Source: a virus
Length of the DNA stretch: 64,000 nt
Virus record (IMG/VR): IMGVR_UViG_3300010371_000001
Coordinates: 1 to 64,000 of that record
Strand: one strand, 5' to 3'
Each line of letters begins with the position of its first letter. Within the stretch, counting starts at the first letter, position 1. The position numbers were made by a program, and so were the translations under genes. The notes under the pieces are model-generated. The model ran no database searches and had not been told where the DNA came from. It worked only from the letters and a program-made list of their open reading frames with translations. Shown here piece after piece: positions 1 to 64,000 of this stretch.

Positions 1-66
1 CGGAGCCACGCGCCACGCGGCATGCACCCGCCACGCCACGACAACCTCACCGAAAGAGGTGGCGTG

Positions 67-792
67 ATGTCTGGATTGAATCGATTTTTCCGCTGGTTCC
101 AGCCAGATAAACCGGAGCAGCCATCCCAGGCGCACATCGTATGGAGCAATGTGCCGCCGCCGCCGATAGAGTCGGTGCATCTGCCATTGCCCGCGCCGTA
201 TAGCATCCTGGATGAGGCTGAGGCCATCGCCGCCGATGCCTACCGGCGCGCATGGGGCAAGCCCGCGCCCGCGCCGCTGGCGAAGACACAGCCCCTCGTG
301 CAACGCGCCGATGCACATCATGCGGATGCCCTGCGCGCCGCTGTGGCAGGTCGTGGTCCCGCCGCCGATACCAGCATCATTTTCATGGCAGACCGCCTCC
401 CGCTCATGGTGGAGCCGTATCCCAATGAGGTCTGGCTCAGGGCGGCAAGGGTCAGCATCCAAAACGCCCTTGCCGCCATGCCAGCCCAGCAGCGCGAGCG
501 GTTCCGCCGCATCCGTGCCACGGCGTTGGCGACGCCCGACATCCTCAGTGTGGAAATGAGCGTGGCCTATCCGATGTCCTGGGGCAGCGAAAAGGTGCTG
601 CGTTCCAACCTGGTGCCTCACCTGGCGGGCGTGGCGGTGATGACGCTGGATCTGCCCCCGTCGCTGATTGCTGAGTGTGACACTGATAAAGATGCGACGA
701 ACCTGTTCACAGCGATGGGTGAAACCGGCTGGTGGTCGGTGTGCATCCGAGTGGATGGCGACGGCGATGATGGCGAAAGGATGGCCGCATGA
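67..792 (+). CDS. Hypothetical protein, 241 aa
   Basis: I do not recognise a family. The frame is open from position 22, but the ATG at 67 follows a purine-rich site (AAAGAGGTGG) and gives a protein beginning MSGLNRFFRWF. The N-terminal third is Pro/Ala-rich and probably disordered. The C-terminal part is better ordered, with hydrophobic and acidic stretches near residues 110-235. Its stop overlaps the next start in an ATGA, so the two are probably translationally coupled. It is the first complete gene in the window and its promoter must lie upstream. Confidence 0.7.
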   Translation: MSGLNRFFRWFQPDKPEQPSQAHIVWSNVPPPPIESVHLPLPAPYSILDEAEAIAADAYRRAWGKPAPAPLAKTQPLVQRADAHHADALRAAVAGRGPAADTSIIFMADRLPLMVEPYPNEVWLRAARVSIQNALAAMPAQQRERFRRIRATALATPDILSVEMSVAYPMSWGSEKVLRSNLVPHLAGVAVMTLDLPPSLIAECDTDKDATNLFTAMGETGWWSVCIRVDGDGDDGERMAA

Positions 793-989
793 AACGTAGC
801 ACACCGCGCATCTGCGGCGTCGGCTTCGATGCCATTCAGCGTGCCGACGGCAATTGGATCATCGTCGTGCCGTTCACCACGCGCCGTGTCTCGGTACACG
901 TCTATCCCGGTACAGAGATCCAGGCAGAACTGGACACGTGGAACGCGCTGTACATGGCAGGGCGCGCGTGGGGCGAGGTGGCGGCATGA
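789..989 (+). CDS. Small hypothetical protein, 66 aa
   Basis: Family not recognised. It starts on the ATGA overlap with the upstream gene and ends on another ATGA overlap with the next, which marks it as part of a coupled operon. The composition (alternating beta-type residues, several Trp and Tyr) suggests a small globular protein, with no membrane segment and no Cys pairs. Confidence 0.65.
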   Translation: MKRSTPRICGVGFDAIQRADGNWIIVVPFTTRRVSVHVYPGTEIQAELDTWNALYMAGRAWGEVAA

Positions 990-1105
990 CGTATCTCATC
1001 CCCATCGCCGCCATCGCCGCCGCCCTGCTGGCGACCGCCCGGGCCATCGTGGCGACGCTGGCCCGGGCCAGCGCAGAGCCGGATAACCTGACGAAATATC
1101 ACTAA
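986..1105 (+). CDS. Small membrane peptide, 39 aa
   Basis: The frame opens at the ATG inside the ATGA junction with the previous gene. The first ~25 residues form one strongly hydrophobic Ala/Ile/Leu helix (MTYLIPIAAIAAALLA...), followed by a short polar tail. It looks like a single-pass membrane peptide. Function is unknown; similar one-helix peptides are common in phage early operons. Confidence 0.5.
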   Translation: MTYLIPIAAIAAALLATARAIVATLARASAEPDNLTKYH

Positions 1106-1134
1106 CGCAAACAGAACGAGAGAGGGAAACCATC

Positions 1135-1899
1135 ATGTTGACCCAAGAGCGCAAAGACCAACTGGAATCAGCCTATCAGGCGAATATCACCGCTGGACGC
1201 GCGCCCTATGCGGGCGTGATCATCCGCAATACCGAAGAATTGACATGGATTTACAATCAGCGGAATTGGTCGTCTCGCTTTTGGTTTGAAAGCGATAAAT
1301 CGCGGCCCGATCTGTCACGCGCCAATCTGTCACGCGCCAATCTGTCAGACGCCGATCTGTCAGACGCCGATCTGTCACGCGCCGATCTGTCACGCGCCGA
1401 TCTGTCACGCGCCAATCTGTCAGACGCCGATCTGTCAGACGCCGATCTGTCAGACGCCGATCTGTCACGCGCCGATCTGTCAGACGCCGATCTGTCACGC
1501 GCCGATCTGAGTGCGATCAAATCCGATATCTATGACATCGTGGATCTGGTTCCGCTCGATTTACCCTACATGGTTGCGGCGCTGAAAGCGGGGACCGTGG
1601 ACGGCTCAACGTATCGCTCAGATTGTAATCAGGGATGCCTCGTGGGGACATTGGAGATCAGCGCGAAGCGACGGATCGCCAGCAACCCTGACCTGGACAT
1701 GCCCCACATTCCCCACAATTCATCCCGCCCCGCCGAACGCTGGTTTCTTGCCATACGGCCTGGCATGACGCCAGAGAATAGTCAGATTGTTGCTTGGACG
1801 GTGCAGATCCTAGAAGAGCGTCTGGCGTTCTATGATCGCATTGCCGCCATCTGGTCTAAACCAGCGACTGCGGCGGCGGTGGAGTCCGTCACGGAATAA
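1135..1899 (+). CDS. Pentapeptide-repeat protein, 254 aa
   Basis: The start follows a strong ribosome site (GAGAGAGGGAAAC). Residues ~58-125 are about 13 tandem pentapeptides of the A(D/N)LS(R/D) type. In the pentapeptide family such repeats fold into a right-handed quadrilateral beta-helix. The flanks are non-repetitive: an N-terminal region with NTEELTW and Trp/Phe-rich sequence, and a ~125-residue C-terminal domain that I do not recognise. Some pentapeptide proteins mimic DNA and bind gyrase (Qnr, MfpA), but nothing here proves that role. The repeats are almost identical at the DNA level, so copy number may vary between isolates. Confidence 0.85.
   Translation: MLTQERKDQLESAYQANITAGRAPYAGVIIRNTEELTWIYNQRNWSSRFWFESDKSRPDLSRANLSRANLSDADLSDADLSRADLSRADLSRANLSDADLSDADLSDADLSRADLSDADLSRADLSAIKSDIYDIVDLVPLDLPYMVAALKAGTVDGSTYRSDCNQGCLVGTLEISAKRRIASNPDLDMPHIPHNSSRPAERWFLAIRPGMTPENSQIVAWTVQILEERLAFYDRIAAIWSKPATAAAVESVTE
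1309..1510 (+). repeat. 15-bp coding tandem repeat
   Basis: About 13 head-to-tail copies of a 15-bp unit (GATCTGTCACGCGCC or GATCTGTCAGACGCC, with AAT replacing GAT in some). Each encodes one pentapeptide. Differences are confined to two alternating codon states, which indicates recent expansion or continuing homogenisation. All six frames stay open here, which produces spurious antisense ORFs. Confidence 0.95.
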
Positions 1900-1910
1900 C
1901 ACATTAACTG

Positions 1911-1932
1911 GCTGGCGGTCATAGCCGCCAGC
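1911..1932 (+). terminator. Intergenic hairpin after the pentapeptide gene
   Basis: GCTGGCGG (1911-1918) pairs perfectly with CCGCCAGC (1925-1932) around a 6-nt loop. There is no T-tract after it, so it could be a processing or pausing hairpin rather than a full terminator. Confidence 0.45.
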
Positions 1933-1961
1933 ATCACATGAATGAAATGGAGAGAACGGAT

Positions 1962-2645
1962 ATGCAACCGAGAAGTGAAGATGTCCAGACCATTGACATC
2001 GCCTCTCTGCGCGCCTATGCGCCCGATGCTGACCTGAGCGAGGCAGCGCTAGACGACCATGCCACGCGCCCGATGCCGGTGGCTGGGCCAGTGCCGCCAC
2101 GCCCGCTGTCGCAAGGCTTATCGCCAGCGGATAGCTGCTATAACGATGCTCTTGACCCATCGCCCGATGAATCGGCGTATAGCGGCTCATTGCCCCACCG
2201 CGTGACGCAATGGACGCGGCGCGAGGGCAACATCCAAGGCTACGCCATCATCATCTCACTTATCAGTGTAGCAATCCTGGTCACGCTGGGGGCGGTCGCC
2301 ATTGCCGCGAAAGTGCCGCCGCCCGCCGCTACGCAATCCTGGCTGGCCACCGAAAACAACGGCACGGTGGACTTCCTGACGGGCATCCCCAGCGCCGATG
2401 GCACGTTCACCGGCCAATGGCTCTCCGTTGCGCCAGGCCAGCAACAACCCACGGTAGCGGCCATATCTGGCACCGTGCAAGGCGGCGTCGTCACCATCAA
2501 ATATCGCGACAATGTGCTGGTCAACATCCGAGGTCGTATGACTGGCGCAGGCAGATATGCACGCATCGTGTTCAGCTTCGCAACATTCGGCGCATCAGAC
2601 TGGAACGGATATAAAAACGCCCTGCTGAATCGAGGTGGACACTAA
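1962..2645 (+). CDS. Single-pass membrane protein, 227 aa
   Basis: I chose the ATG at 1962 over 1938 because GGAGAGA sits about 7 nt upstream of it. The first ~85 residues are acidic and Pro-rich, followed by an Arg-rich stretch (TQWTRREGN) and one transmembrane helix at about residues 95-118 (IIISLISVAILVTLGAVAIA). A beta-rich C-terminal domain of ~110 residues comes last. By the positive-inside rule the N-terminus is probably cytoplasmic and the C-terminal domain extracellular. Family unknown. The stop overlaps the next start in TAATG. Confidence 0.7.
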   Translation: MQPRSEDVQTIDIASLRAYAPDADLSEAALDDHATRPMPVAGPVPPRPLSQGLSPADSCYNDALDPSPDESAYSGSLPHRVTQWTRREGNIQGYAIIISLISVAILVTLGAVAIAAKVPPPAATQSWLATENNGTVDFLTGIPSADGTFTGQWLSVAPGQQQPTVAAISGTVQGGVVTIKYRDNVLVNIRGRMTGAGRYARIVFSFATFGASDWNGYKNALLNRGGH

Positions 2646-2890
2646 TGCTGACACTCTATGCCGCCCTGCGCTGGGCATCTGTCGCCATCAAAGCCACGAT
2701 GGCGGTGCTAGGCGCGGTGGTAGCCCTGGCACTCTGGTCCAGCAATGCGGGCGATGCGCTCATCCTGCTGGCACTGGTGGGCATTGCAGTGGCATGGGAT
2801 AGCGAGCATGCCAGCGACCGGACGTATGCATTCGTGGCACGACAGCGGGCGGTGCGGGCCATGCGGCGTCCGGTACGACGATATCCGTAA
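2645..2890 (+). CDS. Small two-helix membrane protein, 81 aa
   Basis: It starts on the TAATG overlap with the preceding membrane-protein gene. Two adjacent hydrophobic segments (residues ~10-33 and ~37-52) are followed by a basic tail rich in Arg (RAVRAMRRPVRR). The arrangement suggests a membrane protein with a cytoplasmic basic tail that may work with its upstream partner. No specific function can be assigned; the two-helix pattern is compatible with a holin-like peptide, but there is no lysis gene nearby. Confidence 0.6.
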   Translation: MLTLYAALRWASVAIKATMAVLGAVVALALWSSNAGDALILLALVGIAVAWDSEHASDRTYAFVARQRAVRAMRRPVRRYP

Positions 2891-2960
2891 GTGGATTCGT
2901 AGGAAGAACCTTGAATTCTCCGTACCAATCTCTTGGGTAATTTCAGAAAGGGGACACAGG

Positions 2961-3215
2961 ATGAAAGAACTGGATGAGCCTTGGGTGCATCGCTGTGTAC
3001 AATGCCGCAAAGAAGTGAAGCGGTTCGCGGTTGGCGGTATTTGGGGCGTTGGGTGGTGCTATGCATGCTATCGGCTCTCTGAGAAAAAACAGACGGCATA
3101 TGTTCGTGCATGGCTCCAACATGGTCGCCCAGATGATTTTCCTGAGACCTATGATCGTGCATTTGCTCAGGGCGGCATCCCGAAAGAGTTGGAAGTGCAT
3201 ACTTTATGCCGATGA
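2961..3215 (+). CDS. Zn-ribbon protein, 84 aa
   Basis: The ATG at 2961 follows AAAGGGGACACAGG. Two Cys pairs, CVQC near residue 12 and CYAC near residue 34, are spaced as in a zinc ribbon. The remainder is helical and charged. Such small Zn-ribbon proteins are common in phage early operons and often bind nucleic acid or protein, but no specific role can be read here. Confidence 0.65.
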   Translation: MKELDEPWVHRCVQCRKEVKRFAVGGIWGVGWCYACYRLSEKKQTAYVRAWLQHGRPDDFPETYDRAFAQGGIPKELEVHTLCR

Positions 3216-3261
3216 GTACATACCCTCTCGCTACGCTCAGGGGGGGCATAGGAGGAAAACG

Positions 3262-3540
3262 ATGGCCAATGACGAAACAATAGCGCATCGCGAATGGCAT
3301 ACAACCGCATTAGTGCGTATCACGACAGCGTGCGGGGCCGCGTCTGTTGATCCGTATCGTATTCGTGATTTCCGTGTCGGGGAAGAAATCGTGATGCACC
3401 AATGGGGCCGTAAAGGGAGGGTAGTTATACGCGATGATTGGTGGACCAGCTTTGATATTGACGGCGCGTTCATCATTCCCGCTGAAAACGTTGAGGTGAT
3501 CAACGTCATTGATGAAGTTACGCCAATTCCCCAAGCGTAG
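3262..3540 (+). CDS. Hypothetical protein, 92 aa
   Basis: A good ribosome site (GGAGGAAAAC) fixes the start at 3262. The protein has many aromatic and beta-branched residues (VRITT, EEIVMHQWG, GRVVIRDDWW) and probably folds as a small beta-barrel (SH3- or KOW-like character), though I cannot confirm a family. It lies inside the run of small early genes. Confidence 0.6.
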   Translation: MANDETIAHREWHTTALVRITTACGAASVDPYRIRDFRVGEEIVMHQWGRKGRVVIRDDWWTSFDIDGAFIIPAENVEVINVIDEVTPIPQA

Positions 3541-3576
3541 GGGGGCATAGCAATTATCGGTTTGCAACATCATCGT

Positions 3577-3610
3577 CGCCCTAACTATCGCTAAGGGCGG
3601 TGAAGCGATA
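3577..3610 (+). promoter_or_regulatory. Candidate H-type pseudoknot in a 5' leader
   Basis: CGCCCT (3577-3582) can pair with AGGGCG (3594-3599), and TATCGCT (3586-3592), which lies in that loop, can pair with AGCGATA (3604-3610). The two stems interleave as an H-type pseudoknot with connecting loops of 3, 1 and 4 nt. It ends 5 nt before the GGAGG ribosome site of the gene at 3628, so it could control translation. Confidence 0.4.
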
Positions 3611-3627
3611 ACAACGGAGGAATGGGC

Positions 3628-3867
3628 ATGGCAACTAACCAGACAAAACAAGCTCTTTTCGCGCAAGCAACACAGCATACTAGCCAGGCTATTGCAGAAC
3701 TCTATGCATTGCGCGGACTCCTCGATAGTTCGCCTGCTGCGTTCAAAATTGAGGATGCTCTAGGCAACATACGAGTGGCCCATAGCTGGCTCATGTCAAT
3801 GGAGGCCCATTTCGCGGAATCGGTTCAAGCGGATGAGGAAGAGACGCAACCATGCAGCAATCCCTAG
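3628..3867 (+). CDS. Hypothetical helical protein, 79 aa
   Basis: Two ATGs lie close together. GGAGG at 3616-3620 is only 1 nt from the ATG at 3622 but 7 nt from that at 3628, so the latter is chosen. The sequence is predicted to be largely alpha-helical (QATQHTSQAIAELYALRGLL). It overlaps the next small gene by 16 nt. Family unknown. Confidence 0.6.
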   Translation: MATNQTKQALFAQATQHTSQAIAELYALRGLLDSSPAAFKIEDALGNIRVAHSWLMSMEAHFAESVQADEEETQPCSNP

Positions 3868-3998
3868 ACCTACCCAGCGACCGCCCGGCCATCCTGGGCA
3901 TCATCGCGGCGGCGGTCCTGGCGGCGCTCATCATCTGTCTGTGGCTCGCTGGGCATGGGGCATTCGCGCCGGGGCTGTGGGCGCAAGAAGCACTCTGA
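3852..3998 (+). CDS. Single-pass membrane peptide, 48 aa
   Basis: The reading frame begins at ATG 3852, inside the end of the previous gene. After 13 polar residues comes a ~24-residue hydrophobic helix (AILGIIAAAVLAALIICLWL), then a short C-terminal tail. The overlap and G+C-rich codon use match the neighbours. Possible roles such as a spanin-like or superinfection-exclusion peptide are speculation. Confidence 0.5.
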   Translation: MQQSLDLPSDRPAILGIIAAAVLAALIICLWLAGHGAFAPGLWAQEAL

Positions 3999-4010
3999 GG
4001 GGGGATCATC

Positions 4011-4361
4011 GTGAGCGCAGTGGAATTGCAAGACTCTCTTGCTAGATATCAAGCCCGTTTGGCAGAATTGCCACGCGAGATTGAACGGGCGAAATGGAAT
4101 ATCGTGTCGCTGTCTGGCGAGTTAGGGCAATTTGAGCGCCATATTCGTGCCAATCAGTCGCTAGCCCGCGCTCAACAAAGCGTCCGCAAATCAATTCGTT
4201 TGGTGCGGCCCGATGATCCCTATGATCGTATGCAAACGGCATGGCGCGAACTTTTTGACAAAGCCGATGCGCTATCGGATGCACTCAGGATATTACGCAA
4301 CCTTCTTGCTGAGAAAAAAGAGAACGCAACACGTCATCGCGTATACCGAGGCATTCTATAG
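4011..4361 (+). CDS. Coiled-coil protein, 116 aa
   Basis: It starts at a GTG (4011) preceded by GAGGGGGATCATC. Almost the whole chain shows heptad-like helices (LQDSLARYQARLAELPREIERAK), so a coiled coil is likely. A run of six A (4314-4319) lies near the 3' end, and the +1 frame after it stays open to 4404, ending just before the next gene. Slippage could therefore make a longer C-terminus, though this is unproven. Confidence 0.6.
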   Translation: MSAVELQDSLARYQARLAELPREIERAKWNIVSLSGELGQFERHIRANQSLARAQQSVRKSIRLVRPDDPYDRMQTAWRELFDKADALSDALRILRNLLAEKKENATRHRVYRGIL

Positions 4362-4406
4362 GGAAATCTTTGGCGAACAATCAACAGAATCAGAGGGGGC
4401 ATAATC

Positions 4407-4637
4407 ATGCAGCAAGCAATCACCGCTGTCTATCCGGCCATCACCGCACAGCATGCATCGCCGCCGGTCCCGGCCATCTGCCCGCGCTGTGGGGTCGTCT
4501 GGCGGGCGCAAGAGACGCCGATTGAGCAGACGTGGGAGAATGCCCTGATCATGCTGACGGTCGCTGTGCTGGCGCTCACAGCGGGCATGGTGGCGGCGCA
4601 TTGGATTGCAGCGAGCGGGGTGTTGGCATGGCTGTGA
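4407..4637 (+). CDS. Membrane protein with CPRCG knuckle, 76 aa
   Basis: The start at 4407 follows GAGGGGGCATAATC. A CPRCG motif near residue 25 supplies half of a zinc site, so a metal site would need dimerisation. One transmembrane helix occupies residues ~46-66. Its 3' end overlaps the start of the VRR-NUC gene by 10 nt, which suggests coupling. Family unknown. Confidence 0.6.
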   Translation: MQQAITAVYPAITAQHASPPVPAICPRCGVVWRAQETPIEQTWENALIMLTVAVLALTAGMVAAHWIAASGVLAWL

Positions 4638-4993
4638 GAGCGGTCGTCACGCCGCTGGATTATCGCCGCATGGTGGATGCCCAGGAAAGCGAGAAAGCCT
4701 TTCAGGCACGTGTGCTGGAACTGGCGGCGGTAACAGGCTGGCATAGTTATCATACGTATGATTCGCGCCGTAGCCAGGCGGGCTATCCCGATCTGACGCT
4801 GGTACGAGGAACGCGGTTGATTTTCGTGGAACTGAAAACACAGCGCGGGCGCATGTCCCCAGCACAGAGGGCGTGGCGCGAGGTGTTGCTGGCGACGGGC
4901 AAAGTGGAATATTATTGCTGGCGACCGGCTGATTGGCCAGAAATTGAGCAAGTGTTGGCACCGGAGAGAGTGCGAAGGGGGAGAGCGGCATAG
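4628..4993 (+). CDS. VRR-NUC domain nuclease, 121 aa
   Basis: This is a stand-alone VRR-NUC (PD-(D/E)xK superfamily) protein. The core reads GYPDLTLVRG, then IFVELKTQRGRMSPAQRAW, then a Trp-Arg-Pro-x-Asp-Trp motif near the C-terminus, which is the usual order. Asp in PDL and Glu-x-Lys in VELK are the expected metal-binding residues. Phage VRR-NUC proteins are thought to act as structure-specific or Holliday-junction-type nucleases, often together with SNF2-like helicases. A helicase of that class lies at 11.2 kb. The protein is of normal length for the family. Confidence 0.88.
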   Translation: MAVRAVVTPLDYRRMVDAQESEKAFQARVLELAAVTGWHSYHTYDSRRSQAGYPDLTLVRGTRLIFVELKTQRGRMSPAQRAWREVLLATGKVEYYCWRPADWPEIEQVLAPERVRRGRAA

Positions 4994-5287
4994 ATGGAAG
5001 AAACGAACACGCCAACGACAAAACCTTATCCGCCTGATATGTCAGGCATAGGTAAACCCAAGTACGGAACGTTCGTGCAAGAGGCAACAGCGGCCATCAA
5101 GACACATGACCGTGCCACACTGAAAGCAGTGTTTCGGCGGTTTCACGTCACGTGGATGGCACGAGAGCAAGCGACACGGAACCCCATAAAGCAAGCCGAC
5201 GATCTAGAGGATGCATTAGACGCCTTAGGAGTTGTTTTCGGCAGCCTATTAGATGAATGGGACGAGGGGGCATCCAATGGAAATTGA
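4994..5287 (+). CDS. Hypothetical protein, 97 aa
   Basis: It starts directly after the VRR-NUC stop codon and overlaps the ParB-like gene by 11 nt. The N-terminus is Pro/Thr-rich; the rest is helical (FVQEATAAIKTHDRATLKAVFRRFH). I recognise no family. Its position between a nuclease and a DNA-binding protein hints at a DNA-related role. Confidence 0.6.
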   Translation: MEETNTPTTKPYPPDMSGIGKPKYGTFVQEATAAIKTHDRATLKAVFRRFHVTWMAREQATRNPIKQADDLEDALDALGVVFGSLLDEWDEGASNGN

Positions 5288-6416
5288 ACTAATCCACATT
5301 CAGGCAGAGCATACCATGAGTCCGCGCGGCAAAGTCAACAGCAAACATGTTGATGAATTTGTCGAAATGGCGGGCGAATGGCCGCCGATCCTAGTGCGGC
5401 CTATTCAGCATGAATGGTATACCCATCAACTCATTGACGGATTCCATCGCTTTGACGCCGCCCAACGCCTCAATTACGACATGATTGATGCGCACGTGGA
5501 GGAGATGGATGACGCGACGGCACTGGCGCGGGCGCTCAGAGAAAACTTGCACGGGTTACCTATGACGCAAGAGGAACGACAAGCGCGCGTAGTGCAACTA
5601 ATGAAAGAATTCGGGTGGAAACTAGGACAGATTATCCTTGAAACGGGCATCAAGCTTCGTCAGGCAGAGCGATATATTCAGGCAGTACAGGTAGATGATG
5701 CAATTGCGTCCTCAGGACGCAATTCGCCAGAGCCACCACCACAACTAACTATTCATCAAAAAGCGGCACTCGCCCCACTGGTTACGCCGCCTGAAAAGAC
5801 CGGCCCCAAGCCCAAAGCGCCGCAAGGCCCGCAACTCATGCCTGTGCCAGCCGCTACGCCTAAGCCTGATCCCAAGGCAACACAGCGCGCAACGGCACAA
5901 GCCGCACTCCCGGCTGTTGCCAAGATTGTTGAGAAGGAAAAAGATACCAAGGTCATTCGCGCCATCTCGGATGCGGTTTTAGACGCCCCTGAGCATGCAG
6001 AGGACATCGCGCAAAAGGCCATTGGCGATAATCTAGCACCTGATGCCATCCGCCACATGGGCAAGGTGCTTGCCAGCCCTGAGACCCCGCCAGAATTGGC
6101 AGAAGACATCAAACGGCCTGGCACCATGATTCGAGATGTGGCGGGCAACATGGCGGCATCAGAGCCGCAACGCATGGTAGCGACCGCATTCAAGCAGCAA
6201 CCAGAGATCATCGCAGAGCCATTCACCTCATATCTTGTGGCGCTAAACGGCTTTTTGAAGGTGGATGATGCTATTTTAGCAGCATGGCTGGAAACGGCTG
6301 ATCATAAACAAATGGCGCTTTGCGAAGGCATTTTTGCCTCCGTTGAGGGGTTCTTCACTCACGTTCGTGAGTGCATCAAAAACCAGCGGCGCGACTCGTT
6401 GCGCCTACTTTCGTAG
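5277..6416 (+). CDS. ParB/Srx-fold protein, 379 aa
   Basis: The start at 5277 follows GAGGGGGCATCCA. Residues ~1-95 form a ParB/sulfiredoxin-type domain, with the LIDGFHRFDAAQRL motif typical of the nucleotide-binding region, then ALRENLHGLPMTQEER, which resembles the HTH-proximal part of ParB. A KorB/HTH-like helical region lies near 100-145. A long Pro/Ala-rich linker and a helical C-terminal half follow. Chromosomal ParB proteins bind CTP and segregate DNA; phage homologues are more varied and can regulate transcription or methylation. No ParA lies beside it, so partition is not implied. Confidence 0.8.
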   Translation: MEIELIHIQAEHTMSPRGKVNSKHVDEFVEMAGEWPPILVRPIQHEWYTHQLIDGFHRFDAAQRLNYDMIDAHVEEMDDATALARALRENLHGLPMTQEERQARVVQLMKEFGWKLGQIILETGIKLRQAERYIQAVQVDDAIASSGRNSPEPPPQLTIHQKAALAPLVTPPEKTGPKPKAPQGPQLMPVPAATPKPDPKATQRATAQAALPAVAKIVEKEKDTKVIRAISDAVLDAPEHAEDIAQKAIGDNLAPDAIRHMGKVLASPETPPELAEDIKRPGTMIRDVAGNMAASEPQRMVATAFKQQPEIIAEPFTSYLVALNGFLKVDDAILAAWLETADHKQMALCEGIFASVEGFFTHVRECIKNQRRDSLRLLS

Positions 6417-6431
6417 TGAGGTGAGGTTGGT

Positions 6432-6980
6432 ATGGGTAAAGCATCAAACCACACGCATAAAGCAGATGTGGTGATTCAAGAGGCGTTAAAACACCTTGGT
6501 CTGATCGCCGATGGTGTTGATGCCATTTACGACAAGATTGTCGCAATGGGAAACCTTGCTGCAATTCGCACAGCATTCTCAGAGCAAGCATCCGCGCGAT
6601 TAATTCGGGGACAGGATGTATGTGAAACGCCATGCAAGTTTCACTTGAAGCAGTATATCCGCACCCGCCTACAGAACATCATGGGCGCGAATAGGAAGCG
6701 CGCCATTCTCAACACGGGCGGTAAAAAGGCCACACGTTTCTATGTCTGGCTTGAGGCCATGCACTATGAGGTGAAACGTGAAAATGGACTGATAAGCAAA
6801 GAAATGGCCTACAACAGCATTCAAGCCATTACTCAGTACCGCAAGAATCAAGGTGGACGGATGAATGCAGCGTATGAAGCGCTATATGCATTTATGGAGC
6901 AAATGCAGGATAGTTCAATTGCTGCCAGCCGCCCCAAGGTCTATGACGAATTCCAAGATCGTCTCTTTGACGCTGCTTAA
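6432..6980 (+). CDS. Hypothetical protein, 182 aa
   Basis: Start at the ATG after GAGGTGAGGTTGGT. The protein is basic and mostly helical, with two Cys at about residues 64 and 68 (CETPC) and a KKATRFYVWLEAMHYEV stretch. It has no recognisable catalytic motif. Lying between ParB-like and Zn-finger genes, it may be a nucleic-acid-binding protein, but this is position-based only. Confidence 0.6.
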   Translation: MGKASNHTHKADVVIQEALKHLGLIADGVDAIYDKIVAMGNLAAIRTAFSEQASARLIRGQDVCETPCKFHLKQYIRTRLQNIMGANRKRAILNTGGKKATRFYVWLEAMHYEVKRENGLISKEMAYNSIQAITQYRKNQGGRMNAAYEALYAFMEQMQDSSIAASRPKVYDEFQDRLFDAA

Positions 6981-6989
6981 GGAGGCCGC

Positions 6990-7208
6990 ATGATGGCAAA
7001 TAACAGCGATTGGCATGATGTCCCGAACGGCATACAGGCCACATGTCAGGTGCCGGAATGTACGCACCATGCAGCAAAACAAAAGCTGCTGTATAGCCGA
7101 CCACGACTGGGATATTATCTTTGTGACCTGCATTACAATCGCTTGCTGAGCAACCGTGTACTGCCTACTGGCGAACCTATGCGTTCCGCGCAAGAGGGGG
7201 TGGCTTAA
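6990..7208 (+). CDS. Small putative zinc-binding protein, 72 aa
   Basis: It follows an excellent ribosome site (AAGGAGGCCGC). CQVPECTHH and CDLHY give a Cys/His set (C-x4-C-x-H-H and C-x2-H) that fits a single zinc site. Function unknown. It abuts the next gene directly. Confidence 0.6.
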   Translation: MMANNSDWHDVPNGIQATCQVPECTHHAAKQKLLYSRPRLGYYLCDLHYNRLLSNRVLPTGEPMRSAQEGVA

Positions 7209-7394
7209 GTGAAAGACAAGGAACCACCACCGCTACCTATTGACCATCAATTTCGACGGCCACCAGCGCGACCGGATGATTTTCGGGAATCAAGCAAGAA
7301 GAGCAACACAACTACCGCCCTGGTATTCGTCTTCATTACTTTGGCGCTGCTCATGCTTGCATTCAGCATCTTTGTATTAAGGGGGCAGATATGA
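7209..7394 (+). CDS. Single-pass membrane protein, 61 aa
   Basis: A GTG start follows the preceding stop by 0 nt. The first ~35 residues are polar, Pro- and Arg-rich; residues ~36-57 form a hydrophobic helix (TALVFVFITLALLMLAFSIF). This predicts an N-in single-pass protein. It overlaps the Ntn-hydrolase gene in ATGA, so the two are likely coupled, but a functional link is untested. Confidence 0.6.
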   Translation: MKDKEPPPLPIDHQFRRPPARPDDFRESSKKSNTTTALVFVFITLALLMLAFSIFVLRGQI

Positions 7395-7978
7395 CCTGTA
7401 TCGTAGGCTTGACACATGCCGGTGGCGTGACGTTGGGAGCGGACAGCCAGGTTACTACTGGCTGGGTACACGCGCCGCTGGCTGATTCACAGGGCAAGAT
7501 CTTTCGCGTGGGGAAGATGCTGATTGGCGGTACAGGGACGTTGCGCCAATTGCAATTGGCGCAATATGCCTTGGCACTTCCTGAACATCCATCGGATATG
7601 GCGTGCATGACCTATCTCGTCACGCGCTTTGTGGACGCCATGCGTGATTGTCTCAAAAACGGTGGCCATGCCACCAAAGATAAAGACCAGGAAAGCACCC
7701 CAGGTGCTTTGCTGATAGCCTATTATGGTCGGCTGTTTAATCTCGCCTCTGACTATGCCGTCCAAGAAACTGCCGACTCCTACTATGCCGTCGGCTCAGG
7801 TCAAGAGGTGGCTCTAGGTTCGCTGCACACCAGCGCCCGCATGGGGGAACTGTTGTCGCCAGAGAAGCGCGTCACCTGGGCATTGGAAGCAGCGGCGACG
7901 TTCAGCAATGGCGTGGGCGGGCCATTCGTGATTGAGACACTGGCGAATGAAGCTGCTAAAGAGAGTGAGGCCGCATGA
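7391..7978 (+). CDS. Proteasome/HslV-like Ntn-hydrolase, 195 aa
   Basis: The N-terminus MTCIVGL...GGVTLGADS matches the HslV/20S proteasome beta-type fold. After Met removal Thr1 would be the nucleophile, Asp17 (in GADS) sits at the canonical place, and a Lys (GKIFRVGK) lies near position 35 where catalytic Lys33 is expected. GSGQEVALG supplies the usual Gly-Ser motif near the middle. Length is close to HslV (~175-200 aa). No propeptide is needed because the Thr follows Met directly. No HslU or other AAA+ unfoldase is encoded in the window, so it would need a host partner or act alone. Substrate unknown. Confidence 0.85.
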   Translation: MTCIVGLTHAGGVTLGADSQVTTGWVHAPLADSQGKIFRVGKMLIGGTGTLRQLQLAQYALALPEHPSDMACMTYLVTRFVDAMRDCLKNGGHATKDKDQESTPGALLIAYYGRLFNLASDYAVQETADSYYAVGSGQEVALGSLHTSARMGELLSPEKRVTWALEAAATFSNGVGGPFVIETLANEAAKESEAA

Positions 7979-8178
7979 TGGCGAAACAGACGGCGAAGAG
8001 TCGCGCGGCGCAGGGGAAAGCGCCGCAGACGCGCAAGGTAAAGACAACACCATACACCGCAGAGGCATGTGCCATTGCATCGCTGAACGCGCCCATCACG
8101 CTGCGCACGGTAAAACTGGCGCACTTGCTGGCGCGCATCACCGCCGAACACATCACCACTCTGCCAAAGGCCAGCTAA
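7975..8178 (+). CDS. Small basic protein, 67 aa
   Basis: It overlaps the protease gene at ATGATG. The N-terminal ~25 residues are Lys/Arg/Gln-rich and probably disordered (AKQTAKSRAAQGKAPQTRKV); the rest is an amphipathic helical segment. Coupled translation with the Ntn-hydrolase makes it a possible partner or substrate of that enzyme, which is inference only. The longer frame that reads across it belongs to the integrase and starts later. Confidence 0.55.
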   Translation: MMAKQTAKSRAAQGKAPQTRKVKTTPYTAEACAIASLNAPITLRTVKLAHLLARITAEHITTLPKAS

Positions 8179-8180
8179 CG

Positions 8181-9836
8181 ATGAAACCACAGAAGCAGGA
8201 TCTCCTGCATTTTCAGGGCGTGCCGCCACCAGGGGACGGGGCGCGCGTCGCCACCTACCGGCGGTATAGCTCCGGAAAGCAGAAGGCCACCACGTTGCAG
8301 AAGCAGCAAGATAGCATTGAAGAATCGCTCGATGAACTGCATCCAACGTGGCGCATCCTGCCTGACGGCGAATACGCCGATCCGAAAAAGACGGCGCGCG
8401 ATGACACATTCGAGAATCGCCCCGGCTTACAGCAACTCATTGCCGACGCTCAGGCGGGGAAATTTGACGTCGTGATTGTCGAGTCTGTGGATCGGTGGTC
8501 GCGTTCATCGGCGGTGACGTGGAACACACTGGCCATCCTACATGCGTGTGGCGTCTACTGGATGACCACTGACGGCTTCGATAGCGTCACTATCCGGCAG
8601 GAAGGCACGTCGGCATCATTCGCCCACGCCGCAGAGGCAGCGGCCCAGGTGTCGCGCACGATCAGCAAGAAGGTGGTCAGGGGCAAGCGCACGCGCACGA
8701 AACAGGGCTATCATGGCAGCCACGCACCCTTTGGTTATCAGCGTGGCGAACTGGATGAGAATAACCGGCGCAACTATGAGCCGCACCCGGATCTCTTTCC
8801 GGCGCTGGCCATCATCCGTGATATGAGCATCGCAGGGCAAACGGATCAGGACATCGCCAGCGAGTTGAACCGTCAAGGGTACTACGCGCCGCCAACGGAC
8901 CAGGGCCAGCGTGTGAAGGGGTTGCATGATGAGTCAGTGCAGCACATGGATAAGCGACCGATTACCGCGCGTCTCATTGTCGGCACCCGGCACAATCGCT
9001 TCTATGTACGCTTCCAACCTGATAGCGACCGGGGTATCACCTGGACAAAGCGCGAGGGCGTGGAACGTGAGGGACGCCACGTGGCGGCATGGACGCAAGA
9101 GGAATGGGCGGCGATGCAAGCGGCAAAGCGACCGATGCAGAATCGCCCAAACGCCACGCCGCGCGCCCGGCGCACCTGGCCGTTCGGCGGCATCATGATT
9201 TGCCAGCAATGCGGACTGGTGATGCAGTGCGCCGCACATAAACGCTACAAAGAGCGGGGCGACCTTCTCTGCTACTATCAATGCCGCCGAACAAGCGCAT
9301 GCCGTCCGCAATCCGTCCGGGCTGAATACCTGGAAGATGCATTCGGCGCGCTCTTGGAACATCTGGATGATGCAGGATGGCGCGAGACACTGACGGCACT
9401 GGTACAGCAAGACGTGGAACCACCGCCTGACCACGCCGCCGAACGCGAGCGGCTAGAGACGGCCATCCGGCGCGAGAATATCAAACTTGATGCGGGCGGC
9501 ATCACAGAAGCAGAGTACAAGCGCAATGTGAAGCGGCTACGCGCGGATCTCGCTCGCGTCCCTATACCGCGCGCCAATCCGGTGCAAGAGCGCCAGCACC
9601 AGGCCGCAGAGACGATGGCAACCATCGCAAAATGCTGGCAAGCCGCGCCACTCACCGATAAGCGCGAGATGACGACCCTACTCCTGCAACAACCCGGTGC
9701 GGTGTACGACCGGCGCGATAAGCGCATCGTTGCGGTGCGACCGCATGATGAATTCGCGCTGGTGTTTCAGGCGGCACTCGGATGGGAAATGCGGGATAGT
9801 TGGCTCTGGCATCCAGCACAAAGGGAGGTCGCATGA
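8181..9836 (+). CDS. int: Large serine recombinase, probable integrase, 551 aa
   Basis: ATG 8181 gives a typical large serine integrase. Residues 20-165 are the resolvase catalytic domain: YRRYSSGKQ places the nucleophile at Ser30, and VDRWSRSS is the conserved Asp-Arg-x-x-Arg region. The recombinase domain follows (residues ~180-300), then a zinc ribbon (CQQCGLVMQC...CYYQC) at ~340-375, and a coiled coil near 420-470. Such enzymes join phage attP to host attB across a 2-bp core without host factors, and need a separate directionality factor for excision. The - strand excisionase-like gene immediately downstream is a candidate. No attP can be named with certainty. Confidence 0.92.
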   Translation: MKPQKQDLLHFQGVPPPGDGARVATYRRYSSGKQKATTLQKQQDSIEESLDELHPTWRILPDGEYADPKKTARDDTFENRPGLQQLIADAQAGKFDVVIVESVDRWSRSSAVTWNTLAILHACGVYWMTTDGFDSVTIRQEGTSASFAHAAEAAAQVSRTISKKVVRGKRTRTKQGYHGSHAPFGYQRGELDENNRRNYEPHPDLFPALAIIRDMSIAGQTDQDIASELNRQGYYAPPTDQGQRVKGLHDESVQHMDKRPITARLIVGTRHNRFYVRFQPDSDRGITWTKREGVEREGRHVAAWTQEEWAAMQAAKRPMQNRPNATPRARRTWPFGGIMICQQCGLVMQCAAHKRYKERGDLLCYYQCRRTSACRPQSVRAEYLEDAFGALLEHLDDAGWRETLTALVQQDVEPPPDHAAERERLETAIRRENIKLDAGGITEAEYKRNVKRLRADLARVPIPRANPVQERQHQAAETMATIAKCWQAAPLTDKREMTTLLLQQPGAVYDRRDKRIVAVRPHDEFALVFQAALGWEMRDSWLWHPAQREVA

Positions 9837-9841
9837 TGTTA

Positions 9842-10063
9842 TTATTCGTTTTGAGACGGTTTGCTGCGCAGTCGTTCGCCTTCTGCAATCAACTTCTGAA
9901 CCTCGTCAGGATCGAAGTCCAAACGACCGCGCTTGCTATTCCATGGCGATTTTTCCGGGGCGGTCAGCCTGCCTTCTGCAATCAGACGATACAAGGTTGG
10001 TCTCGTAATGCCCAGCAAACGCATAACCTCTTGCGAGGACACGCGCTGTTTCTCTTCCACCAT
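9842..10063 (-). CDS. Excisionase/MerR-type HTH protein, 73 aa
   Basis: On the - strand the start follows GAGAGAGGGACAAAT. The protein opens with an HTH of the excisionase/MerR class (SSQEVMRLLGITRPTLYRLIAEGRL), then a wing-like basic patch (SPWNSKRGRLDFD) and a short helix. It converges tail-to-tail with the integrase gene (5-nt gap) and diverges from the early operon. That position suits a recombination directionality factor, a repressor, or both. RDFs of serine integrases are diverse in sequence, so the assignment is inference. Confidence 0.8.
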   Translation of the reverse strand: MVEEKQRVSSQEVMRLLGITRPTLYRLIAEGRLTAPEKSPWNSKRGRLDFDPDEVQKLIAEGERLRSKPSQNE

Positions 10064-10221
10064 ATTTGTCCCTCTCTCAAACTCGCAAAGTGTTTTGACA
10101 TAGTTACGTCAGGTACTACCAAAACTATACCACACTTGACGAACACACCGCAATGAGGTAGTATATAAATACATGGTTACGATGATACGTTAGAACGTTA
10201 GATAGTAAGAAGGAAAGCAAG
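10064..10221. promoter_or_regulatory. Divergent control region
   Basis: This 158-bp A+T-rich gap separates the - strand HTH gene from the early operon. It holds a + promoter (listed separately), a possible - strand promoter (TTGCGG, 18 bp, TATAGT), a near-palindrome TGACATAGTTACGTCA at about 10095-10110, and outward-facing CGTCA/TGACG repeats flanking 35 bp. These are plausible operators for the HTH protein, and the region is also a candidate site for attP. Confidence 0.6.
10136..10164 (+). promoter_or_regulatory. Early operon promoter
   Basis: TTGACG (10136-10141), a 17-bp spacer and TAGTAT (10159-10164) make a near-consensus sigma70-type promoter about 58 bp before the first early gene. 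It is the best promoter seen ahead of the long early operon. Confidence 0.65.
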
Positions 10222-10914
10222 ATGGCTGAAAAGCAGAATGGAGCGAGCGGCATGAGGCAAGACACAGAGCGGGATAACGCTCATTTAGTGACAGGGAAAA
10301 CAGTCAAGACTGAAACTAATGTCACTAACACAGATATGAGCCGTTATACAACGGCCTCTGCCCCCGCCCCGTACACCATCCCCAGCGACCCCAGCGCCAT
10401 CGACATGCGCCGTTTGGGGCAATTGATCTGGCGCATGCACAACACAGTCCCGATGGACGGCAAAGGGTCAGCCTTATTAGCTGACATCATGCAAGCCGTA
10501 GGCATGATGCCAGATGACGGGATGCTCTATACCAGTGAAGTGTGCGAAGAGATTGAGCGCCATCGCTCACCTTCCACACACCCCATCCCCGACGACACGT
10601 TCACCCCCGCCAACGATGCTGAGCGCCTGTTCGGCGTGCCAGCGGGCTATGGCGACACATCCGAGCGCGACGACCGGCACGATCCGTATTGCACGTGTGC
10701 GGGGTGCCGGGGTGATGAGCCGGATGAGCCGGAATGCCCTCCGCCACCATCATTCGGCAAGTGCGACCTGTGCAAGAAGGAAACGAGCGACCTGAAACAA
10801 TGCAGCAAATGCGATGCGTGGTGCTGCTACATGGATTGGATGCGACAGGATGGCGGCACGGTGCTGTGTGTCCACTGCGATTTTGAGCAGGCGTATGGGG
10901 AGGCGTGGCAATGA
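10222..10914 (+). CDS. Cys-rich early protein, 230 aa
   Basis: First gene of the early operon, with a leader of roughly 50 nt from the promoter and an AAGGAAAGCAAG ribosome site. The N-terminal ~35 residues are polar. A central region is Pro/Asp-rich. The C-terminal ~85 residues carry several Cys pairs (CTCAGC, CDLCKKE, CSKCDAWCC, CVHC) that fit one or two treble-clef or RING/B-box-like zinc sites. Its position as the leading early gene suggests a regulatory or host-takeover role, but no family is recognised. Confidence 0.7.
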   Translation: MAEKQNGASGMRQDTERDNAHLVTGKTVKTETNVTNTDMSRYTTASAPAPYTIPSDPSAIDMRRLGQLIWRMHNTVPMDGKGSALLADIMQAVGMMPDDGMLYTSEVCEEIERHRSPSTHPIPDDTFTPANDAERLFGVPAGYGDTSERDDRHDPYCTCAGCRGDEPDEPECPPPPSFGKCDLCKKETSDLKQCSKCDAWCCYMDWMRQDGGTVLCVHCDFEQAYGEAWQ

Positions 10915-11195
10915 GTAGACTTGATAACTTCCTTGAGGAATCGGATCGTCGCACTAAGATTAACCTCTATCTTGCCCGCAAAGAACGCGAGCGCAAGGAA
11001 CTGGCACATAGCATTGCCGTGCTGATTGTGCTGGGGTTGTACACCCTGGCATGGCTGGCTGGCACAGCGCTGATCGCTTGGGTGCTGTCATTCACCATAG
11101 GACATCTGACCTTCTGGCAATGGTGCCTCACCATCTTCGTGGTGGGCATCGCAGCGGGGCGCGTAGCATCGTGGTTCAAACGAGGGGAGAAATAG
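10911..11195 (+). CDS. Two-helix membrane protein, 94 aa
   Basis: It starts on an ATGA overlap with the upstream gene. A basic helical N-terminus (LARKERERKEL) precedes two transmembrane helices at ~residues 34-58 and 63-82, and a short basic tail. Both ends are expected in the cytoplasm. Function unknown. Confidence 0.65.
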   Translation: MSRLDNFLEESDRRTKINLYLARKERERKELAHSIAVLIVLGLYTLAWLAGTALIAWVLSFTIGHLTFWQWCLTIFVVGIAAGRVASWFKRGEK

Positions 11196-11199
11196 CGCG

Positions 11200-13485
11200 A
11201 TGGTAGCACCAACAGCCGACTACGGCGCGTTTTTGGCCAGCAAACGTATCACGGCTCAGCCGTGCGGTTTTGATGTGAGTGAGCGCGATATCAATCCGAT
11301 GCTGTTCCCGTTCCAACGGCGGATCGTCCAGTGGGCCGTGCATCGTGGACGGGCGGCACTCTTCGAGGAATGCGGCCTTGGCAAGTCGCTACAACAATAC
11401 GAGTGGGCGCGCATCATCAGTGAGCATGAGCATCGCCCCGTTTTGATTCTTGCCCCCTTGGGCGTGGCGGTACAGAGCGTGGATGAGGGGGCAAAATTTG
11501 GCATCCCTATCACGCTTTGTCGGACCCAAGCCGATGTGCAATCAGGGATCAACATCACCAATTACGACATGCTGCATCATTTCGATCCCGCCGCATTTTG
11601 CGGGATCGTCCTTGACGAATCGAGCATCCTCAAGTCGTTTGGTGGCGAAGTGCGCAAGGAAATTACGGAGTTTGCTCGCATCATCCCCTATCGCCTGTGT
11701 TGCACCGCCACGCCAGCTCCGAACGATCTCATTGAACTGACGAACCATGCCGAATTCCTAGACATCATGAGCGGCAAAGAGATCATCGCCTTGTTCTTTA
11801 CGCAGGATGGCAACACCACCCACAAGTGGCGACTCAAGGGTCACGCCCAAGACGAGTTTTGGCGGTGGATGGCATCCTGGTGTATTGCTATTCGCAAGCC
11901 GTCGGACTTGGGATTCAGTGACGAGGGTTACACACTGCCGAAACTGCATATCCATCAGGTGACAGTGAAAGGGACCGCGCGCCCCGGTCAGATGTTCGCT
12001 GTGGAAGCACAGACACTGGAAGAACGGCGCGATGCCCGACGTGAAAGCCTCTCCGAGCGCGTTGCGGCGTGTGCCAAATTGGTGGCGAAAGAACCGGATG
12101 AGCCTTGGCTTGTGTGGTGCGATCTCAACATTGAGGGTGAGTCTCTCACAAAAGCCATTCCTGGCGCGGTGCAAATCACTGGCGCAGATAGCCGGGACCA
12201 CAAAGAAACAGCGATGCGCGATTTCATTAAGGGTACAACACTCGATCTGGTAAGCAAGCCCTCTATCTGTGGTTTTGGTCTGAACCTGCAACATAGTGCG
12301 CGTGCGGCATTCGTTGGGCTATCGGATAGTTTCGAGCAGTTCTATCAGGCGATCCGTCGGGAGTGGCGTTATGGGCAGACCCGCGAAGTCCATGCCTATG
12401 TCATCACATCTGAGACAGAAGGGGCGGTGGTTAAAAATATCCAACGCAAAGAGAAGCAGGCTAGCCAAATGATGGAAGAGATCGTCAAGCATATGGCTGG
12501 CCTGTCCTTGGCTCATGCGGAACGCAGCGAGATGGAGTATGAAGAAGCCGTCACTCAAGGGCGCGGCTGGACGCTATACCTGGGCGATAGTGTGCTACTG
12601 ATGGATGCACTTGATGATAATAGCGTGGGTCTTACAGTCACATCGCCGCCCTTCCCTGGCATGTATGCGTACACCAACAGTTCCCACGACATCGGTAATA
12701 CCACCACGATTGATGAGATGGTGGCCCACTTTCGCTACCTGATGAGCAAAGAGAAACTCTATCGCGTCACGATGCCTGGACGCATGGCGTGCATCCACCT
12801 CTGCCAACTCACGGCTATGAAGAGCCGTGAGGGATATGTCGGGCTGCACGACTACCGGGGTCGGGTCATTCAGATGATGATCGAGGAGGGATGGGTATTC
12901 GCGGGCGAGGTCACGATTGAGAAGAATCCCCAGGTGCAAGCAGTACGCAACAAAGAACGCGGCTTACTCTTTAAGACTCTCGCCACGGATGCCAGCCTCA
13001 TGCGCATGGCCTTAGCTGATTATCTCATCTACTTCCGTAAGCCAGGGGATAATCCGGTTCCGATTCACGCCGGAATGAGCAAGAAATACAACCCCAACGG
13101 CGGATGGATTACCGAGGAAGAGTGGATCGAGTGGGCATCGCCTGTCTGGCATCGCCAGGGTAAAGCATACCCCAATGGCATCCGTGAGACGGATGTGCTG
13201 AACGTCTCAGCGGCGCGGGACACAAATGATGAACGCCACCTTTGCCCGTTGCAGTTAGGCGTCATTGAGCGCGCCGTTAAACTCTGGTCAGCACCTGGCG
13301 ATCTTGTTCTCGACCCCTTCAATGGCGTTGGCAGCACAGGCTATCAGGCACTGCGTTTTGGTCGGCACTATGTTGGTTTTGAGTTGAAGCGGTCATACTG
13401 GCAATCAGCGAAGGCTAATCTTGAACGCGCCGCTCGTGAGAAAGCCCAGCCGGGACTATTCGATGAACTCGATGAGGTGGCCTAG
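11200..13485 (+). CDS. SNF2-like helicase fused to DNA methyltransferase, 761 aa
   Basis: Two enzymes are joined. Residues ~30-420 are an SF2 ATPase: ECGLGKS (Walker A, ~57-63), LDESS (DExx motif), CCTATPAPND (motif III) and QAIRREWRYGQ (motif VI, with its arginine fingers). Residues ~455-745 are a beta-class amino-methyltransferase: TSPPF near 480 (catalytic motif IV) comes before DPFNGVGSTG near 704 (AdoMet-binding motif I). The order, with motif IV first, defines the beta group; it could make N4-methylcytosine or N6-methyladenine. The fusion could protect phage DNA or couple remodelling to methylation. No restriction nuclease domain is seen. Confidence 0.9.
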   Translation: MVAPTADYGAFLASKRITAQPCGFDVSERDINPMLFPFQRRIVQWAVHRGRAALFEECGLGKSLQQYEWARIISEHEHRPVLILAPLGVAVQSVDEGAKFGIPITLCRTQADVQSGINITNYDMLHHFDPAAFCGIVLDESSILKSFGGEVRKEITEFARIIPYRLCCTATPAPNDLIELTNHAEFLDIMSGKEIIALFFTQDGNTTHKWRLKGHAQDEFWRWMASWCIAIRKPSDLGFSDEGYTLPKLHIHQVTVKGTARPGQMFAVEAQTLEERRDARRESLSERVAACAKLVAKEPDEPWLVWCDLNIEGESLTKAIPGAVQITGADSRDHKETAMRDFIKGTTLDLVSKPSICGFGLNLQHSARAAFVGLSDSFEQFYQAIRREWRYGQTREVHAYVITSETEGAVVKNIQRKEKQASQMMEEIVKHMAGLSLAHAERSEMEYEEAVTQGRGWTLYLGDSVLLMDALDDNSVGLTVTSPPFPGMYAYTNSSHDIGNTTTIDEMVAHFRYLMSKEKLYRVTMPGRMACIHLCQLTAMKSREGYVGLHDYRGRVIQMMIEEGWVFAGEVTIEKNPQVQAVRNKERGLLFKTLATDASLMRMALADYLIYFRKPGDNPVPIHAGMSKKYNPNGGWITEEEWIEWASPVWHRQGKAYPNGIRETDVLNVSAARDTNDERHLCPLQLGVIERAVKLWSAPGDLVLDPFNGVGSTGYQALRFGRHYVGFELKRSYWQSAKANLERAAREKAQPGLFDELDEVA

Positions 13486-13746
13486 ATGGATATCACCGCA
13501 ATCCCGTATCAGCATCGCATCGTCGTGGCGCGTGTGCCTGATGGCTGGGTCTGCGTGCTGCGGCCTGGCGGCATCATCGGTGATGACGCCGAAACGTGGC
13601 GGCAGGCGCGTGAGAACGCCGTGGACCCGTGGCATGCCGACCCCGCCACCTGCATAATTGTCGATGCACGCGAGCCGCAGTGGCGCAAGGTGCGTGACGA
13701 TTCCTGGCGCGTGCTGGGGATGATGGCGCGAGAGCGAGGCGAGTGA
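13486..13746 (+). CDS. Hypothetical protein, 86 aa
   Basis: It begins immediately after the helicase-methyltransferase stop. A beta-hairpin-like start (HRIVVARVPDGWVCVLRP) and Trp-rich C-terminal half suggest a small globular protein. No family recognised. It is the first of four short genes coupled by overlaps or minimal gaps. Confidence 0.6.
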   Translation: MDITAIPYQHRIVVARVPDGWVCVLRPGGIIGDDAETWRQARENAVDPWHADPATCIIVDAREPQWRKVRDDSWRVLGMMARERGE

Positions 13747-13747
13747 T

Positions 13748-13978
13748 ATGGCAACACAACCCAGCCCATTCACCTACACCGCTGTGACGCTGCACGGCCA
13801 GCACCTCTACCGTGTGCTGGCCGATGGCCGGGAGATTGGCCTGATGCAGCGCACCCGTGGCGGCTGGGCAGCCTGTGAGTGGCACCAGGCGCACGGCACG
13901 ACCCAACAGCGCGAGGTATTCGCCACGCAAGCTGAGGTGGGCTGGTACTGGCTGAAACGGAAGGGGGCAAGGGGATGA
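13748..13978 (+). CDS. Hypothetical protein, 76 aa
   Basis: One base separates it from the previous gene. The sequence YTAVTLHGQHLYRVLADGREIGLMQRTRGGW looks like a two- or three-stranded sheet, then a helix ending in a basic tail. Unknown family. It overlaps the next gene by 4 nt (ATGA). Confidence 0.6.
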   Translation: MATQPSPFTYTAVTLHGQHLYRVLADGREIGLMQRTRGGWAACEWHQAHGTTQQREVFATQAEVGWYWLKRKGARG

Positions 13979-14175
13979 TGGCAAATCGCAAAGAGATCAG
14001 GGAAGCGGCCCGCAAGCGGGATATAGCCACGCTGAATGAGGCGATCAAGATCATGGCGCGCCATATCCCGCCCGTGGGAAGCGTTCAGCCGATGGCCCGC
14101 ATCCCCTGGCGTGAAGCGATCAAATTGATGCGACAGATGAAGGCGGAACTGGAAAGCGAGGTGAGCGAGAGATGA
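13975..14175 (+). CDS. Small basic helical protein, 66 aa
   Basis: ATGATG start inside the end of the previous gene. It is highly charged and helical (RKEIREAARKRDIATLNEAIKI). No motif recognised. It overlaps the following gene by 4 nt. Confidence 0.6.
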   Translation: MMANRKEIREAARKRDIATLNEAIKIMARHIPPVGSVQPMARIPWREAIKLMRQMKAELESEVSER

Positions 14176-14396
14176 TCATCACCATTCACGCGCCCCTAGA
14201 CATCGACACGGCGCGGCTCACGCGGGCGCAACGGCTGCTGGTGGGCTACCTATGCGGGCTGCATGAGCGCCAGGGCGATGTGCTGCTGTTCAGCGTGCGG
14301 CGGGCGGTGGTGGTGACGGGGATGGAAGATGCGGATGTTCAAGACGCGCTGCATGGGATGGTAGCGGCGCGGGCGATTGAGTTGGAAGCGGCGTAG
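14172..14396 (+). CDS. Hypothetical protein, 74 aa, possible winged helix
   Basis: Starts on an ATGA overlap. The pattern TRAQRLLVGYLCGLHERQGDVLLFSVRRAVVVTGMEDADVQDALHGMVAARAIEL resembles a small winged-helix DNA-binding fold, with a helix, turn and recognition helix ending in a domain boundary. This is inference from the pattern only. It lies just before the replication initiator. Confidence 0.6.
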   Translation: MIITIHAPLDIDTARLTRAQRLLVGYLCGLHERQGDVLLFSVRRAVVVTGMEDADVQDALHGMVAARAIELEAA

Positions 14397-14471
14397 GACA
14401 TCGGCACTAATGGCGGCAGATCGGCGCGAATTGCCGGTATATCGTCAGTGCGCATTACAAGGCGGGCGAAT

Positions 14472-15653
14472 ATGGTGGCAGAACGGAAAGATGAACCAGG
14501 GGTGGTGCTTCCCTGGCGACAGAGGGCGGCGGTGATGGGTGTAGTTGAGGAAGAAAAAATCAGCGTCATCACCGGTGACGCCTTTGCCGCTGTGCAGAAA
14601 GTGGGGCAGATGGGATATCCCAAACGCATGACTCACTTCCTCTTAGACGCGCTACTCAAAGAGACGTTCAAGAACTCTGGATGGCACCGCAAGCATGGCC
14701 GCCCACAGCACGTATGCACATTCCGTCTCACTACATGGGCGGTCACACTCGGCTGGGAGAAACCAACCGTCATCCAGGTACGCAACCGCCTAGTAGAGGC
14801 TGGCGTCATCACCTTTGAGCCAGATCCTGATATTCCCGGAGATGGCGTGATTGCGTGGAATATCGCCTTTAACGAATGGCAACCCATCGGTCTCAGGGGA
14901 GGGAAGCGCACTGGTGCTGGCAATCCCTATTTTTCGTCGCCAGAATATCAAGCGTACATTACTAGATTGAAAGCAGAAAAGACCTATCAAAGTAGTAATG
15001 GCGACTATCAAAGTAGTAACGATTCCCTATCAAAAGAGAAACGCAAGCCTGCTAAAACGCCTATCAAAGTAGTAACGGTCGTAAGCTCTGATGCCAGTGT
15101 AGGCCAGGCCGCACCAGACCCTTTAAGAAAAGATACGGAAGAAACAAAGAAGAAAACCCCTAACGGGGTACGCACGCGGTCGCGTGCTAGCCCTGATGGT
15201 TCTGCAAAAACGTTTGAGGTGGTTGATGAGGACGACATCCGCTTCAAGATTGCTGCTTATTTCTGGCGCAAGCGCAAGGAATTCGCGCCAGAGTTGACGG
15301 ACCCACCACTTACTCCCGCTGGGTTGGCGAAGTGGTGCGACTTAGTAAGACGCCTCCTTGCCAAGCACGATAAAAACACCATCGGCCACGCCATTGACTA
15401 CGCTTTTGCAGACGTGAAGTGGTGGGCAGGCAAGATGAGCGGAATGGATCGATTCCACCGCGATTTTGCCAAGATTTACACGGACATGCAGGCCGCGCAG
15501 AAACGAGAGGAGAGAGGGAATGGGCAAGCGAGATCATCAACTCAAAGCACTGTCAACGGACGAGGTACTCCGGCTGGCAAACTTATCAAAAGTCGAGAGC
15601 AGCGCATCGCCGAGGCCGCTCAGCCGCATGGAACGCGAAAAACAAGCGCGTGA
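14472..15653 (+). CDS. Replication initiator, lambda O-like, 393 aa
   Basis: ATG 14472 follows AAGGCGGGCGAAT; an in-frame GTG at 14448 is an alternative. The N-terminal ~150 residues include an HTH-like region (PKRMTHFLLDALLKET; TTWAVTLGWEKPTVIQVRNRLVEAGVI) that looks like a winged-helix origin-binding domain. A charged linker and a helical C-terminal domain (~245-340) follow, as in phage O/DnaD-type initiators. Direct repeats lie inside the gene, which mirrors the lambda origin within O. The DnaC-like loader gene overlaps its 3' end by 134 nt. Confidence 0.78.
   Translation: MVAERKDEPGVVLPWRQRAAVMGVVEEEKISVITGDAFAAVQKVGQMGYPKRMTHFLLDALLKETFKNSGWHRKHGRPQHVCTFRLTTWAVTLGWEKPTVIQVRNRLVEAGVITFEPDPDIPGDGVIAWNIAFNEWQPIGLRGGKRTGAGNPYFSSPEYQAYITRLKAEKTYQSSNGDYQSSNDSLSKEKRKPAKTPIKVVTVVSSDASVGQAAPDPLRKDTEETKKKTPNGVRTRSRASPDGSAKTFEVVDEDDIRFKIAAYFWRKRKEFAPELTDPPLTPAGLAKWCDLVRRLLAKHDKNTIGHAIDYAFADVKWWAGKMSGMDRFHRDFAKIYTDMQAAQKREERGNGQARSSTQSTVNGRGTPAGKLIKSREQRIAEAAQPHGTRKTSA
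14984..15075 (+). repeat. Iterons, candidate replication origin
   Basis: CTATCAAAGTAGTAA occurs exactly at 14984, 15005 and 15061, with a degenerate copy at 15027 (CTATCAAAAGAG). The first three copies are spaced 21-22 bp, two helical turns, so a bound protein would face the same side. An A-rich stretch follows near 15125-15165 (AAAAGATACGG...AAGAAAAC) and could be the unwinding element. The position inside the initiator gene matches the lambda O layout. Confidence 0.75.
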
Positions 15654-16503
15654 TGAACACCGCAAATTGATGCGCAACCGCCCCTATTGGGTGCGGGTCG
15701 TCGCTGCAAACGGCGGCACTGAGCCGAGCCATGAAGAATTGCTCCGCACGATGCCAGAGCGAATGGCGACACAAAAGCAACTATGCCCTCGCTGTCATGG
15801 GAGTGGCTATTTGCACTATGACGTGCCGTTCGATCATCCACAGTTTGCCAAGCGTGTTCCGTGTCGATGCCGTGAATCAGAACTGGAAACGAAACGGCGC
15901 GAGCGGTCACAGCGACTAGCAGATCTGACCACCGAAATGAGCGAAATGACGCTCGCCACCTACAACCAGGCGTGCGACCCTGAGGCCTACGCTGCGACGA
16001 TGGCGTTTATCACGGGTGCTAATGCTGCTGGTCAAGTTGCCCCGCCGTGGCTGTACTTTGAGGGCAATCCTGGTGGTGGCAAAACACACCTCATGGCTGC
16101 CATTGCGCACGCTTATTTGGAGCGTGGCGAGCGGGTGATGTTTCGCGTCGTGCCGAAACTGCTAGATTGGTTCCGTGCTGGCTTCAAGCAAAACCCCAGC
16201 GATGATGATGATTTCCAGTGGCGCTTTGATGAAGTGTGTAACGTGCCGCTGCTCTTGCTGGATGACCTGGGATCTGAGCATAACACCCCTTGGAGCCGGG
16301 AGCGGCTATTCACACTCATCAATCATCGTTACGCGCGAAATTTACGGACGGTGTTTTCGACTAACGTTGGGTTATCTGATGCTGATGAGCGCATTCGTTC
16401 GCGCATCATGGACCAGGCGAAATGCGAGTTGGTGTTTACCACCGATGAAGATTATCGGTCGCGTGCAGATCGGAAACAGCAACGGGCAAAGAAGGGGGCA
16501 TAA
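15520..16503 (+). CDS. DnaC-like helicase loader (AAA+), 327 aa
   Basis: ATG 15520 has a strong GAGGAGAGAGGGA site, which places the first 134 nt inside the initiator gene in another frame. The N-terminal part is basic, then CPRCHGSGY and CRCR supply a zinc-binding knuckle (~90-125). The AAA+ core has GNPGGGKT (Walker A, ~188) and LLLLDDLG (Walker B, ~245), then a sensor Asn (FSTNVG) and an Arg-rich region (RIRSRIMD). DnaC/DnaI-type loaders put the replicative helicase on the origin. No helicase gene follows, so host DnaB is the presumed partner. Confidence 0.88.
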   Translation: MGKRDHQLKALSTDEVLRLANLSKVESSASPRPLSRMEREKQARDEHRKLMRNRPYWVRVVAANGGTEPSHEELLRTMPERMATQKQLCPRCHGSGYLHYDVPFDHPQFAKRVPCRCRESELETKRRERSQRLADLTTEMSEMTLATYNQACDPEAYAATMAFITGANAAGQVAPPWLYFEGNPGGGKTHLMAAIAHAYLERGERVMFRVVPKLLDWFRAGFKQNPSDDDDFQWRFDEVCNVPLLLLDDLGSEHNTPWSRERLFTLINHRYARNLRTVFSTNVGLSDADERIRSRIMDQAKCELVFTTDEDYRSRADRKQQRAKKGA

Positions 16504-16560
16504 TATGCAAGCCATTGAAACAAGCTACCATGATCAAAAATATGGAAGGAGCGGCAACTG
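16504..16560 (+). CDS. Possible 18-aa micro-ORF
   Basis: An ATG directly after the loader stop has a good site (GAAGGGGGCATAAT) and encodes an 18-residue peptide ending on TGA next to the following ATG. It may act only as a translational coupler between the loader and the next gene. Confidence 0.35.
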
Positions 16561-16953
16561 ATGTCACGTCGTAAAATCCCCCAGCCCCTCTTGAACCCGC
16601 CCGGCTTGCGTCACGTATCGCCGTCACCTGAGCCATCCGAGCGACCTGGCGAGCCATGCTACTGCTGTGGCGGCACCATCTGGTGGCTCTTGCCCCATAG
16701 CAGCGTGTGGCGCTGTGTCACCTGCCATCCAGCCTGGGATGCCCGCCGTAAAGAGGCGGTGGTCCTCTCAGCAGAGCGCGTGGCGCTGCTGCGGCTGGGG
16801 CGCGCAATGGGCTATCCGCGCTATCGGCTGTCCCCCTGGCGGGCCATCGCGGCGGGCGAGGCGGGCTGGCATGCATTTGTGCGCGCGATGGATGATGTGG
16901 GGATCAGCGTCGTGCTGGAACTGCTGGGGCAAGTGAAAGGACGTGCCGCATGA
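16561..16953 (+). CDS. Zn-finger protein, 130 aa
   Basis: Start at the ATG after AAGGAGCGGCAACTG. Residues ~33-58 hold CYCCGG and CVTCHP, a four-Cys zinc ribbon with Trp between the knuckles (TIWWLLPHSSVW). The C-terminal half is helical and Ala/Arg-rich. Similar zinc ribbons occur in phage primases and transcription factors, but no catalytic domain is present. It overlaps the next gene in ATGA. Confidence 0.65.
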   Translation: MSRRKIPQPLLNPPGLRHVSPSPEPSERPGEPCYCCGGTIWWLLPHSSVWRCVTCHPAWDARRKEAVVLSAERVALLRLGRAMGYPRYRLSPWRAIAAGEAGWHAFVRAMDDVGISVVLELLGQVKGRAA

Positions 16954-17816
16954 AAGCGCTTAGCTTGATCCAGCCTTGGGCGTCACTGATCGCCATAGGT
17001 GCCAAGAAAATTGAAACCCGCTCACGCTTGCGGCCCCCAGCGTCGCTGATCGGTCAGCGCATCGCCATCCATGCGAGCAAGGGCTTCCCACGCGATGCCA
17101 AGGATGCATGCCTTGACCCCGTGTTCGTTACGGCGCTGTGGTCTGACATCACGCGCTATGCCACCATTGACACGGCTCCTGATGGCGGCTATATGCGGCT
17201 GGGCAGCGAGTTCGTCAGCATCACGGAAATTGAGCAGCACATCAAGCAGTTGCCCTGCGGCGTCATTATCGCCACCGCGCGCGTCACCGGATGCTGGTCA
17301 ACCAATCGCCTTGACCTGCTGGCGAAATTGCCCGATGCTGAGCGCGCGTTTGGCAACTATGCCCCTGACCGCTGGATGTGGGGACTGGCGGATGTGCAGG
17401 TGTTGCCAGAGCCGATAGCCGCCAGCGGGAAATTGGGCCTGTGGGAATGGCAACATCCTGACGAGGTGGAACCCGTCAATACTGAGGGATGCATCTATGT
17501 TGATCAGATCATCCACTGGGGCAATGCGCCCGCACCGGGGGCAGAACGGTTCTTTGGCAATGGCAAGCCCAGTTGTCACATGTCCACCAGCGACCATTCG
17601 CCAGCAGGGCTAGAGGCGCTACATCGGTTCGCAGGGAAGCTGGGGATGAAGCGCGCGTGGTTCCAGGATACCGACGTGATGCCCCACTATGACCTGACGC
17701 CTAGCAAGCGCTCCCTGGCTGTCAGGAACGGGGCGATTGCGGTGGAAGGGACAGAGATCGTGCGGATCTGTGGGCGCGAACGTATCAAGAAGCTGCTGAC
17801 GGAGGGCGTGGCATGA
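16950..17816 (+). CDS. ASCH-DUF4031 fusion protein, 288 aa
   Basis: Residues ~1-155 are an ASCH domain (LSLIQPWASLIAIGAKKIETR, then IAIHASK), a PUA-like fold implicated in RNA binding. Residues ~175-285 match DUF4031 (IYVDQIIHWG, then CHMSTSD, AGLEALHRFAGKLGM, HYDLTPSKRSLAV). The two families usually appear as separate proteins. The fusion suggests they act on the same substrate, perhaps an RNA or a modified nucleotide, but no activity is established here. It sits in the early operon between a Zn-finger gene and small genes. Confidence 0.82.
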   Translation: MKALSLIQPWASLIAIGAKKIETRSRLRPPASLIGQRIAIHASKGFPRDAKDACLDPVFVTALWSDITRYATIDTAPDGGYMRLGSEFVSITEIEQHIKQLPCGVIIATARVTGCWSTNRLDLLAKLPDAERAFGNYAPDRWMWGLADVQVLPEPIAASGKLGLWEWQHPDEVEPVNTEGCIYVDQIIHWGNAPAPGAERFFGNGKPSCHMSTSDHSPAGLEALHRFAGKLGMKRAWFQDTDVMPHYDLTPSKRSLAVRNGAIAVEGTEIVRICGRERIKKLLTEGVA

Positions 17817-18010
17817 CGACCTATCGTATCGCTGGCCAGGTCACGAGCCGACTGCACCCCGAACGTGATGGCACGTGGATGGTGGTGGATGAGCAGGACA
17901 AACCGAAGCATTACGCCAAGACACGCCAGGCGGCCCAGCGGTGGATTGGCAGTATGACTGGGGTGGCGACACGGCAAGGGAAGAAGAAAGGGAAGGGTGA
18001 GGCAGCATGA
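17813..18010 (+). CDS. Small basic protein, 65 aa
   Basis: ATGA overlap with the previous gene. It has a beta-type N-terminal half (YRIAGQVTSRLHPERDGTWMVVDE) and a Lys-rich tail (RQGKKKGKGE), which suggests nucleic-acid binding. Family unknown. Confidence 0.6.
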   Translation: MTTYRIAGQVTSRLHPERDGTWMVVDEQDKPKHYAKTRQAAQRWIGSMTGVATRQGKKKGKGEAA

Positions 18011-18249
18011 ATGAAGCACTGACCAAGCAGATCGTCGCTCCATATGAAATGGCGGTGCGCAACCTGCTGCAAACAATGGGGCAACTGCAATTCGTGGAAC
18101 GCGAATACAGTTATCGCCCCACGAAAAGCCAAGCAATCCTGATGCATGATCTGCGCTCGTTGGTGCGCAAATATATGGATGAGATCCGCAAATACGAAGG
18201 GCCAGTGCAAGTGGCACTCTCAGAGATCGGAGGCGACGATGCAGACTGA
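18007..18249 (+). CDS. Hypothetical helical protein, 80 aa
   Basis: ATGA overlap start. Helical pattern throughout (YEMAVRNLLQTMGQLQFVEREYSY, then LMHDLRSLVRKYMDEIRKYEG) with an acidic C-terminus. No family. It overlaps the next gene by 11 nt. Confidence 0.6.
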   Translation: MNEALTKQIVAPYEMAVRNLLQTMGQLQFVEREYSYRPTKSQAILMHDLRSLVRKYMDEIRKYEGPVQVALSEIGGDDAD

Positions 18250-18532
18250 CACACACGGCGTCGCCATCATCTGCGAACGCGAGGGCGGTCACACGGTGGC
18301 CTGGGTAGATGAGGACGCATCCCGGCGCGTACCACCGGGATACTTTGTGGAACAGTGGCCCTATTACGGGCATGTCTATGCTGGCACGCTGGATGGCGAC
18401 TATGCTCAGCAAGAGATTGACGAGACGATGGGGCCACACACACGCGATGACCGCAAGCGCTGGTGGCTCACCTGGCGTAAGGCGGTGGCGTGGTGCCAGT
18501 ATGAAGCGCGACGGAAGGGGATGGCAGCGTGA
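18239..18532 (+). CDS. Hypothetical protein, 97 aa
   Basis: The ATG at 18239 has GGAGGCGACG immediately upstream. The protein is rich in aromatic residues (YFVEQWPYYGHVYAG, RKRWWLTWRKAVAW) and Asp/Glu. No motif that I can assign. Its stop overlaps the next GTG start. Confidence 0.6.
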   Translation: MQTDTHGVAIICEREGGHTVAWVDEDASRRVPPGYFVEQWPYYGHVYAGTLDGDYAQQEIDETMGPHTRDDRKRWWLTWRKAVAWCQYEARRKGMAA

Positions 18533-18825
18533 ATAACCGGATGATGCGCTTCGGCGCGGTGATGTACGACTCATGGTGGATCTTTGTGCTGGCGATGCTC
18601 GTCGGCGGCGGCATCGGTTGGGCAGTGCAATCGCTACAACCTGTCTGGCTGGCCTGGGTGCTGGGCATGACGTTCAGCGCAGGCATGGCAATGGTGCAAG
18701 ATCCTGCCGATGCGCGTGCCACTTACAGAAACATTCTGGCAGATAACAAGGGGAGGCGACGATGGCGACCGATGAGGAAAAGTCAATCGACATGCAAGCG
18801 TGGCGCAACGAGTTATGGATGCTGA
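18529..18825 (+). CDS. Membrane protein, 98 aa
   Basis: A GTG start in a GTGA overlap. Two hydrophobic segments lie at ~16-36 and ~40-55 (WWIFVLAMLVGGGIGWAV; AWVLGMTFSAGMAMV). The C-terminal ~25 residues are basic and overlap the next gene by 64 nt, so the true end could be less conserved. Function unknown. Confidence 0.5.
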   Translation: MNNRMMRFGAVMYDSWWIFVLAMLVGGGIGWAVQSLQPVWLAWVLGMTFSAGMAMVQDPADARATYRNILADNKGRRRWRPMRKSQSTCKRGATSYGC

Positions 18826-19106
18826 AATTGTGGCATCCGCTGTATGGGCAGGGGAGCCAGAAACGTTCTGTGCTTGACGATGCCCTAGACGAACTGGCGG
18901 CGTCGCGCGCGTGGCGGGAACGAGCGATGCCACTGCTGAGCCGTAGCCAAAAGGCACTGGATGCTGCCATAGATAACATCTGTGAGGAATGCGGGATTGA
19001 TCGCCCGTTCATGGAATCGCAGTATGCTGCCATGATGGAAATCGAACGTGATTTGCGGCAATTGCTCACTGATACACGAGAAAGTGAGGCGAAACATGCC
19101 AACTAA
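18762..19106 (+). CDS. Hypothetical protein, 114 aa
   Basis: Start follows AAGGGGAGGCGACG. Helical protein with a central segment (DELAASRAWRERAMPLLSRSQKALD) that resembles one in the gene at 25893 (TELATLRQWQSVALPLLRSLAVLD), so the two may share a module. A CEEC pair lies near residue 75. Role unknown. Confidence 0.6.
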   Translation: MATDEEKSIDMQAWRNELWMLKLWHPLYGQGSQKRSVLDDALDELAASRAWRERAMPLLSRSQKALDAAIDNICEECGIDRPFMESQYAAMMEIERDLRQLLTDTRESEAKHAN

Positions 19107-19452
19107 CGACCTGACCCCGCGCCCGGCCATCATGGCCTTTGCCCGGCTGATGGAGCAGGTGATGCGCGTGAAAGATGCCGCTGGCTATCCGGCATGGGAC
19201 AGTGAGAAGATCGATCAGCATCTAGCGGGCATCCACACGGAAGCGAACGAGGTGGAAGGGGCGCTGCATGATGCGCGATTAACCGGCTTCCTGGGCTGGG
19301 ATGGGGGGATGGAACTGGCACAGGCGGTGATGCGTGAGTGCGCCGATGTAGCCAACCGAGCCATGATGCTCGCCAACGCCGTGCGTCCGCTATGCAAGCA
19401 TGATGGGCGCGGGCGGGCGGTGGTGGATGAGAGGGCAATTGATGATAACTGA
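19096..19452 (+). CDS. MazG-like / NTP-PPase-type protein, 118 aa
   Basis: ATG 19096 overlaps the end of the previous gene. The layout (an AFARLMEQVM helix, EANEVEGAL, then MRECADVANRAMMLANAV) follows the all-alpha NTP pyrophosphatase fold, with acidic residues Glu-x2-Glu and Glu-x2-Asp in place for Mg2+. Phage MazG-like enzymes hydrolyse (d)NTPs or ppGpp-type alarmones to favour phage growth. The substrate cannot be read from the sequence. Confidence 0.68.
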   Translation: MPTNDLTPRPAIMAFARLMEQVMRVKDAAGYPAWDSEKIDQHLAGIHTEANEVEGALHDARLTGFLGWDGGMELAQAVMRECADVANRAMMLANAVRPLCKHDGRGRAVVDERAIDDN

Positions 19453-19684
19453 GCAGCAGATCCATCACCTCGCAACCAGCACGCCATTGTCGTATGACGG
19501 CATCGCTGCATTGGCATACCGCGCCGAACGATACGGCATGAGTAATGAGGCGTTCGTGGTGCTGGTTGAGTGTGCTTGCAAGGTGCCAATGGATAACGGG
19601 ATGACCTATCGCTTCATTGCGGCGGCGATAGATGTTGAGCGAGCATGGCAGATGGTAAAGAAAAGGAGCAAGGGGAATGAGTGA
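19442..19684 (+). CDS. Hypothetical protein, 80 aa
   Basis: Starts inside the end of the MazG-like gene. Helical (ITEQQIHHLATSTPLSYDGIAALAYRAERYGM) with a basic tail. It overlaps the following gene by 8 nt. No family recognised. Confidence 0.55.
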   Translation: MITEQQIHHLATSTPLSYDGIAALAYRAERYGMSNEAFVVLVECACKVPMDNGMTYRFIAAAIDVERAWQMVKKRSKGNE

Positions 19685-19892
19685 AGAACAGTTTCTCGCA
19701 TTTATCCGAGCGAACAAACATCTGGGCTATGGCCGCATGATGCAGATCATCTCGCATGAGTGGTGGCGGCATGATCCACACGGCGCGCTCAGTGTTGGTG
19801 ATTGCTACGCACTGATCAAGCCATCATCCGAAAAACAGGCGAGCGATTTTGAGGCACGGCATGATCCGCTGTTTGGGGATGGTGCAAAATGA
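19677..19892 (+). CDS. Hypothetical protein, 71 aa
   Basis: The ATG at 19677 follows AAGGAGCAAGGGGA. Helical and polar, with a WWRHDPHG segment. ATGA overlap with the next gene. Unknown. Confidence 0.55.
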   Translation: MSEEQFLAFIRANKHLGYGRMMQIISHEWWRHDPHGALSVGDCYALIKPSSEKQASDFEARHDPLFGDGAK

Positions 19893-20197
19893 CCGAGACC
19901 GAACGCGAGGCATGGGCCGCATTGGAGGCAGGCATCGTGGAAGATGCGGTGGCAGCGGGGCTGCTGAAAGAGCTTCAGCGCATGTGGGCAGAACACGCCA
20001 TCCATGCCTATGAGAAGCGTCCCATGCAGATAGAGCAAGCGCCATACAGCAGAGAGACGCCGTATCGTTGCCCGAACTGTGACGGGACAGGCGAGCGGGT
20101 ATACCCAGCATCACCGAAAGCCACCACGTCAACCATCCTCTATCCGCAGCCGCAGCAGTGCCACTCATGCCAGGGGAAGGGCGTGCTATGGCGATGA
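19889..20197 (+). CDS. DnaJ-type Zn-finger protein, 102 aa
   Basis: The C-terminal half carries CPNCDGTG and CHSCQGKG, two CxxCxGxG knuckles as in the DnaJ central domain, separated by ~32 residues. The N-terminal half is a helix rich in Glu/Ala. There is no J-domain, so it is not a true DnaJ. Such proteins occur widely in phages and may chaperone replication or transcription proteins. Confidence 0.7.
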   Translation: MTETEREAWAALEAGIVEDAVAAGLLKELQRMWAEHAIHAYEKRPMQIEQAPYSRETPYRCPNCDGTGERVYPASPKATTSTILYPQPQQCHSCQGKGVLWR

Positions 20198-20514
20198 GTG
20201 AAGATGAACCAGTGATCCTGGGGCCGGAACACATGCATATCCTGCATGGCCTAATGGGCTTCCTACGGCAAACATACATCAGCACAGAAATGCTACGGAA
20301 CTTCGATCCGGTGCTGACCATCGACTATGTGGATATCCACCTGCCTAACGTCCCCATGACGTTGCGCGTGCCGATTGCCCTGGATGGGTCGTTTGCTCAG
20401 CAGGTACTCGATATCGCCCCGCCGAAAAGACAGCAGGTGAAGAAGGTAGACAAGCTAGGGCTGTTGGCACCGCCGAAAGCGGCGTTACCGAGCGGCGATG
20501 ATAATGAACGATAA
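20188..20514 (+). CDS. Hypothetical protein, 108 aa
   Basis: ATG 20188 follows AGGGGAAGGGCGTGCT; an ATG at 20194 is equally possible. The central part is beta-rich (DPVLTIDYVDIHLPNVPMTLRVPI) and the tail is basic. No family. It overlaps the next start in TAATG. Confidence 0.55.
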   Translation: MAMSEDEPVILGPEHMHILHGLMGFLRQTYISTEMLRNFDPVLTIDYVDIHLPNVPMTLRVPIALDGSFAQQVLDIAPPKRQQVKKVDKLGLLAPPKAALPSGDDNER

Positions 20515-20936
20515 TGGCAGCAGACACAGCGACAGGAAGGAAGCAGAGCGATGAGCAATCCAACCAAGACACGCAAACTGAAGATCATCAGCGATGGGAA
20601 TACGGGCCACGTGTTGTGGTGGCGGTGACGCCGACTATGCCCATCCCGAATGAGGAAACATCGCCAATCTTCGCCGTGGGATCTACGGGATTCATGCGCC
20701 AAGCGCCCCAGCCACCAGCCGCCCCGCCAGTGTCGCTGATCATCCAATGCCAGCGGCGCTTTGCTCATACTCAGGTTCGATTGCGTGAATTTCAACAATT
20801 GCGCAATGACCTGTATGGCGATCAGCAATTCTTTGAGCAAATGAAAGCACAAGGGACCGCCGAAGAGCAGACGGACATCGCATCCTATATTGAGGCAATT
20901 CAGCGGGCGATTGGCGATATCCAGCAGGCTGCATGA
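20514..20936 (+). CDS. Hypothetical protein, 140 aa
   Basis: Starts on TAATG. The N-terminus is polar and Gln/Thr-rich, the middle Pro-rich (QAPQPPAAPPV), and the C-terminal ~65 residues are helical with possible coiled-coil character (QVRLREFQQLRNDLYGDQQFFEQMK). It is the last gene before the second recombinase. Unknown. Confidence 0.55.
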   Translation: MAADTATGRKQSDEQSNQDTQTEDHQRWEYGPRVVVAVTPTMPIPNEETSPIFAVGSTGFMRQAPQPPAAPPVSLIIQCQRRFAHTQVRLREFQQLRNDLYGDQQFFEQMKAQGTAEEQTDIASYIEAIQRAIGDIQQAA

Positions 20937-20942
20937 CGATGA

Positions 20943-21009
20943 ATGGAGCGCGTCAGTACAGAAGAACAGGCGCGCTCCGCTAAGCCCGAAAAATGGCTTA
21001 AATCCTAGA
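20943..21009 (+). pseudogene. Remnant of a serine-recombinase 5' end
   Basis: A 21-codon frame starting at ATG 20943 encodes MERVSTEEQARS and then diverges to a stop. VSTEEQARS is exactly the catalytic-serine segment of the recombinase downstream. It looks like a broken second copy of the gene start and is unlikely to make a functional product. Confidence 0.45.
20952..20979 (+). repeat. 28-bp direct repeat, copy 1
   Basis: GTCAGTACAGAAGAACAGGC... (28 bp) is identical to 21127-21154, 175 bp downstream. The repeat codes for the catalytic-serine segment in both places, in the same frame. Confidence 0.9.
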
Positions 21010-21016
21010 CTTTTCC

Positions 21017-21042
21017 GTACACGCACTGGACAGTGTGTGTAC
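21017..21042. promoter_or_regulatory. 26-bp palindrome before the recombinase
   Basis: Two 12-bp arms, GTACACGCACTG and CAGTGTGTGTAC, match at 11 of 12 positions around a central GA. A 2-bp centre with imperfect dyad symmetry is the form of a serine-recombinase crossover site. An autoregulatory operator is the alternative. It lies 19 bp before the likely start codon. Confidence 0.6.
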
Positions 21043-21060
21043 ACTAACGAGGTGATAGCG

Positions 21061-21873
21061 GTGGCGAGGCGAAAAAAGTCTGTCCCAGAGCGGCATGACG
21101 GCATACGGGCGGCTATTTATTTACGGGTCAGTACAGAAGAACAGGCGCGCTCCGGTTTGGGCATCGAAGCGCAACGTGATCGCGCGATGGCCGCGCTGCG
21201 TTTACGAGATTGGGAATTCATTGGCGAATATGCCGATGAAGGGATCAGTGGTGCCAAAGATGAGAAGAAGCGGCCAGGGTTAGCACGGTTATTAGCTGAT
21301 TGTGAAGCAGGGCGCGTGGATGCAGTGGTGTTTCTTGACCTCTCGCGTTTGGGGCGTCGCACGCTGCTTATTCTCGACTTGGTGGATCGATTGGCAAAGA
21401 TGGATGTGCAGCTCGTCTCGTGCAAAGAAAATATGGACACTTCAACTGCGATGGGTAAGGCCATGTTAGGCTTCATCGCTGTGTTAGCACAGATGGAGCG
21501 CGACCTGGCGAGTGAGCGTACCCGCGCTGCATTAGCAGAGGCGGGCAAGCGTACAGGCGATAAGGGCGGCGGTGTTCCCTATGGCTATCGGCGCATTAGT
21601 AGCGTGATTATGATTGACGAGAGTGAAGCATCTGTCGTGCGTCAAATATTCTTGTGGCATAGCACGGGCGCATCTTTGCGAGAGGTAGCGTTCTGCTTAC
21701 AAGATCGCGGTGTGCCGCCACGAGGGGGAGACCGTTGGCACCATAGCGCAATACAGTGTATTCTAGCTAATGAGGCAGCGTATCGCGGTGGGAACCGTGA
21801 TAAGAGTGAGGCGCGATGGCCAGTGATTCTTGATGAGGATCTTCCGGGACGTGTGCGACCGTTAGCTTCGTAA
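21061..21873 (+). CDS. Serine recombinase, compact form, 270 aa
   Basis: A GTG at 21061 with GAGG 8 nt upstream gives a protein starting MARRKKSVPERHDG. YLRVSTEEQ places the nucleophile at Ser24. DLSRLGRRT and MAEMER-type helix E regions follow (here MERDLASERTRAAL), then GVPYGYR begins the recombinase domain, which ends at ~270 aa without zinc ribbon or coiled coil. It is longer than small resolvases (~185 aa) and shorter than integrases (~450+). It may be a truncated integrase or an invertase-like enzyme. The next 19 bases beyond the stop include a hairpin (GTTAGCTT-CGT-AAGCTAAC) that overlaps the stop. Confidence 0.85.
   Translation: MARRKKSVPERHDGIRAAIYLRVSTEEQARSGLGIEAQRDRAMAALRLRDWEFIGEYADEGISGAKDEKKRPGLARLLADCEAGRVDAVVFLDLSRLGRRTLLILDLVDRLAKMDVQLVSCKENMDTSTAMGKAMLGFIAVLAQMERDLASERTRAALAEAGKRTGDKGGGVPYGYRRISSVIMIDESEASVVRQIFLWHSTGASLREVAFCLQDRGVPPRGGDRWHHSAIQCILANEAAYRGGNRDKSEARWPVILDEDLPGRVRPLAS
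21127..21154 (+). repeat. 28-bp direct repeat, copy 2
   Basis: Second copy of the repeat at 20952-20979, inside the recombinase gene over the catalytic serine codon. Confidence 0.9.
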
Positions 21874-21926
21874 GCTAACAAAGGAAAAATACCAGACATC
21901 CACCACAAGAGAGAGGGGGAGCGAGC

Positions 21927-22241
21927 ATGGCGACCGCAGAGGAACTGATCACCCTGCACCGTGACGGGCATGTGGGCATGGTCGAGGTGGCGCGCGTGGT
22001 CACATCCTATGATAAGGAAGGCAAAGACGATATCGTGCTTGATGTCCTGCTATTGGACGCAGAGGCGCGCACCGAAGGCGACGACGTGGCGTTGACGGAT
22101 ATCTATGTGGCTGGTGATGGTGATGTGTTACAGGATCACGTCTACCTGAATGCCGACGCCATGACACAAATGGCTGTCGCCTGGCTAGGGCGGCAAGGGT
22201 ACACGGTGACGCCACCAGCGACGGCGCGGGGGAGTGAGTGA
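21927..22241 (+). CDS. Hypothetical protein, 104 aa
   Basis: Start after GAGAGAGGGGGAGCGAGC. The protein is acidic and beta-rich (HVGMVEVARVVTSYDKEGKDDIVLDVLLLDAE), with a C-terminal helix. It overlaps the next gene by one base. Unknown family. Confidence 0.6.
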   Translation: MATAEELITLHRDGHVGMVEVARVVTSYDKEGKDDIVLDVLLLDAEARTEGDDVALTDIYVAGDGDVLQDHVYLNADAMTQMAVAWLGRQGYTVTPPATARGSE

Positions 22242-22609
22242 TGCTGAAACGCATTCGCCAACGGATTCATGAGTGGGACGCGCACCGACACCAGCGCGTC
22301 ATCGAGCAGATAGGCATGGCGTTTGCAGAAGGGCTGTTGCGGGGACTCGGTGTGCCTGCCGCTGATATGCCAGCGAAACTCAAAGCCGTTCAGGATGGGC
22401 GCATTCGTTCTGAGGCTGCGGCACTGAAAATGCATGTGTTGCTGCGAAATATTTACGGCTACTCATGCGGTCTGAATCTTCTCCATTATTACGCATCCAC
22501 CAAGAACGCACGAGCAGAAGATATCTTCAATGAGGCATATCGGCAACTCTGTACAGGGGATGACCAATTCATCCACGAGCTGCGGACATTCCATAGCAAT
22601 ATGCTATAA
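22241..22609 (+). CDS. Hypothetical protein, 122 aa
   Basis: Starts on TGATG. A basic N-terminal helix (LKRIRQRIHEWDAHRHQRV) is followed by more helices. The last codons overlap the promoter for the HTH gene. No motif recognised. Confidence 0.6.
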   Translation: MLKRIRQRIHEWDAHRHQRVIEQIGMAFAEGLLRGLGVPAADMPAKLKAVQDGRIRSEAAALKMHVLLRNIYGYSCGLNLLHYYASTKNARAEDIFNEAYRQLCTGDDQFIHELRTFHSNML

Positions 22610-22610
22610 T
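22583..22610 (+). promoter_or_regulatory. Extended -10 promoter of the HTH gene
   Basis: TATAAT at 22605-22610 is preceded by TGC, giving an extended -10. CGGACA at 22583-22588 is a weak -35 with 16-bp spacing. It drives the Cro/C1-like gene about 33 bp downstream. Confidence 0.7.
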
Positions 22611-22642
22611 ACAACCAACGAGACGCCACAAAGGAGCACTAC

Positions 22643-22909
22643 ATGTCCACTCCTGCCCCCCGCTTTGAACCTGGCGAGATGAAACGCCTGCGCAAGTCTG
22701 TTTACCTCACCCAAGAGAAGGTTGCTGAGCGCATGGGATACAGCGCCCCCTGGCAACTCAAGCGCTGGGAACGCGGCAGGGACGTCATCGGCACTGTTCG
22801 TGCTGACCAGTTCCTCGCCATCATTGAGCAAGAGCAGGAACGATTGGGTGCCGCCGACGCTGCTTTCCAGCGCCGCAAAGAAGCGATACACCAGCGCCTT
22901 GCCTCTTAG
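22643..22909 (+). CDS. Cro/C1-type HTH regulator, 88 aa
   Basis: The ATG at 22643 follows AAAGGAGCACTAC. Residues ~10-60 form an XRE-family helix-turn-helix (MKRLRKSVYLTQEKVAERMGYSAPWQLKRWERGRD), with the recognition helix around SAPWQLKRWERG. A C-terminal helix may mediate dimerisation. It has no protease domain, so it is Cro-like in size. Its own promoter lies just upstream, so it may help set lysis-lysogeny timing or silence late genes, but its target is unknown. Confidence 0.82.
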   Translation: MSTPAPRFEPGEMKRLRKSVYLTQEKVAERMGYSAPWQLKRWERGRDVIGTVRADQFLAIIEQEQERLGAADAAFQRRKEAIHQRLAS

Positions 22910-23037
22910 AAATCCACCCCTAAACTCACCCCTTCTGCCATCTGGTGCCTTTGTCCCCTGTCAGATACGCTTGATATGGGAACGTGGCATGGTCCCTCTC
23001 GTGTCGCCAGTGCCACGCGCCCTCATGAGGAGCGCCG

Positions 23038-23631
23038 ATGGCCAAACGACAGAAGCGTGCCGAGCGACTTGCCGCCACGCTGCGCATTGTCCCGAAAGAG
23101 CCACCCAAGACAACCCTGAATACGGACGCACTGACTGGCGAACGCCTGACATTTGGTGCGCCTCGTGTCACGGTGGCCGATGATGACCGCATCGCGTTCC
23201 CTAAGCATGCTAACCCGGAAGATCTCCATCCCCACAGTATCTACGCCGTCGGCTATCGTGTCTCGCTGCCGCTGCGCCTCCATCAACGCCAAACCGAAGG
23301 CCCGCTGGGGGGCAATGCCTTCGCCAAGCCGCTGCTGAAATATATCCAGGCGGGTGAGTCGGTCAAGGGCCGGGGTTATCGGAAGCAGCACCTCTCATCA
23401 GCCGACTATGCCAAGCGCTTCTGGTGGACGCCCGTTTGGGCAGAGGCAGAACTACGCGCCAACTTCCCCTCCGACGTGGTGGATGTGGTGCTAGCCGTGC
23501 GGCGCGATCAGCAGGATTGGGACATGGCAATGGTAGGCTGCCACCGCGCCGAGGGTGACGTGAAGGCATTCATGCGTAACATGGCTGCACACTGCCGGGG
23601 GATTATTCAGAGCGAAGTGCAAGCAGCGTAA
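23038..23631 (+). CDS. Hypothetical protein, 197 aa
   Basis: ATG 23038 after GAGGAGCGCCG. Basic N-terminus (AKRQKRAERLAATLRIV), then a mixed fold with RFWWTPVWAEAELRANFP near the middle and a C-terminal helical pair. I recognise no family. The 128 bp before it contains no convincing promoter or terminator. Confidence 0.55.
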   Translation: MAKRQKRAERLAATLRIVPKEPPKTTLNTDALTGERLTFGAPRVTVADDDRIAFPKHANPEDLHPHSIYAVGYRVSLPLRLHQRQTEGPLGGNAFAKPLLKYIQAGESVKGRGYRKQHLSSADYAKRFWWTPVWAEAELRANFPSDVVDVVLAVRRDQQDWDMAMVGCHRAEGDVKAFMRNMAAHCRGIIQSEVQAA

Positions 23632-23716
23632 ACGAATATTGAACTGCCACGAGTGGATGCGTGATGGCACAGGTCCGAGAACACCACCCGTGTATCGCTA
23701 TGAGAGGAAAGTACGT

Positions 23717-24088
23717 ATGCCGTCATTTACGCCACGTGAGCGACCCACCAAAGAAATTCATGCGCCGTGGTGGAGTGAGGTGCGCGATCTCCTTGGACGC
23801 TATAAAGAGCATGTCATCATTTACGCGACGCTTTCGGACGACGATGTCCGTAATCAACTGGCTGGCATAGAGGCACAAGCTGCATCAATGACTGGGCTTC
23901 TCGATCTCTTGTTTTCATTCCGGGACACCTTTCTTGTACGGATGATTGTTGAATTAACTGACGAACAAGGCAGTGTGCTCCCAGTTAGCGCAGATCTTAT
24001 CCGGCAGATGGAACCGAAGGACATACAGTTCATCTGGGATGCCATCAATGCCACAGTTGCCCCGGAAAAAGCGGAACAGAAGACATGA
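23717..24088 (+). CDS. Paralogue of the tail-assembly chaperone, 123 aa
   Basis: ATG 23717 follows GAGAGGA by 8 nt. The protein shares two clear blocks with the tail chaperone at 51363: IHAPWWSEV versus LHAPWWSDT near the N-terminus, and MIVELTDEQG (then DIQFIWDAIN) versus MIVELTDDEG (then DYIIQQLDALN) in the C-terminal half. It lacks the frameshift extension. Function may be as a second chaperone or a regulator; the sequence cannot decide. It lies in the early-to-late transition, 27 kb from its relative. Confidence 0.75.
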   Translation: MPSFTPRERPTKEIHAPWWSEVRDLLGRYKEHVIIYATLSDDDVRNQLAGIEAQAASMTGLLDLLFSFRDTFLVRMIVELTDEQGSVLPVSADLIRQMEPKDIQFIWDAINATVAPEKAEQKT

Positions 24089-24164
24089 GCGACTGAATGG
24101 CAGATTCTCGCGCGCCTGCCACGTGTAGGTGGCGTAACGGCCCCGTTCTGCGAGGCCAGCACCT

Positions 24165-24269
24165 GAGGGCGTAGCTCAGTTGGCAGAGCAGCGGCATAGC
24201 GAGCAATGCTCTTGCGAGAGCGGTTCAGACGCCGCAATTGCGCAGGTTCAATTCCTGCCGCCCTCTCCA
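24165..24269 (+). tRNA. tRNA gene with 28-nt insertion
   Basis: GAGGGCG (24165) pairs with CGCCCTC (24259-24265), followed by T and an encoded CCA (24267-24269). The D-arm (GCTC-AGTTGGCA-GAGC) and T-arm (GCAGG-TTCAATT-CCTGC) are canonical. The anticodon stem GCGGC (24191-24195)/GCCGC (24231-24235) encloses 35 nt instead of 7. Removing 24196-24223 leaves the loop TTCAGAC with anticodon CAG (Leu), but the variable loop is short, unlike normal Leu tRNAs. It may be a pseudo-tRNA or a new tRNA-like RNA, so identity is uncertain. Confidence 0.6.
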
Positions 24270-24281
24270 CAGGATACCCCC

Positions 24282-24938
24282 ATGCCTGCATCCCACTCCA
24301 CCCTCGCCCTACGCATCGCTGACATCACCCGTCAAGCGACGGCACTCATCGTCGCCCTCGTCACCGCAGATATCCAGCGGTCCTGGGCGATGGTGGAGTG
24401 GGACGAAAATCTGCATCCACGTGGCTCCAATGGTAAGTTCATTGGTGGCTCCGGGTTGCAAGCTGAACGTGAGGCGTATCATGCCGAGCATGCCATCGCG
24501 CGCTTCAACAAGGCGGCGGACGCCATGCATTTGCAAGGGGCATTACGGGAGCATGCTGCGAAAGCCTTTCACCTTTTGCTGCACAATGGTCAGGATATCC
24601 AGAGCATCGCTGCACTCCATGCGCACCATGAAGCGATGACCCGCCAGGCGGCGGAGCAGGCGCGGTGGGATACACGGGATCGCGAGGAGTCCCATCGCCT
24701 CGTGTATCTGCGCACGAAATATGCCTCTGCCCTCAAATTCGACACCACGCTTTCTGCCTATTCACGTGGCCGTCTTCAGCGTGAGATTGACATCATCGAC
24801 CGCTATTTGGCGCGCATGTGGATTCCTGCTCCCGTGCGGTTACGCCTGCCCGCAGACCAGAAGGCGAGCATTCGCGCTCAGGTGCAGCAGGGAATAGCCG
24901 CCGACCGCTCAGCCCCTGTCACGGCAATGACGGAGTAA
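24282..24938 (+). CDS. Tagged virion-like protein, 218 aa
   Basis: ATG 24282 lies 13 nt after the tRNA 3' end, with AGGATA as ribosome site. The N-terminus (HSTLALRIADITRQATALI) is a helix like that of three late proteins, followed by a Gly-rich tag (WDENLHPRGSNGKFIGGSG) that resembles the HPRG-type tag seen in phage structural proteins. The rest is helical and Ala/His-rich (AEHAIARFNKAADAM). It is a candidate virion-associated protein whose gene sits upstream of the terminases. Confidence 0.65.
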   Translation: MPASHSTLALRIADITRQATALIVALVTADIQRSWAMVEWDENLHPRGSNGKFIGGSGLQAEREAYHAEHAIARFNKAADAMHLQGALREHAAKAFHLLLHNGQDIQSIAALHAHHEAMTRQAAEQARWDTRDREESHRLVYLRTKYASALKFDTTLSAYSRGRLQREIDIIDRYLARMWIPAPVRLRLPADQKASIRAQVQQGIAADRSAPVTAMTE

Positions 24939-25164
24939 CCTCCTCTTCCACCAGGCAATCCCGAATGCGATCAAGTCGCAAGCAACATAGCCCATTCGCC
25001 TCTGCATCCTCAAAACCTGTGAGCCACCACGTATCGTGCTTTTGTTCGATGCCCATGAGCAAGAGATAGATGACGCCTCGCACGGTGTGGTCGAGCAGGA
25101 TGCATTCGCCGCAGTGTTGGCGTAGCCAGGCACTGCGGCCGTCGAGGCTGAGGTCGGTCCACAT
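24919..25164 (-). CDS. Small - strand protein, 81 aa
   Basis: A - strand frame with a strong site (GGGAGGCGTAT) and a promoter of its own just upstream. The protein has a Cys at CGEC and CC, and a hydrophobic middle (GVIYLLLMGIE). It overlaps the end of the preceding + gene by 20 bp on the opposite strand. The promoter supports it as real, but the product is unrecognised. Confidence 0.5.
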   Translation of the reverse strand: MWTDLSLDGRSAWLRQHCGECILLDHTVRGVIYLLLMGIEQKHDTWWLTGFEDAEANGLCCLRLDRIRDCLVEEEVTPSLP

Positions 25165-25181
25165 ATACGCCTCCCGTGTGA

Positions 25182-25210
25182 ATTGTAACTCAAGGTAACA
25201 CTCATGTCGA
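25182..25210 (-). promoter_or_regulatory. Minus-strand promoter
   Basis: Read on the - strand: TCGACA (25210-25205), 17 bp, TACAAT (25187-25182). It would drive the - strand 81-aa gene and overlaps the 5' end of the small terminase gene. Confidence 0.5.
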
Positions 25211-25896
25211 GATCATGCACCATCTGCATACACCCCCAGCGTGATGCGATTGATGCGGCGCATCAGCGCGGCGAATCGAATCGGCGTATTGCGTCGCAAT
25301 ATGGCCTCACTGAGGCGAGTGTGCGTCGCCATTGTGCCAGCCATGTCACTGAACTGCCTGAGACGAAACGACGCGACGCTTCGGTGCCTCACGCGCGCAA
25401 GCAAGGCGAGAACATCCCGCAAGAGGTGCGCCCTGGTACGCAGGCGGCATTCCTTGCGGCGTTTGTGGAACTGGGCAACGAAATCGGCGCATGTCGCGCC
25501 ATTCAGATCGACCCTGGTACCATCGACTGGTGGGAAGAGCACGACACGGATTTCTCGTTCCGCTATGCCCGCGCCAAGGCTGAGCGTAATGACGTGATTC
25601 GCGGTGAAATGTACCGACGCGCCATTAAGGGTGTTCCTGAGCCAGTAGTGAGCGGTGGCAAGGTGATGACGAATGCCGACGGTTCCGTCATGACCGTGCA
25701 GAAATATAGCGACGCACTCATTGGCAAACTCGCATCGGCCTGGATGCGCAGTGAATTTGCCGACAAGCAGCAAGTGGAAATCAGCGGCAAAGATGGTGGC
25801 CCCATTCAGTCGCAGCAGACGGTGGCGCTGGATGTGCGTGGCATGACGCCAGAACAACTGGCGGCGTTGCGGCAGGTGTTGGAGGCGGGGCAGTGA
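25204..25896 (+). CDS. terS: Small terminase subunit, 230 aa
   Basis: The N-terminal ~55 residues (CTICIHPQRDAIDAAH, then RRIASQYGLTEASVRRHC) form a zinc-knuckle-plus-HTH DNA-binding unit. The central part (EVRPGTQAAFLAAFVELGNEIGACRAI, then YARAKAERNDVIRGEMYRRAIKGV) fits phage TerS, followed by an oligomerisation-type helix. TerS recognises the packaging site and feeds DNA to TerL. The neighbouring TerL two genes downstream confirms the assignment. Confidence 0.8.
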   Translation: MSRSCTICIHPQRDAIDAAHQRGESNRRIASQYGLTEASVRRHCASHVTELPETKRRDASVPHARKQGENIPQEVRPGTQAAFLAAFVELGNEIGACRAIQIDPGTIDWWEEHDTDFSFRYARAKAERNDVIRGEMYRRAIKGVPEPVVSGGKVMTNADGSVMTVQKYSDALIGKLASAWMRSEFADKQQVEISGKDGGPIQSQQTVALDVRGMTPEQLAALRQVLEAGQ

Positions 25897-26240
25897 GTAG
25901 TGTGCTGACAATTGGCGATCTTGAGGCATCGCTTGTGCGGGCAATGGCTTACTATGCTGATGGCGAAGAGCGAGCTTGTGAAGACCAACAAGAAATTGTT
26001 CGTGGGGCATTCACTGAACTTGCGACATTGCGCCAATGGCAGTCCGTTGCATTACCTTTACTGAGATCTTTAGCCGTCTTGGACTTGGTGCCGACGACAG
26101 ACGAGAACTTTGGCTGTCCTTTCCATTGCGGATGCGAAGATGTCACCTATCCGTCCTTTCCGCATGAGCATGCCCCTAGCTGTGCCATCGTCATTGCACG
26201 TATGATCATTGACCATGCAGACCATCCTCACTCCCGCTGA
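25893..26240 (+). CDS. Hypothetical protein, 115 aa
   Basis: GTG start in a GTGA overlap with terS. It shares a helical module (ELATLRQWQSVALPLL) with the gene at 18762, then a Cys/His-rich segment (CPFHCGCEDVTYPSFPHEHAPSC), which could bind zinc. Its end overlaps terL by 26 nt. Unknown role between the terminase genes. Confidence 0.55.
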   Translation: MSSVLTIGDLEASLVRAMAYYADGEERACEDQQEIVRGAFTELATLRQWQSVALPLLRSLAVLDLVPTTDENFGCPFHCGCEDVTYPSFPHEHAPSCAIVIARMIIDHADHPHSR

Positions 26241-27678
26241 ACTCCTAGAGCGGGTCAAAGCCGAGCAGGCGCGCCGCAGCCTGAAAGAATTTATTATCCA
26301 GGCGTGGGATGTTGTTGAACCTGGTACGCCATTCTATGACAATTGGCATTTAGATGCACTGTCCTCTCACCTTGAGGCCGTCACTCGTGGCGACATCCGC
26401 AACCTGCTCATCAACATCCCGCCACGCTGCATGAAATCGCTCACGGTGGCGGTTTTCTGGCCCTGCTGGGTGTGGGCGACGCACCCCCAAATGCGCTGGC
26501 TTTTCGCATCCTATGCACTGAACCTGGCTATTCGAGATAGCGTGAAGTGTCGCCGTCTCATTGAATCGCCTTGGTATCAACGCGAATATGGCGACACAGT
26601 GCGGCTTGTTGAGGACCAGAACCAGAAGAGCCGTTACGAGACGACGGCGCGTGGTTATCGCTATGCATTGTCAGTGGGTAGCGGTGTGACGGGTGAAGGC
26701 GGCGACATCATCTGCATTGATGATCCGCACAACGCCGTAGATGCCGAGAGCGCAATGGTGCGGGAATCGACATTGGAGTGGTGGGACCAGGCCATGTCGA
26801 TGCGCCTCAATGACCCGAAGACGGGGCGGCGCGTCATTGTCATGCAACGCCTGCATGCCAATGATATGTCAGCACATGTTTTGGCACAGGGCGGATGGGA
26901 ACATCTGAATCTGCCAATGGAATATGAGCCTGATCGCCATTGCGTGACGAGTATTGGTTGGGCTGATCCACGTAAAGATGAAGGTGATCTGCTCTGGCCT
27001 GAGCGCATCGGCACAACAGAGTTAGAGCGGTTCAAACGCGACCTTGGCTCTTTCGGTTATGCTGGGCAGTTCCAGCAACGTCCCGCGCCCAAAGAGGGCG
27101 GGACGTTCAAGTTGGAATGGATGCGGCACCGCTATCGTGAACTGCCCAAGATGCAGCGCATCGTGCAAACGGTGGACAGCGCATTCAAAGAGGGCGTGGC
27201 ATCCGACTATAGCGTTATTGCCACGTGGGGTAGCGACGGCGTTGACTTCTACCTCATGCACATCTGGCGGGGGCGTGTCGCCTTCCCGGAACTCATCACC
27301 GCGATCAAGGACCAGTTCGCCCGCTTCCATCCACAGGCGGTGTGCATTGAGGATAAGGCGAGTGGACAATCAGCCATTCAGGTATTGCGCCAGCAAACGC
27401 ACCTGCCAGTTATTGCGGTGCCAGCTGATGGCAGCAAAGAGAATCGCGCCGATATGGTCTCGCCGCTGTTTGAGGCGGGCAAAGTGAAGCTACCTGAGGC
27501 GGCGGAGTGGTTATCAGCTTGGATTGATGAGCATGTCAACTTCCCGAAGGCAGCACATGACGACCAAGTAGACAGTACATCTTACGCCCTGCTACGCCTT
27601 GGCGGTCGCCGAGGGGCTGGCGCACTGCTCGATCACCTGCAATCCCGCATAGAGGCGCGAGAGACGCGCCCGTATTGA
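26215..27678 (+). CDS. terL: Large terminase subunit, 487 aa
   Basis: ATG 26215 is preferred over an upstream TTG. The ATPase domain has an atypical Walker A (NIPPRCMKS, ~60-68) and Walker B DIICIDDPHN (~165). The nuclease domain has the RNase H-like acidic triad in VDSAFKEG, CIEDKASG and DDQVDSTSYAL (~325, ~385, ~445). This fits a phage terminase motor that cuts and packages DNA. Length is normal. The cut-site type (cos or pac) cannot be read from this. Confidence 0.95.
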   Translation: MQTILTPAELLERVKAEQARRSLKEFIIQAWDVVEPGTPFYDNWHLDALSSHLEAVTRGDIRNLLINIPPRCMKSLTVAVFWPCWVWATHPQMRWLFASYALNLAIRDSVKCRRLIESPWYQREYGDTVRLVEDQNQKSRYETTARGYRYALSVGSGVTGEGGDIICIDDPHNAVDAESAMVRESTLEWWDQAMSMRLNDPKTGRRVIVMQRLHANDMSAHVLAQGGWEHLNLPMEYEPDRHCVTSIGWADPRKDEGDLLWPERIGTTELERFKRDLGSFGYAGQFQQRPAPKEGGTFKLEWMRHRYRELPKMQRIVQTVDSAFKEGVASDYSVIATWGSDGVDFYLMHIWRGRVAFPELITAIKDQFARFHPQAVCIEDKASGQSAIQVLRQQTHLPVIAVPADGSKENRADMVSPLFEAGKVKLPEAAEWLSAWIDEHVNFPKAAHDDQVDSTSYALLRLGGRRGAGALLDHLQSRIEARETRPY

Positions 27679-27694
27679 GAGAGAGGAACACATC

Positions 27695-28156
27695 ATGGCA
27701 AAGCATCGAGAACGGCAGAAGGTGGAAGTCGTCCGCCTGGGATTCGAGTTTACGTTCGTGACCGAGTTCGATAATCGCGGGAAGCCGAAAGCCTATACCA
27801 CGGCTCCCGCAGGATCTGCGCTGGTGATTAAAGGCGAAGGCCGTGACCAGGAAATCACGTGGATGCCGTGGGACGAGGCAATGACACGCTACGAGCCAGA
27901 GGATGAGATTGGGCATGATGATGAGGATGCGCCACGCGCTGCCGCTCGCCGCCGTGATCGAGTAACTCGTTATGATGATCGCCGCGATGGCCACCGTGAG
28001 CCACGTTATGATGAGCATCCACGCTATCGGGATGGCATTGGCGTGTACGCTCCTGGCCACGCGCCACCCTCTGAGCCGTATCGCATGCCCACGTTGCTGC
28101 CGAATGCGGTGCTGCCATCCGATGACGAGCAGAAGCGGCGTGCGGAGAGCATGTGA
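27695..28156 (+). CDS. Charged hypothetical protein, 153 aa
   Basis: Start follows GAGAGAGGAACACATC. The N-terminal half is beta-rich (VVRLGFEFTFVTEFDNRG), the C-terminal half highly charged and repetitive (RRRDRVTRYDDRRDGHREPRYDEH), probably disordered. It overlaps the next gene by one base. No family. Confidence 0.6.
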   Translation: MAKHRERQKVEVVRLGFEFTFVTEFDNRGKPKAYTTAPAGSALVIKGEGRDQEITWMPWDEAMTRYEPEDEIGHDDEDAPRAAARRRDRVTRYDDRRDGHREPRYDEHPRYRDGIGVYAPGHAPPSEPYRMPTLLPNAVLPSDDEQKRRAESM

Positions 28157-28410
28157 TGGGTCGCCACGAGAAGATTTCCTATCGCCCCTGCCGCGAGCAT
28201 CACATCATCACCACCGAACAGGATGGCGTCATCAGCCAGACGTGCGAGGGCTGTGGGGCGGAGTGGTTCTTTGATGAGCCAGTGTCAGAGCAGGTGCATC
28301 AGTTCGGCATGTGTGAAGTGGAATATGCGAAGGCAGTGGCATTTGGGCAGATGCTATTCTCGCGGACGTTTCCGGCGCTGAAAGCGTTGGAGCAGGTGAT
28401 AGAGGGATGA
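28156..28410 (+). CDS. Zn-binding protein, 84 aa
   Basis: Begins on TGATG. Cys at CEGCG plus an upstream Cys/His pair (PCREHH) and MCEVE could form a zinc site. Small and acidic at the C-terminus. Unknown. Confidence 0.55.
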   Translation: MGRHEKISYRPCREHHIITTEQDGVISQTCEGCGAEWFFDEPVSEQVHQFGMCEVEYAKAVAFGQMLFSRTFPALKALEQVIEG

Positions 28411-28411
28411 T

Positions 28412-28597
28412 ATGGATATCTACAAGCGTGTCATCTGCTTTGGCATTGTTGGGGCGATCTTAACCTTCATTGCTATCCCCATTGCTTTAGCGTTGCTTGA
28501 TATTCACGGGATAGTAGCTGGGTGTGTGACCGGAATCACGTGTGCCGCGATTTTCTTTGACGGTGCGCTGTGTATAGGTGTACTCACGGCTCCATAG
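28412..28597 (+). CDS. Two-helix membrane protein, 61 aa
   Basis: ATG one base after the previous stop. Almost the entire chain is hydrophobic, in two segments (~9-29 and ~33-58). A holin-like role is possible but there is no endolysin beside it. A strong tandem hairpin follows directly. Confidence 0.55.
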   Translation: MDIYKRVICFGIVGAILTFIAIPIALALLDIHGIVAGCVTGITCAAIFFDGALCIGVLTAP

Positions 28598-28601
28598 AAT
28601 C

Positions 28602-28654
28602 CCCCGTGGCGCTTCGTCACCACGGGGCGGGGCGATGCAGCGATGTGTCGCCCC
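28602..28654. terminator. Tandem terminator hairpins
   Basis: CCCCGTGG (28602-28609) pairs with CCACGGGG (28620-28627), and GGGGCGA (28629-28635) with TCGCCCC (28648-28654), followed by TGCTTATTT. They separate the + terminase block from the convergent - strand gene and could act in both directions. Confidence 0.65.
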
Positions 28655-28657
28655 TGC

Positions 28658-28879
28658 TTATTTGGGTGTCTCAGGATGCTCTTTCAGCCATACTTGTCCA
28701 GCAGTAAACACGTGGTCGCGGTAATCCCGTAACTGGCGTTGTTCTGCCCATTCATGTAATGCTCTCATCATCTCGATTACTTGACGCTCAGTCAACCCGA
28801 AACCATGCATCAAATCATAGGTATCGCAGGTCCAATAGTGGTCTAGGAAGTACGCCAGCGCCGCACGATGAATCACCAT
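28658..28879 (-). CDS. Small - strand protein, 73 aa
   Basis: On the - strand, GCGAGGTGTGG precedes the ATG at 28879, making it the better start than upstream Met codons at 28903. Helical with an aromatic middle (FLDHYWTCDTYDLMHGFGL, then ERQVIEMMRALHEWAEQ). A winged-helix or four-helix fold is possible. No family. It lies antisense to the region just before the portal gene. Confidence 0.55.
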   Translation of the reverse strand: MVIHRAALAYFLDHYWTCDTYDLMHGFGLTERQVIEMMRALHEWAEQRQLRDYRDHVFTAGQVWLKEHPETPK

Positions 28880-28938
28880 CCACACCTCGCCGTTTCTCAT
28901 CATGATACCACGCCACACCGCCAGCATAGGACACACAC

Positions 28939-31900
28939 ATGAGTCGCCAGCGCCGCCGATCACAACCGAAACCCGACGCCGCGCTGGTGCAGAAGCTGGA
29001 CGCCCTCACGACGCAGATGGCGGAATTGACGCGGCGCATGTCACCAGCGGACGCTGCTCGTGGCACACCCCTGCCCGCACATCTCGTCAACCCGCCACGC
29101 CAGCAACGCACGCCGCAACTGGATCAGGTGGCGGTAAAGGGCGATTCGGCGATGGGCGTGCCATCACAGCAACTCATGAACGAGATGCTGAAGAATCAGG
29201 CACCGCAAGCGGGGGCAGTCGGCATCTATGCGCCTGGTGCGCCGCTGCAAGTGGTGCCTGGCATCGAGTCGCCGTATGGCCCGCGCATCTGGGACTTTCC
29301 GTATGGCTACAACATCGCCGCCCTGCCACGCAGCACCGAGGCAACAGCGTTCCAGGAACTGCGCGACCTCTCGGATCTCTACTATGGCATTCGACTGTGC
29401 CAGCGCGTCTGGTTCGATGTCATCAATCGCCTGGAACTGAAGATATCCTTTGAGCCGGGCGTCATCCCGGATGGCGAATCCGAGACGGATGCCAAGTGGA
29501 AGAAGTTCACCCAGCCCGTGCGTGATTTCCTGGCCTATCCTGATGGGCAAAACAGTCTATCCGACTGGCTCATCATGAGTGTGTCGGATGTACAGGAACT
29601 GGGCCAGAGCATCATCTTCAAGAACCGTAATAAGAAGGGCGAGATCATCGCCCTGGATGTGGTGGACGCGGCGTTGGTGAAACCGCTCCTGGATCAGCGT
29701 GGCCGTCTACCCAAGCCCCCCTATCCGGCATTTGAGCAATTCATCAAAGGCATCCCAGCAGGGCTGTATGTTGGGGACACCGATGTCACGCAAGAGTGGA
29801 CCTCCTCACAGATGCACCTCATCCGCGAGATGGCGCGCACCAACTCGGTGTATTCGCGCTCGCGTGTTGAGGACATTCTGCTCATCATCAATCAGGCATT
29901 GCGCAAACAGAACTTGGATCTGACGCGCTACACCGATGGCTCAACCCCTGAGGGCATGGTGTTCGTGGATCCTAGTTATGCTGAGGGATCGCCTGAGGAG
30001 TGGGGAGAAGTTGAGCGTTCGTTAAATGGGGTGTACGCCGGTAACGACCGCATGCGCGCCAGACTTAAAATCATGCCGCCAGGACTGAAAGACTACACCA
30101 ACACGCGCAGCCCTGACCCACAGATCGACTTCGATATGTGGCTGCTGAAAATTACCTGTGGCTCATTCGGCGTGACAATGGCCGAGATTGGCATCACTGA
30201 TGATGTGAACCGCTCTACCGGCGATTCACAGGAGAATGTCATCTATCGCCGCGTGGTGCAACCCCTGGCCGTGAGGTATGCACAGTTCCTCACGGAAGTG
30301 GTGAAAGAACGCTTCGACAAGCGCATGCGAGTGGAATGGGGCGGCATTGAGGAGCAAGAGGATCGGCTGGCTAAAGCGCAAGAGTTGGACATCCTCGTCA
30401 AGAATGGCAGCATCAGCCCCAGTCGGGCGGCACGGGAGATGGGCTATGAGGTCGATACGGAAGTGCCTGCCTTTGTGCTATTCAATGGTGGCCCCACGGC
30501 GGCGATTGTCATGGATGACCTGGACGCCCTGCGCAAGAGTCAGTTGGAGTCGTTCCAGACGCAGACCGAGCAGGCCAAAGCCGGGCTGAAGAACACCCAA
30601 CTCCAAGCCGAGCAGTTGCAAATGGTCATCAAGCAGCAACAGCAGCAGGGTAGCCAGCAACAAGGCGAGGACCAGGGCGGCGAAGGCCAGGGGCAAGGCG
30701 AGGGCAACGAGCCTGAGCCGAATGGTCCCGGTGGCAACTCTGACTCAGGTAATAAGCAGCAAGGCGAGCAAGAATCTGAGGGGGAAGCATCTCCTGAGGA
30801 TGAGGGCGAGCCTGGCGGCAATGAGGACCAGGACCAGGGCGCATCCGAGCAGCCAGGAGAAAGCGAAGGCGAAGAGACGGGGCCGGATGATGAGGCGGCG
30901 CGCGAGGTAGATCGCCTCATTGCGCAAGCTAAGGCACGTCAGAGCAAGGGCAAGCAGCAGCGCATGCATGTGGCAGATGATGTCACTGCCGTCTCCGACG
31001 AGTGGCGGCGCTACCGTGATGTCGCCCTGCGCGCCGTGAAGCGCCAGCAGAGCGTGCCAACGTTCACCAGCGACGTGATGCCCAGCAACCTCCACACCTA
31101 CGCCGCTGAGGCGCTACAGCGTGCCACGACGCCTGATGATGTGCGCCAGGTGTTCGCTGATGTGCGTGATGCTGAGACGCATCCGAGTGAGTGCCGCTGC
31201 ATGGTGTGCGGGTGCGGTGAACCGCTCAATGATCACGGAAAACCTTACATCACGGCAGGCACGGCGGGCAATGTCCCAGGCGATGCCCCCGTCTACCCGA
31301 ACCTCATGCCGCCAGTGGATGAGTGCTTCGTCGCGCTGTTTGTGCCTGCGCATGTAGGGCAACCCCTAGCCGACCTTGTGGGCTGGGAGAACTGTGATCC
31401 GAAAGATTTGTATGTGTCGCTGGCATCGCTAGGGCATGAGACTGATATTGATGATGTAGATATTCTCTGTGCGACGGTGCAAGCATGGGCTAAAACACAG
31501 CATTCCATCGTAGCCCGCATCACTGGCTATGGACGCGCTCCTGATGACATTGGCGATGCGGTTTATGCCGTTGTGCAAAGTGATGCACTTCCAGCAGTGC
31601 GACAGGATTTGCTGGGGGCATTACACGCAGCATTGAATGGTGCGGGTCTACCGGTTGTGGATGACCCCGGCTATTCGCCTCGTATCGTGCTGGCACACCT
31701 TGATCCGGCATCACCCATGCCTGAGACGATTGCGCATGTGCCGACCAATGGTGATGCGTTCGCACTCTCTTATGTGTGGGTTGTGTCTGGGCAATACCGT
31801 TGGGCCTATCCCCTCGGCGGCGATGATGGCGAGCGTGTCACCGTCGTGGATGAACTGCGCAGTCTGCGGGCCGAGATCCAGCGCGCCATCACAGCGGAGA

Positions 31901-32910
31901 TGACACCGCAGCACGTGCGCTGGGCAGAGCATGAGATTGTGCGCGGAACTGGCGGCAAGATCATCGGCAACATCTATGCTGGCGTGTTCCATCCTGCCGA
32001 CGGTGTGACCCATGAGCATGTGCGTCAGGCATTGGCCCTGCACGAGGCGAGCAGCGAGAAGCACCAGGCGCTGGCAGCGTACCTGAGTCGCCAGGAATTA
32101 TCTGGGCGATTATCCGCAGCCATTCATAGGGAGGTTGAAGCCCGTAGCGAATCAGCAATTTCAGTAATGCGCCCAGGTCGCGGCGCATCTGATCGACAAT
32201 GGGCCGAGTATAATGCTTGGAAAGCCGCTAAAGAATCCTATGAGGAAGCGCAGGCACAGGCACAACCATTGAAAGATGCAATGGCAGCATTACTCAATCG
32301 GGATGCACAAGCAAAAGGTGTCACTCTTCGTGTTGAGTCACCGGGGGTTTTTGAAAACCTTCTTGCCATTTGGCCTCACTTGCCATCCGGTGGCGATATT
32401 GCCGCTTTATTGCATGCACAGAAAGGCGATACCGTTACTCTTGGTACATCAGGGAAGATCACCCTGCAAGGGTCTCATGAAGCCTATGGGTTTATCCGTC
32501 GTCGTCACGATAATGGGCTGATTGAGTTTAGCGCTCCTACGGTGCGCGTAGCCCGTGGCGAACGTTCAGCGGCATCTGGGCGTGACATTGTACGTACATT
32601 TGCCCATATGCAATACATGGGAATCCAACGCTTAACGGCTCAGGCCGAGCGAGGTCAAGATTGGAACGGGTATTATACCTGGGCACGCATAGGGTTTGTT
32701 GGTGATATCCCCGAACCAGTACGTGCGGCGGCACAAGATCGTTTTGGCAAAAACGTGACCCGCGTGGAACAAATCATGGCACTTCCAGGTGGCGCGAAAT
32801 GGTGGAAAAACAACGGCGTTACATGGGATGCTGCGTTTGATTTTACCGATGGGAGCCTTTCACGTCAAGTGTTTGACCGCCTCGTCAAAAGTTTGGAGGG
32901 TTCTGACTAA
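28939..32910 (+). CDS. Portal protein with C-terminal 2H-like domain, 1323 aa
   Basis: Residues ~1-470 are a phage portal (SPYGPRIWDFPYGYN, LIMSVSDVQELGQSI, YRRVVQPLAVRYAQFLTEVV). A Gln/Glu/Gly-rich linker (~550-665) follows. A zinc-like CRCMVCGCG (~755) precedes a 2H phosphoesterase-like domain (~790-950). The two catalytic HxT motifs are changed: YVS at 825-827 and RIV at 915-917, so it is probably inactive. A further domain (~1000-1323, with DWNGYYTWARIG near 1240) is unrecognised. Portals are typically 400-600 aa, so this is unusually large. It sits directly downstream of a - strand gene and upstream of a 42-aa ORF. Confidence 0.9.
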   Translation: MSRQRRRSQPKPDAALVQKLDALTTQMAELTRRMSPADAARGTPLPAHLVNPPRQQRTPQLDQVAVKGDSAMGVPSQQLMNEMLKNQAPQAGAVGIYAPGAPLQVVPGIESPYGPRIWDFPYGYNIAALPRSTEATAFQELRDLSDLYYGIRLCQRVWFDVINRLELKISFEPGVIPDGESETDAKWKKFTQPVRDFLAYPDGQNSLSDWLIMSVSDVQELGQSIIFKNRNKKGEIIALDVVDAALVKPLLDQRGRLPKPPYPAFEQFIKGIPAGLYVGDTDVTQEWTSSQMHLIREMARTNSVYSRSRVEDILLIINQALRKQNLDLTRYTDGSTPEGMVFVDPSYAEGSPEEWGEVERSLNGVYAGNDRMRARLKIMPPGLKDYTNTRSPDPQIDFDMWLLKITCGSFGVTMAEIGITDDVNRSTGDSQENVIYRRVVQPLAVRYAQFLTEVVKERFDKRMRVEWGGIEEQEDRLAKAQELDILVKNGSISPSRAAREMGYEVDTEVPAFVLFNGGPTAAIVMDDLDALRKSQLESFQTQTEQAKAGLKNTQLQAEQLQMVIKQQQQQGSQQQGEDQGGEGQGQGEGNEPEPNGPGGNSDSGNKQQGEQESEGEASPEDEGEPGGNEDQDQGASEQPGESEGEETGPDDEAAREVDRLIAQAKARQSKGKQQRMHVADDVTAVSDEWRRYRDVALRAVKRQQSVPTFTSDVMPSNLHTYAAEALQRATTPDDVRQVFADVRDAETHPSECRCMVCGCGEPLNDHGKPYITAGTAGNVPGDAPVYPNLMPPVDECFVALFVPAHVGQPLADLVGWENCDPKDLYVSLASLGHETDIDDVDILCATVQAWAKTQHSIVARITGYGRAPDDIGDAVYAVVQSDALPAVRQDLLGALHAALNGAGLPVVDDPGYSPRIVLAHLDPASPMPETIAHVPTNGDAFALSYVWVVSGQYRWAYPLGGDDGERVTVVDELRSLRAEIQRAITAEMTPQHVRWAEHEIVRGTGGKIIGNIYAGVFHPADGVTHEHVRQALALHEASSEKHQALAAYLSRQELSGRLSAAIHREVEARSESAISVMRPGRGASDRQWAEYNAWKAAKESYEEAQAQAQPLKDAMAALLNRDAQAKGVTLRVESPGVFENLLAIWPHLPSGGDIAALLHAQKGDTVTLGTSGKITLQGSHEAYGFIRRRHDNGLIEFSAPTVRVARGERSAASGRDIVRTFAHMQYMGIQRLTAQAERGQDWNGYYTWARIGFVGDIPEPVRAAAQDRFGKNVTRVEQIMALPGGAKWWKNNGVTWDAAFDFTDGSLSRQVFDRLVKSLEGSD

Positions 32911-33038
32911 TGCCAGGAAATATCGACTGGACCGATGAATTAGAGGCTGCCGCAGACGCAGTTTGGAGTGGTATTGTAGTGAGCGGGCAACCAGAAGTCA
33001 GTCAAGCAGGAGAATCTACCGATGTATCTACTGAGTAG
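32910..33038 (+). CDS. Small ORF after the portal, 42 aa
   Basis: A 42-codon frame starts on a TAATG overlap with the portal stop. It is acidic (DWTDELEAAADAVWSG) and its last codons overlap the palindrome. Overlap suggests coupling; its product is unknown. Confidence 0.4.
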   Translation: MPGNIDWTDELEAAADAVWSGIVVSGQPEVSQAGESTDVSTE

Positions 33039-33051
33039 ATACATCGGTAGA
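33015..33051. repeat. 37-bp perfect palindrome
   Basis: Two 18-bp arms (TCTACCGATGTATCTACT and its exact complement) flank a single G at 33033. It lies between the + small ORF and the - strand cassette. It could be a bidirectional terminator (no T-tract), a recombinase site or a binding site. Confidence 0.85.
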
Positions 33052-33078
33052 GGAAGATCATCAACAATCGTACTTTCC

Positions 33079-33291
33079 TTAAAACTCTATCTGGAAGATC
33101 CGCCATATATCGTCGTTGCGCTCCACTCCATACCGACCAGGTTGAAGCCCTAGTTCCATGAGGCGGCGTGTACCAATACCGATGCGGCAGCCTTTTCGGT
33201 ATTTTATACCGCTGATCAGGTATTCCTCTCCTGGTGCCATATAAACGCGATAATCGGCTACAATAAAGCCGATTTTTGGCGGGCATCCCAT
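33079..33291 (-). CDS. Small - strand protein, 70 aa
   Basis: Last gene of the inverted cassette. The protein is compact and beta-like (KIGFIVADYRVYMAPGEEYLISGIKYRKGCRIGIG). The start at 33291 has only a weak site. No family recognised. A + strand terminator hairpin lies inside the gene, so the frame may be partly fortuitous. Confidence 0.5.
   Translation of the reverse strand: MGCPPKIGFIVADYRVYMAPGEEYLISGIKYRKGCRIGIGTRRLMELGLQPGRYGVERNDDIWRIFQIEF
33252..33277 (+). terminator. Rho-independent terminator, + direction
   Basis: AATCGGCT (33252-33259) pairs with AGCCGATT (33267-33274), then TTT; the run of T is five long from 33273. It would stop + transcripts coming from the portal. Confidence 0.6.
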
Positions 33292-33319
33292 ATCCGTCCA
33301 TATGTCTTACCGCCCTCGC

Positions 33320-33643
33320 TCACAGCCCGAGTTTTTGACGCACATATGCGCTGATATCCATGTCGGCCTCCTCAGCGTCGGACTCAACCTGGGCATATTG
33401 CTCTTGCGACAAGCGCACTTGCAGTCGCCTCCCCATCCCTTCAGAGGCTATAACGATATAGCCAGCGATTAACGTGCGCTCCTCTGTAGAAAGGATAATG
33501 AGCGGGTCGCCTAGCACTTCGCCTGCAAACTTGTTGTACAACTGTTGGTAAATCGGGCTGCTGGGTGAGCGGCGTGCCAACTCACGCGCCGCATCCATCG
33601 AATGTACTATTAACAGCCGCGCGGCGTCTTGAATCGTGTTCAC
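33320..33643 (-). CDS. RHH-like protein, 107 aa
   Basis: The start overlaps the upstream - strand stop (ATGA), so it is coupled to the 99-aa gene. The last ~37 residues (GRRLQVRLSQEQYAQVESDAEEADMDISAYVRQKLGL) fit a ribbon-helix-helix pattern with a strand then two helices. The N-terminal helices might bind a partner. A role in autoregulation or as an antitoxin is inferred from fold and position. Confidence 0.6.
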   Translation of the reverse strand: MNTIQDAARLLIVHSMDAARELARRSPSSPIYQQLYNKFAGEVLGDPLIILSTEERTLIAGYIVIASEGMGRRLQVRLSQEQYAQVESDAEEADMDISAYVRQKLGL

Positions 33644-33939
33644 TCCGCCACCTCAACGGTATAGTCGCCGCATTCGCCCGATAGCACGCGATCTTCAATG
33701 ATGTGTAGCGTGGTCGTAACGTCATCTTGATCCGCACCATCAACAAAAAGACGCTGCTCATCGCTGATGGCATTATGACGATCATAGGACACATCTACAT
33801 CTGCATCAGGAAACGCCTCATGCACCTGCATTGCTACCAGATTAGCAAATGCAGCATTAGTGGCGTCAACGTCAAGATCGTCAAACTGTCTTGCGCCCAA
33901 TTCCATATCTGCTCCATAGCGCACGATGATTGTAGCCAT
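33640..33939 (-). CDS. First protein of the inverted cassette, 99 aa
   Basis: The frame can be extended upstream to 34005, but that start lies in front of the -10, so ATG 33939 with GAGAGGGATACAGATC is used. The protein is acidic (MATIIVRYGADMELGARQFDDLD) with helical and strand segments. It is coupled to the RHH-like gene. No family. Confidence 0.6.
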   Translation of the reverse strand: MATIIVRYGADMELGARQFDDLDVDATNAAFANLVAMQVHEAFPDADVDVSYDRHNAISDEQRLFVDGADQDDVTTTLHIIEDRVLSGECGDYTVEVAE

Positions 33940-33992
33940 GATCTGTATCCCTCTCATTCCATCTACTTGTACTGCCGTGTGAGTACAAATCC

Positions 33993-34022
33993 AGTGTACG
34001 CTCATGTACGTACAGATGTCAA
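33993..34022 (-). promoter_or_regulatory. Promoter of the inverted cassette
   Basis: Read on the - strand: TTGACA (34022-34017), 18 bp, TACACT (33998-33993). The spacer and flanks are full of GTAC motifs including TGTACGTACA, a likely operator. Confidence 0.7.
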
Positions 34023-34033
34023 CCCTCTCACCA

Positions 34034-34055
34034 CATCTTCACCGAAACCTTAACC
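34034..34055 (+). promoter_or_regulatory. Repeated leader motif, copy 1
   Basis: CATCTTCACCGAAACCTTAACC lies 31 nt before the next gene and recurs at 49331 with one extra A. It does not look like a sigma70 promoter. It may be a phage late-gene element. Confidence 0.45.
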
Positions 34056-34086
34056 TAACCCATCCTACACCCGCTCGGAGCCACCC

Positions 34087-35754
34087 ATGCCTGCACGTAT
34101 CGACCTCGCCACCCTCCATATCCGCGTCGCCTGCATCCAGGCAGAGTGCGCGCTGTGGCAGATCCGCCGCCAGTGGGAGCGTCTGCTCGCCACCACGACG
34201 GATGAGGGGCGACGCATGCAGATTGCAGAGTTGCTGCGTGAGGGGCGCTGCCCGCCGGATCGGGTGATACGTGGGTATCATGGGCGGTTTGTGGGTTGTG
34301 CTGACGGCGGGAGTGGATCGGGGCATATGCCAGAAGGTGGCATCCATACACGTGGTGGGATTAAGCATGAGGTTGATCTGAAGAACCTCCTGTCCCGTGA
34401 TGGCAGTAAGGCATGGCTTGCCAAACATGAGGGCAAGTATGGCCCTGACCATAATGCGCTACGTGCCGAGGTGGGGCGACTCAGTACAAAAGCATCCGAA
34501 GCAGCAGAGAAGATGTCAGCGGATGATGTCGCTGCACTGAAAACGCATGCGGATAATCTGGAAAAACTTTTGAGCGCCGATGATCCTCACTCGCTCATCG
34601 GGCAACTCGCCGCCATAGAGCAGCGGTATGCTGCCAAGGGCGACGAGGGGTATACTCAACTATTGGCCGATAAATCGTATCTGAGATTGCGCAAGGAAGC
34701 CGACACACGACAAGCAGAACTGACGATTATCCAGGATCATCTGGCTCGTCATGCCGGGGAATATGAGCCGTCACGCGATGAACGTGAGGGCATGCGCCAA
34801 CATACTGCGAATCAGCGCTATGGGCAAGGGAAATCATCAGGCAGAACCTCTGCTGGTAAGGCCACTAAAGCCACGAGGGAACCAGCCAAAGCCCCCGGCA
34901 CACCGAAGGCGAGCAGCGGGCGCAAGGGCAGTGCGAAGAGCGAACGTGAATCGCTGGACGATCTGCATGCGAAGGCACAAGCAGCACGCGCTAAGCAGGG
35001 ATTGCCCGATGAGGTGAAGCCGGAAGATGTGCGGCATACAGGAAAGGATAATCGACCTGTTATCGCCTTCCGTGAAGGGTATAAAGGCATTGCGGGACCA
35101 TTACCAGATCCATTCGCATTACCAGATCCCCGTCGATATATCGCAATGTATGGGGAAAAACAATTGGGCTTAGCCCTCAATGAGTTGACTCCTCAGACGT
35201 TGCGGGACATTGCGCGCAAAGAAGGTATTGAGCAGCCCGGATCGACCAAGGCTGAGATCCTGAGTCGCCTTGTTGCCAAGGTTACGCAAGGGCGGTATTC
35301 GGCTAACTTTGGTGAACCGACGAAGGCGGCAAAATCCCCAAAATCCAGTGAGGCTAAATTACCTGCTGGTAAGCGTCAGCGGGCTGTTGAAAAGTATCAA
35401 CTAACGAAAGCACACATTGAACTCAAATTCAATCCACCGCCGAATTTGGTGCTCCCTGATCCATTCTCCATACCAGATCCACGCCGTGCTACTCGTATGT
35501 ACGGTCCGGATGGTGCGCCAAAGGCGTTCAACGGGTTGCTGCTCACTACCCTAAAATCAATGGCAGCTAAATGGCAGGAGCGTTTTCCTGAAGCGGGCGC
35601 ACCGCGCAGTCGGACATCAAAGAAAGATCTCATTGACTATCTCACGAAGGCGGTAGAGCAGCACGAGGGCAAGATACTCACTCAATCTGATGCAGATAAG
35701 GCTTGGCAGAATGATCCGAATCTTTGGGATCTTCCCCAGCAGCACGGGAAATAA
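34087..35754 (+). CDS. Tagged SAP-module protein, 555 aa
   Basis: ATG 34087 with CGGAGCCACCC. The N-terminal helix (RIDLATLHIRVACIQAECALW) and a Gly/His-rich segment resemble the other tagged proteins. A coiled-coil middle (~110-250) and a Lys/Ala-rich linker follow. Two SAP-like modules (~330-420 and ~450-540) each open with a PDPF...PDPRR...MYG signature, then a helix-extended-helix such as ELTPQTLRDIARKEGIEQPGS. SAP/HeH modules bind DNA or protein. It lies between portal and MuF genes, so a head or ejected protein is likely. Confidence 0.7.
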   Translation: MPARIDLATLHIRVACIQAECALWQIRRQWERLLATTTDEGRRMQIAELLREGRCPPDRVIRGYHGRFVGCADGGSGSGHMPEGGIHTRGGIKHEVDLKNLLSRDGSKAWLAKHEGKYGPDHNALRAEVGRLSTKASEAAEKMSADDVAALKTHADNLEKLLSADDPHSLIGQLAAIEQRYAAKGDEGYTQLLADKSYLRLRKEADTRQAELTIIQDHLARHAGEYEPSRDEREGMRQHTANQRYGQGKSSGRTSAGKATKATREPAKAPGTPKASSGRKGSAKSERESLDDLHAKAQAARAKQGLPDEVKPEDVRHTGKDNRPVIAFREGYKGIAGPLPDPFALPDPRRYIAMYGEKQLGLALNELTPQTLRDIARKEGIEQPGSTKAEILSRLVAKVTQGRYSANFGEPTKAAKSPKSSEAKLPAGKRQRAVEKYQLTKAHIELKFNPPPNLVLPDPFSIPDPRRATRMYGPDGAPKAFNGLLLTTLKSMAAKWQERFPEAGAPRSRTSKKDLIDYLTKAVEQHEGKILTQSDADKAWQNDPNLWDLPQQHGK

Positions 35755-35758
35755 GACG

Positions 35759-37906
35759 ATGCCTAATCTCTTTCACCTCCTCGCCATCGATGCCCGCCTT
35801 GCCGCCGCCATCGCGCGCGCCGAGCGTCCCCGCAAGCGTCGTCCCGGCCAGCCACGCCGCCATCGTGTTGAGGGACAGATCGTGGCACAGATCGCGCTCC
35901 CCCGCTTCCTGGTGTGGCACAGCTATCTCGCCAGCCGCAAGCCCAAGCGCGAGAGCATGCTGCGTGCCGCTCATCATGTACGTGGCATCGCCCTTTATCG
36001 CTATGCCCACTGGGCATCCGCACAGGGTAAGCCCCTGCCCAGCGACCACAAACCGCCATCATGGGCGCTGCATCCGCAGCAGCGCGTGCAGCAGTCCGAT
36101 GTGACACGCAAGGACACCGAGAAGTGGCTGAACCCCGACGATTTCCCTGATCCCGATGACGCCGCCGCCGCGTGGTGGGATGAGATGGGTTGGGATGATG
36201 GCATTCCCCAGGATGCGTGGGATGCCGCCAGCCCTGAGCAACGCAAGCAATGGCAGCAAGAGGCATTGGCAAGCGTCAGTGCCGATCTGGATTTTCAGGA
36301 CTGGATTGCCAGCACAGTCCTGAATGACTTGCAGGTGTTGCAACTGCTCGAATCGTATTGGAACGGCCAGGCGACGCTCATGTCCGGGCAGGAGATGCTC
36401 GGTGACATGGGTATCGCTGGCGATTTCAATCTGGTCGATCCGATGGCAATGGATTTTCTGCGCTATCAGGCGGGCAACTTTGTCGGTGGACAGACCAATC
36501 GCATTGACGAAAACACTCGCCAGCAGCTAGCTGATGCCCTCTGGTCAGGCTGGGGCGGCGAGACTGATGAGGGCGTTGGGCCATTCGGTATCCCGCAACT
36601 GGCACGCTATGTCCAGGGCGTCATGCAGAACTGGGAAAATGGCCTCTCGGACATGAGCTACAGCCGTGCGCTGCTCATTGCCAACACGGAAGTAGCGCGG
36701 GCTGAGACATTCGGGCAATATATCGCGATGCTCAGCAGTGGTGTGCAGCAGAAAATCTGGGTGATCACGGCAGGGGCGTGTCTCATCTGCATGACCCAGG
36801 CAGAGCAAGGGCCAGTGCCGATACGCGGCCAGTTCCCGAACGGGTTGATGGCCCCTCCTGGCCACCCCCGCTGCTTCCCTGCTGGCACACGTGTGAGCGG
36901 GCCGCGCTCAACTGGTGCTTCCATGCGCTTCTATGAAGGCACGCTCGTCACGATACGAACGGAAGATGGGCATAGCGTGTCCATGACGCCGAATCACCCT
37001 GTGTGGACGAGCGAAGGCTGGAAAGCAGCACAGCACCTTAACCTATTTGATGAAGTCGGGATCGTGCATGCTGGCCCATCGCAACCTATCGAAGATGTAT
37101 TTAATCGCCATTACCTATGCTGCCCTTGGGTTCATGATCAGTTAGCAACACTGGTACATGTAGAAGACTTTCACGGCGACGGCACAGAGGACACAATTGC
37201 CCTGGTCATTCCTGGCAGATCTGAGCCGCATGACCCTGAGCCGCAATGGTATTCACCCATCGTATGGATGCAGACACAGCCGTTCTCTGGGCAGGTGTAC
37301 AACCTTGAAACGGAAGACGGGTGGTATGCAGCCAATGGCATCATCTCGCATAACTGCCGCTGCTCGCTTAGCCCGTGGGTAGATGAGACCAAGCCATTCA
37401 ACCCCAATGATTGGTCATATGCCCCTGACCCCGCCCAAATGCAGCGCTTATTCCAAGACCCCTCATTCGCCGCGTGGCCCGCCCAGGTCGCTAATCTCAA
37501 CGATCCCGCATTGCAACTGGTGCCGCCCCCGCCCACCGCACTAGGGGGATTCGGGCAACTGCAATACAGCGACTTGCCGCCAGCCTTGCAACAGGTCATC
37601 TCCCCACAGGCATTCGCCAATAACTACACCGATGCTTGGCAGATGATGATACAGGGCATGGGGCAAGCGGTGAATCAGGCAGCGCAAGCGGACAAATCCG
37701 TGAAGGCTGCTGAGGAAGCCGTGATGTATGGCGGTGGTGGTGCTGGTGGCAAGGTGCTGACGCTGGATGACATTCTGGCAGGCGAAACGCCAGCAGATCT
37801 GGCGGAATCATCAGCGCAGATTCGCAGTGCGCTGGATGATGCCTTGGGGCAACTACAAGATGGCCTAGCCAACCTGGATGACATCGGTGACGGGGAAGGC
37901 GAGTGA
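35759..37906 (+). CDS. MuF-like minor head protein with mini-intein, 715 aa
   Basis: ATG 35759. The N-terminal ~45 residues are basic. The MuF core (SYSRALLIANTEVARAETFGQY, then WVITAGACLICMTQAEQGPV) reaches PPGHPR and then is broken by a Hint domain at residues 372-532 before CRCSLSPWVD. The host motif without it is PPGHPRCRCSLSPW, the normal MuF signature. MuF proteins connect the portal to head interior and can be ejected. The C-terminal ~150 residues are acidic and Ala-rich. Excision of the intein would give a 554-aa protein. Confidence 0.92.
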   Translation: MPNLFHLLAIDARLAAAIARAERPRKRRPGQPRRHRVEGQIVAQIALPRFLVWHSYLASRKPKRESMLRAAHHVRGIALYRYAHWASAQGKPLPSDHKPPSWALHPQQRVQQSDVTRKDTEKWLNPDDFPDPDDAAAAWWDEMGWDDGIPQDAWDAASPEQRKQWQQEALASVSADLDFQDWIASTVLNDLQVLQLLESYWNGQATLMSGQEMLGDMGIAGDFNLVDPMAMDFLRYQAGNFVGGQTNRIDENTRQQLADALWSGWGGETDEGVGPFGIPQLARYVQGVMQNWENGLSDMSYSRALLIANTEVARAETFGQYIAMLSSGVQQKIWVITAGACLICMTQAEQGPVPIRGQFPNGLMAPPGHPRCFPAGTRVSGPRSTGASMRFYEGTLVTIRTEDGHSVSMTPNHPVWTSEGWKAAQHLNLFDEVGIVHAGPSQPIEDVFNRHYLCCPWVHDQLATLVHVEDFHGDGTEDTIALVIPGRSEPHDPEPQWYSPIVWMQTQPFSGQVYNLETEDGWYAANGIISHNCRCSLSPWVDETKPFNPNDWSYAPDPAQMQRLFQDPSFAAWPAQVANLNDPALQLVPPPPTALGGFGQLQYSDLPPALQQVISPQAFANNYTDAWQMMIQGMGQAVNQAAQADKSVKAAEEAVMYGGGGAGGKVLTLDDILAGETPADLAESSAQIRSALDDALGQLQDGLANLDDIGDGEGE
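36872..37354 (+). mobile_element. Mini-intein (161 aa), no endonuclease
   Basis: Block A begins Cys-Phe-Pro-Ala-Gly-Thr. Block B has TPNHPVW. Block F is VYNLETEDGWYAANG and block G ends SHN, followed by Cys. First Cys, TxxH, penultimate His, final Asn and Cys+1 are all present, so splicing should work. At 161 residues it has no room for a homing endonuclease. Confidence 0.9.
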
Positions 37907-37935
37907 GATATGCTACACAGAAAACGGAGTTACCC

Positions 37936-38187
37936 ATGAGTCAGCCGCAGCAACCACAGCAGCATACGTATCCCCCAGCAATCCATGCTGCTGGCCCTGA
38001 CGCCATACATGCATATGACGCGCTCCTGGCCCGCTTGCACGCCGCCAATGGCACCGCTGGCCCTGCTGAAGTGTTCCCTGAGGAAATCACCCTGATTCTG
38101 GCGCGCTTAGGCAAAGGACCATTACCTGATATGTCGCATGTGCCGATTCCCCATGAGCCAAGTGTTCTCGACGACGAAAAGGACTGA
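37936..38187 (+). CDS. Hypothetical protein, 83 aa
   Basis: The ATG at 37936 follows CGGAGTTACCC. A Gln/Pro-rich N-terminus (SQPQQPQQHTYPPA) precedes a helix (DAIHAYDALLARLHAANG) and an acidic tail. No family. It lies 3 nt before the next large gene. Confidence 0.55.
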   Translation: MSQPQQPQQHTYPPAIHAAGPDAIHAYDALLARLHAANGTAGPAEVFPEEITLILARLGKGPLPDMSHVPIPHEPSVLDDEKD

Positions 38188-38190
38188 CCG

Positions 38191-40074
38191 ATGGACATGT
38201 CTGCAACGGCCAAACAACTCAGCGCATTGCGGACATGTCTCGCTGATATCGCCCGCAGTGGCGGCAACCCCAACCACGCCGCTGACGGTAAGTTTGCCTC
38301 AGGTAGTGGTAAATCGGTGCCAGACATCCGCGTGGAGCCGGGCGAGACAGGCGGCAAATATGCCCGCCTCATCGCACGCGCTGAGGACCATGAATCCATC
38401 CATGTGCAATGCACGCATTGTTCTCGCATGAAGAATGGCCCGCTGAGTGGAAGAATTCTCGGCGTGGTCGTGCGCAAGGACGGATGGTCACATGGCATCT
38501 GCGCTCCGTGTGAGCACGCCTGGTTGCAACAGTATTTCCAATCCAAGGGCATGAGTCAGGAAATGGCTGAACGGCGGATTGCCTTGTTTATGACGAATCA
38601 ACCTATCCCTGATGATTTGCTGCTGCCTGGTGAAACACCCTCCGCCGAGCAGCGCGCCCAGCGACTGCGCGTCCTGGCGGCTCATGTGACACAGGTGGCG
38701 GAACAGGTGCGTCGTGCAGGCCATCCTTTGCGTGATGGACGTGGGCGTTGGATCGGCTGGGTCGGTGGCGACGGCACGGTGCATATGAATGGCGAAGGCC
38801 ATGCCCACACGGGATGGGGGGGCGTCACCCACCACAGCGCCAAGGCTGGCAAGAGTGGCGGAGGGACAAAGACGACAGGCAATCGGGAACTGGATGCCGA
38901 GATCGCCAGGCAGCAAGCGCGCATCACTGAGGCAAAACGCCAGTTAACCACGGAAGATGCAAAGCACGATGCTTCGGTTTGGAATTATTATCAGCAGGAA
39001 ATCAGCGACGCTGAGTACCGTATCAGTGTTGCTCAGCAAAAGGCCGGGATTGCACAGCCAGCACCAGTGTATAAAACCGCAATGACCGATGAGCAATTCT
39101 GGCAAGCATTCGCTCGCACTCACCAGCAGATGCAAGCGAAAAACTTGTCTGGCCTTGTCGAAATCCGTGATATGCAGCGGCACTTCAAGCGTGAATATGG
39201 CATGTCAACTAGCGAGTTTTCAGCACGTATGAATGCCATGCGTGAGGATGGAGATCAAGGCGAACATCCAGGCCGTTTGCATTTTGAAGATGATGGAGAG
39301 TCTGGTCGCGCGCCACACTTCTATCATGGACTTGCGTTTCATTATGTTGCGCTGACCGATCTCAGCAAAGGCACGCCGAATGCCTATCGTGGTGATCCGT
39401 ATGAGAAGACAGGGGGCGTGCGCACTGGTGCGCTCATGAAGGCGTTTGATTATGCAGCAAAGGGAAGTGGCGGCAAATCCGGCGGCACGAAGGCGCTGGG
39501 TGAGGCCACCAGCAACGCCGCTGACCACCCATTCGCCGCTGAATATCGCGCCCGCCTCGCCGCCCTGCGCACTGATGCTGAGAAATCAGGCTATTTCGCC
39601 GCGCACCCCGAAGCCGAGAAGGCGCATGCGTCAGCCGAGAAGGCAGCGCGTGGGGGCAAGGGTGGCAAGGCGAAGACAGCAGGGGCAGAAAAAGTGTGGG
39701 CTGATGATGGCCTTGTGCCTATTCGGCGTGTTGAAGGGCGAGAAATCGGTATTGTTGCCCCTCCTGATGCACGGTTTTTGCGCGAACTCTATGGCCACGA
39801 TCAGCTGGCCAAGGCACTTGCCCGCTACACACCTGCCAAGATTCGTGAAGCCGCTGACGGCGTTGGTGTCAGTAGACGAGGGAGTAAGGCAGATATCATC
39901 GCTCGTATCCTGGATAAACTCAAGGATGAGCCGGAAACCACGTATTCCCAACTCAAAGAGACACCCCTTGATCGCATTGATACCCAGCGTGCCGCTCTGC
40001 CCCCACACATCGACCTTGCCGCTCTGTCGCATCAAGTGAATAGCGTCATCGCCGATTTACGCCGCATCGCTTAG
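38191..40074 (+). CDS. Composite tagged protein with SAP module, 627 aa
   Basis: It opens with the shared helix plus a tag (GNPNHAADGKFASGSG), then a Zn-ribbon (CTHCSR near 72 and CAPC near 106), then a second tag (HPLRDGRGRWIGWVGGDG, then a THHSAKAG motif) near 180-215. A coiled coil and a mixed domain follow. Near residues 525-600 there is one SAP-like module (APPDARFLRELYG, then YTPAKIREAADGVGVSRRGS). The last ~25 residues (IDLAALSHQVNSVIADLRRI) resemble the N-terminal helix of its relatives. Probable virion protein. A terminator hairpin follows. Confidence 0.68.
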   Translation: MDMSATAKQLSALRTCLADIARSGGNPNHAADGKFASGSGKSVPDIRVEPGETGGKYARLIARAEDHESIHVQCTHCSRMKNGPLSGRILGVVVRKDGWSHGICAPCEHAWLQQYFQSKGMSQEMAERRIALFMTNQPIPDDLLLPGETPSAEQRAQRLRVLAAHVTQVAEQVRRAGHPLRDGRGRWIGWVGGDGTVHMNGEGHAHTGWGGVTHHSAKAGKSGGGTKTTGNRELDAEIARQQARITEAKRQLTTEDAKHDASVWNYYQQEISDAEYRISVAQQKAGIAQPAPVYKTAMTDEQFWQAFARTHQQMQAKNLSGLVEIRDMQRHFKREYGMSTSEFSARMNAMREDGDQGEHPGRLHFEDDGESGRAPHFYHGLAFHYVALTDLSKGTPNAYRGDPYEKTGGVRTGALMKAFDYAAKGSGGKSGGTKALGEATSNAADHPFAAEYRARLAALRTDAEKSGYFAAHPEAEKAHASAEKAARGGKGGKAKTAGAEKVWADDGLVPIRRVEGREIGIVAPPDARFLRELYGHDQLAKALARYTPAKIREAADGVGVSRRGSKADIIARILDKLKDEPETTYSQLKETPLDRIDTQRAALPPHIDLAALSHQVNSVIADLRRIA

Positions 40075-40100
40075 CTTCATCCCCTCATCCATCACTCTCT

Positions 40101-40125
40101 AGAGCCATCCGTGAAGGGTGGCTCT
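40101..40125 (+). terminator. Terminator hairpin before the protease gene
   Basis: AGAGCCATCC (40101-40110) pairs with GGGTGGCTCT (40116-40125) with one G-U, loop GTGAA, then TCTGTTG. It may terminate or attenuate. Confidence 0.6.
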
Positions 40126-40159
40126 TCTGTTGCATCCCGCAGCAGGAGGAACCACCCAC

Positions 40160-42652
40160 ATGGCTGTCAAATTCAAACAACGCAACCAGAAGGCGCATCA
40201 TAAGCGCGCCGCATGGTCCAGTGCCTATGTCTCATCATTGCCTGATTCTAGCTTCGCGGCTATAGATGAAGCTGGACGCCACCTCCCCTACAAAGATAAG
40301 GATGGCAAGGTCGATCTGCCTCACCTGCGCAATGCTTTAGCTCGCCTCAATCAGACGCAGATTTCCCCTGATCTCAAAGCGAAAGCCCGCAAGAAACTGG
40401 AAGCCGCCGCCCGGCAGGCTGGTGTGGGCGATTACGATAACGACTCCGAAGGAGAACGCATGACTACCCCCACAATGCCCGTCACGCCTGATGATGCGGC
40501 GCTGGACCCCCTGGCCCTCTTGCAGCGGGCGCAAGACACGTTCATGGAAGTGGCCGATGCCCTCGGCTATGACCCCCTCACACTTGTTGAGCGCGCCAAG
40601 AAGAGCGCCCCCGCTGGCGACGAGGATGAGGAAGACGGCGACGACGAGTCCGATGAGGATGAGTCGGAAGACGAAGATGAGGACGAGGAAGAAGAGGATG
40701 TGCCACCGTCCAAGAGCAAGCCCGGCAAGGGCAAGTTCGCGCCACGCTTCACGAAGAAGCGCGAGCAAACGCCTGAGCCTGTGCTGACCCGTGGCGTGAC
40801 GGTGAAAGCCTTCACGACGCCGAACCTGGACGAACTGGCCTACATCCCCTTCAACTTCATTAGCCGCAACGATGCTGAGAAGCGCGAGGTGGAGGGCGTG
40901 CTCAGCAATGAGCAACCCGATACCTTCGGCACGATCTTTGATTACGATAGCATGAAGCGTGCGGTGGAATCCCGCTGGCATCGCAACGTGCGTGAGCAGC
41001 ATGACCCCAAGAAAGCCGTTGGGAAGGGCGTCATGGTTATCTGTGATGATGACCAGCGCCAGGTGACGGTGCGCGCACGTATCAGCAAAGGTGCCGAGGA
41101 CACCTGGCAGAAGATCCTGGATGGGACGCTCTGCGGTTTTTCCATCGGCGCGGCCAATGCCAAGACCGAGACGCGCATGATCGGTGATAAGGCCGTTCCA
41201 TGCTATAAGGATTTCGACCTGGCGGAAATCAGCGTCGTGGATGCGCCTAGCAATCCTGGTGCTGCGCGTAGTGGCCTCACGCTGTATCGTAGCGCCATCG
41301 CCGTGCAAGCGGCAGATGATGTCTACGCCGATGTGCTCGCCGCTGATGAGGTGACAGTCGAGGCCGTCACCTCATCAGCGGCAACCGATGCCTCTGCTGA
41401 ACCTACCATTGCTCCCAGCGTTTCCCTCAGCGAGACGGAGATCGAGCAGCGTGTGGCGGAAGCTGAGGCAGCGCTGATGCGCGGCGATGCATTCGGTGCG
41501 CCACAAGTAACCACTGGCACCCCTGAGGCCAACGATACTGGCACCCCTGCCGTGCCGACCGGTGCTGAACTGGATGCTCTGGACAAGGCGATGCACACGG
41601 ACACGGGCCTCACCCATGCCCATACCCATGCCTACAATCCCAGCACCGTCCACATGGACCAGAACGCGCATCACCACAGCGACGGCACCCAGCACGCGCA
41701 TCACCACATGCACGGCCACGTCGGGCATGGCGATGGCAAGACACCGCATGTGCATGGCCACGAGCATGACCACAACTTTCAGCGCGCCGCTGCGGATGGC
41801 AAAGGGCCAAATGGCTTCATCGGCGAGGGCGACTCGCGGATGGAAGATTATCTGAGTCTGGTGCAGCGCGCGCAGAAGCCCTCCGCACCGCCAGCCGCCC
41901 TCCCAACCAAAGTTGCGGAGACGAGCGGCAACGCAGCCTCTATTCCTGTGCCATTGGCACGGCCATCAGATCGCCCGTCGGCCATTCCTGTACCAACGAC
42001 CGTGTCTGGTGGCAGCATGCCAGCGCCCCTTGCAGAGCGCACGCAAGTCCCTGACGAGACGCGCTATGGCCAGCGCATCAGCGGCGACACGCGCACTGGC
42101 ATGCACGAAGGCGCGCTACTCATCTTGCGCACCTGCGGCTGCCCGACGTGCCAGGACGCCATCCAGTGTTACGACCCCGACAACGATGGCGACGACGATG
42201 TGGACGAGGGCGGCGATACCGATCATGACGCAATGGTCGTCATGCCGCGCGTCCAGCGTGCCCAACTGACCCGCGCCGTCGCAGGCATCGTCCAGCAGCA
42301 AATGCAGCCCATCATCGCACAGCAGCGCCAGATCGCCGCGCGCCTTGCCGGTGTGCAAACCCCGGATCTCTCGCGCATGCAGACTCAGCTTGACGAGGTG
42401 CGCTCCGTATTGACGGAGGTACAAGGTCTCGTGAGTGTGATTGCCGAGCAAGAACAGCCAGGAGCACCCATCGTGCGTGCCACAGATAAGCGCCTCGCCA
42501 TTCACCCGACACGGCAACAGGGCGGCATGACGCCCTTTTCCGATGATCAGCTCTCGTTTCTGCGTAAGCAGAACCTCCTCACGCAGCCAACTGCGGATCA
42601 ACAGACCGCATTGGCTGAGCAAGTCTTTCGCCAGCGCCATCCGGGCAGTTAG
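40160..42652 (+). CDS. Prohead protease-scaffold fusion, 830 aa
   Basis: ATG 40160 after AGGAGGAACCACCCAC. A small N-terminal domain (~15-95) precedes an acidic linker. The protease domain spans ~215-385, with ISRNDAEKREVEG, REQHDPKKAVGKG (His), GFSIGAAN (catalytic Ser) and LAEISVVDAPSNPGA, which is the HK97/XkdF-like pattern. Then a His-rich segment at ~484-541 has 19 His. The C-terminal part is coiled-coil and would serve as scaffold. A fused protease and scaffold is known in other phages; the His-rich stretch is not typical. Confidence 0.87.
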   Translation: MAVKFKQRNQKAHHKRAAWSSAYVSSLPDSSFAAIDEAGRHLPYKDKDGKVDLPHLRNALARLNQTQISPDLKAKARKKLEAAARQAGVGDYDNDSEGERMTTPTMPVTPDDAALDPLALLQRAQDTFMEVADALGYDPLTLVERAKKSAPAGDEDEEDGDDESDEDESEDEDEDEEEEDVPPSKSKPGKGKFAPRFTKKREQTPEPVLTRGVTVKAFTTPNLDELAYIPFNFISRNDAEKREVEGVLSNEQPDTFGTIFDYDSMKRAVESRWHRNVREQHDPKKAVGKGVMVICDDDQRQVTVRARISKGAEDTWQKILDGTLCGFSIGAANAKTETRMIGDKAVPCYKDFDLAEISVVDAPSNPGAARSGLTLYRSAIAVQAADDVYADVLAADEVTVEAVTSSAATDASAEPTIAPSVSLSETEIEQRVAEAEAALMRGDAFGAPQVTTGTPEANDTGTPAVPTGAELDALDKAMHTDTGLTHAHTHAYNPSTVHMDQNAHHHSDGTQHAHHHMHGHVGHGDGKTPHVHGHEHDHNFQRAAADGKGPNGFIGEGDSRMEDYLSLVQRAQKPSAPPAALPTKVAETSGNAASIPVPLARPSDRPSAIPVPTTVSGGSMPAPLAERTQVPDETRYGQRISGDTRTGMHEGALLILRTCGCPTCQDAIQCYDPDNDGDDDVDEGGDTDHDAMVVMPRVQRAQLTRAVAGIVQQQMQPIIAQQRQIAARLAGVQTPDLSRMQTQLDEVRSVLTEVQGLVSVIAEQEQPGAPIVRATDKRLAIHPTRQQGGMTPFSDDQLSFLRKQNLLTQPTADQQTALAEQVFRQRHPGS

Positions 42653-42739
42653 CCCGCTAGAGATATCTCCCCACACATGTTTGCTTGTCCATTGACGATC
42701 ATCTCCTGATCGGTGATGGACCAGAAAGGTTTTGGCCTT

Positions 42740-44365
42740 ATGCCCGCTCAAACGATCCCGGTGGGCCAGTATGCGGATAGTCTGACTGAAGAGACGATCC
42801 AACTGGTTCAACAGCGCCTACAAACGGCGAGTGTGACCCGCAACATCAACACCACCACTGGCCTCATTGGCTACGATCTGCGTGGTCCTGCGGCTGTCGT
42901 GGTGCCAGTAGATACCCCGCTCGTCAACTTCATTCCTCGCGTCAACAATGTTGATCGCTCATCAGACCGGCATCACTGGAAAGCCATCCAGTCCTTTGGC
43001 TGGAACCAGGTCTCAGGCTTGCCTGGTGTTCGCCAGCAGGCTGCCCTTTCATCGGGTGGCGATCTGCCCTACTCAACGTTGGACCTGTTCAACACATTCC
43101 AGAACATCGCCGTCGATCAGTCCATCACCATGCAGGCCGTTGATCGCGCCGGACTCTTGGAAGGTGATCTGCGCGCCCGTCGCTTTGGTGAGTTGATCTT
43201 TGCGTTCAAGCTCATCGAAGAGAACTGGCTGACGCACTATAGCGACTACCTGTGGGCACCTGCCACACCGTTGCAGCCCACGACGAAGTCCAGTGGCGGT
43301 ACCATTGCCGACGGCACCTACTTTGTGTTCGTGAGCGCTACCAATGCGAATGGCGAAACCTTTGCCACTCAGGCGGCGGCGACAGTCGTCTGTGCATCGG
43401 GTGGTGCGAACACCAACACCATCTCATGCACGTATTTCACGGTACCCAACGCAACAGGCTACAACGTGTATGTGGGTACTGCTGCGAACTCCGCACGCAA
43501 GCAGGTGGCCGCGAATTTCAGTGTCCCCAATGGTGCTCTGCCCACCCAGAGCGTCCTCAACATGAACGGCAACTCAAGTTTCACGCTCACCAGTATCACG
43601 ACTGGCGCGAACCAGTTGCCCGCCAGCAATACCGCTGTAGTCGCACAGGATAACGCCTCGTATAACAGCCTACCCATCACCAACAATGGCCTCATGGGCC
43701 TCATCTTTGGTGGCGGCAACCAAAACTACTCGTCGGGCGTCAACCCCGGACAATCCTCGGCTCCCACGCCGCTCAGCACCTTTACGGCGGCTGGATCGAA
43801 TGCCGGGACCGTGGCAACGTCTGGTGGCTTGGGCGTCAATACGATGGGCTGTACTATCCTGCAACCCGCAGCGGCGAATGGCAAGCTTGCCTACAGCGAT
43901 ATCACCACGGCCTTGCTCATCTTCTACAACCAGGCACGTGCGAAACCGGATAAGATGTGGTGTTCCCCGCAGGATAACCAGACGGTGACGAACATCCTCA
44001 TGAATGCCGGTGGCACTCGCGTGATCTTAAACCCGACGACCGACGACGTGGGTAACATCACGGCTGGTGGCCGCGTGGGGCGCTTTTGGAACCCCACGAC
44101 GAACTCGCCGATTGACATTGAGGTATTGCCCTTCTTGCCGCAAGGCACGATCTTATTCGGTTCCACTGTCATGCCCTACCCGGCCCCCGGCTTTGAGGGT
44201 TCGACCATGTGCGTGATGGAAAACAAACCCTATACCGGACTGGATTTCCAGCCGACGCGTGCCAACCCCGTGTACGCCTATGAGGTCTACACTGACCAGG
44301 TTTTAAAAGTGACATTTCTGGGCGGATTTGGCGCTATTACAGGCATAATCCCCGGTACTTCGTAG
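42740..44365 (+). CDS. Major capsid protein, 541 aa
   Basis: ATG 42740 (MPAQTIPVGQYADSLTEETIQ); upstream starts at 42713/42716 have no ribosome site. It follows the protease-scaffold gene. Residues ~60-165 and ~410-530 fit an HK97-fold shell protein (e.g. FGELIFAFKLIEENW, RAKPDKMWCSPQDNQTVTNILMN). Between them (~185-300) is a beta-rich Ig/FN3-like insertion (GTYFVFVSATNANGETFA, then GYNVYVGTAANSA), likely displayed on the capsid surface. Order and size support the assignment. Confidence 0.87.
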   Translation: MPAQTIPVGQYADSLTEETIQLVQQRLQTASVTRNINTTTGLIGYDLRGPAAVVVPVDTPLVNFIPRVNNVDRSSDRHHWKAIQSFGWNQVSGLPGVRQQAALSSGGDLPYSTLDLFNTFQNIAVDQSITMQAVDRAGLLEGDLRARRFGELIFAFKLIEENWLTHYSDYLWAPATPLQPTTKSSGGTIADGTYFVFVSATNANGETFATQAAATVVCASGGANTNTISCTYFTVPNATGYNVYVGTAANSARKQVAANFSVPNGALPTQSVLNMNGNSSFTLTSITTGANQLPASNTAVVAQDNASYNSLPITNNGLMGLIFGGGNQNYSSGVNPGQSSAPTPLSTFTAAGSNAGTVATSGGLGVNTMGCTILQPAAANGKLAYSDITTALLIFYNQARAKPDKMWCSPQDNQTVTNILMNAGGTRVILNPTTDDVGNITAGGRVGRFWNPTTNSPIDIEVLPFLPQGTILFGSTVMPYPAPGFEGSTMCVMENKPYTGLDFQPTRANPVYAYEVYTDQVLKVTFLGGFGAITGIIPGTS

Positions 44366-44390
44366 CTTGGTCGCTTAGGAGAGATCACGC

Positions 44391-44714
44391 ATGGCAACCA
44401 AGAAAGCGAAAGAGGAGGCGGCACACGTGTCGCCTCCTGCCCTTGAACCGCTCTATTCCATTTCACTGCGCATGCAAGTGAGTTCACTGGCAGGTGATGC
44501 TGAATATCACTTACGCATGCGGCGAGATGAGATTGAAGGCATCCTTAGCGGCAAAGCCACGTGTGTGCGCTTGCCGTCACGCTACGGGCCATCTCGTGCG
44601 CTCGGCCACGCAAATGATGAGTGGCGCTTCCTACCGCTCAGCAATATCGTGGAAATTACCCTCTTTGACTTTGAATGGCCTGCGGCGGACTACATCGCCG
44701 AGGCGGAAGGGTGA
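44391..44714 (+). CDS. Hypothetical head protein, 107 aa
   Basis: Starts after TAGGAGAGATCACGC, 25 nt from the capsid stop. Lys/Ala-rich N-terminus, then a small globular part (SLAGDAEYHLRMRRDEIEGIL, GHANDEWRFLPLSNIVEITLFDFEW). Position suggests a head accessory or decoration protein, but no family is recognised. Confidence 0.6.
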   Translation: MATKKAKEEAAHVSPPALEPLYSISLRMQVSSLAGDAEYHLRMRRDEIEGILSGKATCVRLPSRYGPSRALGHANDEWRFLPLSNIVEITLFDFEWPAADYIAEAEG

Positions 44715-44717
44715 GAT

Positions 44718-45920
44718 ATGGCTTCTCAGACCAGTTCCACCGTCAATCATGACGGGAACAACGTGCCATCGGATGCGGTATACGTACCGTCATCGACGCC
44801 TAATAGCTTTCCAGCGGGAACGGGCGTCATTAATGCCCTCGGCGGCACCGTTGTCACCGATGCGAACAACAACACCGCGGCGGCACAAGTGCTGCAACTG
44901 GGCGACCGCACTTTGCCAACTCAGTGTGCGGCTGTTGACCCAGCGGGCAACCTTGCTGTCAAACTGGGCAGTGGTAGCACGCCCAGCATCGTGCAAAAAG
45001 CCAGCAGCGTCAGCACTGGCTCGGTGACGACGCTCACCGCCACCTTCACCAGCAACGTGACAGCAGGCAATACCCTCGTGGTTTCTTGTGGCGTGGGCAA
45101 CAACGCTGCCATTGCCGTGACCGACACGCTTGGCAACACCTATACCCAAGCGTCGCTGGTAGCGAACTCGACCACCTTTGAAGCAGCGGTGTTCTTTGCC
45201 CCAGTGAAACTCAGTGGGGCCAACACCGTCACCATCACCGTGACCAGTGCCTCGGCGGCGATGGAAATCTACGAGGTGTCCGGCATCCTGTCGCAGGTTC
45301 CGGGCCAGCCGAGTAATGCCAGTACTGGCACTGGCACCGGCACCACCGCTTCCACATCCAACATCGGCGCTGCGGCCCCAGCATCCCTGGCGTTCCTGGC
45401 GGTCTCGGTGGGTACAGCGGCCCAAGCTGTCTCTGTCAGCACGAACACTACATGGACACTGGACAGCACGCAGAACAGCGCAGGCACCCCGGCGGGCCTG
45501 TTCACGTTTGGCGCGCTCAGTCAGAGTGTCAACAATGTGTCCGGCGTGTTGCCCAAAGCGACCCTGGCGGGTTCCGAGCCGTGGGCGGCGGCCAGCGCGC
45601 TCTTCCGCACCGCAGCGGTGCCAGTGGAAGGCACAGTGAGTGTTGGCGGCTACCAGAAGACCAACATCACGAGTGCCACGACCACGCTGGTGAAAACTGG
45701 TGCGGGTGTGCTGCACAGTGTGACGGTCAATAAGATGGTGGCCTCGGCCACGGTCGAGTTGGATGACGCCGTGACGAACACTAACTCGTTCGGCATCATC
45801 ACGCTGCCTGGCACCGTCACCAGCATGGCCCCCTTCACGCTCATCTATGACGCGCCGTTCAGTACTGGTCTGTCGATTACGACGAGCCAGGCGACGGATG
45901 TCACCGTGGTGTGGAAGTAA
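44718..45920 (+). CDS. Beta-rich structural protein, 400 aa
   Basis: The start is 3 nt after the preceding stop. Nearly all of it is Ser/Thr/Ala/Gly/Val-rich and beta-type (VTTLTATFTSNVTAGNTLVV, then ITVTSASAAMEIYEVSGI). A head decoration or fibre-like protein fits its position after the capsid gene. The ~100-residue C-terminal part (GAGVLHSVTVNKMVASATVELDDAVT) forms a further beta domain. A long antisense ORF here is a G+C artefact. Confidence 0.65.
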   Translation: MASQTSSTVNHDGNNVPSDAVYVPSSTPNSFPAGTGVINALGGTVVTDANNNTAAAQVLQLGDRTLPTQCAAVDPAGNLAVKLGSGSTPSIVQKASSVSTGSVTTLTATFTSNVTAGNTLVVSCGVGNNAAIAVTDTLGNTYTQASLVANSTTFEAAVFFAPVKLSGANTVTITVTSASAAMEIYEVSGILSQVPGQPSNASTGTGTGTTASTSNIGAAAPASLAFLAVSVGTAAQAVSVSTNTTWTLDSTQNSAGTPAGLFTFGALSQSVNNVSGVLPKATLAGSEPWAAASALFRTAAVPVEGTVSVGGYQKTNITSATTTLVKTGAGVLHSVTVNKMVASATVELDDAVTNTNSFGIITLPGTVTSMAPFTLIYDAPFSTGLSITTSQATDVTVVWK

Positions 45921-45939
45921 GGCAATTCCCAATTACAAT

Positions 45940-45964
45940 GGGTGCGGCTGTCATGGCCGCGCCC
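45940..45964 (+). terminator. Hairpin after the decoration-like gene
   Basis: GGGTGCGGC (45940-45948) pairs with GCCGCGCCC (45956-45964) with one G-U; loop TGTCATG; only TT follows. It may be a weak terminator or an RNA-processing hairpin. Confidence 0.45.
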
Positions 45965-46008
45965 TTGCGCATGAGTCCCATCCCTGCGCTTAAGTCGAGG
46001 TTCCGCTG

Positions 46009-47220
46009 ATGGCCATCTTCCCCATTTACTGCGATGTTATAGAATTTCTGACTGACAGCGCTGCCGCCATCGAGACGAACTCGCTCATCGGGGGCAACGC
46101 CACGCTACACGCGAGCTATCCTGCTGGCAGCACGTCACTCGTGGTTGATCCGGTGGCACTTGCCCAGACGTATGCCATCAGCGGCTTCGGAAGCGGCGCG
46201 GTCTCAGTGCAAGCCTGGATTTTGGATGGTCTGCAATGCGAGCAAGTCACCATCACCAACGTCAACACTGGCACCAGCACACTCACGCTGGCCAGCCCTG
46301 GCACGCAGGTGGCGCATGCGGCAGGCACCAACATTGCCAGCGCAGGCACCGCTGGCAATCTCGCCAAAGCGCTGGTGGATGCATCGCGCAAAGCCGAGAC
46401 ATTCTGTCGCCAGGGGCCAGCGGGCGTTACAGGCATCACCGGTGGCAACGCAACGGCGCTCACGGGCGGCCCCTACAGCATCGGGGCAGTTAGCGCGACG
46501 GTGCAGAGCAGCGCGGGCCTCGTGGCTGGCGCGGCACTGGTCATCGATGGCCCATCCAGCGAGCGTGTTACCCTCATCACTGCCACAGACAACGCCATCA
46601 CCCTCGCCAGCCCTGGCTTCGCCAATACCCATTCCAGTGGCGCAACGGTGGTCATGGCGGCAGGTGGCGACCGCAACCTCTACGCGCTGCCCCGCACCGA
46701 GACCTACAGTCTCACCAGCATGACCGCACATGTGGACAACGACCGCACACTGGTGGTCAATCCGTATCACTTCCCCGTGACATCGGTGCAGGCGATGACG
46801 CTGCAATTCGGCACCTACGCGGGCAATGCGCTCTCTGGCACAGGGCTGGTGTTTCCCAATGATGGACGGCAAATCATGCTGCCGTATGTCTCGTGGGGCA
46901 GTAGCGCGACCCCCTCGGCGTTCTATCCCCCTGCCTATCTGCGTGACCCCAATGTGTGGCTGCAACTCAGTTACACGGCTGGCCCCATTCCCCTGGCGTT
47001 TTCTGGCACACCGCAACTCCTGCTGGTGCCGGATGACATCAAGCGCGGTGTGTACATGTATGCGCAGAACTATCTGGGCTATCGGCAAAATCCCCTTGGT
47101 GCGGCGAATATCCACCAGGGCGACACCAGCCGGGAATACCGGTTACGTGGTGACAAATCCAGCAAGAGCCTACTCGTGATGGAAGCGGAAGAAGCATTGC
47201 AGCCGTACAAGAGGTGTTGA
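46009..47220 (+). CDS. Head-tail adaptor with beta insertion, 403 aa
   Basis: ATG 46009. The C-terminal ~75 residues (LLVPDDIKRGVYMYAQNYLGYRQNP, then REYRLRGDKSS) and the LAKALVDASRKAETFC helix in the N-terminal half fit an HK97 gp6-like adaptor. Large beta-rich segments (~35-105 and ~140-210) are inserted. Position before closure and neck genes supports a connector role. Confidence 0.7.
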   Translation: MAIFPIYCDVIEFLTDSAAAIETNSLIGGNATLHASYPAGSTSLVVDPVALAQTYAISGFGSGAVSVQAWILDGLQCEQVTITNVNTGTSTLTLASPGTQVAHAAGTNIASAGTAGNLAKALVDASRKAETFCRQGPAGVTGITGGNATALTGGPYSIGAVSATVQSSAGLVAGAALVIDGPSSERVTLITATDNAITLASPGFANTHSSGATVVMAAGGDRNLYALPRTETYSLTSMTAHVDNDRTLVVNPYHFPVTSVQAMTLQFGTYAGNALSGTGLVFPNDGRQIMLPYVSWGSSATPSAFYPPAYLRDPNVWLQLSYTAGPIPLAFSGTPQLLLVPDDIKRGVYMYAQNYLGYRQNPLGAANIHQGDTSREYRLRGDKSSKSLLVMEAEEALQPYKRC

Positions 47221-47221
47221 T

Positions 47222-47590
47222 GTGCGCGATACGACGATCACCATCCTGCGTGGCGGTAATAACAATCCAACGAATATCCTAGTGGGGTTAGATAACCGCA
47301 ACGCAACAGGCATCTACGTGCAGGTCGATCAGGCAGATGACAAAGAACTCGCACTGATGCAGCAGGTCTATCAGTGGTATGGCAAAATCGGGTTCAAAAT
47401 CAAGACGCACTATTGGAACGCCAACGCCCTGATTAAGCAAGATGATATTTTGGTTGATGAGCGTTTCACCGACCCTGATACTGGCGCGCTCTATCGCTAT
47501 CACGTTGTGGGTCGGCCCAGGGATTTTAGCGAAGGCCCATATGCCGGGGATCATCAGGAGGTTTTCTGTGATGTGCCGGTGGGTACGTAG
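47222..47590 (+). CDS. Probable head-closure protein, 122 aa
   Basis: GTG start one base after the adaptor stop. Beta-rich with a WNANALIKQDDILVDERFTDPDTGALYRYHVVGRPRDF region, as in stopper-like proteins with an OB-like fold. The length and order (adaptor, closure, neck) fit head closure, but family membership is inferred. Confidence 0.58.
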   Translation: MRDTTITILRGGNNNPTNILVGLDNRNATGIYVQVDQADDKELALMQQVYQWYGKIGFKIKTHYWNANALIKQDDILVDERFTDPDTGALYRYHVVGRPRDFSEGPYAGDHQEVFCDVPVGT

Positions 47591-47617
47591 CGAAAGAGGA
47601 ACAGATGAGAGGGACAC

Positions 47618-47881
47618 ATGGCAGTTTTGACTGAGGAGACGGCGCAGGCGGCGCGCATCGCTGCCCAGCAGGAATTGTACCGAGACCTGGTGCAGCGCCT
47701 CTACCAGCGGGGCAGGCGCGTGGAATTGGAGCCGATGCGCCTGGATGCGCTTTCAACGTTCATGGCAAAACTCGTGGCGGCTGGGCGTGTGAGCCACGCT
47801 GAACTGGAAGAAGAAATCATCACCTATCAGGTGCAGCGGTTGCAGCAGGAATTGCGCACCCTCTCAACACGCCAGCGGTAA
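47618..47881 (+). CDS. Hypothetical helical protein, 87 aa
   Basis: ATG after GAGAGGGACAC. Two or three charged helices (RIAAQQELYRDLVQRLYQRGRRVELE, then LEEEIITYQVQRLQQEL). Unknown. It sits among the connector genes. Confidence 0.55.
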   Translation: MAVLTEETAQAARIAAQQELYRDLVQRLYQRGRRVELEPMRLDALSTFMAKLVAAGRVSHAELEEEIITYQVQRLQQELRTLSTRQR

Positions 47882-47903
47882 TTGCGATGAAGCGAGGCAC
47901 GAC

Positions 47904-48362
47904 ATGGGACTCATCGGCAACGCCATGTATGGCATCTCCTTCGATCCAGCGAGCATGGCACGCATTGCGGCACTGGTCAATGCGCAACCAGTGTTTGCGC
48001 GCTATAATCTTGCGGCAATGCGCGTCTGCGTGAACTTGGTCGTCCAAAAGGCAATAGCGAACGCGCCGGTGAAGGACGGCCATTTGTGGAAAGCCATTCG
48101 TGGCTATCCGCTATCCCCCTGGCTTGGCCAAGTCGGTGTTCTTGGTAATATCCCCTACGGTCGGCGGCGCGAGTTTGGCTTCGACAATATGACCGACAAA
48201 CTTGGCCGGACGTACTCACGCGGCGATCCTTTGTACACTAACACCGATGCACGCAGTCACATGCACTATCTTGGTCGCGCACTGGATAGCAGTCGCCCCT
48301 TCATCGCCAACGCATTCCGCACCGCTACCCAAATGGCCATCCGTGCCTACATCGCACCATAG
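47904..48362 (+). CDS. HK97 gp10-like neck protein, 152 aa
   Basis: Helical N-terminus (FDPASMARIAALVNAQPVFAR) followed by VVQKAIANAPVKDGHLWKAI, which fits the family motif in which a helix precedes AP..tG.L..si. A Tyr-Gly-rich segment then YLGRALDSSRPFIANAF close it. Such proteins join the neck to the tail. Ribosome site is weak. Confidence 0.75.
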   Translation: MGLIGNAMYGISFDPASMARIAALVNAQPVFARYNLAAMRVCVNLVVQKAIANAPVKDGHLWKAIRGYPLSPWLGQVGVLGNIPYGRRREFGFDNMTDKLGRTYSRGDPLYTNTDARSHMHYLGRALDSSRPFIANAFRTATQMAIRAYIAP

Positions 48363-48373
48363 AAAGTCCATCC

Positions 48374-48661
48374 ATGTACGTGCTCATTTCCACCTGCCCG
48401 CACTGCGGCGCACCAATCTATGTCCCCTATGAAAGTTCCTCCGGCCAGCCCCTGCTCTCTGAGAGCGGGCTGTGGCATGCCGTGCAAGAGCCACGCTTCT
48501 CGTGCCAGTGCCGGGAAATTATGGTCGTGGCTCCTGTTGAATGTACGCCTGCTACCGTTACTGATGAAGTGCCGCCTCGCGCTGAGTATCATCGTCCCCG
48601 CCGCACCAGCGGCTATGATGCCATCAAGCCCAGCTTTGGCGTAGGGCGGAAAGAAGGGTAA
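48374..48661 (+). CDS. Zn-ribbon protein, 95 aa
   Basis: N-terminal CPHCG and a later CQCRE give a four-Cys ribbon; a His-free design. The C-terminal half is basic and Pro-rich. It lies between neck and tail-terminator genes. Small Zn-ribbon structural proteins have been seen in this position, but the role here is unclear. Confidence 0.6.
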   Translation: MYVLISTCPHCGAPIYVPYESSSGQPLLSESGLWHAVQEPRFSCQCREIMVVAPVECTPATVTDEVPPRAEYHRPRRTSGYDAIKPSFGVGRKEG

Positions 48662-48662
48662 T

Positions 48663-49244
48663 ATGGCATCCGGCCCCAACACCCTCAACGTGCTGCAAAG
48701 CATTCAATATCGGATCTTCACTGAGGTGCTGGTCAGCAGTGCGTCACCCTTCACCTCGTGGGCGCTGACGCCCAACCCGGATAATCCTGGTAGCGTCAGT
48801 GACTATACGCGCTTTGGGACCAATCGACAGGGACAAGTGACGACCGCCATTTACATCGGCATGCCCAAAGTGCCGAACCCCAACTACCCCGTGCAATGCC
48901 ATATCATTCCGCCGTTTCAAGAGCAAATCTATCGCAAAAGCATGGGCGGCAAGGTCTTCGATGAGCAATCCATCTACATTCGTTTCCTCTCGCTCAACGT
49001 GGGCGACTGGTATGATAATCAGATTTCCATGATGGCCCTACGTGATGTGGCTGTTCCCATGATTCAGCGCCATGCCGAAATGCCAGGAGGCATCGCCACC
49101 ACCGCCAGCAAAGAGATGCCTGGGGGCAATGGCATGCCCACGGGCTACAACCGTGTGGAAGTCATTGGCCGCGAGTGGGACACGTGGGGTTTTGTGTGGT
49201 GGGTGCGCCAGGAGTACACCCTTACAGATGGGTTTGTGACGTAG
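48663..49244 (+). CDS. Probable tail terminator protein, 193 aa
   Basis: Beta-rich with long segments (TSWALTPNPDNPGS, EQIYRKSMGG, EVIGREWDTWGFVWWVRQEYTLTDGF). Position between the neck protein and the tail tube, and a size near 190 aa, suit a tail-completion or terminator protein. Family not confirmed. Confidence 0.55.
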   Translation: MASGPNTLNVLQSIQYRIFTEVLVSSASPFTSWALTPNPDNPGSVSDYTRFGTNRQGQVTTAIYIGMPKVPNPNYPVQCHIIPPFQEQIYRKSMGGKVFDEQSIYIRFLSLNVGDWYDNQISMMALRDVAVPMIQRHAEMPGGIATTASKEMPGGNGMPTGYNRVEVIGREWDTWGFVWWVRQEYTLTDGFVT

Positions 49245-49330
49245 CCCCTCTATCTTTTATGCACGCCAACATGGCGTTGTAGCGACGCCCATCCATGATG
49301 GTTTCCCCTTCACGTGGCGCAACAATCTCC

Positions 49331-49353
49331 CATCTTCACCGAAAACCTTAACC
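49331..49353 (+). promoter_or_regulatory. Repeated leader motif, copy 2
   Basis: CATCTTCACCGAAAACCTTAACC, matching 34034-34055 except for one extra A, ends 14 nt before the ATG at 49368. A short hairpin (ACGCCA-ACA-TGGCGT) lies upstream at about 49261-49275. Confidence 0.45.
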
Positions 49354-49367
49354 CCACGAGGTATCCC

Positions 49368-49646
49368 ATGCCCAAATCCCCCAAAGCGGATGCGCCTCTC
49401 GTATCCGCTGAACCCCTTGCGCCTGCCCCCATCCTCATCCCCATTGCTGGCGGCGATTCCCGTCTCCCGCAGGGGCTGCATCTGGGCGAGGGCGTCTGGT
49501 ACGCCGAAGAACTGCCTGATGGCCGCATTGTGCCGCAGGGGCTGCCCCCAGCGGTTATCGCCGCCTTCTATCCCGATCTTGTTCCCCTTGCCTCACCTAC
49601 CCCGGCGGACCCCTTGCCGCCGCCACCATCCGTCGAGGAGTTATAA
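49368..49646 (+). CDS. Pro-rich hypothetical protein, 92 aa
   Basis: ATG 49368 after CGAGGTATCCC. Pro/Ala-rich and probably partly disordered, with one short ordered stretch (LPQGLHLGEGVWYAEELPDGRIV). It may be a tail accessory or a linker protein. Unknown family. Confidence 0.5.
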   Translation: MPKSPKADAPLVSAEPLAPAPILIPIAGGDSRLPQGLHLGEGVWYAEELPDGRIVPQGLPPAVIAAFYPDLVPLASPTPADPLPPPPSVEEL

Positions 49647-49649
49647 CCG

Positions 49650-51290
49650 ATGGCCTCCACCCCTAAGGGCTATAGTGGGGTGGCGCTTGAGAACACGTCT
49701 GGAATCCAGCAGTTGCTCAGCGCCACCGCCGTCTCTAGCTTGCCCGTCTCCCTCACCAGCAGCACGGCGCTCACTGCTGCCACGACTGGCATGCACCTGC
49801 TGATCCGCGCCTACAACCATACGGCCACCGGCACCATCACCGTCGCTGGGACTGCCGTCAATTCCTTGGCGGTGGTCAGTGAGACCACCACTACCATTCC
49901 CATCTTGGAAAACCCCGGCAACTACGCCGATTACGTCACCAGTGCCGTGTATGGTGCGGTGAATGCCTCTGGCGTGACACTGGGTGGCGGTCTCACGAAT
50001 GGCTCCATCACCATCTATGGCATCCAGGCTGCTAAACGCATGGTGTTGGGCGAGTTCAAGCTGGTGGACAAACGCCAGGAGCATGTGGTCCCGACACAGC
50101 GCGGCGACTTCTCCGAAAGTCACATCCCCAGCCTGCCCTTGGCGGATGACCCGGAGTGGGAATACCAGGCGGACCTCTGGCCAGATTCATCCAGCTTCAT
50201 TTTCACCACAGGCATCAACGCATCGCCCACCACCACCGCCATCCCGGCGAGTCCCGTGGCAATCCTGGGCGCAACCAGCGTCACCACCTCTGGCACCGTT
50301 TCGGCATCGCTACAACCCACGACCCCTGGCATGATCCTCGTCATTGCCCTCACGGGCTCCCCCACGACCGCGCAAACCGTGTCGGTAACAGGAACGAACG
50401 TGTATGGCGAGCCGGTCACCGAAGTGGTTGTCTCCAGCACCAAGACCACAGGCACGTGGTACAGCTACAACACGTTCGCCAGCATCGCCAGTAATGGCAT
50501 CGCCTACGGCGCATTCGGCGGTACGGGGTCCATCACCGTCAATGGCCAGTTCCTCTGGCAACTCTCGGCCAATACGAGCGACGCCACCCTCAACTCGTTT
50601 GCTGCCTGTCAGTACGATGGCATCGGCTCATATGTCGCCCCAGACTGCATCACGGACTCGTGGGAACTGCAATGGGGCGAGGACAAAGAGGCCAAAATCA
50701 GCGCCAAGGGCAAATGCCAGGCGGTGCTGAACGTCGGCAATTTTGCCACATCCACCAGTCAGGTACCCGCCCTCACCAATCCGCTGGATGAGGCGATCAC
50801 CGGCTGGCGTGGCTTGGTATTCATTGATGCCATCAGTGGCACGCCTGGCACCACGTCATTTGGCACCGCCATCGAGGGCAAGATCGCCTGCGCGCTGAAG
50901 CAGAAGACGACGCACACGAGTGCCTGGAACCCCCCGGCGCGCTGGTTCAGCAAGGTGGACAGGGGCCGCCGTGAGGTGATGGTCGAACTCAAAGTTTACA
51001 TGGATGCCACGACCTATCAGAATGAGTACGCCCAGGCCTGGAAACGCGGCACCCGTCGCCTCATCCAGATCCAGTTGCAGGGACTCAACGCGATGGGAAC
51101 CAGCAGCGGCACCACCTACTCCCCTGGCTACACCTTCAATATGCCCGTGCGCTGGGTGGAAGATCCCACCCGTGAGTTCACGCTCTCCCAGGAGTTTGTG
51201 ACGCTGACCTTGAAGGGCCGCGCCTACTATGATCCAGGGCTGGGCTATGACCTCAACGTCACACTCAACAGCCGCTACCAGGCGTGGTAG
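49650..51290 (+). CDS. Major tail tube protein with Ig-like domains, 546 aa
   Basis: ATG 49650, 3 nt after the previous stop. Beta-rich throughout. Segments ~25-115 and ~190-300 look like Ig-like or bacterial-type beta domains (TITVAGTAVNSLAVV; TVSVTGTNVYGEPVTEVVVSS). A region near 340-400 (ELQWGEDKEAKISAKGKCQ) and the C-terminal part fit tail-tube proteins. It lies before the chaperone and tape measure. Its 546-aa length is large for a tube protein, consistent with added surface domains. Confidence 0.78.
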   Translation: MASTPKGYSGVALENTSGIQQLLSATAVSSLPVSLTSSTALTAATTGMHLLIRAYNHTATGTITVAGTAVNSLAVVSETTTTIPILENPGNYADYVTSAVYGAVNASGVTLGGGLTNGSITIYGIQAAKRMVLGEFKLVDKRQEHVVPTQRGDFSESHIPSLPLADDPEWEYQADLWPDSSSFIFTTGINASPTTTAIPASPVAILGATSVTTSGTVSASLQPTTPGMILVIALTGSPTTAQTVSVTGTNVYGEPVTEVVVSSTKTTGTWYSYNTFASIASNGIAYGAFGGTGSITVNGQFLWQLSANTSDATLNSFAACQYDGIGSYVAPDCITDSWELQWGEDKEAKISAKGKCQAVLNVGNFATSTSQVPALTNPLDEAITGWRGLVFIDAISGTPGTTSFGTAIEGKIACALKQKTTHTSAWNPPARWFSKVDRGRREVMVELKVYMDATTYQNEYAQAWKRGTRRLIQIQLQGLNAMGTSSGTTYSPGYTFNMPVRWVEDPTREFTLSQEFVTLTLKGRAYYDPGLGYDLNVTLNSRYQAW

Positions 51291-51310
51291 CACGTCAACC
51301 ATTCACCCCG

Positions 51311-51340
51311 CCCTGTGAAGGCGTACAGCGCCTCACAGGG
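51311..51340 (+). terminator. Strong hairpin after the tail-tube gene
   Basis: CCCTGTGA (51311-51318) pairs with TCACAGGG (51333-51340), with GGCG (51320-51323)/CGCC (51329-51332) inside. No T-run follows. It likely attenuates or stabilises transcript between the abundant tube protein and the scarce chaperone. Confidence 0.6.
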
Positions 51341-51362
51341 CCATTCGAGAGAGGAAACCCGC

Positions 51363-51953
51363 ATGCCCCGCAGTTATACCAGCAATGACGAAACCCGTGA
51401 GAAGAAGATTCTGCATGCGCCCTGGTGGTCGGACACGTTCACTACTGACGGCAATCCCAATAGCCCGGAATGCGACGAAGAGCAGGGCGGCATCCCTGTT
51501 GAACGCTGCGTCGTGTTTGCCCGGCGTCTGCACATTGATGATGAAGCCGTAAATCGGCGTGTCTTTGGCACGATGGAAGCCCCCAAGCCGGGGCAGAAGA
51601 TCGACACGAGCATGACGGCGAAGACGCCCACCTACCTCATGCAGCAGATGATCGTGGAACTCACTGATGATGAGGGCCATCCCGCCCCCATGTTGAATAT
51701 TATTGGCAAGCGTCCCCTGCTCAGTGAAGCGTTCATCAAAGGGATGGATAAGCGCGACACGGACTACATCATCCAGCAACTCGACGCCCTCAATGAGGCT
51801 CCGGTGCCAGTGACGGAAAGGGATGAGGAAGAGGCTGCCAAGCGCAATGCCGCACGGCAAGACAAACTCGACCGCGGCTTCCCAGGGGCGCGGATTGATC
51901 CCCCGGTCTCACCGGAGGAAATCGCCCAGGACGACTTTCGCACGTATCGCTAA
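51363..51953 (+). CDS. Tail-assembly chaperone, frame-0 product, 196 aa
   Basis: ATG 51363 after GAGAGAGGAAACCCGC. The N-terminus has ILHAPWWSD and the C-terminal half QQMIVELTDDEG and KGMDKRDTDYIIQQLDALN. Its position before the tape measure and the overlapping open frame match the G/GT pattern in siphoviruses. It shares both blocks with the paralogue at 23717. The tail end (RIDPPVSPEEIAQDDFRTYR) leads into the shift site. Confidence 0.8.
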   Translation: MPRSYTSNDETREKKILHAPWWSDTFTTDGNPNSPECDEEQGGIPVERCVVFARRLHIDDEAVNRRVFGTMEAPKPGQKIDTSMTAKTPTYLMQQMIVELTDDEGHPAPMLNIIGKRPLLSEAFIKGMDKRDTDYIIQQLDALNEAPVPVTERDEEEAAKRNAARQDKLDRGFPGARIDPPVSPEEIAQDDFRTYR

Positions 51954-52233
51954 GGCGCTCTTCGCCGGAACCTCCCTTGGCCCGCCTGGTTCCAGTGCGC
52001 GAAGTGATCCGCGCGTCACGTTCGTCATGCAGTCACTCAGGGAGTGGCAGTATCTGATTGAGATGGGGACGGATTATTGGCTCCTGCATGACGAGCCGCC
52101 CACCTCCGCCTACCTCTGGCGACTCCACGCGCTGCAATGCGCGCATAATGCCGCCGAAGCAGATGCCATGAGCAAGGCCAGGCCTGACACGGACTCCGCT
52201 GGCAATGCCCGCACCACCACCTCGCGCTCCTGA
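51940..52233 (+). CDS. Chaperone C-terminal extension in the +1 frame, 97 aa
   Basis: The +1 frame is open from before 51940 and runs to 52233 without a ribosome site near the only late ATG (52027). The encoded segment (QSLREWQYLIEMGTDYWLLHD, then PPTSAYLWRLHALQCAH) resembles the T part of the GT fusion. A slip from TTT to TTC at 51936-51939 would give it; so would a +1 slip at CGC-TAA, the zero-frame stop. Confidence 0.65.
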   Translation, partial: ARIAKALFAGTSLGPPGSSARSDPRVTFVMQSLREWQYLIEMGTDYWLLHDEPPTSAYLWRLHALQCAHNAAEADAMSKARPDTDSAGNARTTTSRS

Positions 52234-52242
52234 GGTTTCCCC

Positions 52243-53904
52243 ATGCCCACCTCATCCCTCACCACGCTGGCCTGTCGCCTCGCCGCCATTCGCATCGACC
52301 TGCGCGCCATGCAGCGGGTGCAGATGGCCGAGGCGTTGCGCAACTACGAATATTGGGTGCAGACTGCCAATGGTGGCGAGGTGGAGCACGAGGTCACAAC
52401 GGGCGCAGGTGGCAAATGGATCGCCAATGAGGTTATCGCCACCATTGGCGGCGCAGGCAAAAGCGCATGGGAGGGCGTGACGCATCACAGCGCGAAGGCC
52501 AGTAGCAAGGCTGGTGGATTGAAAGGCGAGAGCGCGCCCAAGGCCGCCACACCTCGCAAGACACCCGAACAGAAGGCGTCTGAACACGCCGCGCAGATTC
52601 ATCAGGCGCTGGAAGACTGGAAAAGCGGGCGTGCCTATTACGGTAAGGGCAACTATCGCATCCACGTAGGTGATGAGAAGTTCCTCGGCAAGTTTACCGG
52701 CAAGAGCGTGATGGCCTCCTGGAACAAGGCAGCGAAACTGGAATTCCCCGATGTGGATGCGCTCCATCGTGCTGCGCATGAGCCAAACTATACGCCGAAA
52801 GTGGATTTTAGCCGACCAGCGAAAGGCGCAGGGAAGGCCACTGGAAGCAAATCGACCGCGACACCGAACCGTGATGTAGAGATCGCCGCTGGCATCGCCG
52901 CTCAGCGCGCCTATCGGGACGCCACCGCCCAACGTGACCAGATCTTGCGTGACATGGAGCAAGGGCGACGTACCCATCCATACGATACCAACTTCACGAC
53001 GCGCTACAAGGCGGAGCATGGCTTTGCCGACATCGTAGCGAAACGACGCCAGGCAGCGGCGGCGGCGGATAAAGTTGCCAAGACACTCACACATGAAGAG
53101 CGTCAACGTCTCTATGACGAGATGCACCAGCACACCGAACAAGCGCCTCGCTCATCTTCCCGCGAAGAACAGCATCATCATTATGAAGAAGCATTCGCAC
53201 GCGGGGATTTGCTAGCACGGCAGAAGAATTTGCCAAGCGAATCACCGCCCAAGGGCAGCAGCACGAAGGCGACGGGCGGCGGAAAGAAGGCGGGGGCGGG
53301 GGCGGCGAAAACCCAAGACAATCTCTATGGCACCGCTAAGAATGTCACGCTCCCCAAGAGCCGCAAAGGTGAAACGATCTACGATTCACCGATGCTACCA
53401 CTATTCCTGCACGAGATCCAGGATAATCCGAGGAGTAAGATCGGCGATGGCGCGGTGCTCGTCACGTTCCCCAAGGATGTCAGCAAGATCTTCGCAACGG
53501 CGGGCAACATTGAGAAGGACCGCGAACTCCAAGCAGCAGAACAAACACGGCGTGATGCCAGTCCCGTCTATCGCGACCTGCGGGAACGCGGCGAAGTCAC
53601 CTATTATAACGCCAACGGCACTAATCAGGAGAACGCATACATCACTATCCGCTATCGCTATGATATGCAGCACCGCATCCCAGTGTACGATGTATTCATG
53701 GGTGACAGCACACAACCTGCCAAGGATTTTGCCAACCTCCTGTGGACGCCCGATCAGGCATTGCGATTCATTCAGGATACATCTATCCCCAATTTGCGCA
53801 CCGACCGCGCCACCACCCCCGACCTCACCGCATTAGCCGAGCGCGTGGTAGCAGTACATGCGCAGATGGCGCGAATACGGCGGCGGGATGGCGGCGAGGG
53901 CTAG
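52243..53904 (+). CDS. Tagged protein near the chaperone, 553 aa
   Basis: ATG 52243 after TGAGGTTTCCCC. The N-terminal helix (LTTLACRLAAIRIDLRAMQR) and the tag (VEHEVTTGAGGKWIANE, then the EGVTHHSAKAS motif) are like those in 38191 and 24282. A Lys/Ala-rich linker and helical parts follow. The last ~200 residues contain a mixed domain (NLYGTAKNVTLPKSRKGETIYDS, RYRYDMQHRIPVYDVFMGD), then a helix at the end (TALAERVVAVHAQMARI). Variable C-terminus with common N-terminus suggests a targeted effector or virion cargo, which is inference. Confidence 0.6.
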   Translation: MPTSSLTTLACRLAAIRIDLRAMQRVQMAEALRNYEYWVQTANGGEVEHEVTTGAGGKWIANEVIATIGGAGKSAWEGVTHHSAKASSKAGGLKGESAPKAATPRKTPEQKASEHAAQIHQALEDWKSGRAYYGKGNYRIHVGDEKFLGKFTGKSVMASWNKAAKLEFPDVDALHRAAHEPNYTPKVDFSRPAKGAGKATGSKSTATPNRDVEIAAGIAAQRAYRDATAQRDQILRDMEQGRRTHPYDTNFTTRYKAEHGFADIVAKRRQAAAAADKVAKTLTHEERQRLYDEMHQHTEQAPRSSSREEQHHHYEEAFARGDLLARQKNLPSESPPKGSSTKATGGGKKAGAGAAKTQDNLYGTAKNVTLPKSRKGETIYDSPMLPLFLHEIQDNPRSKIGDGAVLVTFPKDVSKIFATAGNIEKDRELQAAEQTRRDASPVYRDLRERGEVTYYNANGTNQENAYITIRYRYDMQHRIPVYDVFMGDSTQPAKDFANLLWTPDQALRFIQDTSIPNLRTDRATTPDLTALAERVVAVHAQMARIRRRDGGEG

Positions 53905-53906
53905 GG

Positions 53907-54866
53907 CTACGAGGCATCCTCCTCGAAGAGCATGGCTTGGGTGAGATGTGTGGATGGCTCTGACGAGACGGCATATCCCTCAACTGTGATAATGCCTTCT
54001 TTGACGAAATGTCGTAAGCTGCGGTAAACGTTGTCTCGGCTCATGGAGTATCGTTCCATGAGCGACTTCACTGCCTTCATCAGAAGCACTGGCACATGCG
54101 GTACCCACCCCAATTCGTGCAATGCAGCAAGGACGGTTTCAAGCCGTTGCTGGCTACGTTGTCGCTGATAATTCTGCCCCGCTTCTAGGCGTGCCTGCTC
54201 ATTCGCTGAGAGTTCACGCGGCTTCTGGGCAGTGCGCCGAGCCTCAGTCCATTGTACCCCTGATTTAGCACGACTAATCTTCTCGCGGACTTCTGGCGGC
54301 TTGGGTCCCGTCTTCGCCCCACGCCGCCGCGCATAATAGGCTTCTCGTTCAGGTGTTTTACCACGCGCTTTGATCGCCGCTGCGCGTTTGGCAATAAGTT
54401 CGGGGTCTTGTTTCTTGCCTAGTCGCGCTTCTAAAGATCGTGTACGTGCCAGCGGGGAGAAGGCACTGTTCTTCTGCGCCTCTCGCATTTTGGCGAGAGT
54501 CTCTGGTCGGGCCTTTACACCTAATCGACTACGACCAACAAAGAGGCAGAGATTGTAACGAGGCTTTCGCTCATCAATGTACCACTGTTCGCGGTCATCT
54601 AATTTGCGTTTGTTATCCACCCACTCCAACACTTCCCAGCCAAACGCCTCAGCGCCATATTTATCCCAGGCTCTTTGTAAGTGAGCGGTGTTGATACCGA
54701 GGCGCAATTCACGCATATGTTTATGCCATCGATGCCGCAGATGGACCGCTTGGCCGATATATTCATCTTGCTGCTCGCCATCTAAACGGTAGATGTGGTA
54801 AATGCATGAATGCTTGAGTTCGTCGGGGGTGTATTGAGAGTACGGAAACTCTGCGTCACGGGGCAT
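53907..54866 (-). CDS. GIY-YIG endonuclease, 319 aa
   Basis: - strand ATG 54866 after TAGGAGCTAAGAAC. GIY-YIG domain at the N-terminus: CIYHIY...EYIG, RHRWHKH (catalytic Arg), DDREQWYIDERKPRYNL (catalytic Glu). NUMOD-like repeats follow (RLGVKARPETLAKMREA; PPEVREKISRAKSGVQW), then a winged-helix end (SMSRDNVYRSLRHFVKEGI). This is a homing-endonuclease type. It sits alone between tagged protein and tape measure with opposite orientation, as an invader would. Confidence 0.88.
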   Translation of the reverse strand: MPRDAEFPYSQYTPDELKHSCIYHIYRLDGEQQDEYIGQAVHLRHRWHKHMRELRLGINTAHLQRAWDKYGAEAFGWEVLEWVDNKRKLDDREQWYIDERKPRYNLCLFVGRSRLGVKARPETLAKMREAQKNSAFSPLARTRSLEARLGKKQDPELIAKRAAAIKARGKTPEREAYYARRRGAKTGPKPPEVREKISRAKSGVQWTEARRTAQKPRELSANEQARLEAGQNYQRQRSQQRLETVLAALHELGWVPHVPVLLMKAVKSLMERYSMSRDNVYRSLRHFVKEGIITVEGYAVSSEPSTHLTQAMLFEEDAS

Positions 54867-54911
54867 GTTCTTAGCTCCTACATGCTAATCCTACTCTTTG
54901 TGAGCCGTCAG

Positions 54912-54933
54912 GAGGGGTAGGAATCCCTCTTTT
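54912..54933 (+). terminator. Terminator hairpin 1
   Basis: GAGGGG (54912-54917) pairs with TCCCTC (54924-54929, one G-U), then TTTTC. A short terminator in front of the tape measure. Confidence 0.5.
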
Positions 54934-55012
54934 CAGGAAGTGCTGATCAGGCACCCCTTAGGCGGCACTTCAGTATAGCATTCTTTTTCCTGCTAAGCAG
55001 AAGCGGAAGTAC

Positions 55013-55044
55013 AAGCGCCATGGCCCAAAAGCTATGGCGCTTTT
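55013..55044 (+). terminator. Terminator hairpin 2
   Basis: AAGCGCCAT (55013-55021) pairs with ATGGCGCTT (55034-55042) around a 12-nt loop, then TT. It ends 16 nt before the tape-measure start and includes the alternative ATG at 55034. Confidence 0.65.
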
Positions 55045-55060
55045 CGTTGGGAGACATCAT

Positions 55061-58000
55061 ATGGAAGGCGCCGGACAAGCACTCGTCTTAGCTGTATATA
55101 TCCACGCCTATGACCAATTTTCCGGCATGATGCATAAGTTGGGGCTGGCTGGGATCGAGAATGCCAGCATCTTCCAGCATCTTCAAATGGGGGCGCTGGG
55201 AGTTGCGGCGGGCATCATCGCCATCGGTGCCGCTGCGAATCATTATGCATCCGATTTCCAAACACAGTTTGCCAGAATCACCGGCTTAACGGATAGTAAT
55301 ACCCAGCAGATCAGCTATTATCGCAACTCATTAATCCAACTGTCCGCCCAATATGACATGACAGCAAGCGATGCGGCGAAGGCACTGTACTTTATTATCT
55401 CTGCTGGCCTTGATCCGCTTGGAACTGCTATGCAGCAGGCGAAAGAAAACGTCGATGTTTTGCGCTACAGCAGTATGTCGGCAACCGCATCCTTGGCCGA
55501 TCAGGCTGGGACGGCCTCGGCCATGACTGCGATGATGAAGGCGTACGCCGATTCCAACCTATCAGCCGCCGATGCCGCAAATACGTTGACACGTATTGAA
55601 CAACTTGGCAGCGCACAGCTTGGAAGTTTCACGTCCAGTCTTGGCTTTATGATGGTCACGGCACACGCAGCCGGGCTGACCGCCCATGAAGCCGCTGCTG
55701 CTCTAGCGAACCTCTCCCAAGTCTCAGGCAACCACGGGGTGAGGCGCATGGCGAATGACCTCGACAACCTCATGCGCTCGCTTCTTTCTGTTGATGATGT
55801 CGCCAAGCGTTCCGGCGCGCAACTCAAAGCAATGGGCATCGATGATGTCCAAACCTTCCAGACGATCAATACGCGCGCAACCGACATGGGGTTGACATTT
55901 AACAAGCTGACATATAGTTCGCTCGACTTCATGGGCAAGTTGAAATATTTAGCCCAACTATCAGGCTTCTCGGCGAACCAATATAATACCAGCCGCGAAG
56001 CTATGATCGCCAAGCAGGCGTCACTTATTGAAGGTACCAAGGGCGAGGCTGCCGCAACGGCATGGCTCAACTTGCAAAACAACGAGGGTGCCGCCCGATT
56101 CATGAAAATGGTCGGTGGTGCTGCCGCATTCATCCCCGCTTTAACGCTGCTCACTAGCCACGGTGCTGAATATACCAAGATTCTTGGGCAGATGAACTCC
56201 AAGACGGATATCGTCGTCAACGCCTTCAACAATATGCGTAACACCGCCAACCAGCAGTGGAAGATGATGGAGATCGGCGTCCAGAACCTGCTGGTGGTCA
56301 TCGGCCTGCAACTGCTTCCGGTCCTGCAAGGCTTCTACCACTGGATCTACGAAATCACCAACGCGATGATCCGGTGGTTGCAAAACACTGGCAATATGGA
56401 GGCGTTCAAGTATGCCCTCCTGGGCATCGCCATCGTCGTCGGCACGATCCTGCTGCCCGCAATGGTCCGGCTGGCACTGGCCTTTGTCACGAATCCCGTT
56501 GGCATCGCCATGATGGCTATCGTGGCTGCGGGCATCCTCCTCGGCAAAGTCTTGCAATCGCATCCAGAGATCATCAAGAAAGTGCAACAGGCACTGGGCG
56601 GTCTGATGGATACGGTAGGCAAGGTCATCGGCGTTTTCCACACGCTGGGTGACATGATTTCCGGCAGCACCAAATCGGCGGCAGATGCGGCAGCGGTGCA
56701 TGCGACGCAGATGCGGCTCACGGTCGTTGACCAGTCCATTAAGATGCAGCAAGACTCCGTGCAACATCTCCAACTAATGCGCATGGGGATCTCGACGCAG
56801 TTAGCACTCACACACAGCGAGGCGGGGCGTCACGCATTGGAAACGCGCCTGGCCGTCGTGAATCACCTGATCGCCATGCGCGAGAAATCAGTAGTGGAAG
56901 CGGAAAAGATGCGTGCTGGGGTACAGTCGCATCTCAAGGCGCTGACGCATGACAGTCGCACGGCGCTGGGGCCACTACCAACGGCCATCAACGCCATCGG
57001 CAGCGCCATCAGCACGACGCTGAGCAAGTTTATGCAATTCGCCAATTGGGTGCGCGGCAATGAGACCGCATTCACCGCATTCAAGGCGATTATGCTGGCA
57101 CTCGCCATCGCCATCGGCATCAATCTTGTCGGCGCGGTCATCTCAGCCATTCCCATCGTGCTGGCCTATGCAGCCGCCCTGTGGTCGGCTGCCATCGCCG
57201 CCCTCATCGCCGAGGGTCCAGTCATTCTCCTGGTCGCCGCCATCGCCCTCCTCGTTTTCGGCATCATGGAACTGGTGCAGCATTGGACGCAGGTGAAGGC
57301 GTTCTTCGCCAATATCGCCGCAGCAGTTGGCGGTTTCTTCTCCTGGTTGGGTGGGCATGTCCACGATGCACTGGGCAAAGTCGGCCAATTCTTTCAAGCG
57401 GGCTTTGATAAGCTGGGACAGATCGTTCACTGGTTCACCACACTCACGCCGCAGAAGATCGCCTACATGGTCGGTTATGCGTTGGGGTTCCTGCTGGGGT
57501 TGCCGGTACGCGGGGCTATCATTGTGTGGCAGTTCGTGCAGCGCGCCGCAGGATTCATTGCATGGCTGTGGCACGAAGCACCCGGTTTCATCGCGCGTAT
57601 GGCTGTGGCCATTGTGACATGGCTCCTGCACATGAAGGATGAGGCGATCAAACACATCAGCGCCTTCGCCGTGGCGGCAGTCGCTGAATTAGTCAAACTC
57701 TGGCATGAGGCACCGGGCTTCATCCTGAAAATGGCCATCGGCATTGTCGCCTGGCTGATTAAGCTGAAGGACGATGCCTGGCAGAAAATCAAGGACGTGA
57801 CGGCGGCGATCTGGAGTGAACTGCAAAAGCTGCCAGGGCAAGCATTACAAGCAGCCAAGGATTTTATCTCCGGCATCGTCAACGGTATCAAAAACGGTGC
57901 GGGCGCGGTTGTCAACGCGATCAAAAATATGGCAGGCGGTATGGTGGATGGCTTCAAGAATGCCCTCGGCATCCACAGCCCCTCCACCGTCATGTTCCAG

Positions 58001-58351
58001 CATGGCGTCAATCTCGTCCAGGGCTTGATCAACGGCTTCCGTAGCATCAACCTGGCTTCGGCCTGGATGCAGCACACGGCGGCCCTGGCCAGCCCCATCA
58101 CGGCGGGAGGCTTTGCTGGTGCTGGGCATGGGGTCGGCGGGAGTGTGCCAGGGGGTGCCATCGGCGGGTTACGGTTGGCCAATGGTGGAGGTGGCAATAC
58201 CACGCACAACTGGACACTCAACTTCCCCAATGCGCGTGACCACAACGAGATCAAGAAGGCCATCCTCGATTCACAGCAGGAAGTCTACCGACGCTCGCGT
58301 CGCCCCGGTGGCTATGGCGGGTTCGGCTCCGATTATACCAGCGACTCCTAG
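55061..58351 (+). CDS. Tape measure protein, 1096 aa
   Basis: ATG 55061 is preferred; 55034 lies inside a terminator, while GGGAG is 7 nt before 55061. Residues ~55-250 match the TP901-type tape-measure core (FARITGLTDSNTQQISYYR, then AAKALYFIISAGLDP). Several hydrophobic segments (~450-500, ~680-745, ~810-830) and long helices follow. Two repeated WLWHEAPGF/LWHEAPGF motifs occur at ~830 and ~880. At ~0.15 nm per residue the tail would be about 165 nm. The C-terminal Gly-rich end is a usual feature. Confidence 0.92.
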   Translation: MEGAGQALVLAVYIHAYDQFSGMMHKLGLAGIENASIFQHLQMGALGVAAGIIAIGAAANHYASDFQTQFARITGLTDSNTQQISYYRNSLIQLSAQYDMTASDAAKALYFIISAGLDPLGTAMQQAKENVDVLRYSSMSATASLADQAGTASAMTAMMKAYADSNLSAADAANTLTRIEQLGSAQLGSFTSSLGFMMVTAHAAGLTAHEAAAALANLSQVSGNHGVRRMANDLDNLMRSLLSVDDVAKRSGAQLKAMGIDDVQTFQTINTRATDMGLTFNKLTYSSLDFMGKLKYLAQLSGFSANQYNTSREAMIAKQASLIEGTKGEAAATAWLNLQNNEGAARFMKMVGGAAAFIPALTLLTSHGAEYTKILGQMNSKTDIVVNAFNNMRNTANQQWKMMEIGVQNLLVVIGLQLLPVLQGFYHWIYEITNAMIRWLQNTGNMEAFKYALLGIAIVVGTILLPAMVRLALAFVTNPVGIAMMAIVAAGILLGKVLQSHPEIIKKVQQALGGLMDTVGKVIGVFHTLGDMISGSTKSAADAAAVHATQMRLTVVDQSIKMQQDSVQHLQLMRMGISTQLALTHSEAGRHALETRLAVVNHLIAMREKSVVEAEKMRAGVQSHLKALTHDSRTALGPLPTAINAIGSAISTTLSKFMQFANWVRGNETAFTAFKAIMLALAIAIGINLVGAVISAIPIVLAYAAALWSAAIAALIAEGPVILLVAAIALLVFGIMELVQHWTQVKAFFANIAAAVGGFFSWLGGHVHDALGKVGQFFQAGFDKLGQIVHWFTTLTPQKIAYMVGYALGFLLGLPVRGAIIVWQFVQRAAGFIAWLWHEAPGFIARMAVAIVTWLLHMKDEAIKHISAFAVAAVAELVKLWHEAPGFILKMAIGIVAWLIKLKDDAWQKIKDVTAAIWSELQKLPGQALQAAKDFISGIVNGIKNGAGAVVNAIKNMAGGMVDGFKNALGIHSPSTVMFQHGVNLVQGLINGFRSINLASAWMQHTAALASPITAGGFAGAGHGVGGSVPGGAIGGLRLANGGGGNTTHNWTLNFPNARDHNEIKKAILDSQQEVYRRSRRPGGYGGFGSDYTSDS

Positions 58352-58352
58352 C

Positions 58353-58387
58353 CGATAAGTGACATGTGATTCATATGTCACTTATCG
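58353..58387 (+). terminator. 13-bp stem hairpin after the tape measure
   Basis: CGATAAGTGACAT (58353-58365) pairs perfectly with ATGTCACTTATCG (58375-58387), loop of 9 nt. No T-run follows. It may protect the mRNA or pause transcription. Confidence 0.6.
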
Positions 58388-58416
58388 ATGTTCACATTCT
58401 CCCGACGAGGTTCCAC

Positions 58417-61400
58417 ATGACGGCCACGGTATGTCAAATTGGGGCATGGCAAACAAGCAACGATACGTTCATTGCTCACCCCAATTCCCCCACTGGCGCA
58501 ATCCTCAACCTCAACGACGGCACCACGTTCTCGCTGCTGGATACCAGCGGCACGGGGACGGGGCTGGACTGGGGGCAGATGAAGCGCGAGGTGCTCACCA
58601 CGGGCAATCCGCGCACGACGGGCAGCCGTGTCACCAGCGCGACCTATCGGGAGAATCGGGAGATCAAGCTGCACCTCGTGCTGGGGCCAACGGCGACTTT
58701 TGCCGTGTTACAGACAGCCATCCACACCCTCATCCAGACGTGCCGGGGCATCACCAACGAGTATCCCGGCGCATTGCAATTCCAGTCCAGTGGCGAGGCC
58801 AATCCGATCTATTTCGACATCCTGGAAGCGCACGTGGATGCGCGCTTCCAGGAGTTGCTGTGGATACAAAACATTGATGATTCGTTCGAGGTGACGCTGA
58901 CCTGTAAGCCATTTGGGCGCGGGGCGCGGGTGTGGTTGCAAAACTTGGTCAACAATCCGGGGGCGGAAGCACCGAGTGGGCCAGGGGTCACGGTGTTTAA
59001 TGATCCGCTGACGAACCTCAATGCATATCAGACGGCCTACATCGGCACGGTGCTGGCAGACTCGCCCGTGTCATTTTGGAAGACCAATGAAGCGTCTGGC
59101 ACGACGATGACCGATAGCGTTGGTACGAACAACGGCTCCACGGGCGTGGGCGTGACCGTGGGACAAGCGGCGTTCAACGGCGAGGCAGATCTGGGGAGTT
59201 ATAGCTATGCGTCCAGCTTCTCCAACGTCCTCTACACGGCGGCACTCAACACTGCCACATGGACGATTGAAGCATGGGTGAACCCTAGTGGCGGCGCAGG
59301 CACGCAGCGCACGATCATCAGCAATCAGAGCAATTTCAAGGGCATCCAAATCCAGGCATCAGGCGGCAATGTCTACTCGGTGCAGATTGGCAATGGCGCG
59401 TCCTTCCCAACAGTGACCGGCGGCACGGCGACCGTGGGATCGTGGGCACATGTTGTCGCCACGTTTGGGAGCGGCACGCTCACGCTCTATGTCAATGGCT
59501 CCCAGGTCGGACAAACTGGAAGCCTGGCATTCGTTGCTAATACGTCGAACAACTGGGTCATTGGGGAAACGTCGGCACTTACTGCGCCCTGGCCTGGCAA
59601 TATTGGCCCCGTTGCCATTTACAATACGGCCCTTTCATCGGGTCGGGTCAGCGCGCATTATAGTGCTGCTGGTTCTGGCAGCACGCTCACCCAGGACAAA
59701 TTCACCTATCTGGATGCCGTCATTGCTGATGCACCGTTGCGCTACTACCGCATGGATGAAGCGAGTGGCACGGTGGCACGCGACGCGATGTTTTCTGGCA
59801 ATAATGGCACCTACACGGGGACGCCGACGCTCGGTGTTGCGGGCGCACTCACCAGTGACCCACAGTCAGACACCGCCATCACCCTCAACGGTACGACGGA
59901 TTATGTGACAGCAGGTGGCGCTGGACTCCCCACTGGCAACGCGACGCACGCTCTGGATGCCTGGGTCAAGATTGCAGGCAACCCCGCATCGACGGCCTTT
60001 GTCCTTACACTGGGTGATGGCAATACCGCAGGACATTTTAGCAGTATCCAACTCACGACGGCAAGCAAGGTACAATGGTCCAATGGCACCAACACCGTGA
60101 CATCTGCGTCAGCGATTTCCTTCAACTCCTGGCATCATGTGGGCATGACGTATGATGGCACGACGGTGATTCTTGAGGTGGATGGCGCTCAAGTCGGCAC
60201 GGCAACACCCACCAATACGCTCAGCATGCCGACCAATGCGGTCATGATCGGCGCGAGATTCACCACCGTCGCTACGGCATTTCTCACCGGCAGCATTGAT
60301 GAGTGTGCGGTCTACGGCACCAACATTGGTCTCTCGCGGCTCTCGGCACACTACAATGCGGGACACAATGCACCCAGCGTCACAGCCAATACGATGGCCA
60401 TCCCTGCTGGCATGCAGGTGGCATTCGGTAGCCCTGCCTGGACGAGTTACAATCAGTGGCAGATTCGCTTCCGCTGGGTGACGGGCGGAACGGTCAAGTT
60501 TTTCTTGCATTACCTGGATGCCAATAACTATCTGCTCTGCCAAATGCAGAGCACGTCGCTCACCTTGATCAATGTTGCGGGGGGCGCGTCAACCACGATT
60601 GCCACCAGCGGCAGCGTGGTGTTGACCAACGGGATGCAGTATTGGCTGCAAATCACGCAATTTCCGGTTGCTCCGCAAATTGATACAGGAGCGGGCCTCA
60701 CGGGGACACTCGGAACCCCGTTTGTCCAGGCGACGATCCTGGTGGATAGCGCTGGGACGGTGGGAAGTAGCATTGCATCCATTGGCCCCGCCGCAGCGAC
60801 AGATACGAGTCAATATACCAGCCTGGGATCAAGTTCCAGCCTCAACGGTCGTGCGCAAATTGCGGCAAGCGGAGCAACACTGGGCATCGGCGGCAATTTT
60901 TCCAACGTCAATCAGGTGCAGTTGTTTGGGCCAGGTGGCTGGACGTGTACCAGTACGGGTTCAGGATACGCCAGTGGCGCGTGGGAGTCGTTCACAACGA
61001 CGCCTACCGTCATTGGCAACACCTACGGTGCCGGTCCAGTCATCTCCTATGGTGCTGGGCGCATTGATGCCCCGCCAGCGGGAACGCTCAATGCCCAATG
61101 GGCGAGCGGATCATCGGGCAACACCGGGAATATGATCCTGTATGGTATACCTGCCACACAAGGGCAGGTGATGGGCGTGTTTGGCTATCTCATGACATCA
61201 GGGGTGGGGTCTGGCTGTGTCGAGTCGCTGGGCGTCATTGAATACAACAGCAATGGATCGCAGCAGGCATCTGGCACCGTAGCGACGCATACGGGGGGAT
61301 TGAGTAGTTATACCAAACTGAGCGGCACCTATACGGTAGCAAATGCCAACACCAATTATTGTCTTATCTACGTCAACGCAACGGATAGCACGGCTGGGGC

Positions 61401-62436
61401 AAGTGCAAACGGCACCGTGTGGTGGGATAACGTGTGCGCCTGGAACCAGACCACCACTGGCATGACCACTATGCCGTATTGCGAGTTACGCTTCCCACAA
61501 GCCCCTGCCATGTTCGTGGTGAGTGGTCTCACAGGCGACATGCCCGCTCCTGCGCTATTCAGTGTCGGCATCAACATTGGCACAACCGCATGGCCCAATA
61601 ATCGCAACGCCAATCTCTTTCTGGGACGGCGACCGTATTTCAGTAAATATGCGCAATTGGTCACACCCGCCTATCCCTTCACCACCACCAACATCCAGCC
61701 CACACTTGCCACCTCGGCCTATGGGGGCTTTTACTTGCAAACAACCTCCAATGCCACCACCCAACTGGCAACGTTTCCCAGCCTCCCCTCCGATGCATCA
61801 GGGCAGAACCTTATCGCTGGCACCTACCATGCATTTAGCCGCATGCAGGTTACGGGTGCTGCGACGCCAACCGCCGTTTCCGCTACCGCGAATGAGTTCT
61901 ACTACGGTGGCGGTACCTTCCCTACGTATGCCTATCCAACACAGCAGCCATTTTCCGCCAACAGCGCATGGACCCTTGCGGACCTCGGTCAAGTCTTTGG
62001 CAATATTTCCCCCCCCAGCACATTAACAGGCCAGGGAAACTGGGTGCAGCCTTTTGTTGGCTGCGACAGTTCCAGCAAGACCGCTTTCTGCAACTACATG
62101 GTGCTGGTCCCAGTAGACGGTGAGTATTTTAGCCTTCTTGCCACGAACACCACCTCTGGATTTAGTGCGGGATGGGTCCATACCTATCTTGACGGGCAAA
62201 ACCGCAGTTGCTCCTACACGGTCGATACTGCCGCTGCAAGCAATACTGCTTTTGCATTCACGAACGTTGGCGTAACAGCGAGCGTAACGAGCCTGGGCTA
62301 CAGTCAGCCCATTGTCGATCCTGATCTCGGTAGCGGGACCAATCAGTTTGGCTTCGTGGCGCAAGACAGTACAGGCAACATTCTCCCGTGTTCGCTCGAA
62401 GTCATCTACTCCCCTCAGTTCGGCTTCACATCGTAG
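58417..62436 (+). CDS. Distal tail protein with lectin-like domains, 1339 aa
   Basis: ATG 58417 after GACGAGGTTCCAC. Residues ~1-170 are a distal-tail-like fold (GTGLDWGQMKREVL, REIKLHLVLGPTA, DSFEVTLTCKPFGRG). Two LamG/concanavalin A-like domains follow at ~210-410 (ATWTIEAWVNPSGG, then WAHVVATFGSGTLTLYVNG) and ~430-650 (HALDAWVKIAGNP, then WHHVGMTYDGTTVILEVDG). Further beta-rich domains continue to the end. Such domains bind carbohydrate, so the protein could attach to host surface sugars. It is unusually large for a distal tail protein. Confidence 0.83.
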   Translation: MTATVCQIGAWQTSNDTFIAHPNSPTGAILNLNDGTTFSLLDTSGTGTGLDWGQMKREVLTTGNPRTTGSRVTSATYRENREIKLHLVLGPTATFAVLQTAIHTLIQTCRGITNEYPGALQFQSSGEANPIYFDILEAHVDARFQELLWIQNIDDSFEVTLTCKPFGRGARVWLQNLVNNPGAEAPSGPGVTVFNDPLTNLNAYQTAYIGTVLADSPVSFWKTNEASGTTMTDSVGTNNGSTGVGVTVGQAAFNGEADLGSYSYASSFSNVLYTAALNTATWTIEAWVNPSGGAGTQRTIISNQSNFKGIQIQASGGNVYSVQIGNGASFPTVTGGTATVGSWAHVVATFGSGTLTLYVNGSQVGQTGSLAFVANTSNNWVIGETSALTAPWPGNIGPVAIYNTALSSGRVSAHYSAAGSGSTLTQDKFTYLDAVIADAPLRYYRMDEASGTVARDAMFSGNNGTYTGTPTLGVAGALTSDPQSDTAITLNGTTDYVTAGGAGLPTGNATHALDAWVKIAGNPASTAFVLTLGDGNTAGHFSSIQLTTASKVQWSNGTNTVTSASAISFNSWHHVGMTYDGTTVILEVDGAQVGTATPTNTLSMPTNAVMIGARFTTVATAFLTGSIDECAVYGTNIGLSRLSAHYNAGHNAPSVTANTMAIPAGMQVAFGSPAWTSYNQWQIRFRWVTGGTVKFFLHYLDANNYLLCQMQSTSLTLINVAGGASTTIATSGSVVLTNGMQYWLQITQFPVAPQIDTGAGLTGTLGTPFVQATILVDSAGTVGSSIASIGPAAATDTSQYTSLGSSSSLNGRAQIAASGATLGIGGNFSNVNQVQLFGPGGWTCTSTGSGYASGAWESFTTTPTVIGNTYGAGPVISYGAGRIDAPPAGTLNAQWASGSSGNTGNMILYGIPATQGQVMGVFGYLMTSGVGSGCVESLGVIEYNSNGSQQASGTVATHTGGLSSYTKLSGTYTVANANTNYCLIYVNATDSTAGASANGTVWWDNVCAWNQTTTGMTTMPYCELRFPQAPAMFVVSGLTGDMPAPALFSVGINIGTTAWPNNRNANLFLGRRPYFSKYAQLVTPAYPFTTTNIQPTLATSAYGGFYLQTTSNATTQLATFPSLPSDASGQNLIAGTYHAFSRMQVTGAATPTAVSATANEFYYGGGTFPTYAYPTQQPFSANSAWTLADLGQVFGNISPPSTLTGQGNWVQPFVGCDSSSKTAFCNYMVLVPVDGEYFSLLATNTTSGFSAGWVHTYLDGQNRSCSYTVDTAAASNTAFAFTNVGVTASVTSLGYSQPIVDPDLGSGTNQFGFVAQDSTGNILPCSLEVIYSPQFGFTS

Positions 62437-62445
62437 AGGTGCCGC

Positions 62446-63954
62446 ATGGCCATTACGCAGCCCCCCATCGTCGCCTATTTCTACAGCCTCAGTCAGGCGT
62501 TGCCTGCTGTGGACTACGGATGGCAATTGGAGAACGTCAAACTGACCACCGTGTCGCCAGGAGGGTTTGGCGATTTCACGGCGGACCTTTACGTATCGCA
62601 GAGCCAGATCGTCCCTGCGGCTTTCACCTCATTCAATAATGTGGCTGTCGCCTGCGAGGACACGTGGATCTTCTTGGGGCGACTGGATGAGCCTGGCCCG
62701 GCGTTGGACACGGCGCAAGGCCCCGTCATCCACCTGAGTGCCTTAGGTGCGGCGGACGTGCTCAAAGATGATCCCCAAGATTCGGCTTACACCACCCAGA
62801 CCGCCACGCAGATCATTGAGGATCAGTTGACTGGCCCCACCGGTGCCGCGCATCCGCGCAGCAATTATCTCCTCATCTCAACCGATTACACGACGATTCT
62901 GCCGGATGCGCCATCGGCCCAATTTACCCCCGTCTTTACCGGCAAAACCATTGAAGATGTCCTCAACGAGATGATCAACGATCTCGGCGACTACACCTGG
63001 GGCATGTGGGATCACCCTACACAGAAAGACGCCCAAGGGTTCCCTAAGTGGCAACTACAAGTCCACCAACGGAATTTCTCCATCGCGTCACCGTCGGTCA
63101 ATTATCGCATCACTCAGGATCAGATCATTGATTTCGAGATCCGCCCAGCAGTGGAATACTCGTTCAATAGCGCCTACCTCACCTACCGCGATCCGACAAG
63201 CCAGAATCCCAACGCCGTGCAGGTACAAGACTCACGACTCAATAGCAATCGCAGCCAAGGCACGGCACCATTTCCCTATCGACTGCTGCGCAAGGATGTC
63301 AGTGAGGCACTGTTGACGACTACCCAGGCGACGGCACTAGCCAATGCACTGCTGAACCAGTACAAGAATGGTAGCTACAAAATCACGCTCAAGGTCAGCG
63401 GGATCAGCAATGGTAATGGCCAGGAGATCCCCCTTCCCACCGTGCGCGCAGATACTAATGTCTTTGTCGATCTGCTCTCGCCACTGGGCAACACGCTACC
63501 GACCGGACTGGTGAAGGATAACGGGCTATACTACATCACCGAGACCGAATACAACGAGACATCCGGGCAAGCACCAGAGCTGACACTCACCTGTGACTCG
63601 TTCTACGACACCACGGCGTTTCAACTGGCGCGCATCCAACGTATCGCGCACCAAAAGGCGAAGAATCATAAAGGCAAGGGGACGGTACAGCAGCCAAACA
63701 TCGCAGAGAAGGGCAGCGTCGGCACAAGCTGGGGGGCGAATGCGGTAAGCACTGATGCCTATGAGGAGGGTGTGAATTTTCGGGCGACGATGACATCGGC
63801 ACCGACGAGCATCACCCTCACGGCGACAGCCTCAACCAATGCCAAAACGCCAAGTGTCGCCAACATTACCACGACGGGGTTTGAATTTATCGTACAGCCA
63901 AATGCCAATGGTGCCGGTAAATGGTTTGGGGCCTACTCTACAAATGGAAATTAA
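62446..63954 (+). CDS. Tail hub / baseplate protein, 502 aa
   Basis: ATG 62446 after AGAGGTGCCGC. Order after the distal tail protein and the pattern IEDVLNEMINDLGDYTWGMWDHP, then YRITQDQIIDFEIRPAVEYSFNSAYLTYRDPTS, fit a tail hub (tal-like) domain. The C-terminal ~130 residues (KAKNHKGKGTVQQPN and a Thr/Ala-rich beta stretch) are probably a flexible attachment. No clear peptidase motif is present. Confidence 0.7.
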   Translation: MAITQPPIVAYFYSLSQALPAVDYGWQLENVKLTTVSPGGFGDFTADLYVSQSQIVPAAFTSFNNVAVACEDTWIFLGRLDEPGPALDTAQGPVIHLSALGAADVLKDDPQDSAYTTQTATQIIEDQLTGPTGAAHPRSNYLLISTDYTTILPDAPSAQFTPVFTGKTIEDVLNEMINDLGDYTWGMWDHPTQKDAQGFPKWQLQVHQRNFSIASPSVNYRITQDQIIDFEIRPAVEYSFNSAYLTYRDPTSQNPNAVQVQDSRLNSNRSQGTAPFPYRLLRKDVSEALLTTTQATALANALLNQYKNGSYKITLKVSGISNGNGQEIPLPTVRADTNVFVDLLSPLGNTLPTGLVKDNGLYYITETEYNETSGQAPELTLTCDSFYDTTAFQLARIQRIAHQKAKNHKGKGTVQQPNIAEKGSVGTSWGANAVSTDAYEEGVNFRATMTSAPTSITLTATASTNAKTPSVANITTTGFEFIVQPNANGAGKWFGAYSTNGN

Positions 63955-63977
63955 CCTACGCTGGATAGGATGGCGCT

Positions 63978-64000
63978 ATGCTCACTCACGTTGATCTCGT
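63978..64000 (+). CDS. Start of a further + strand gene, cut by the window
   Basis: GGATAGGATGGCGCT precedes ATG 63978 (MLTHVDLV...). Only seven complete codons are visible. It may be the next tail gene. Confidence 0.3.

Follow-up and report, generated by a model that had tools for sequence, protein, structure and literature searches.

The closest solved relative of the protein considered here is BPH, the betaproteobacterial proteasome homologue (5ovs, 5ovt, 5ovu), a tetradecameric double ring without a propeptide, which has a long, acidic pore loop and has lost the contacts to HslU; no AAA+ partner of BPH has been found, pull-downs included (PMC5777263). Purified BPHs are inert on standard peptides and on casein, although epoxomicin labels Thr1 (PMC5777263). 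Proteasome homologues of phages, named AAH, PPH, and CPH, were described by Fuchs et al. in 2021, and no co-occurring AAA+ partners were found for the novel homologues of that study (PMC8665760). AAH and CPH belong to group I, around BPH, and occur in phages and varied bacteria; PPH occurs in phages and their hosts, is about 140 residues long, and lacks helix H2 (PMC8665760). The presence in phages of HslV-type genes without HslU was pointed out already in 2020, from the two HslV-like ORFs of the Salmonella jumbo phage pSal-SNUABM-04 (PMC7823757). Widespread as the phage proteasome relatives are, we came across no report of a function or substrate for any of them. The protease described below is a new member of these relatives.

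The window, a stretch of 64,000 nucleotides, belongs to a virus record of 102,273 bp that may be incomplete. A sequence-only reading of this DNA had proposed an HslV/proteasome-like protease without an unfoldase, and the ORF was confirmed at exactly the coordinates given, 7391-7978 on the + strand. It encodes a 195 amino acid proteasome-like (BPH/PHROG 1040) threonine peptidase subunit, starts with ATG just 3' of a purine-rich stretch (GGGGG) resembling a ribosome-binding site, and has an N terminus that reads MTCIVG, so that Thr1 is codon 2 (7394-7396). Only one copy is carried by the source phage, as compared with two in pSal-SNUABM-04. The gene sits in a tight run of co-oriented genes and, as had been read from the sequence, is coupled through ATGA start/stop overlaps both to a membrane peptide upstream and to a small basic protein downstream: the former is a 61-aa ORF with a GTG start and one predicted membrane helix (7209-7394, + strand), and the latter (7975-8178, + strand) has 67 residues, a net charge of +9, and no family match. 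A large serine recombinase (integrase; phrog_95) follows directly in the same run at 8181-9836 (+ strand), and the run also includes a ParB-like protein (5253-6416). Elsewhere in the window, a 761-aa protein (11200-13485) consists of a SNF2-type helicase fused to an N6/N4 DNA methyltransferase, and a pentapeptide-repeat protein is encoded at 1135-1899.

By profile search, the protein matched PHROG 1040, "peptidase HslV family", with an E value of 3.3e-26 over residues 1-193; the match to Pfam Proteasome was weak, just under the cut-off (E 5.4e-4). The best solved relatives in a single-sequence search were BPHs (E 1.6e-8 and 8.3e-6), and a profile of 82 relatives gave 3.2e-14 for BPH and 2.4e-12 for HslV. 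Phage proteins recovered by tblastn were up to 44% identical to the window protein (E 7e-32). AlphaFold2, run on the monomer with an alignment of the 82 relatives, predicted a confident proteasome-beta fold (pLDDT 94.3, pTM 0.89) in which both helix pairs are present, helices 51-60 and 72-90 being seen. The Foldseek comparison to HslV and proteasome beta subunits, which had been proposed as a check, placed BPH ahead of HslV: the top six matches in the PDB were all BPH chains (5ovs, 5ovt, 5ovu; best E 7.7e-14, TM 0.77), followed by HslV and 20S beta subunits, and the best 50 of the 979 matches at E<=0.001 were all proteasome-like. BPH is thus the top match by both sequence and structure and shares with the window protein its fold, its catalytic residues, the lack of a propeptide, a long pore loop, and the lack of a detected AAA+ partner, but the two proteins are only about 26% identical, and the window protein is phage-borne, with a pore loop that is not acidic. 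PPH is likewise a phage-borne proteasome-like protein, but the window protein is not a PPH because it is too long and contains helix H2. An AAH assignment is plausible; the spread of the relatives is compatible with it.

The proteasome-like, Ntn part of the original proposal was therefore borne out by fold and profile, but the name HslV was not. HslV (ClpQ) has the same fold, Thr1, Asp17, Lys, and GSG as the window protein, yet curated HslV models (TIGR03692 and NF003964) gave no match at E<=0.01. The true HslV sequences used for comparison came from bacteria whose genomes also encode a homologue of the window protein. In a tree from which two mistranslated HslV rows were left out, the HslV rows lie beyond a branch with SH-aLRT 99, and the window protein lies on the other side of it. 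The family of the window protein lacks the RTDRxLRxLE segment, and its pore loop (the linker between H2 and the following strand) is longer than in the HslV proteins of homologue-carrying bacteria, HslV being marked by a short linker with basic pore residues; the misread L119_HslV row was left out of this comparison. HslV was present alongside the homologue in 7 of 10 bacterial genomes, and these are therefore two distinct genes. PHROG 1040 is a direct match, yet its name overstates the kinship to HslV, and the window protein argues against that database label for its family.

The window protein residues Thr2, Asp18, Lys36, and G135-S136-G137 correspond to Thr1, Asp17, Lys35, and Ser135 of the mature protein; the Thr1, Asp17, Lys near 35, and GSG originally listed as being in place are thus all present. 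Thr2 is equivalent to Thr1 of Td-BPH, and Asp18, Lys36, Gly49, and Ser136 align with Asp17, Lys37, Gly50, and Ser139 of that protein, the roles of which are given in PMC5777263. There is no propeptide because the threonine directly follows the start Met. Among 113 aligned homologues, the nucleophile is Thr in 105 and Ser in eight, and hence Thr or Ser in all 113; the Asp is retained in 113 of 113 and the Lys in 111, with one of the exceptions probably an alignment slip. Conservation of nucleophile and Asp holds down to about 25% identity. The Thr count is biased, as most of the 113 were gathered with a pattern containing MTCI. A 16-row set, in which the window protein is joined by 15 phage proteins that tblastn recovered without that pattern, is a fairer test because the collection scans used an MTCI-type pattern; it contains 15 Thr and one Ser at the nucleophile, with Asp and Lys invariant. 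The GSG motif is more variable: most relatives in IMG/VR have Cys for its Ser (GCG), and L020 (8001-8558; 49-50% identical), the closest relative, has TAN in its place; catalysis within the family may accordingly be altered or tuned. The window protein itself retains the canonical GSG and is probably active. With it, the family gains a clean member that is well modelled and whose active site looks intact.

The absence of an AAA+ partner, originally claimed for the window, extends to the 102,273-bp record: no AAA_2 domain (PF07724, HslU/Clp-type) was detected anywhere in this possibly incomplete sequence, and its sole AAA match is a sub-threshold Walker-A stretch within a DnaC-like helicase loader. 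Nor was an AAA+ unfoldase found among the families of 116 immediate neighbors of homologues, as covered by the 25 commonest families of each scan.

The explanation that we favor, and consider probable as a whole, is that the window protein represents, in a phage, the group I proteasome-like proteins of bacteria (BPH/AAH type) and functions as a BPH-like, self-compartmentalizing, ATP-independent threonine peptidase encoded by an accessory gene. This explanation is based on the sequence, the fold prediction, the conserved active site, the lack of a detected partner, and the existence of a separate head protease. Thr1 would be exposed once Met1 is removed by the peptide deformylase and methionine aminopeptidase of the host, and would then act as the nucleophile at the N terminus, with Lys35 and Asp17 activating it and Ser135 assisting. 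By analogy to BPH, the most likely assembly of the subunits would be a homo-oligomeric double ring in which the active sites are enclosed and the entrance bears a pore loop. Substrates would then be unfolded, small, or loosely folded proteins that enter past the pore loops and are cleaved within the chamber, without ATP and without a dedicated AAA+ unfoldase. To the phage, the protein would probably be of benefit as an accessory in taking over the host or in proteostasis, and not in virion assembly. The pore loop is as long as that of BPH and aligns with the Td-BPH loop without a gap. Four points count against this explanation: the inertness of BPHs on the substrates tried (PMC5777263); the TAN of L020 together with the prevalence of Cys at that Ser in the family; the charge of the pore loop, which has three acidic and three basic residues (counting K and R) in NGGHATKDKDQESTPGA, or near balance, unlike the acidic loop of BPH; and the possible incompleteness of the record, outside which an unfoldase gene may lie.

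The protein might instead be a processing enzyme or protein ligase of high specificity (cf. archaeal connectase) that acts on one or a few phage or host proteins, possibly to shut off the host or to counter its defences, and perhaps without forming a ring. Proteasome-like proteins do include a monomeric specific ligase (PMC8665760), and both the lack of activity of BPH on general substrates and the frequent Cys at position 135 across the family would fit such an enzyme; however, helices H1-H2, which are missing in connectase, are present in the window protein, and no conserved neighbor is fit to be a dedicated substrate. We consider this unlikely. It is also improbable that the protein supplies the proteolytic core for a host AAA+ unfoldase (HslU or another), docking on it and so redirecting host degradation to substrates chosen by the phage. 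HslV is the second-best match by both fold and profile, and a true HslU is present in 8 of 16 homologue-carrying bacterial genomes, but HslU over the curated cut-off is missing in the other eight, several of which are incomplete MAGs but which also include a 7.8-Mb Kouleothrix assembly. The window protein lacks the RTDRxLRxLE segment of the HslV pore and has a longer pore loop than HslV, and BPH, the closest solved relative, has lost its HslU contacts. The takeover of a host HslU, one of the roles originally suggested, is consequently weakened, both by the eight genomes without HslU and by the loss of HslU contacts in BPH (PMC5777263). That the protein is a catalytically silent scaffold or remnant, its fold kept for another purpose, would accord with the lack of known activity for BPH or Anbu (PMC5777263) and of GSG in L020, but is very improbable given a nucleophile and Asp retained in all 113 homologues to about 25% identity, and a Lys in 111.

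Processing of phage proteins had also been suggested. A head maturation protease is the product of another gene of the phage (phrog_9427; 40118-42652, + strand); the proteasome-like protein is therefore not the capsid protease, and a role for it in processing head proteins is unlikely; the Microbacterium phage LeeroyJenkins likewise carries both a head maturation protease and a proteasome-like gene. In the window, the proteasome-like gene adjoins the integrase and is distant from the head genes. The further suggestion of a defence unit was dropped for want of PADLOC matches; a counter-defence role is possible.

Homologues were found at no fewer than 127 IMG/VR loci, as well as in 28 records of sequenced phages, and the relatives span phages, alphaproteobacteria, and Bacillota. 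A scan of IMG/VR with the single protein gave no matches; a four-row alignment was productive, and the 16-row alignment was too diverse for scanning. Homologues also occur in Geobacillus virus E3 and in LeeroyJenkins (gene 16), phages with a cultured host, and the role of BPH-like proteases is thus open to genetics, where the biochemistry of the bacterial proteins has so far yielded no activity. The surroundings of the gene in large virulent phages are often nucleotide-metabolism and other early-type genes (ThyX, MazG, dCMP deaminase, thymidylate synthase, and DHFR), whereas terminase, portal, or HNH genes are often close by in smaller ones. The search for conserved neighbors in related phages, also proposed as a check, revealed no partner gene common to the whole family among the homologue neighborhoods. 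No homologue of the 61-aa or the 67-aa flanking protein occurs next to the other members of the family, so that both are private to the source phage, and a 72-aa flanking protein gave only a chance-level match. An HD-domain metal-dependent phosphohydrolase is encoded directly upstream (-1) in seven loci (L045, L046, L047, L049, L052, L079, and L080), but these are confined to one lineage of related large phages, and the hydrolase was rejected as a family partner. In two Vibrio phages only (L012, 3498-3995; L016, 4283-4771), a peptide deformylase is encoded upstream, at a distance of a few genes from the proteasome-like one, and could help to expose Thr1.

Two adjacent proteasome-like genes were present in three phage contigs (L063, 7427-8558; L071, about 7431-8570; and L072, about 4698-5815), and both copies of each pair have Thr1, Asp, and Lys. 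The upstream and downstream copies form separate clades (SH-aLRT 100 and 86, respectively), which suggests one old duplication that has been kept since, and the two products may perhaps form a two-subunit ring. This side finding holds more promise than the single gene of the window. A broader proposal, in which phages of this family build an autonomous proteasome-like chamber for the selective, ATP-independent destruction of regulatory or defence proteins of the host, some jumbo phages having evolved a two-subunit version from the conserved tandem pair, seems to us quite unlikely at present. The homologue of Pseudoalteromonas phage J2-1 (L009, 5001-6167) is, at 388 amino acids, extended at its C terminus by about 190-200 residues.
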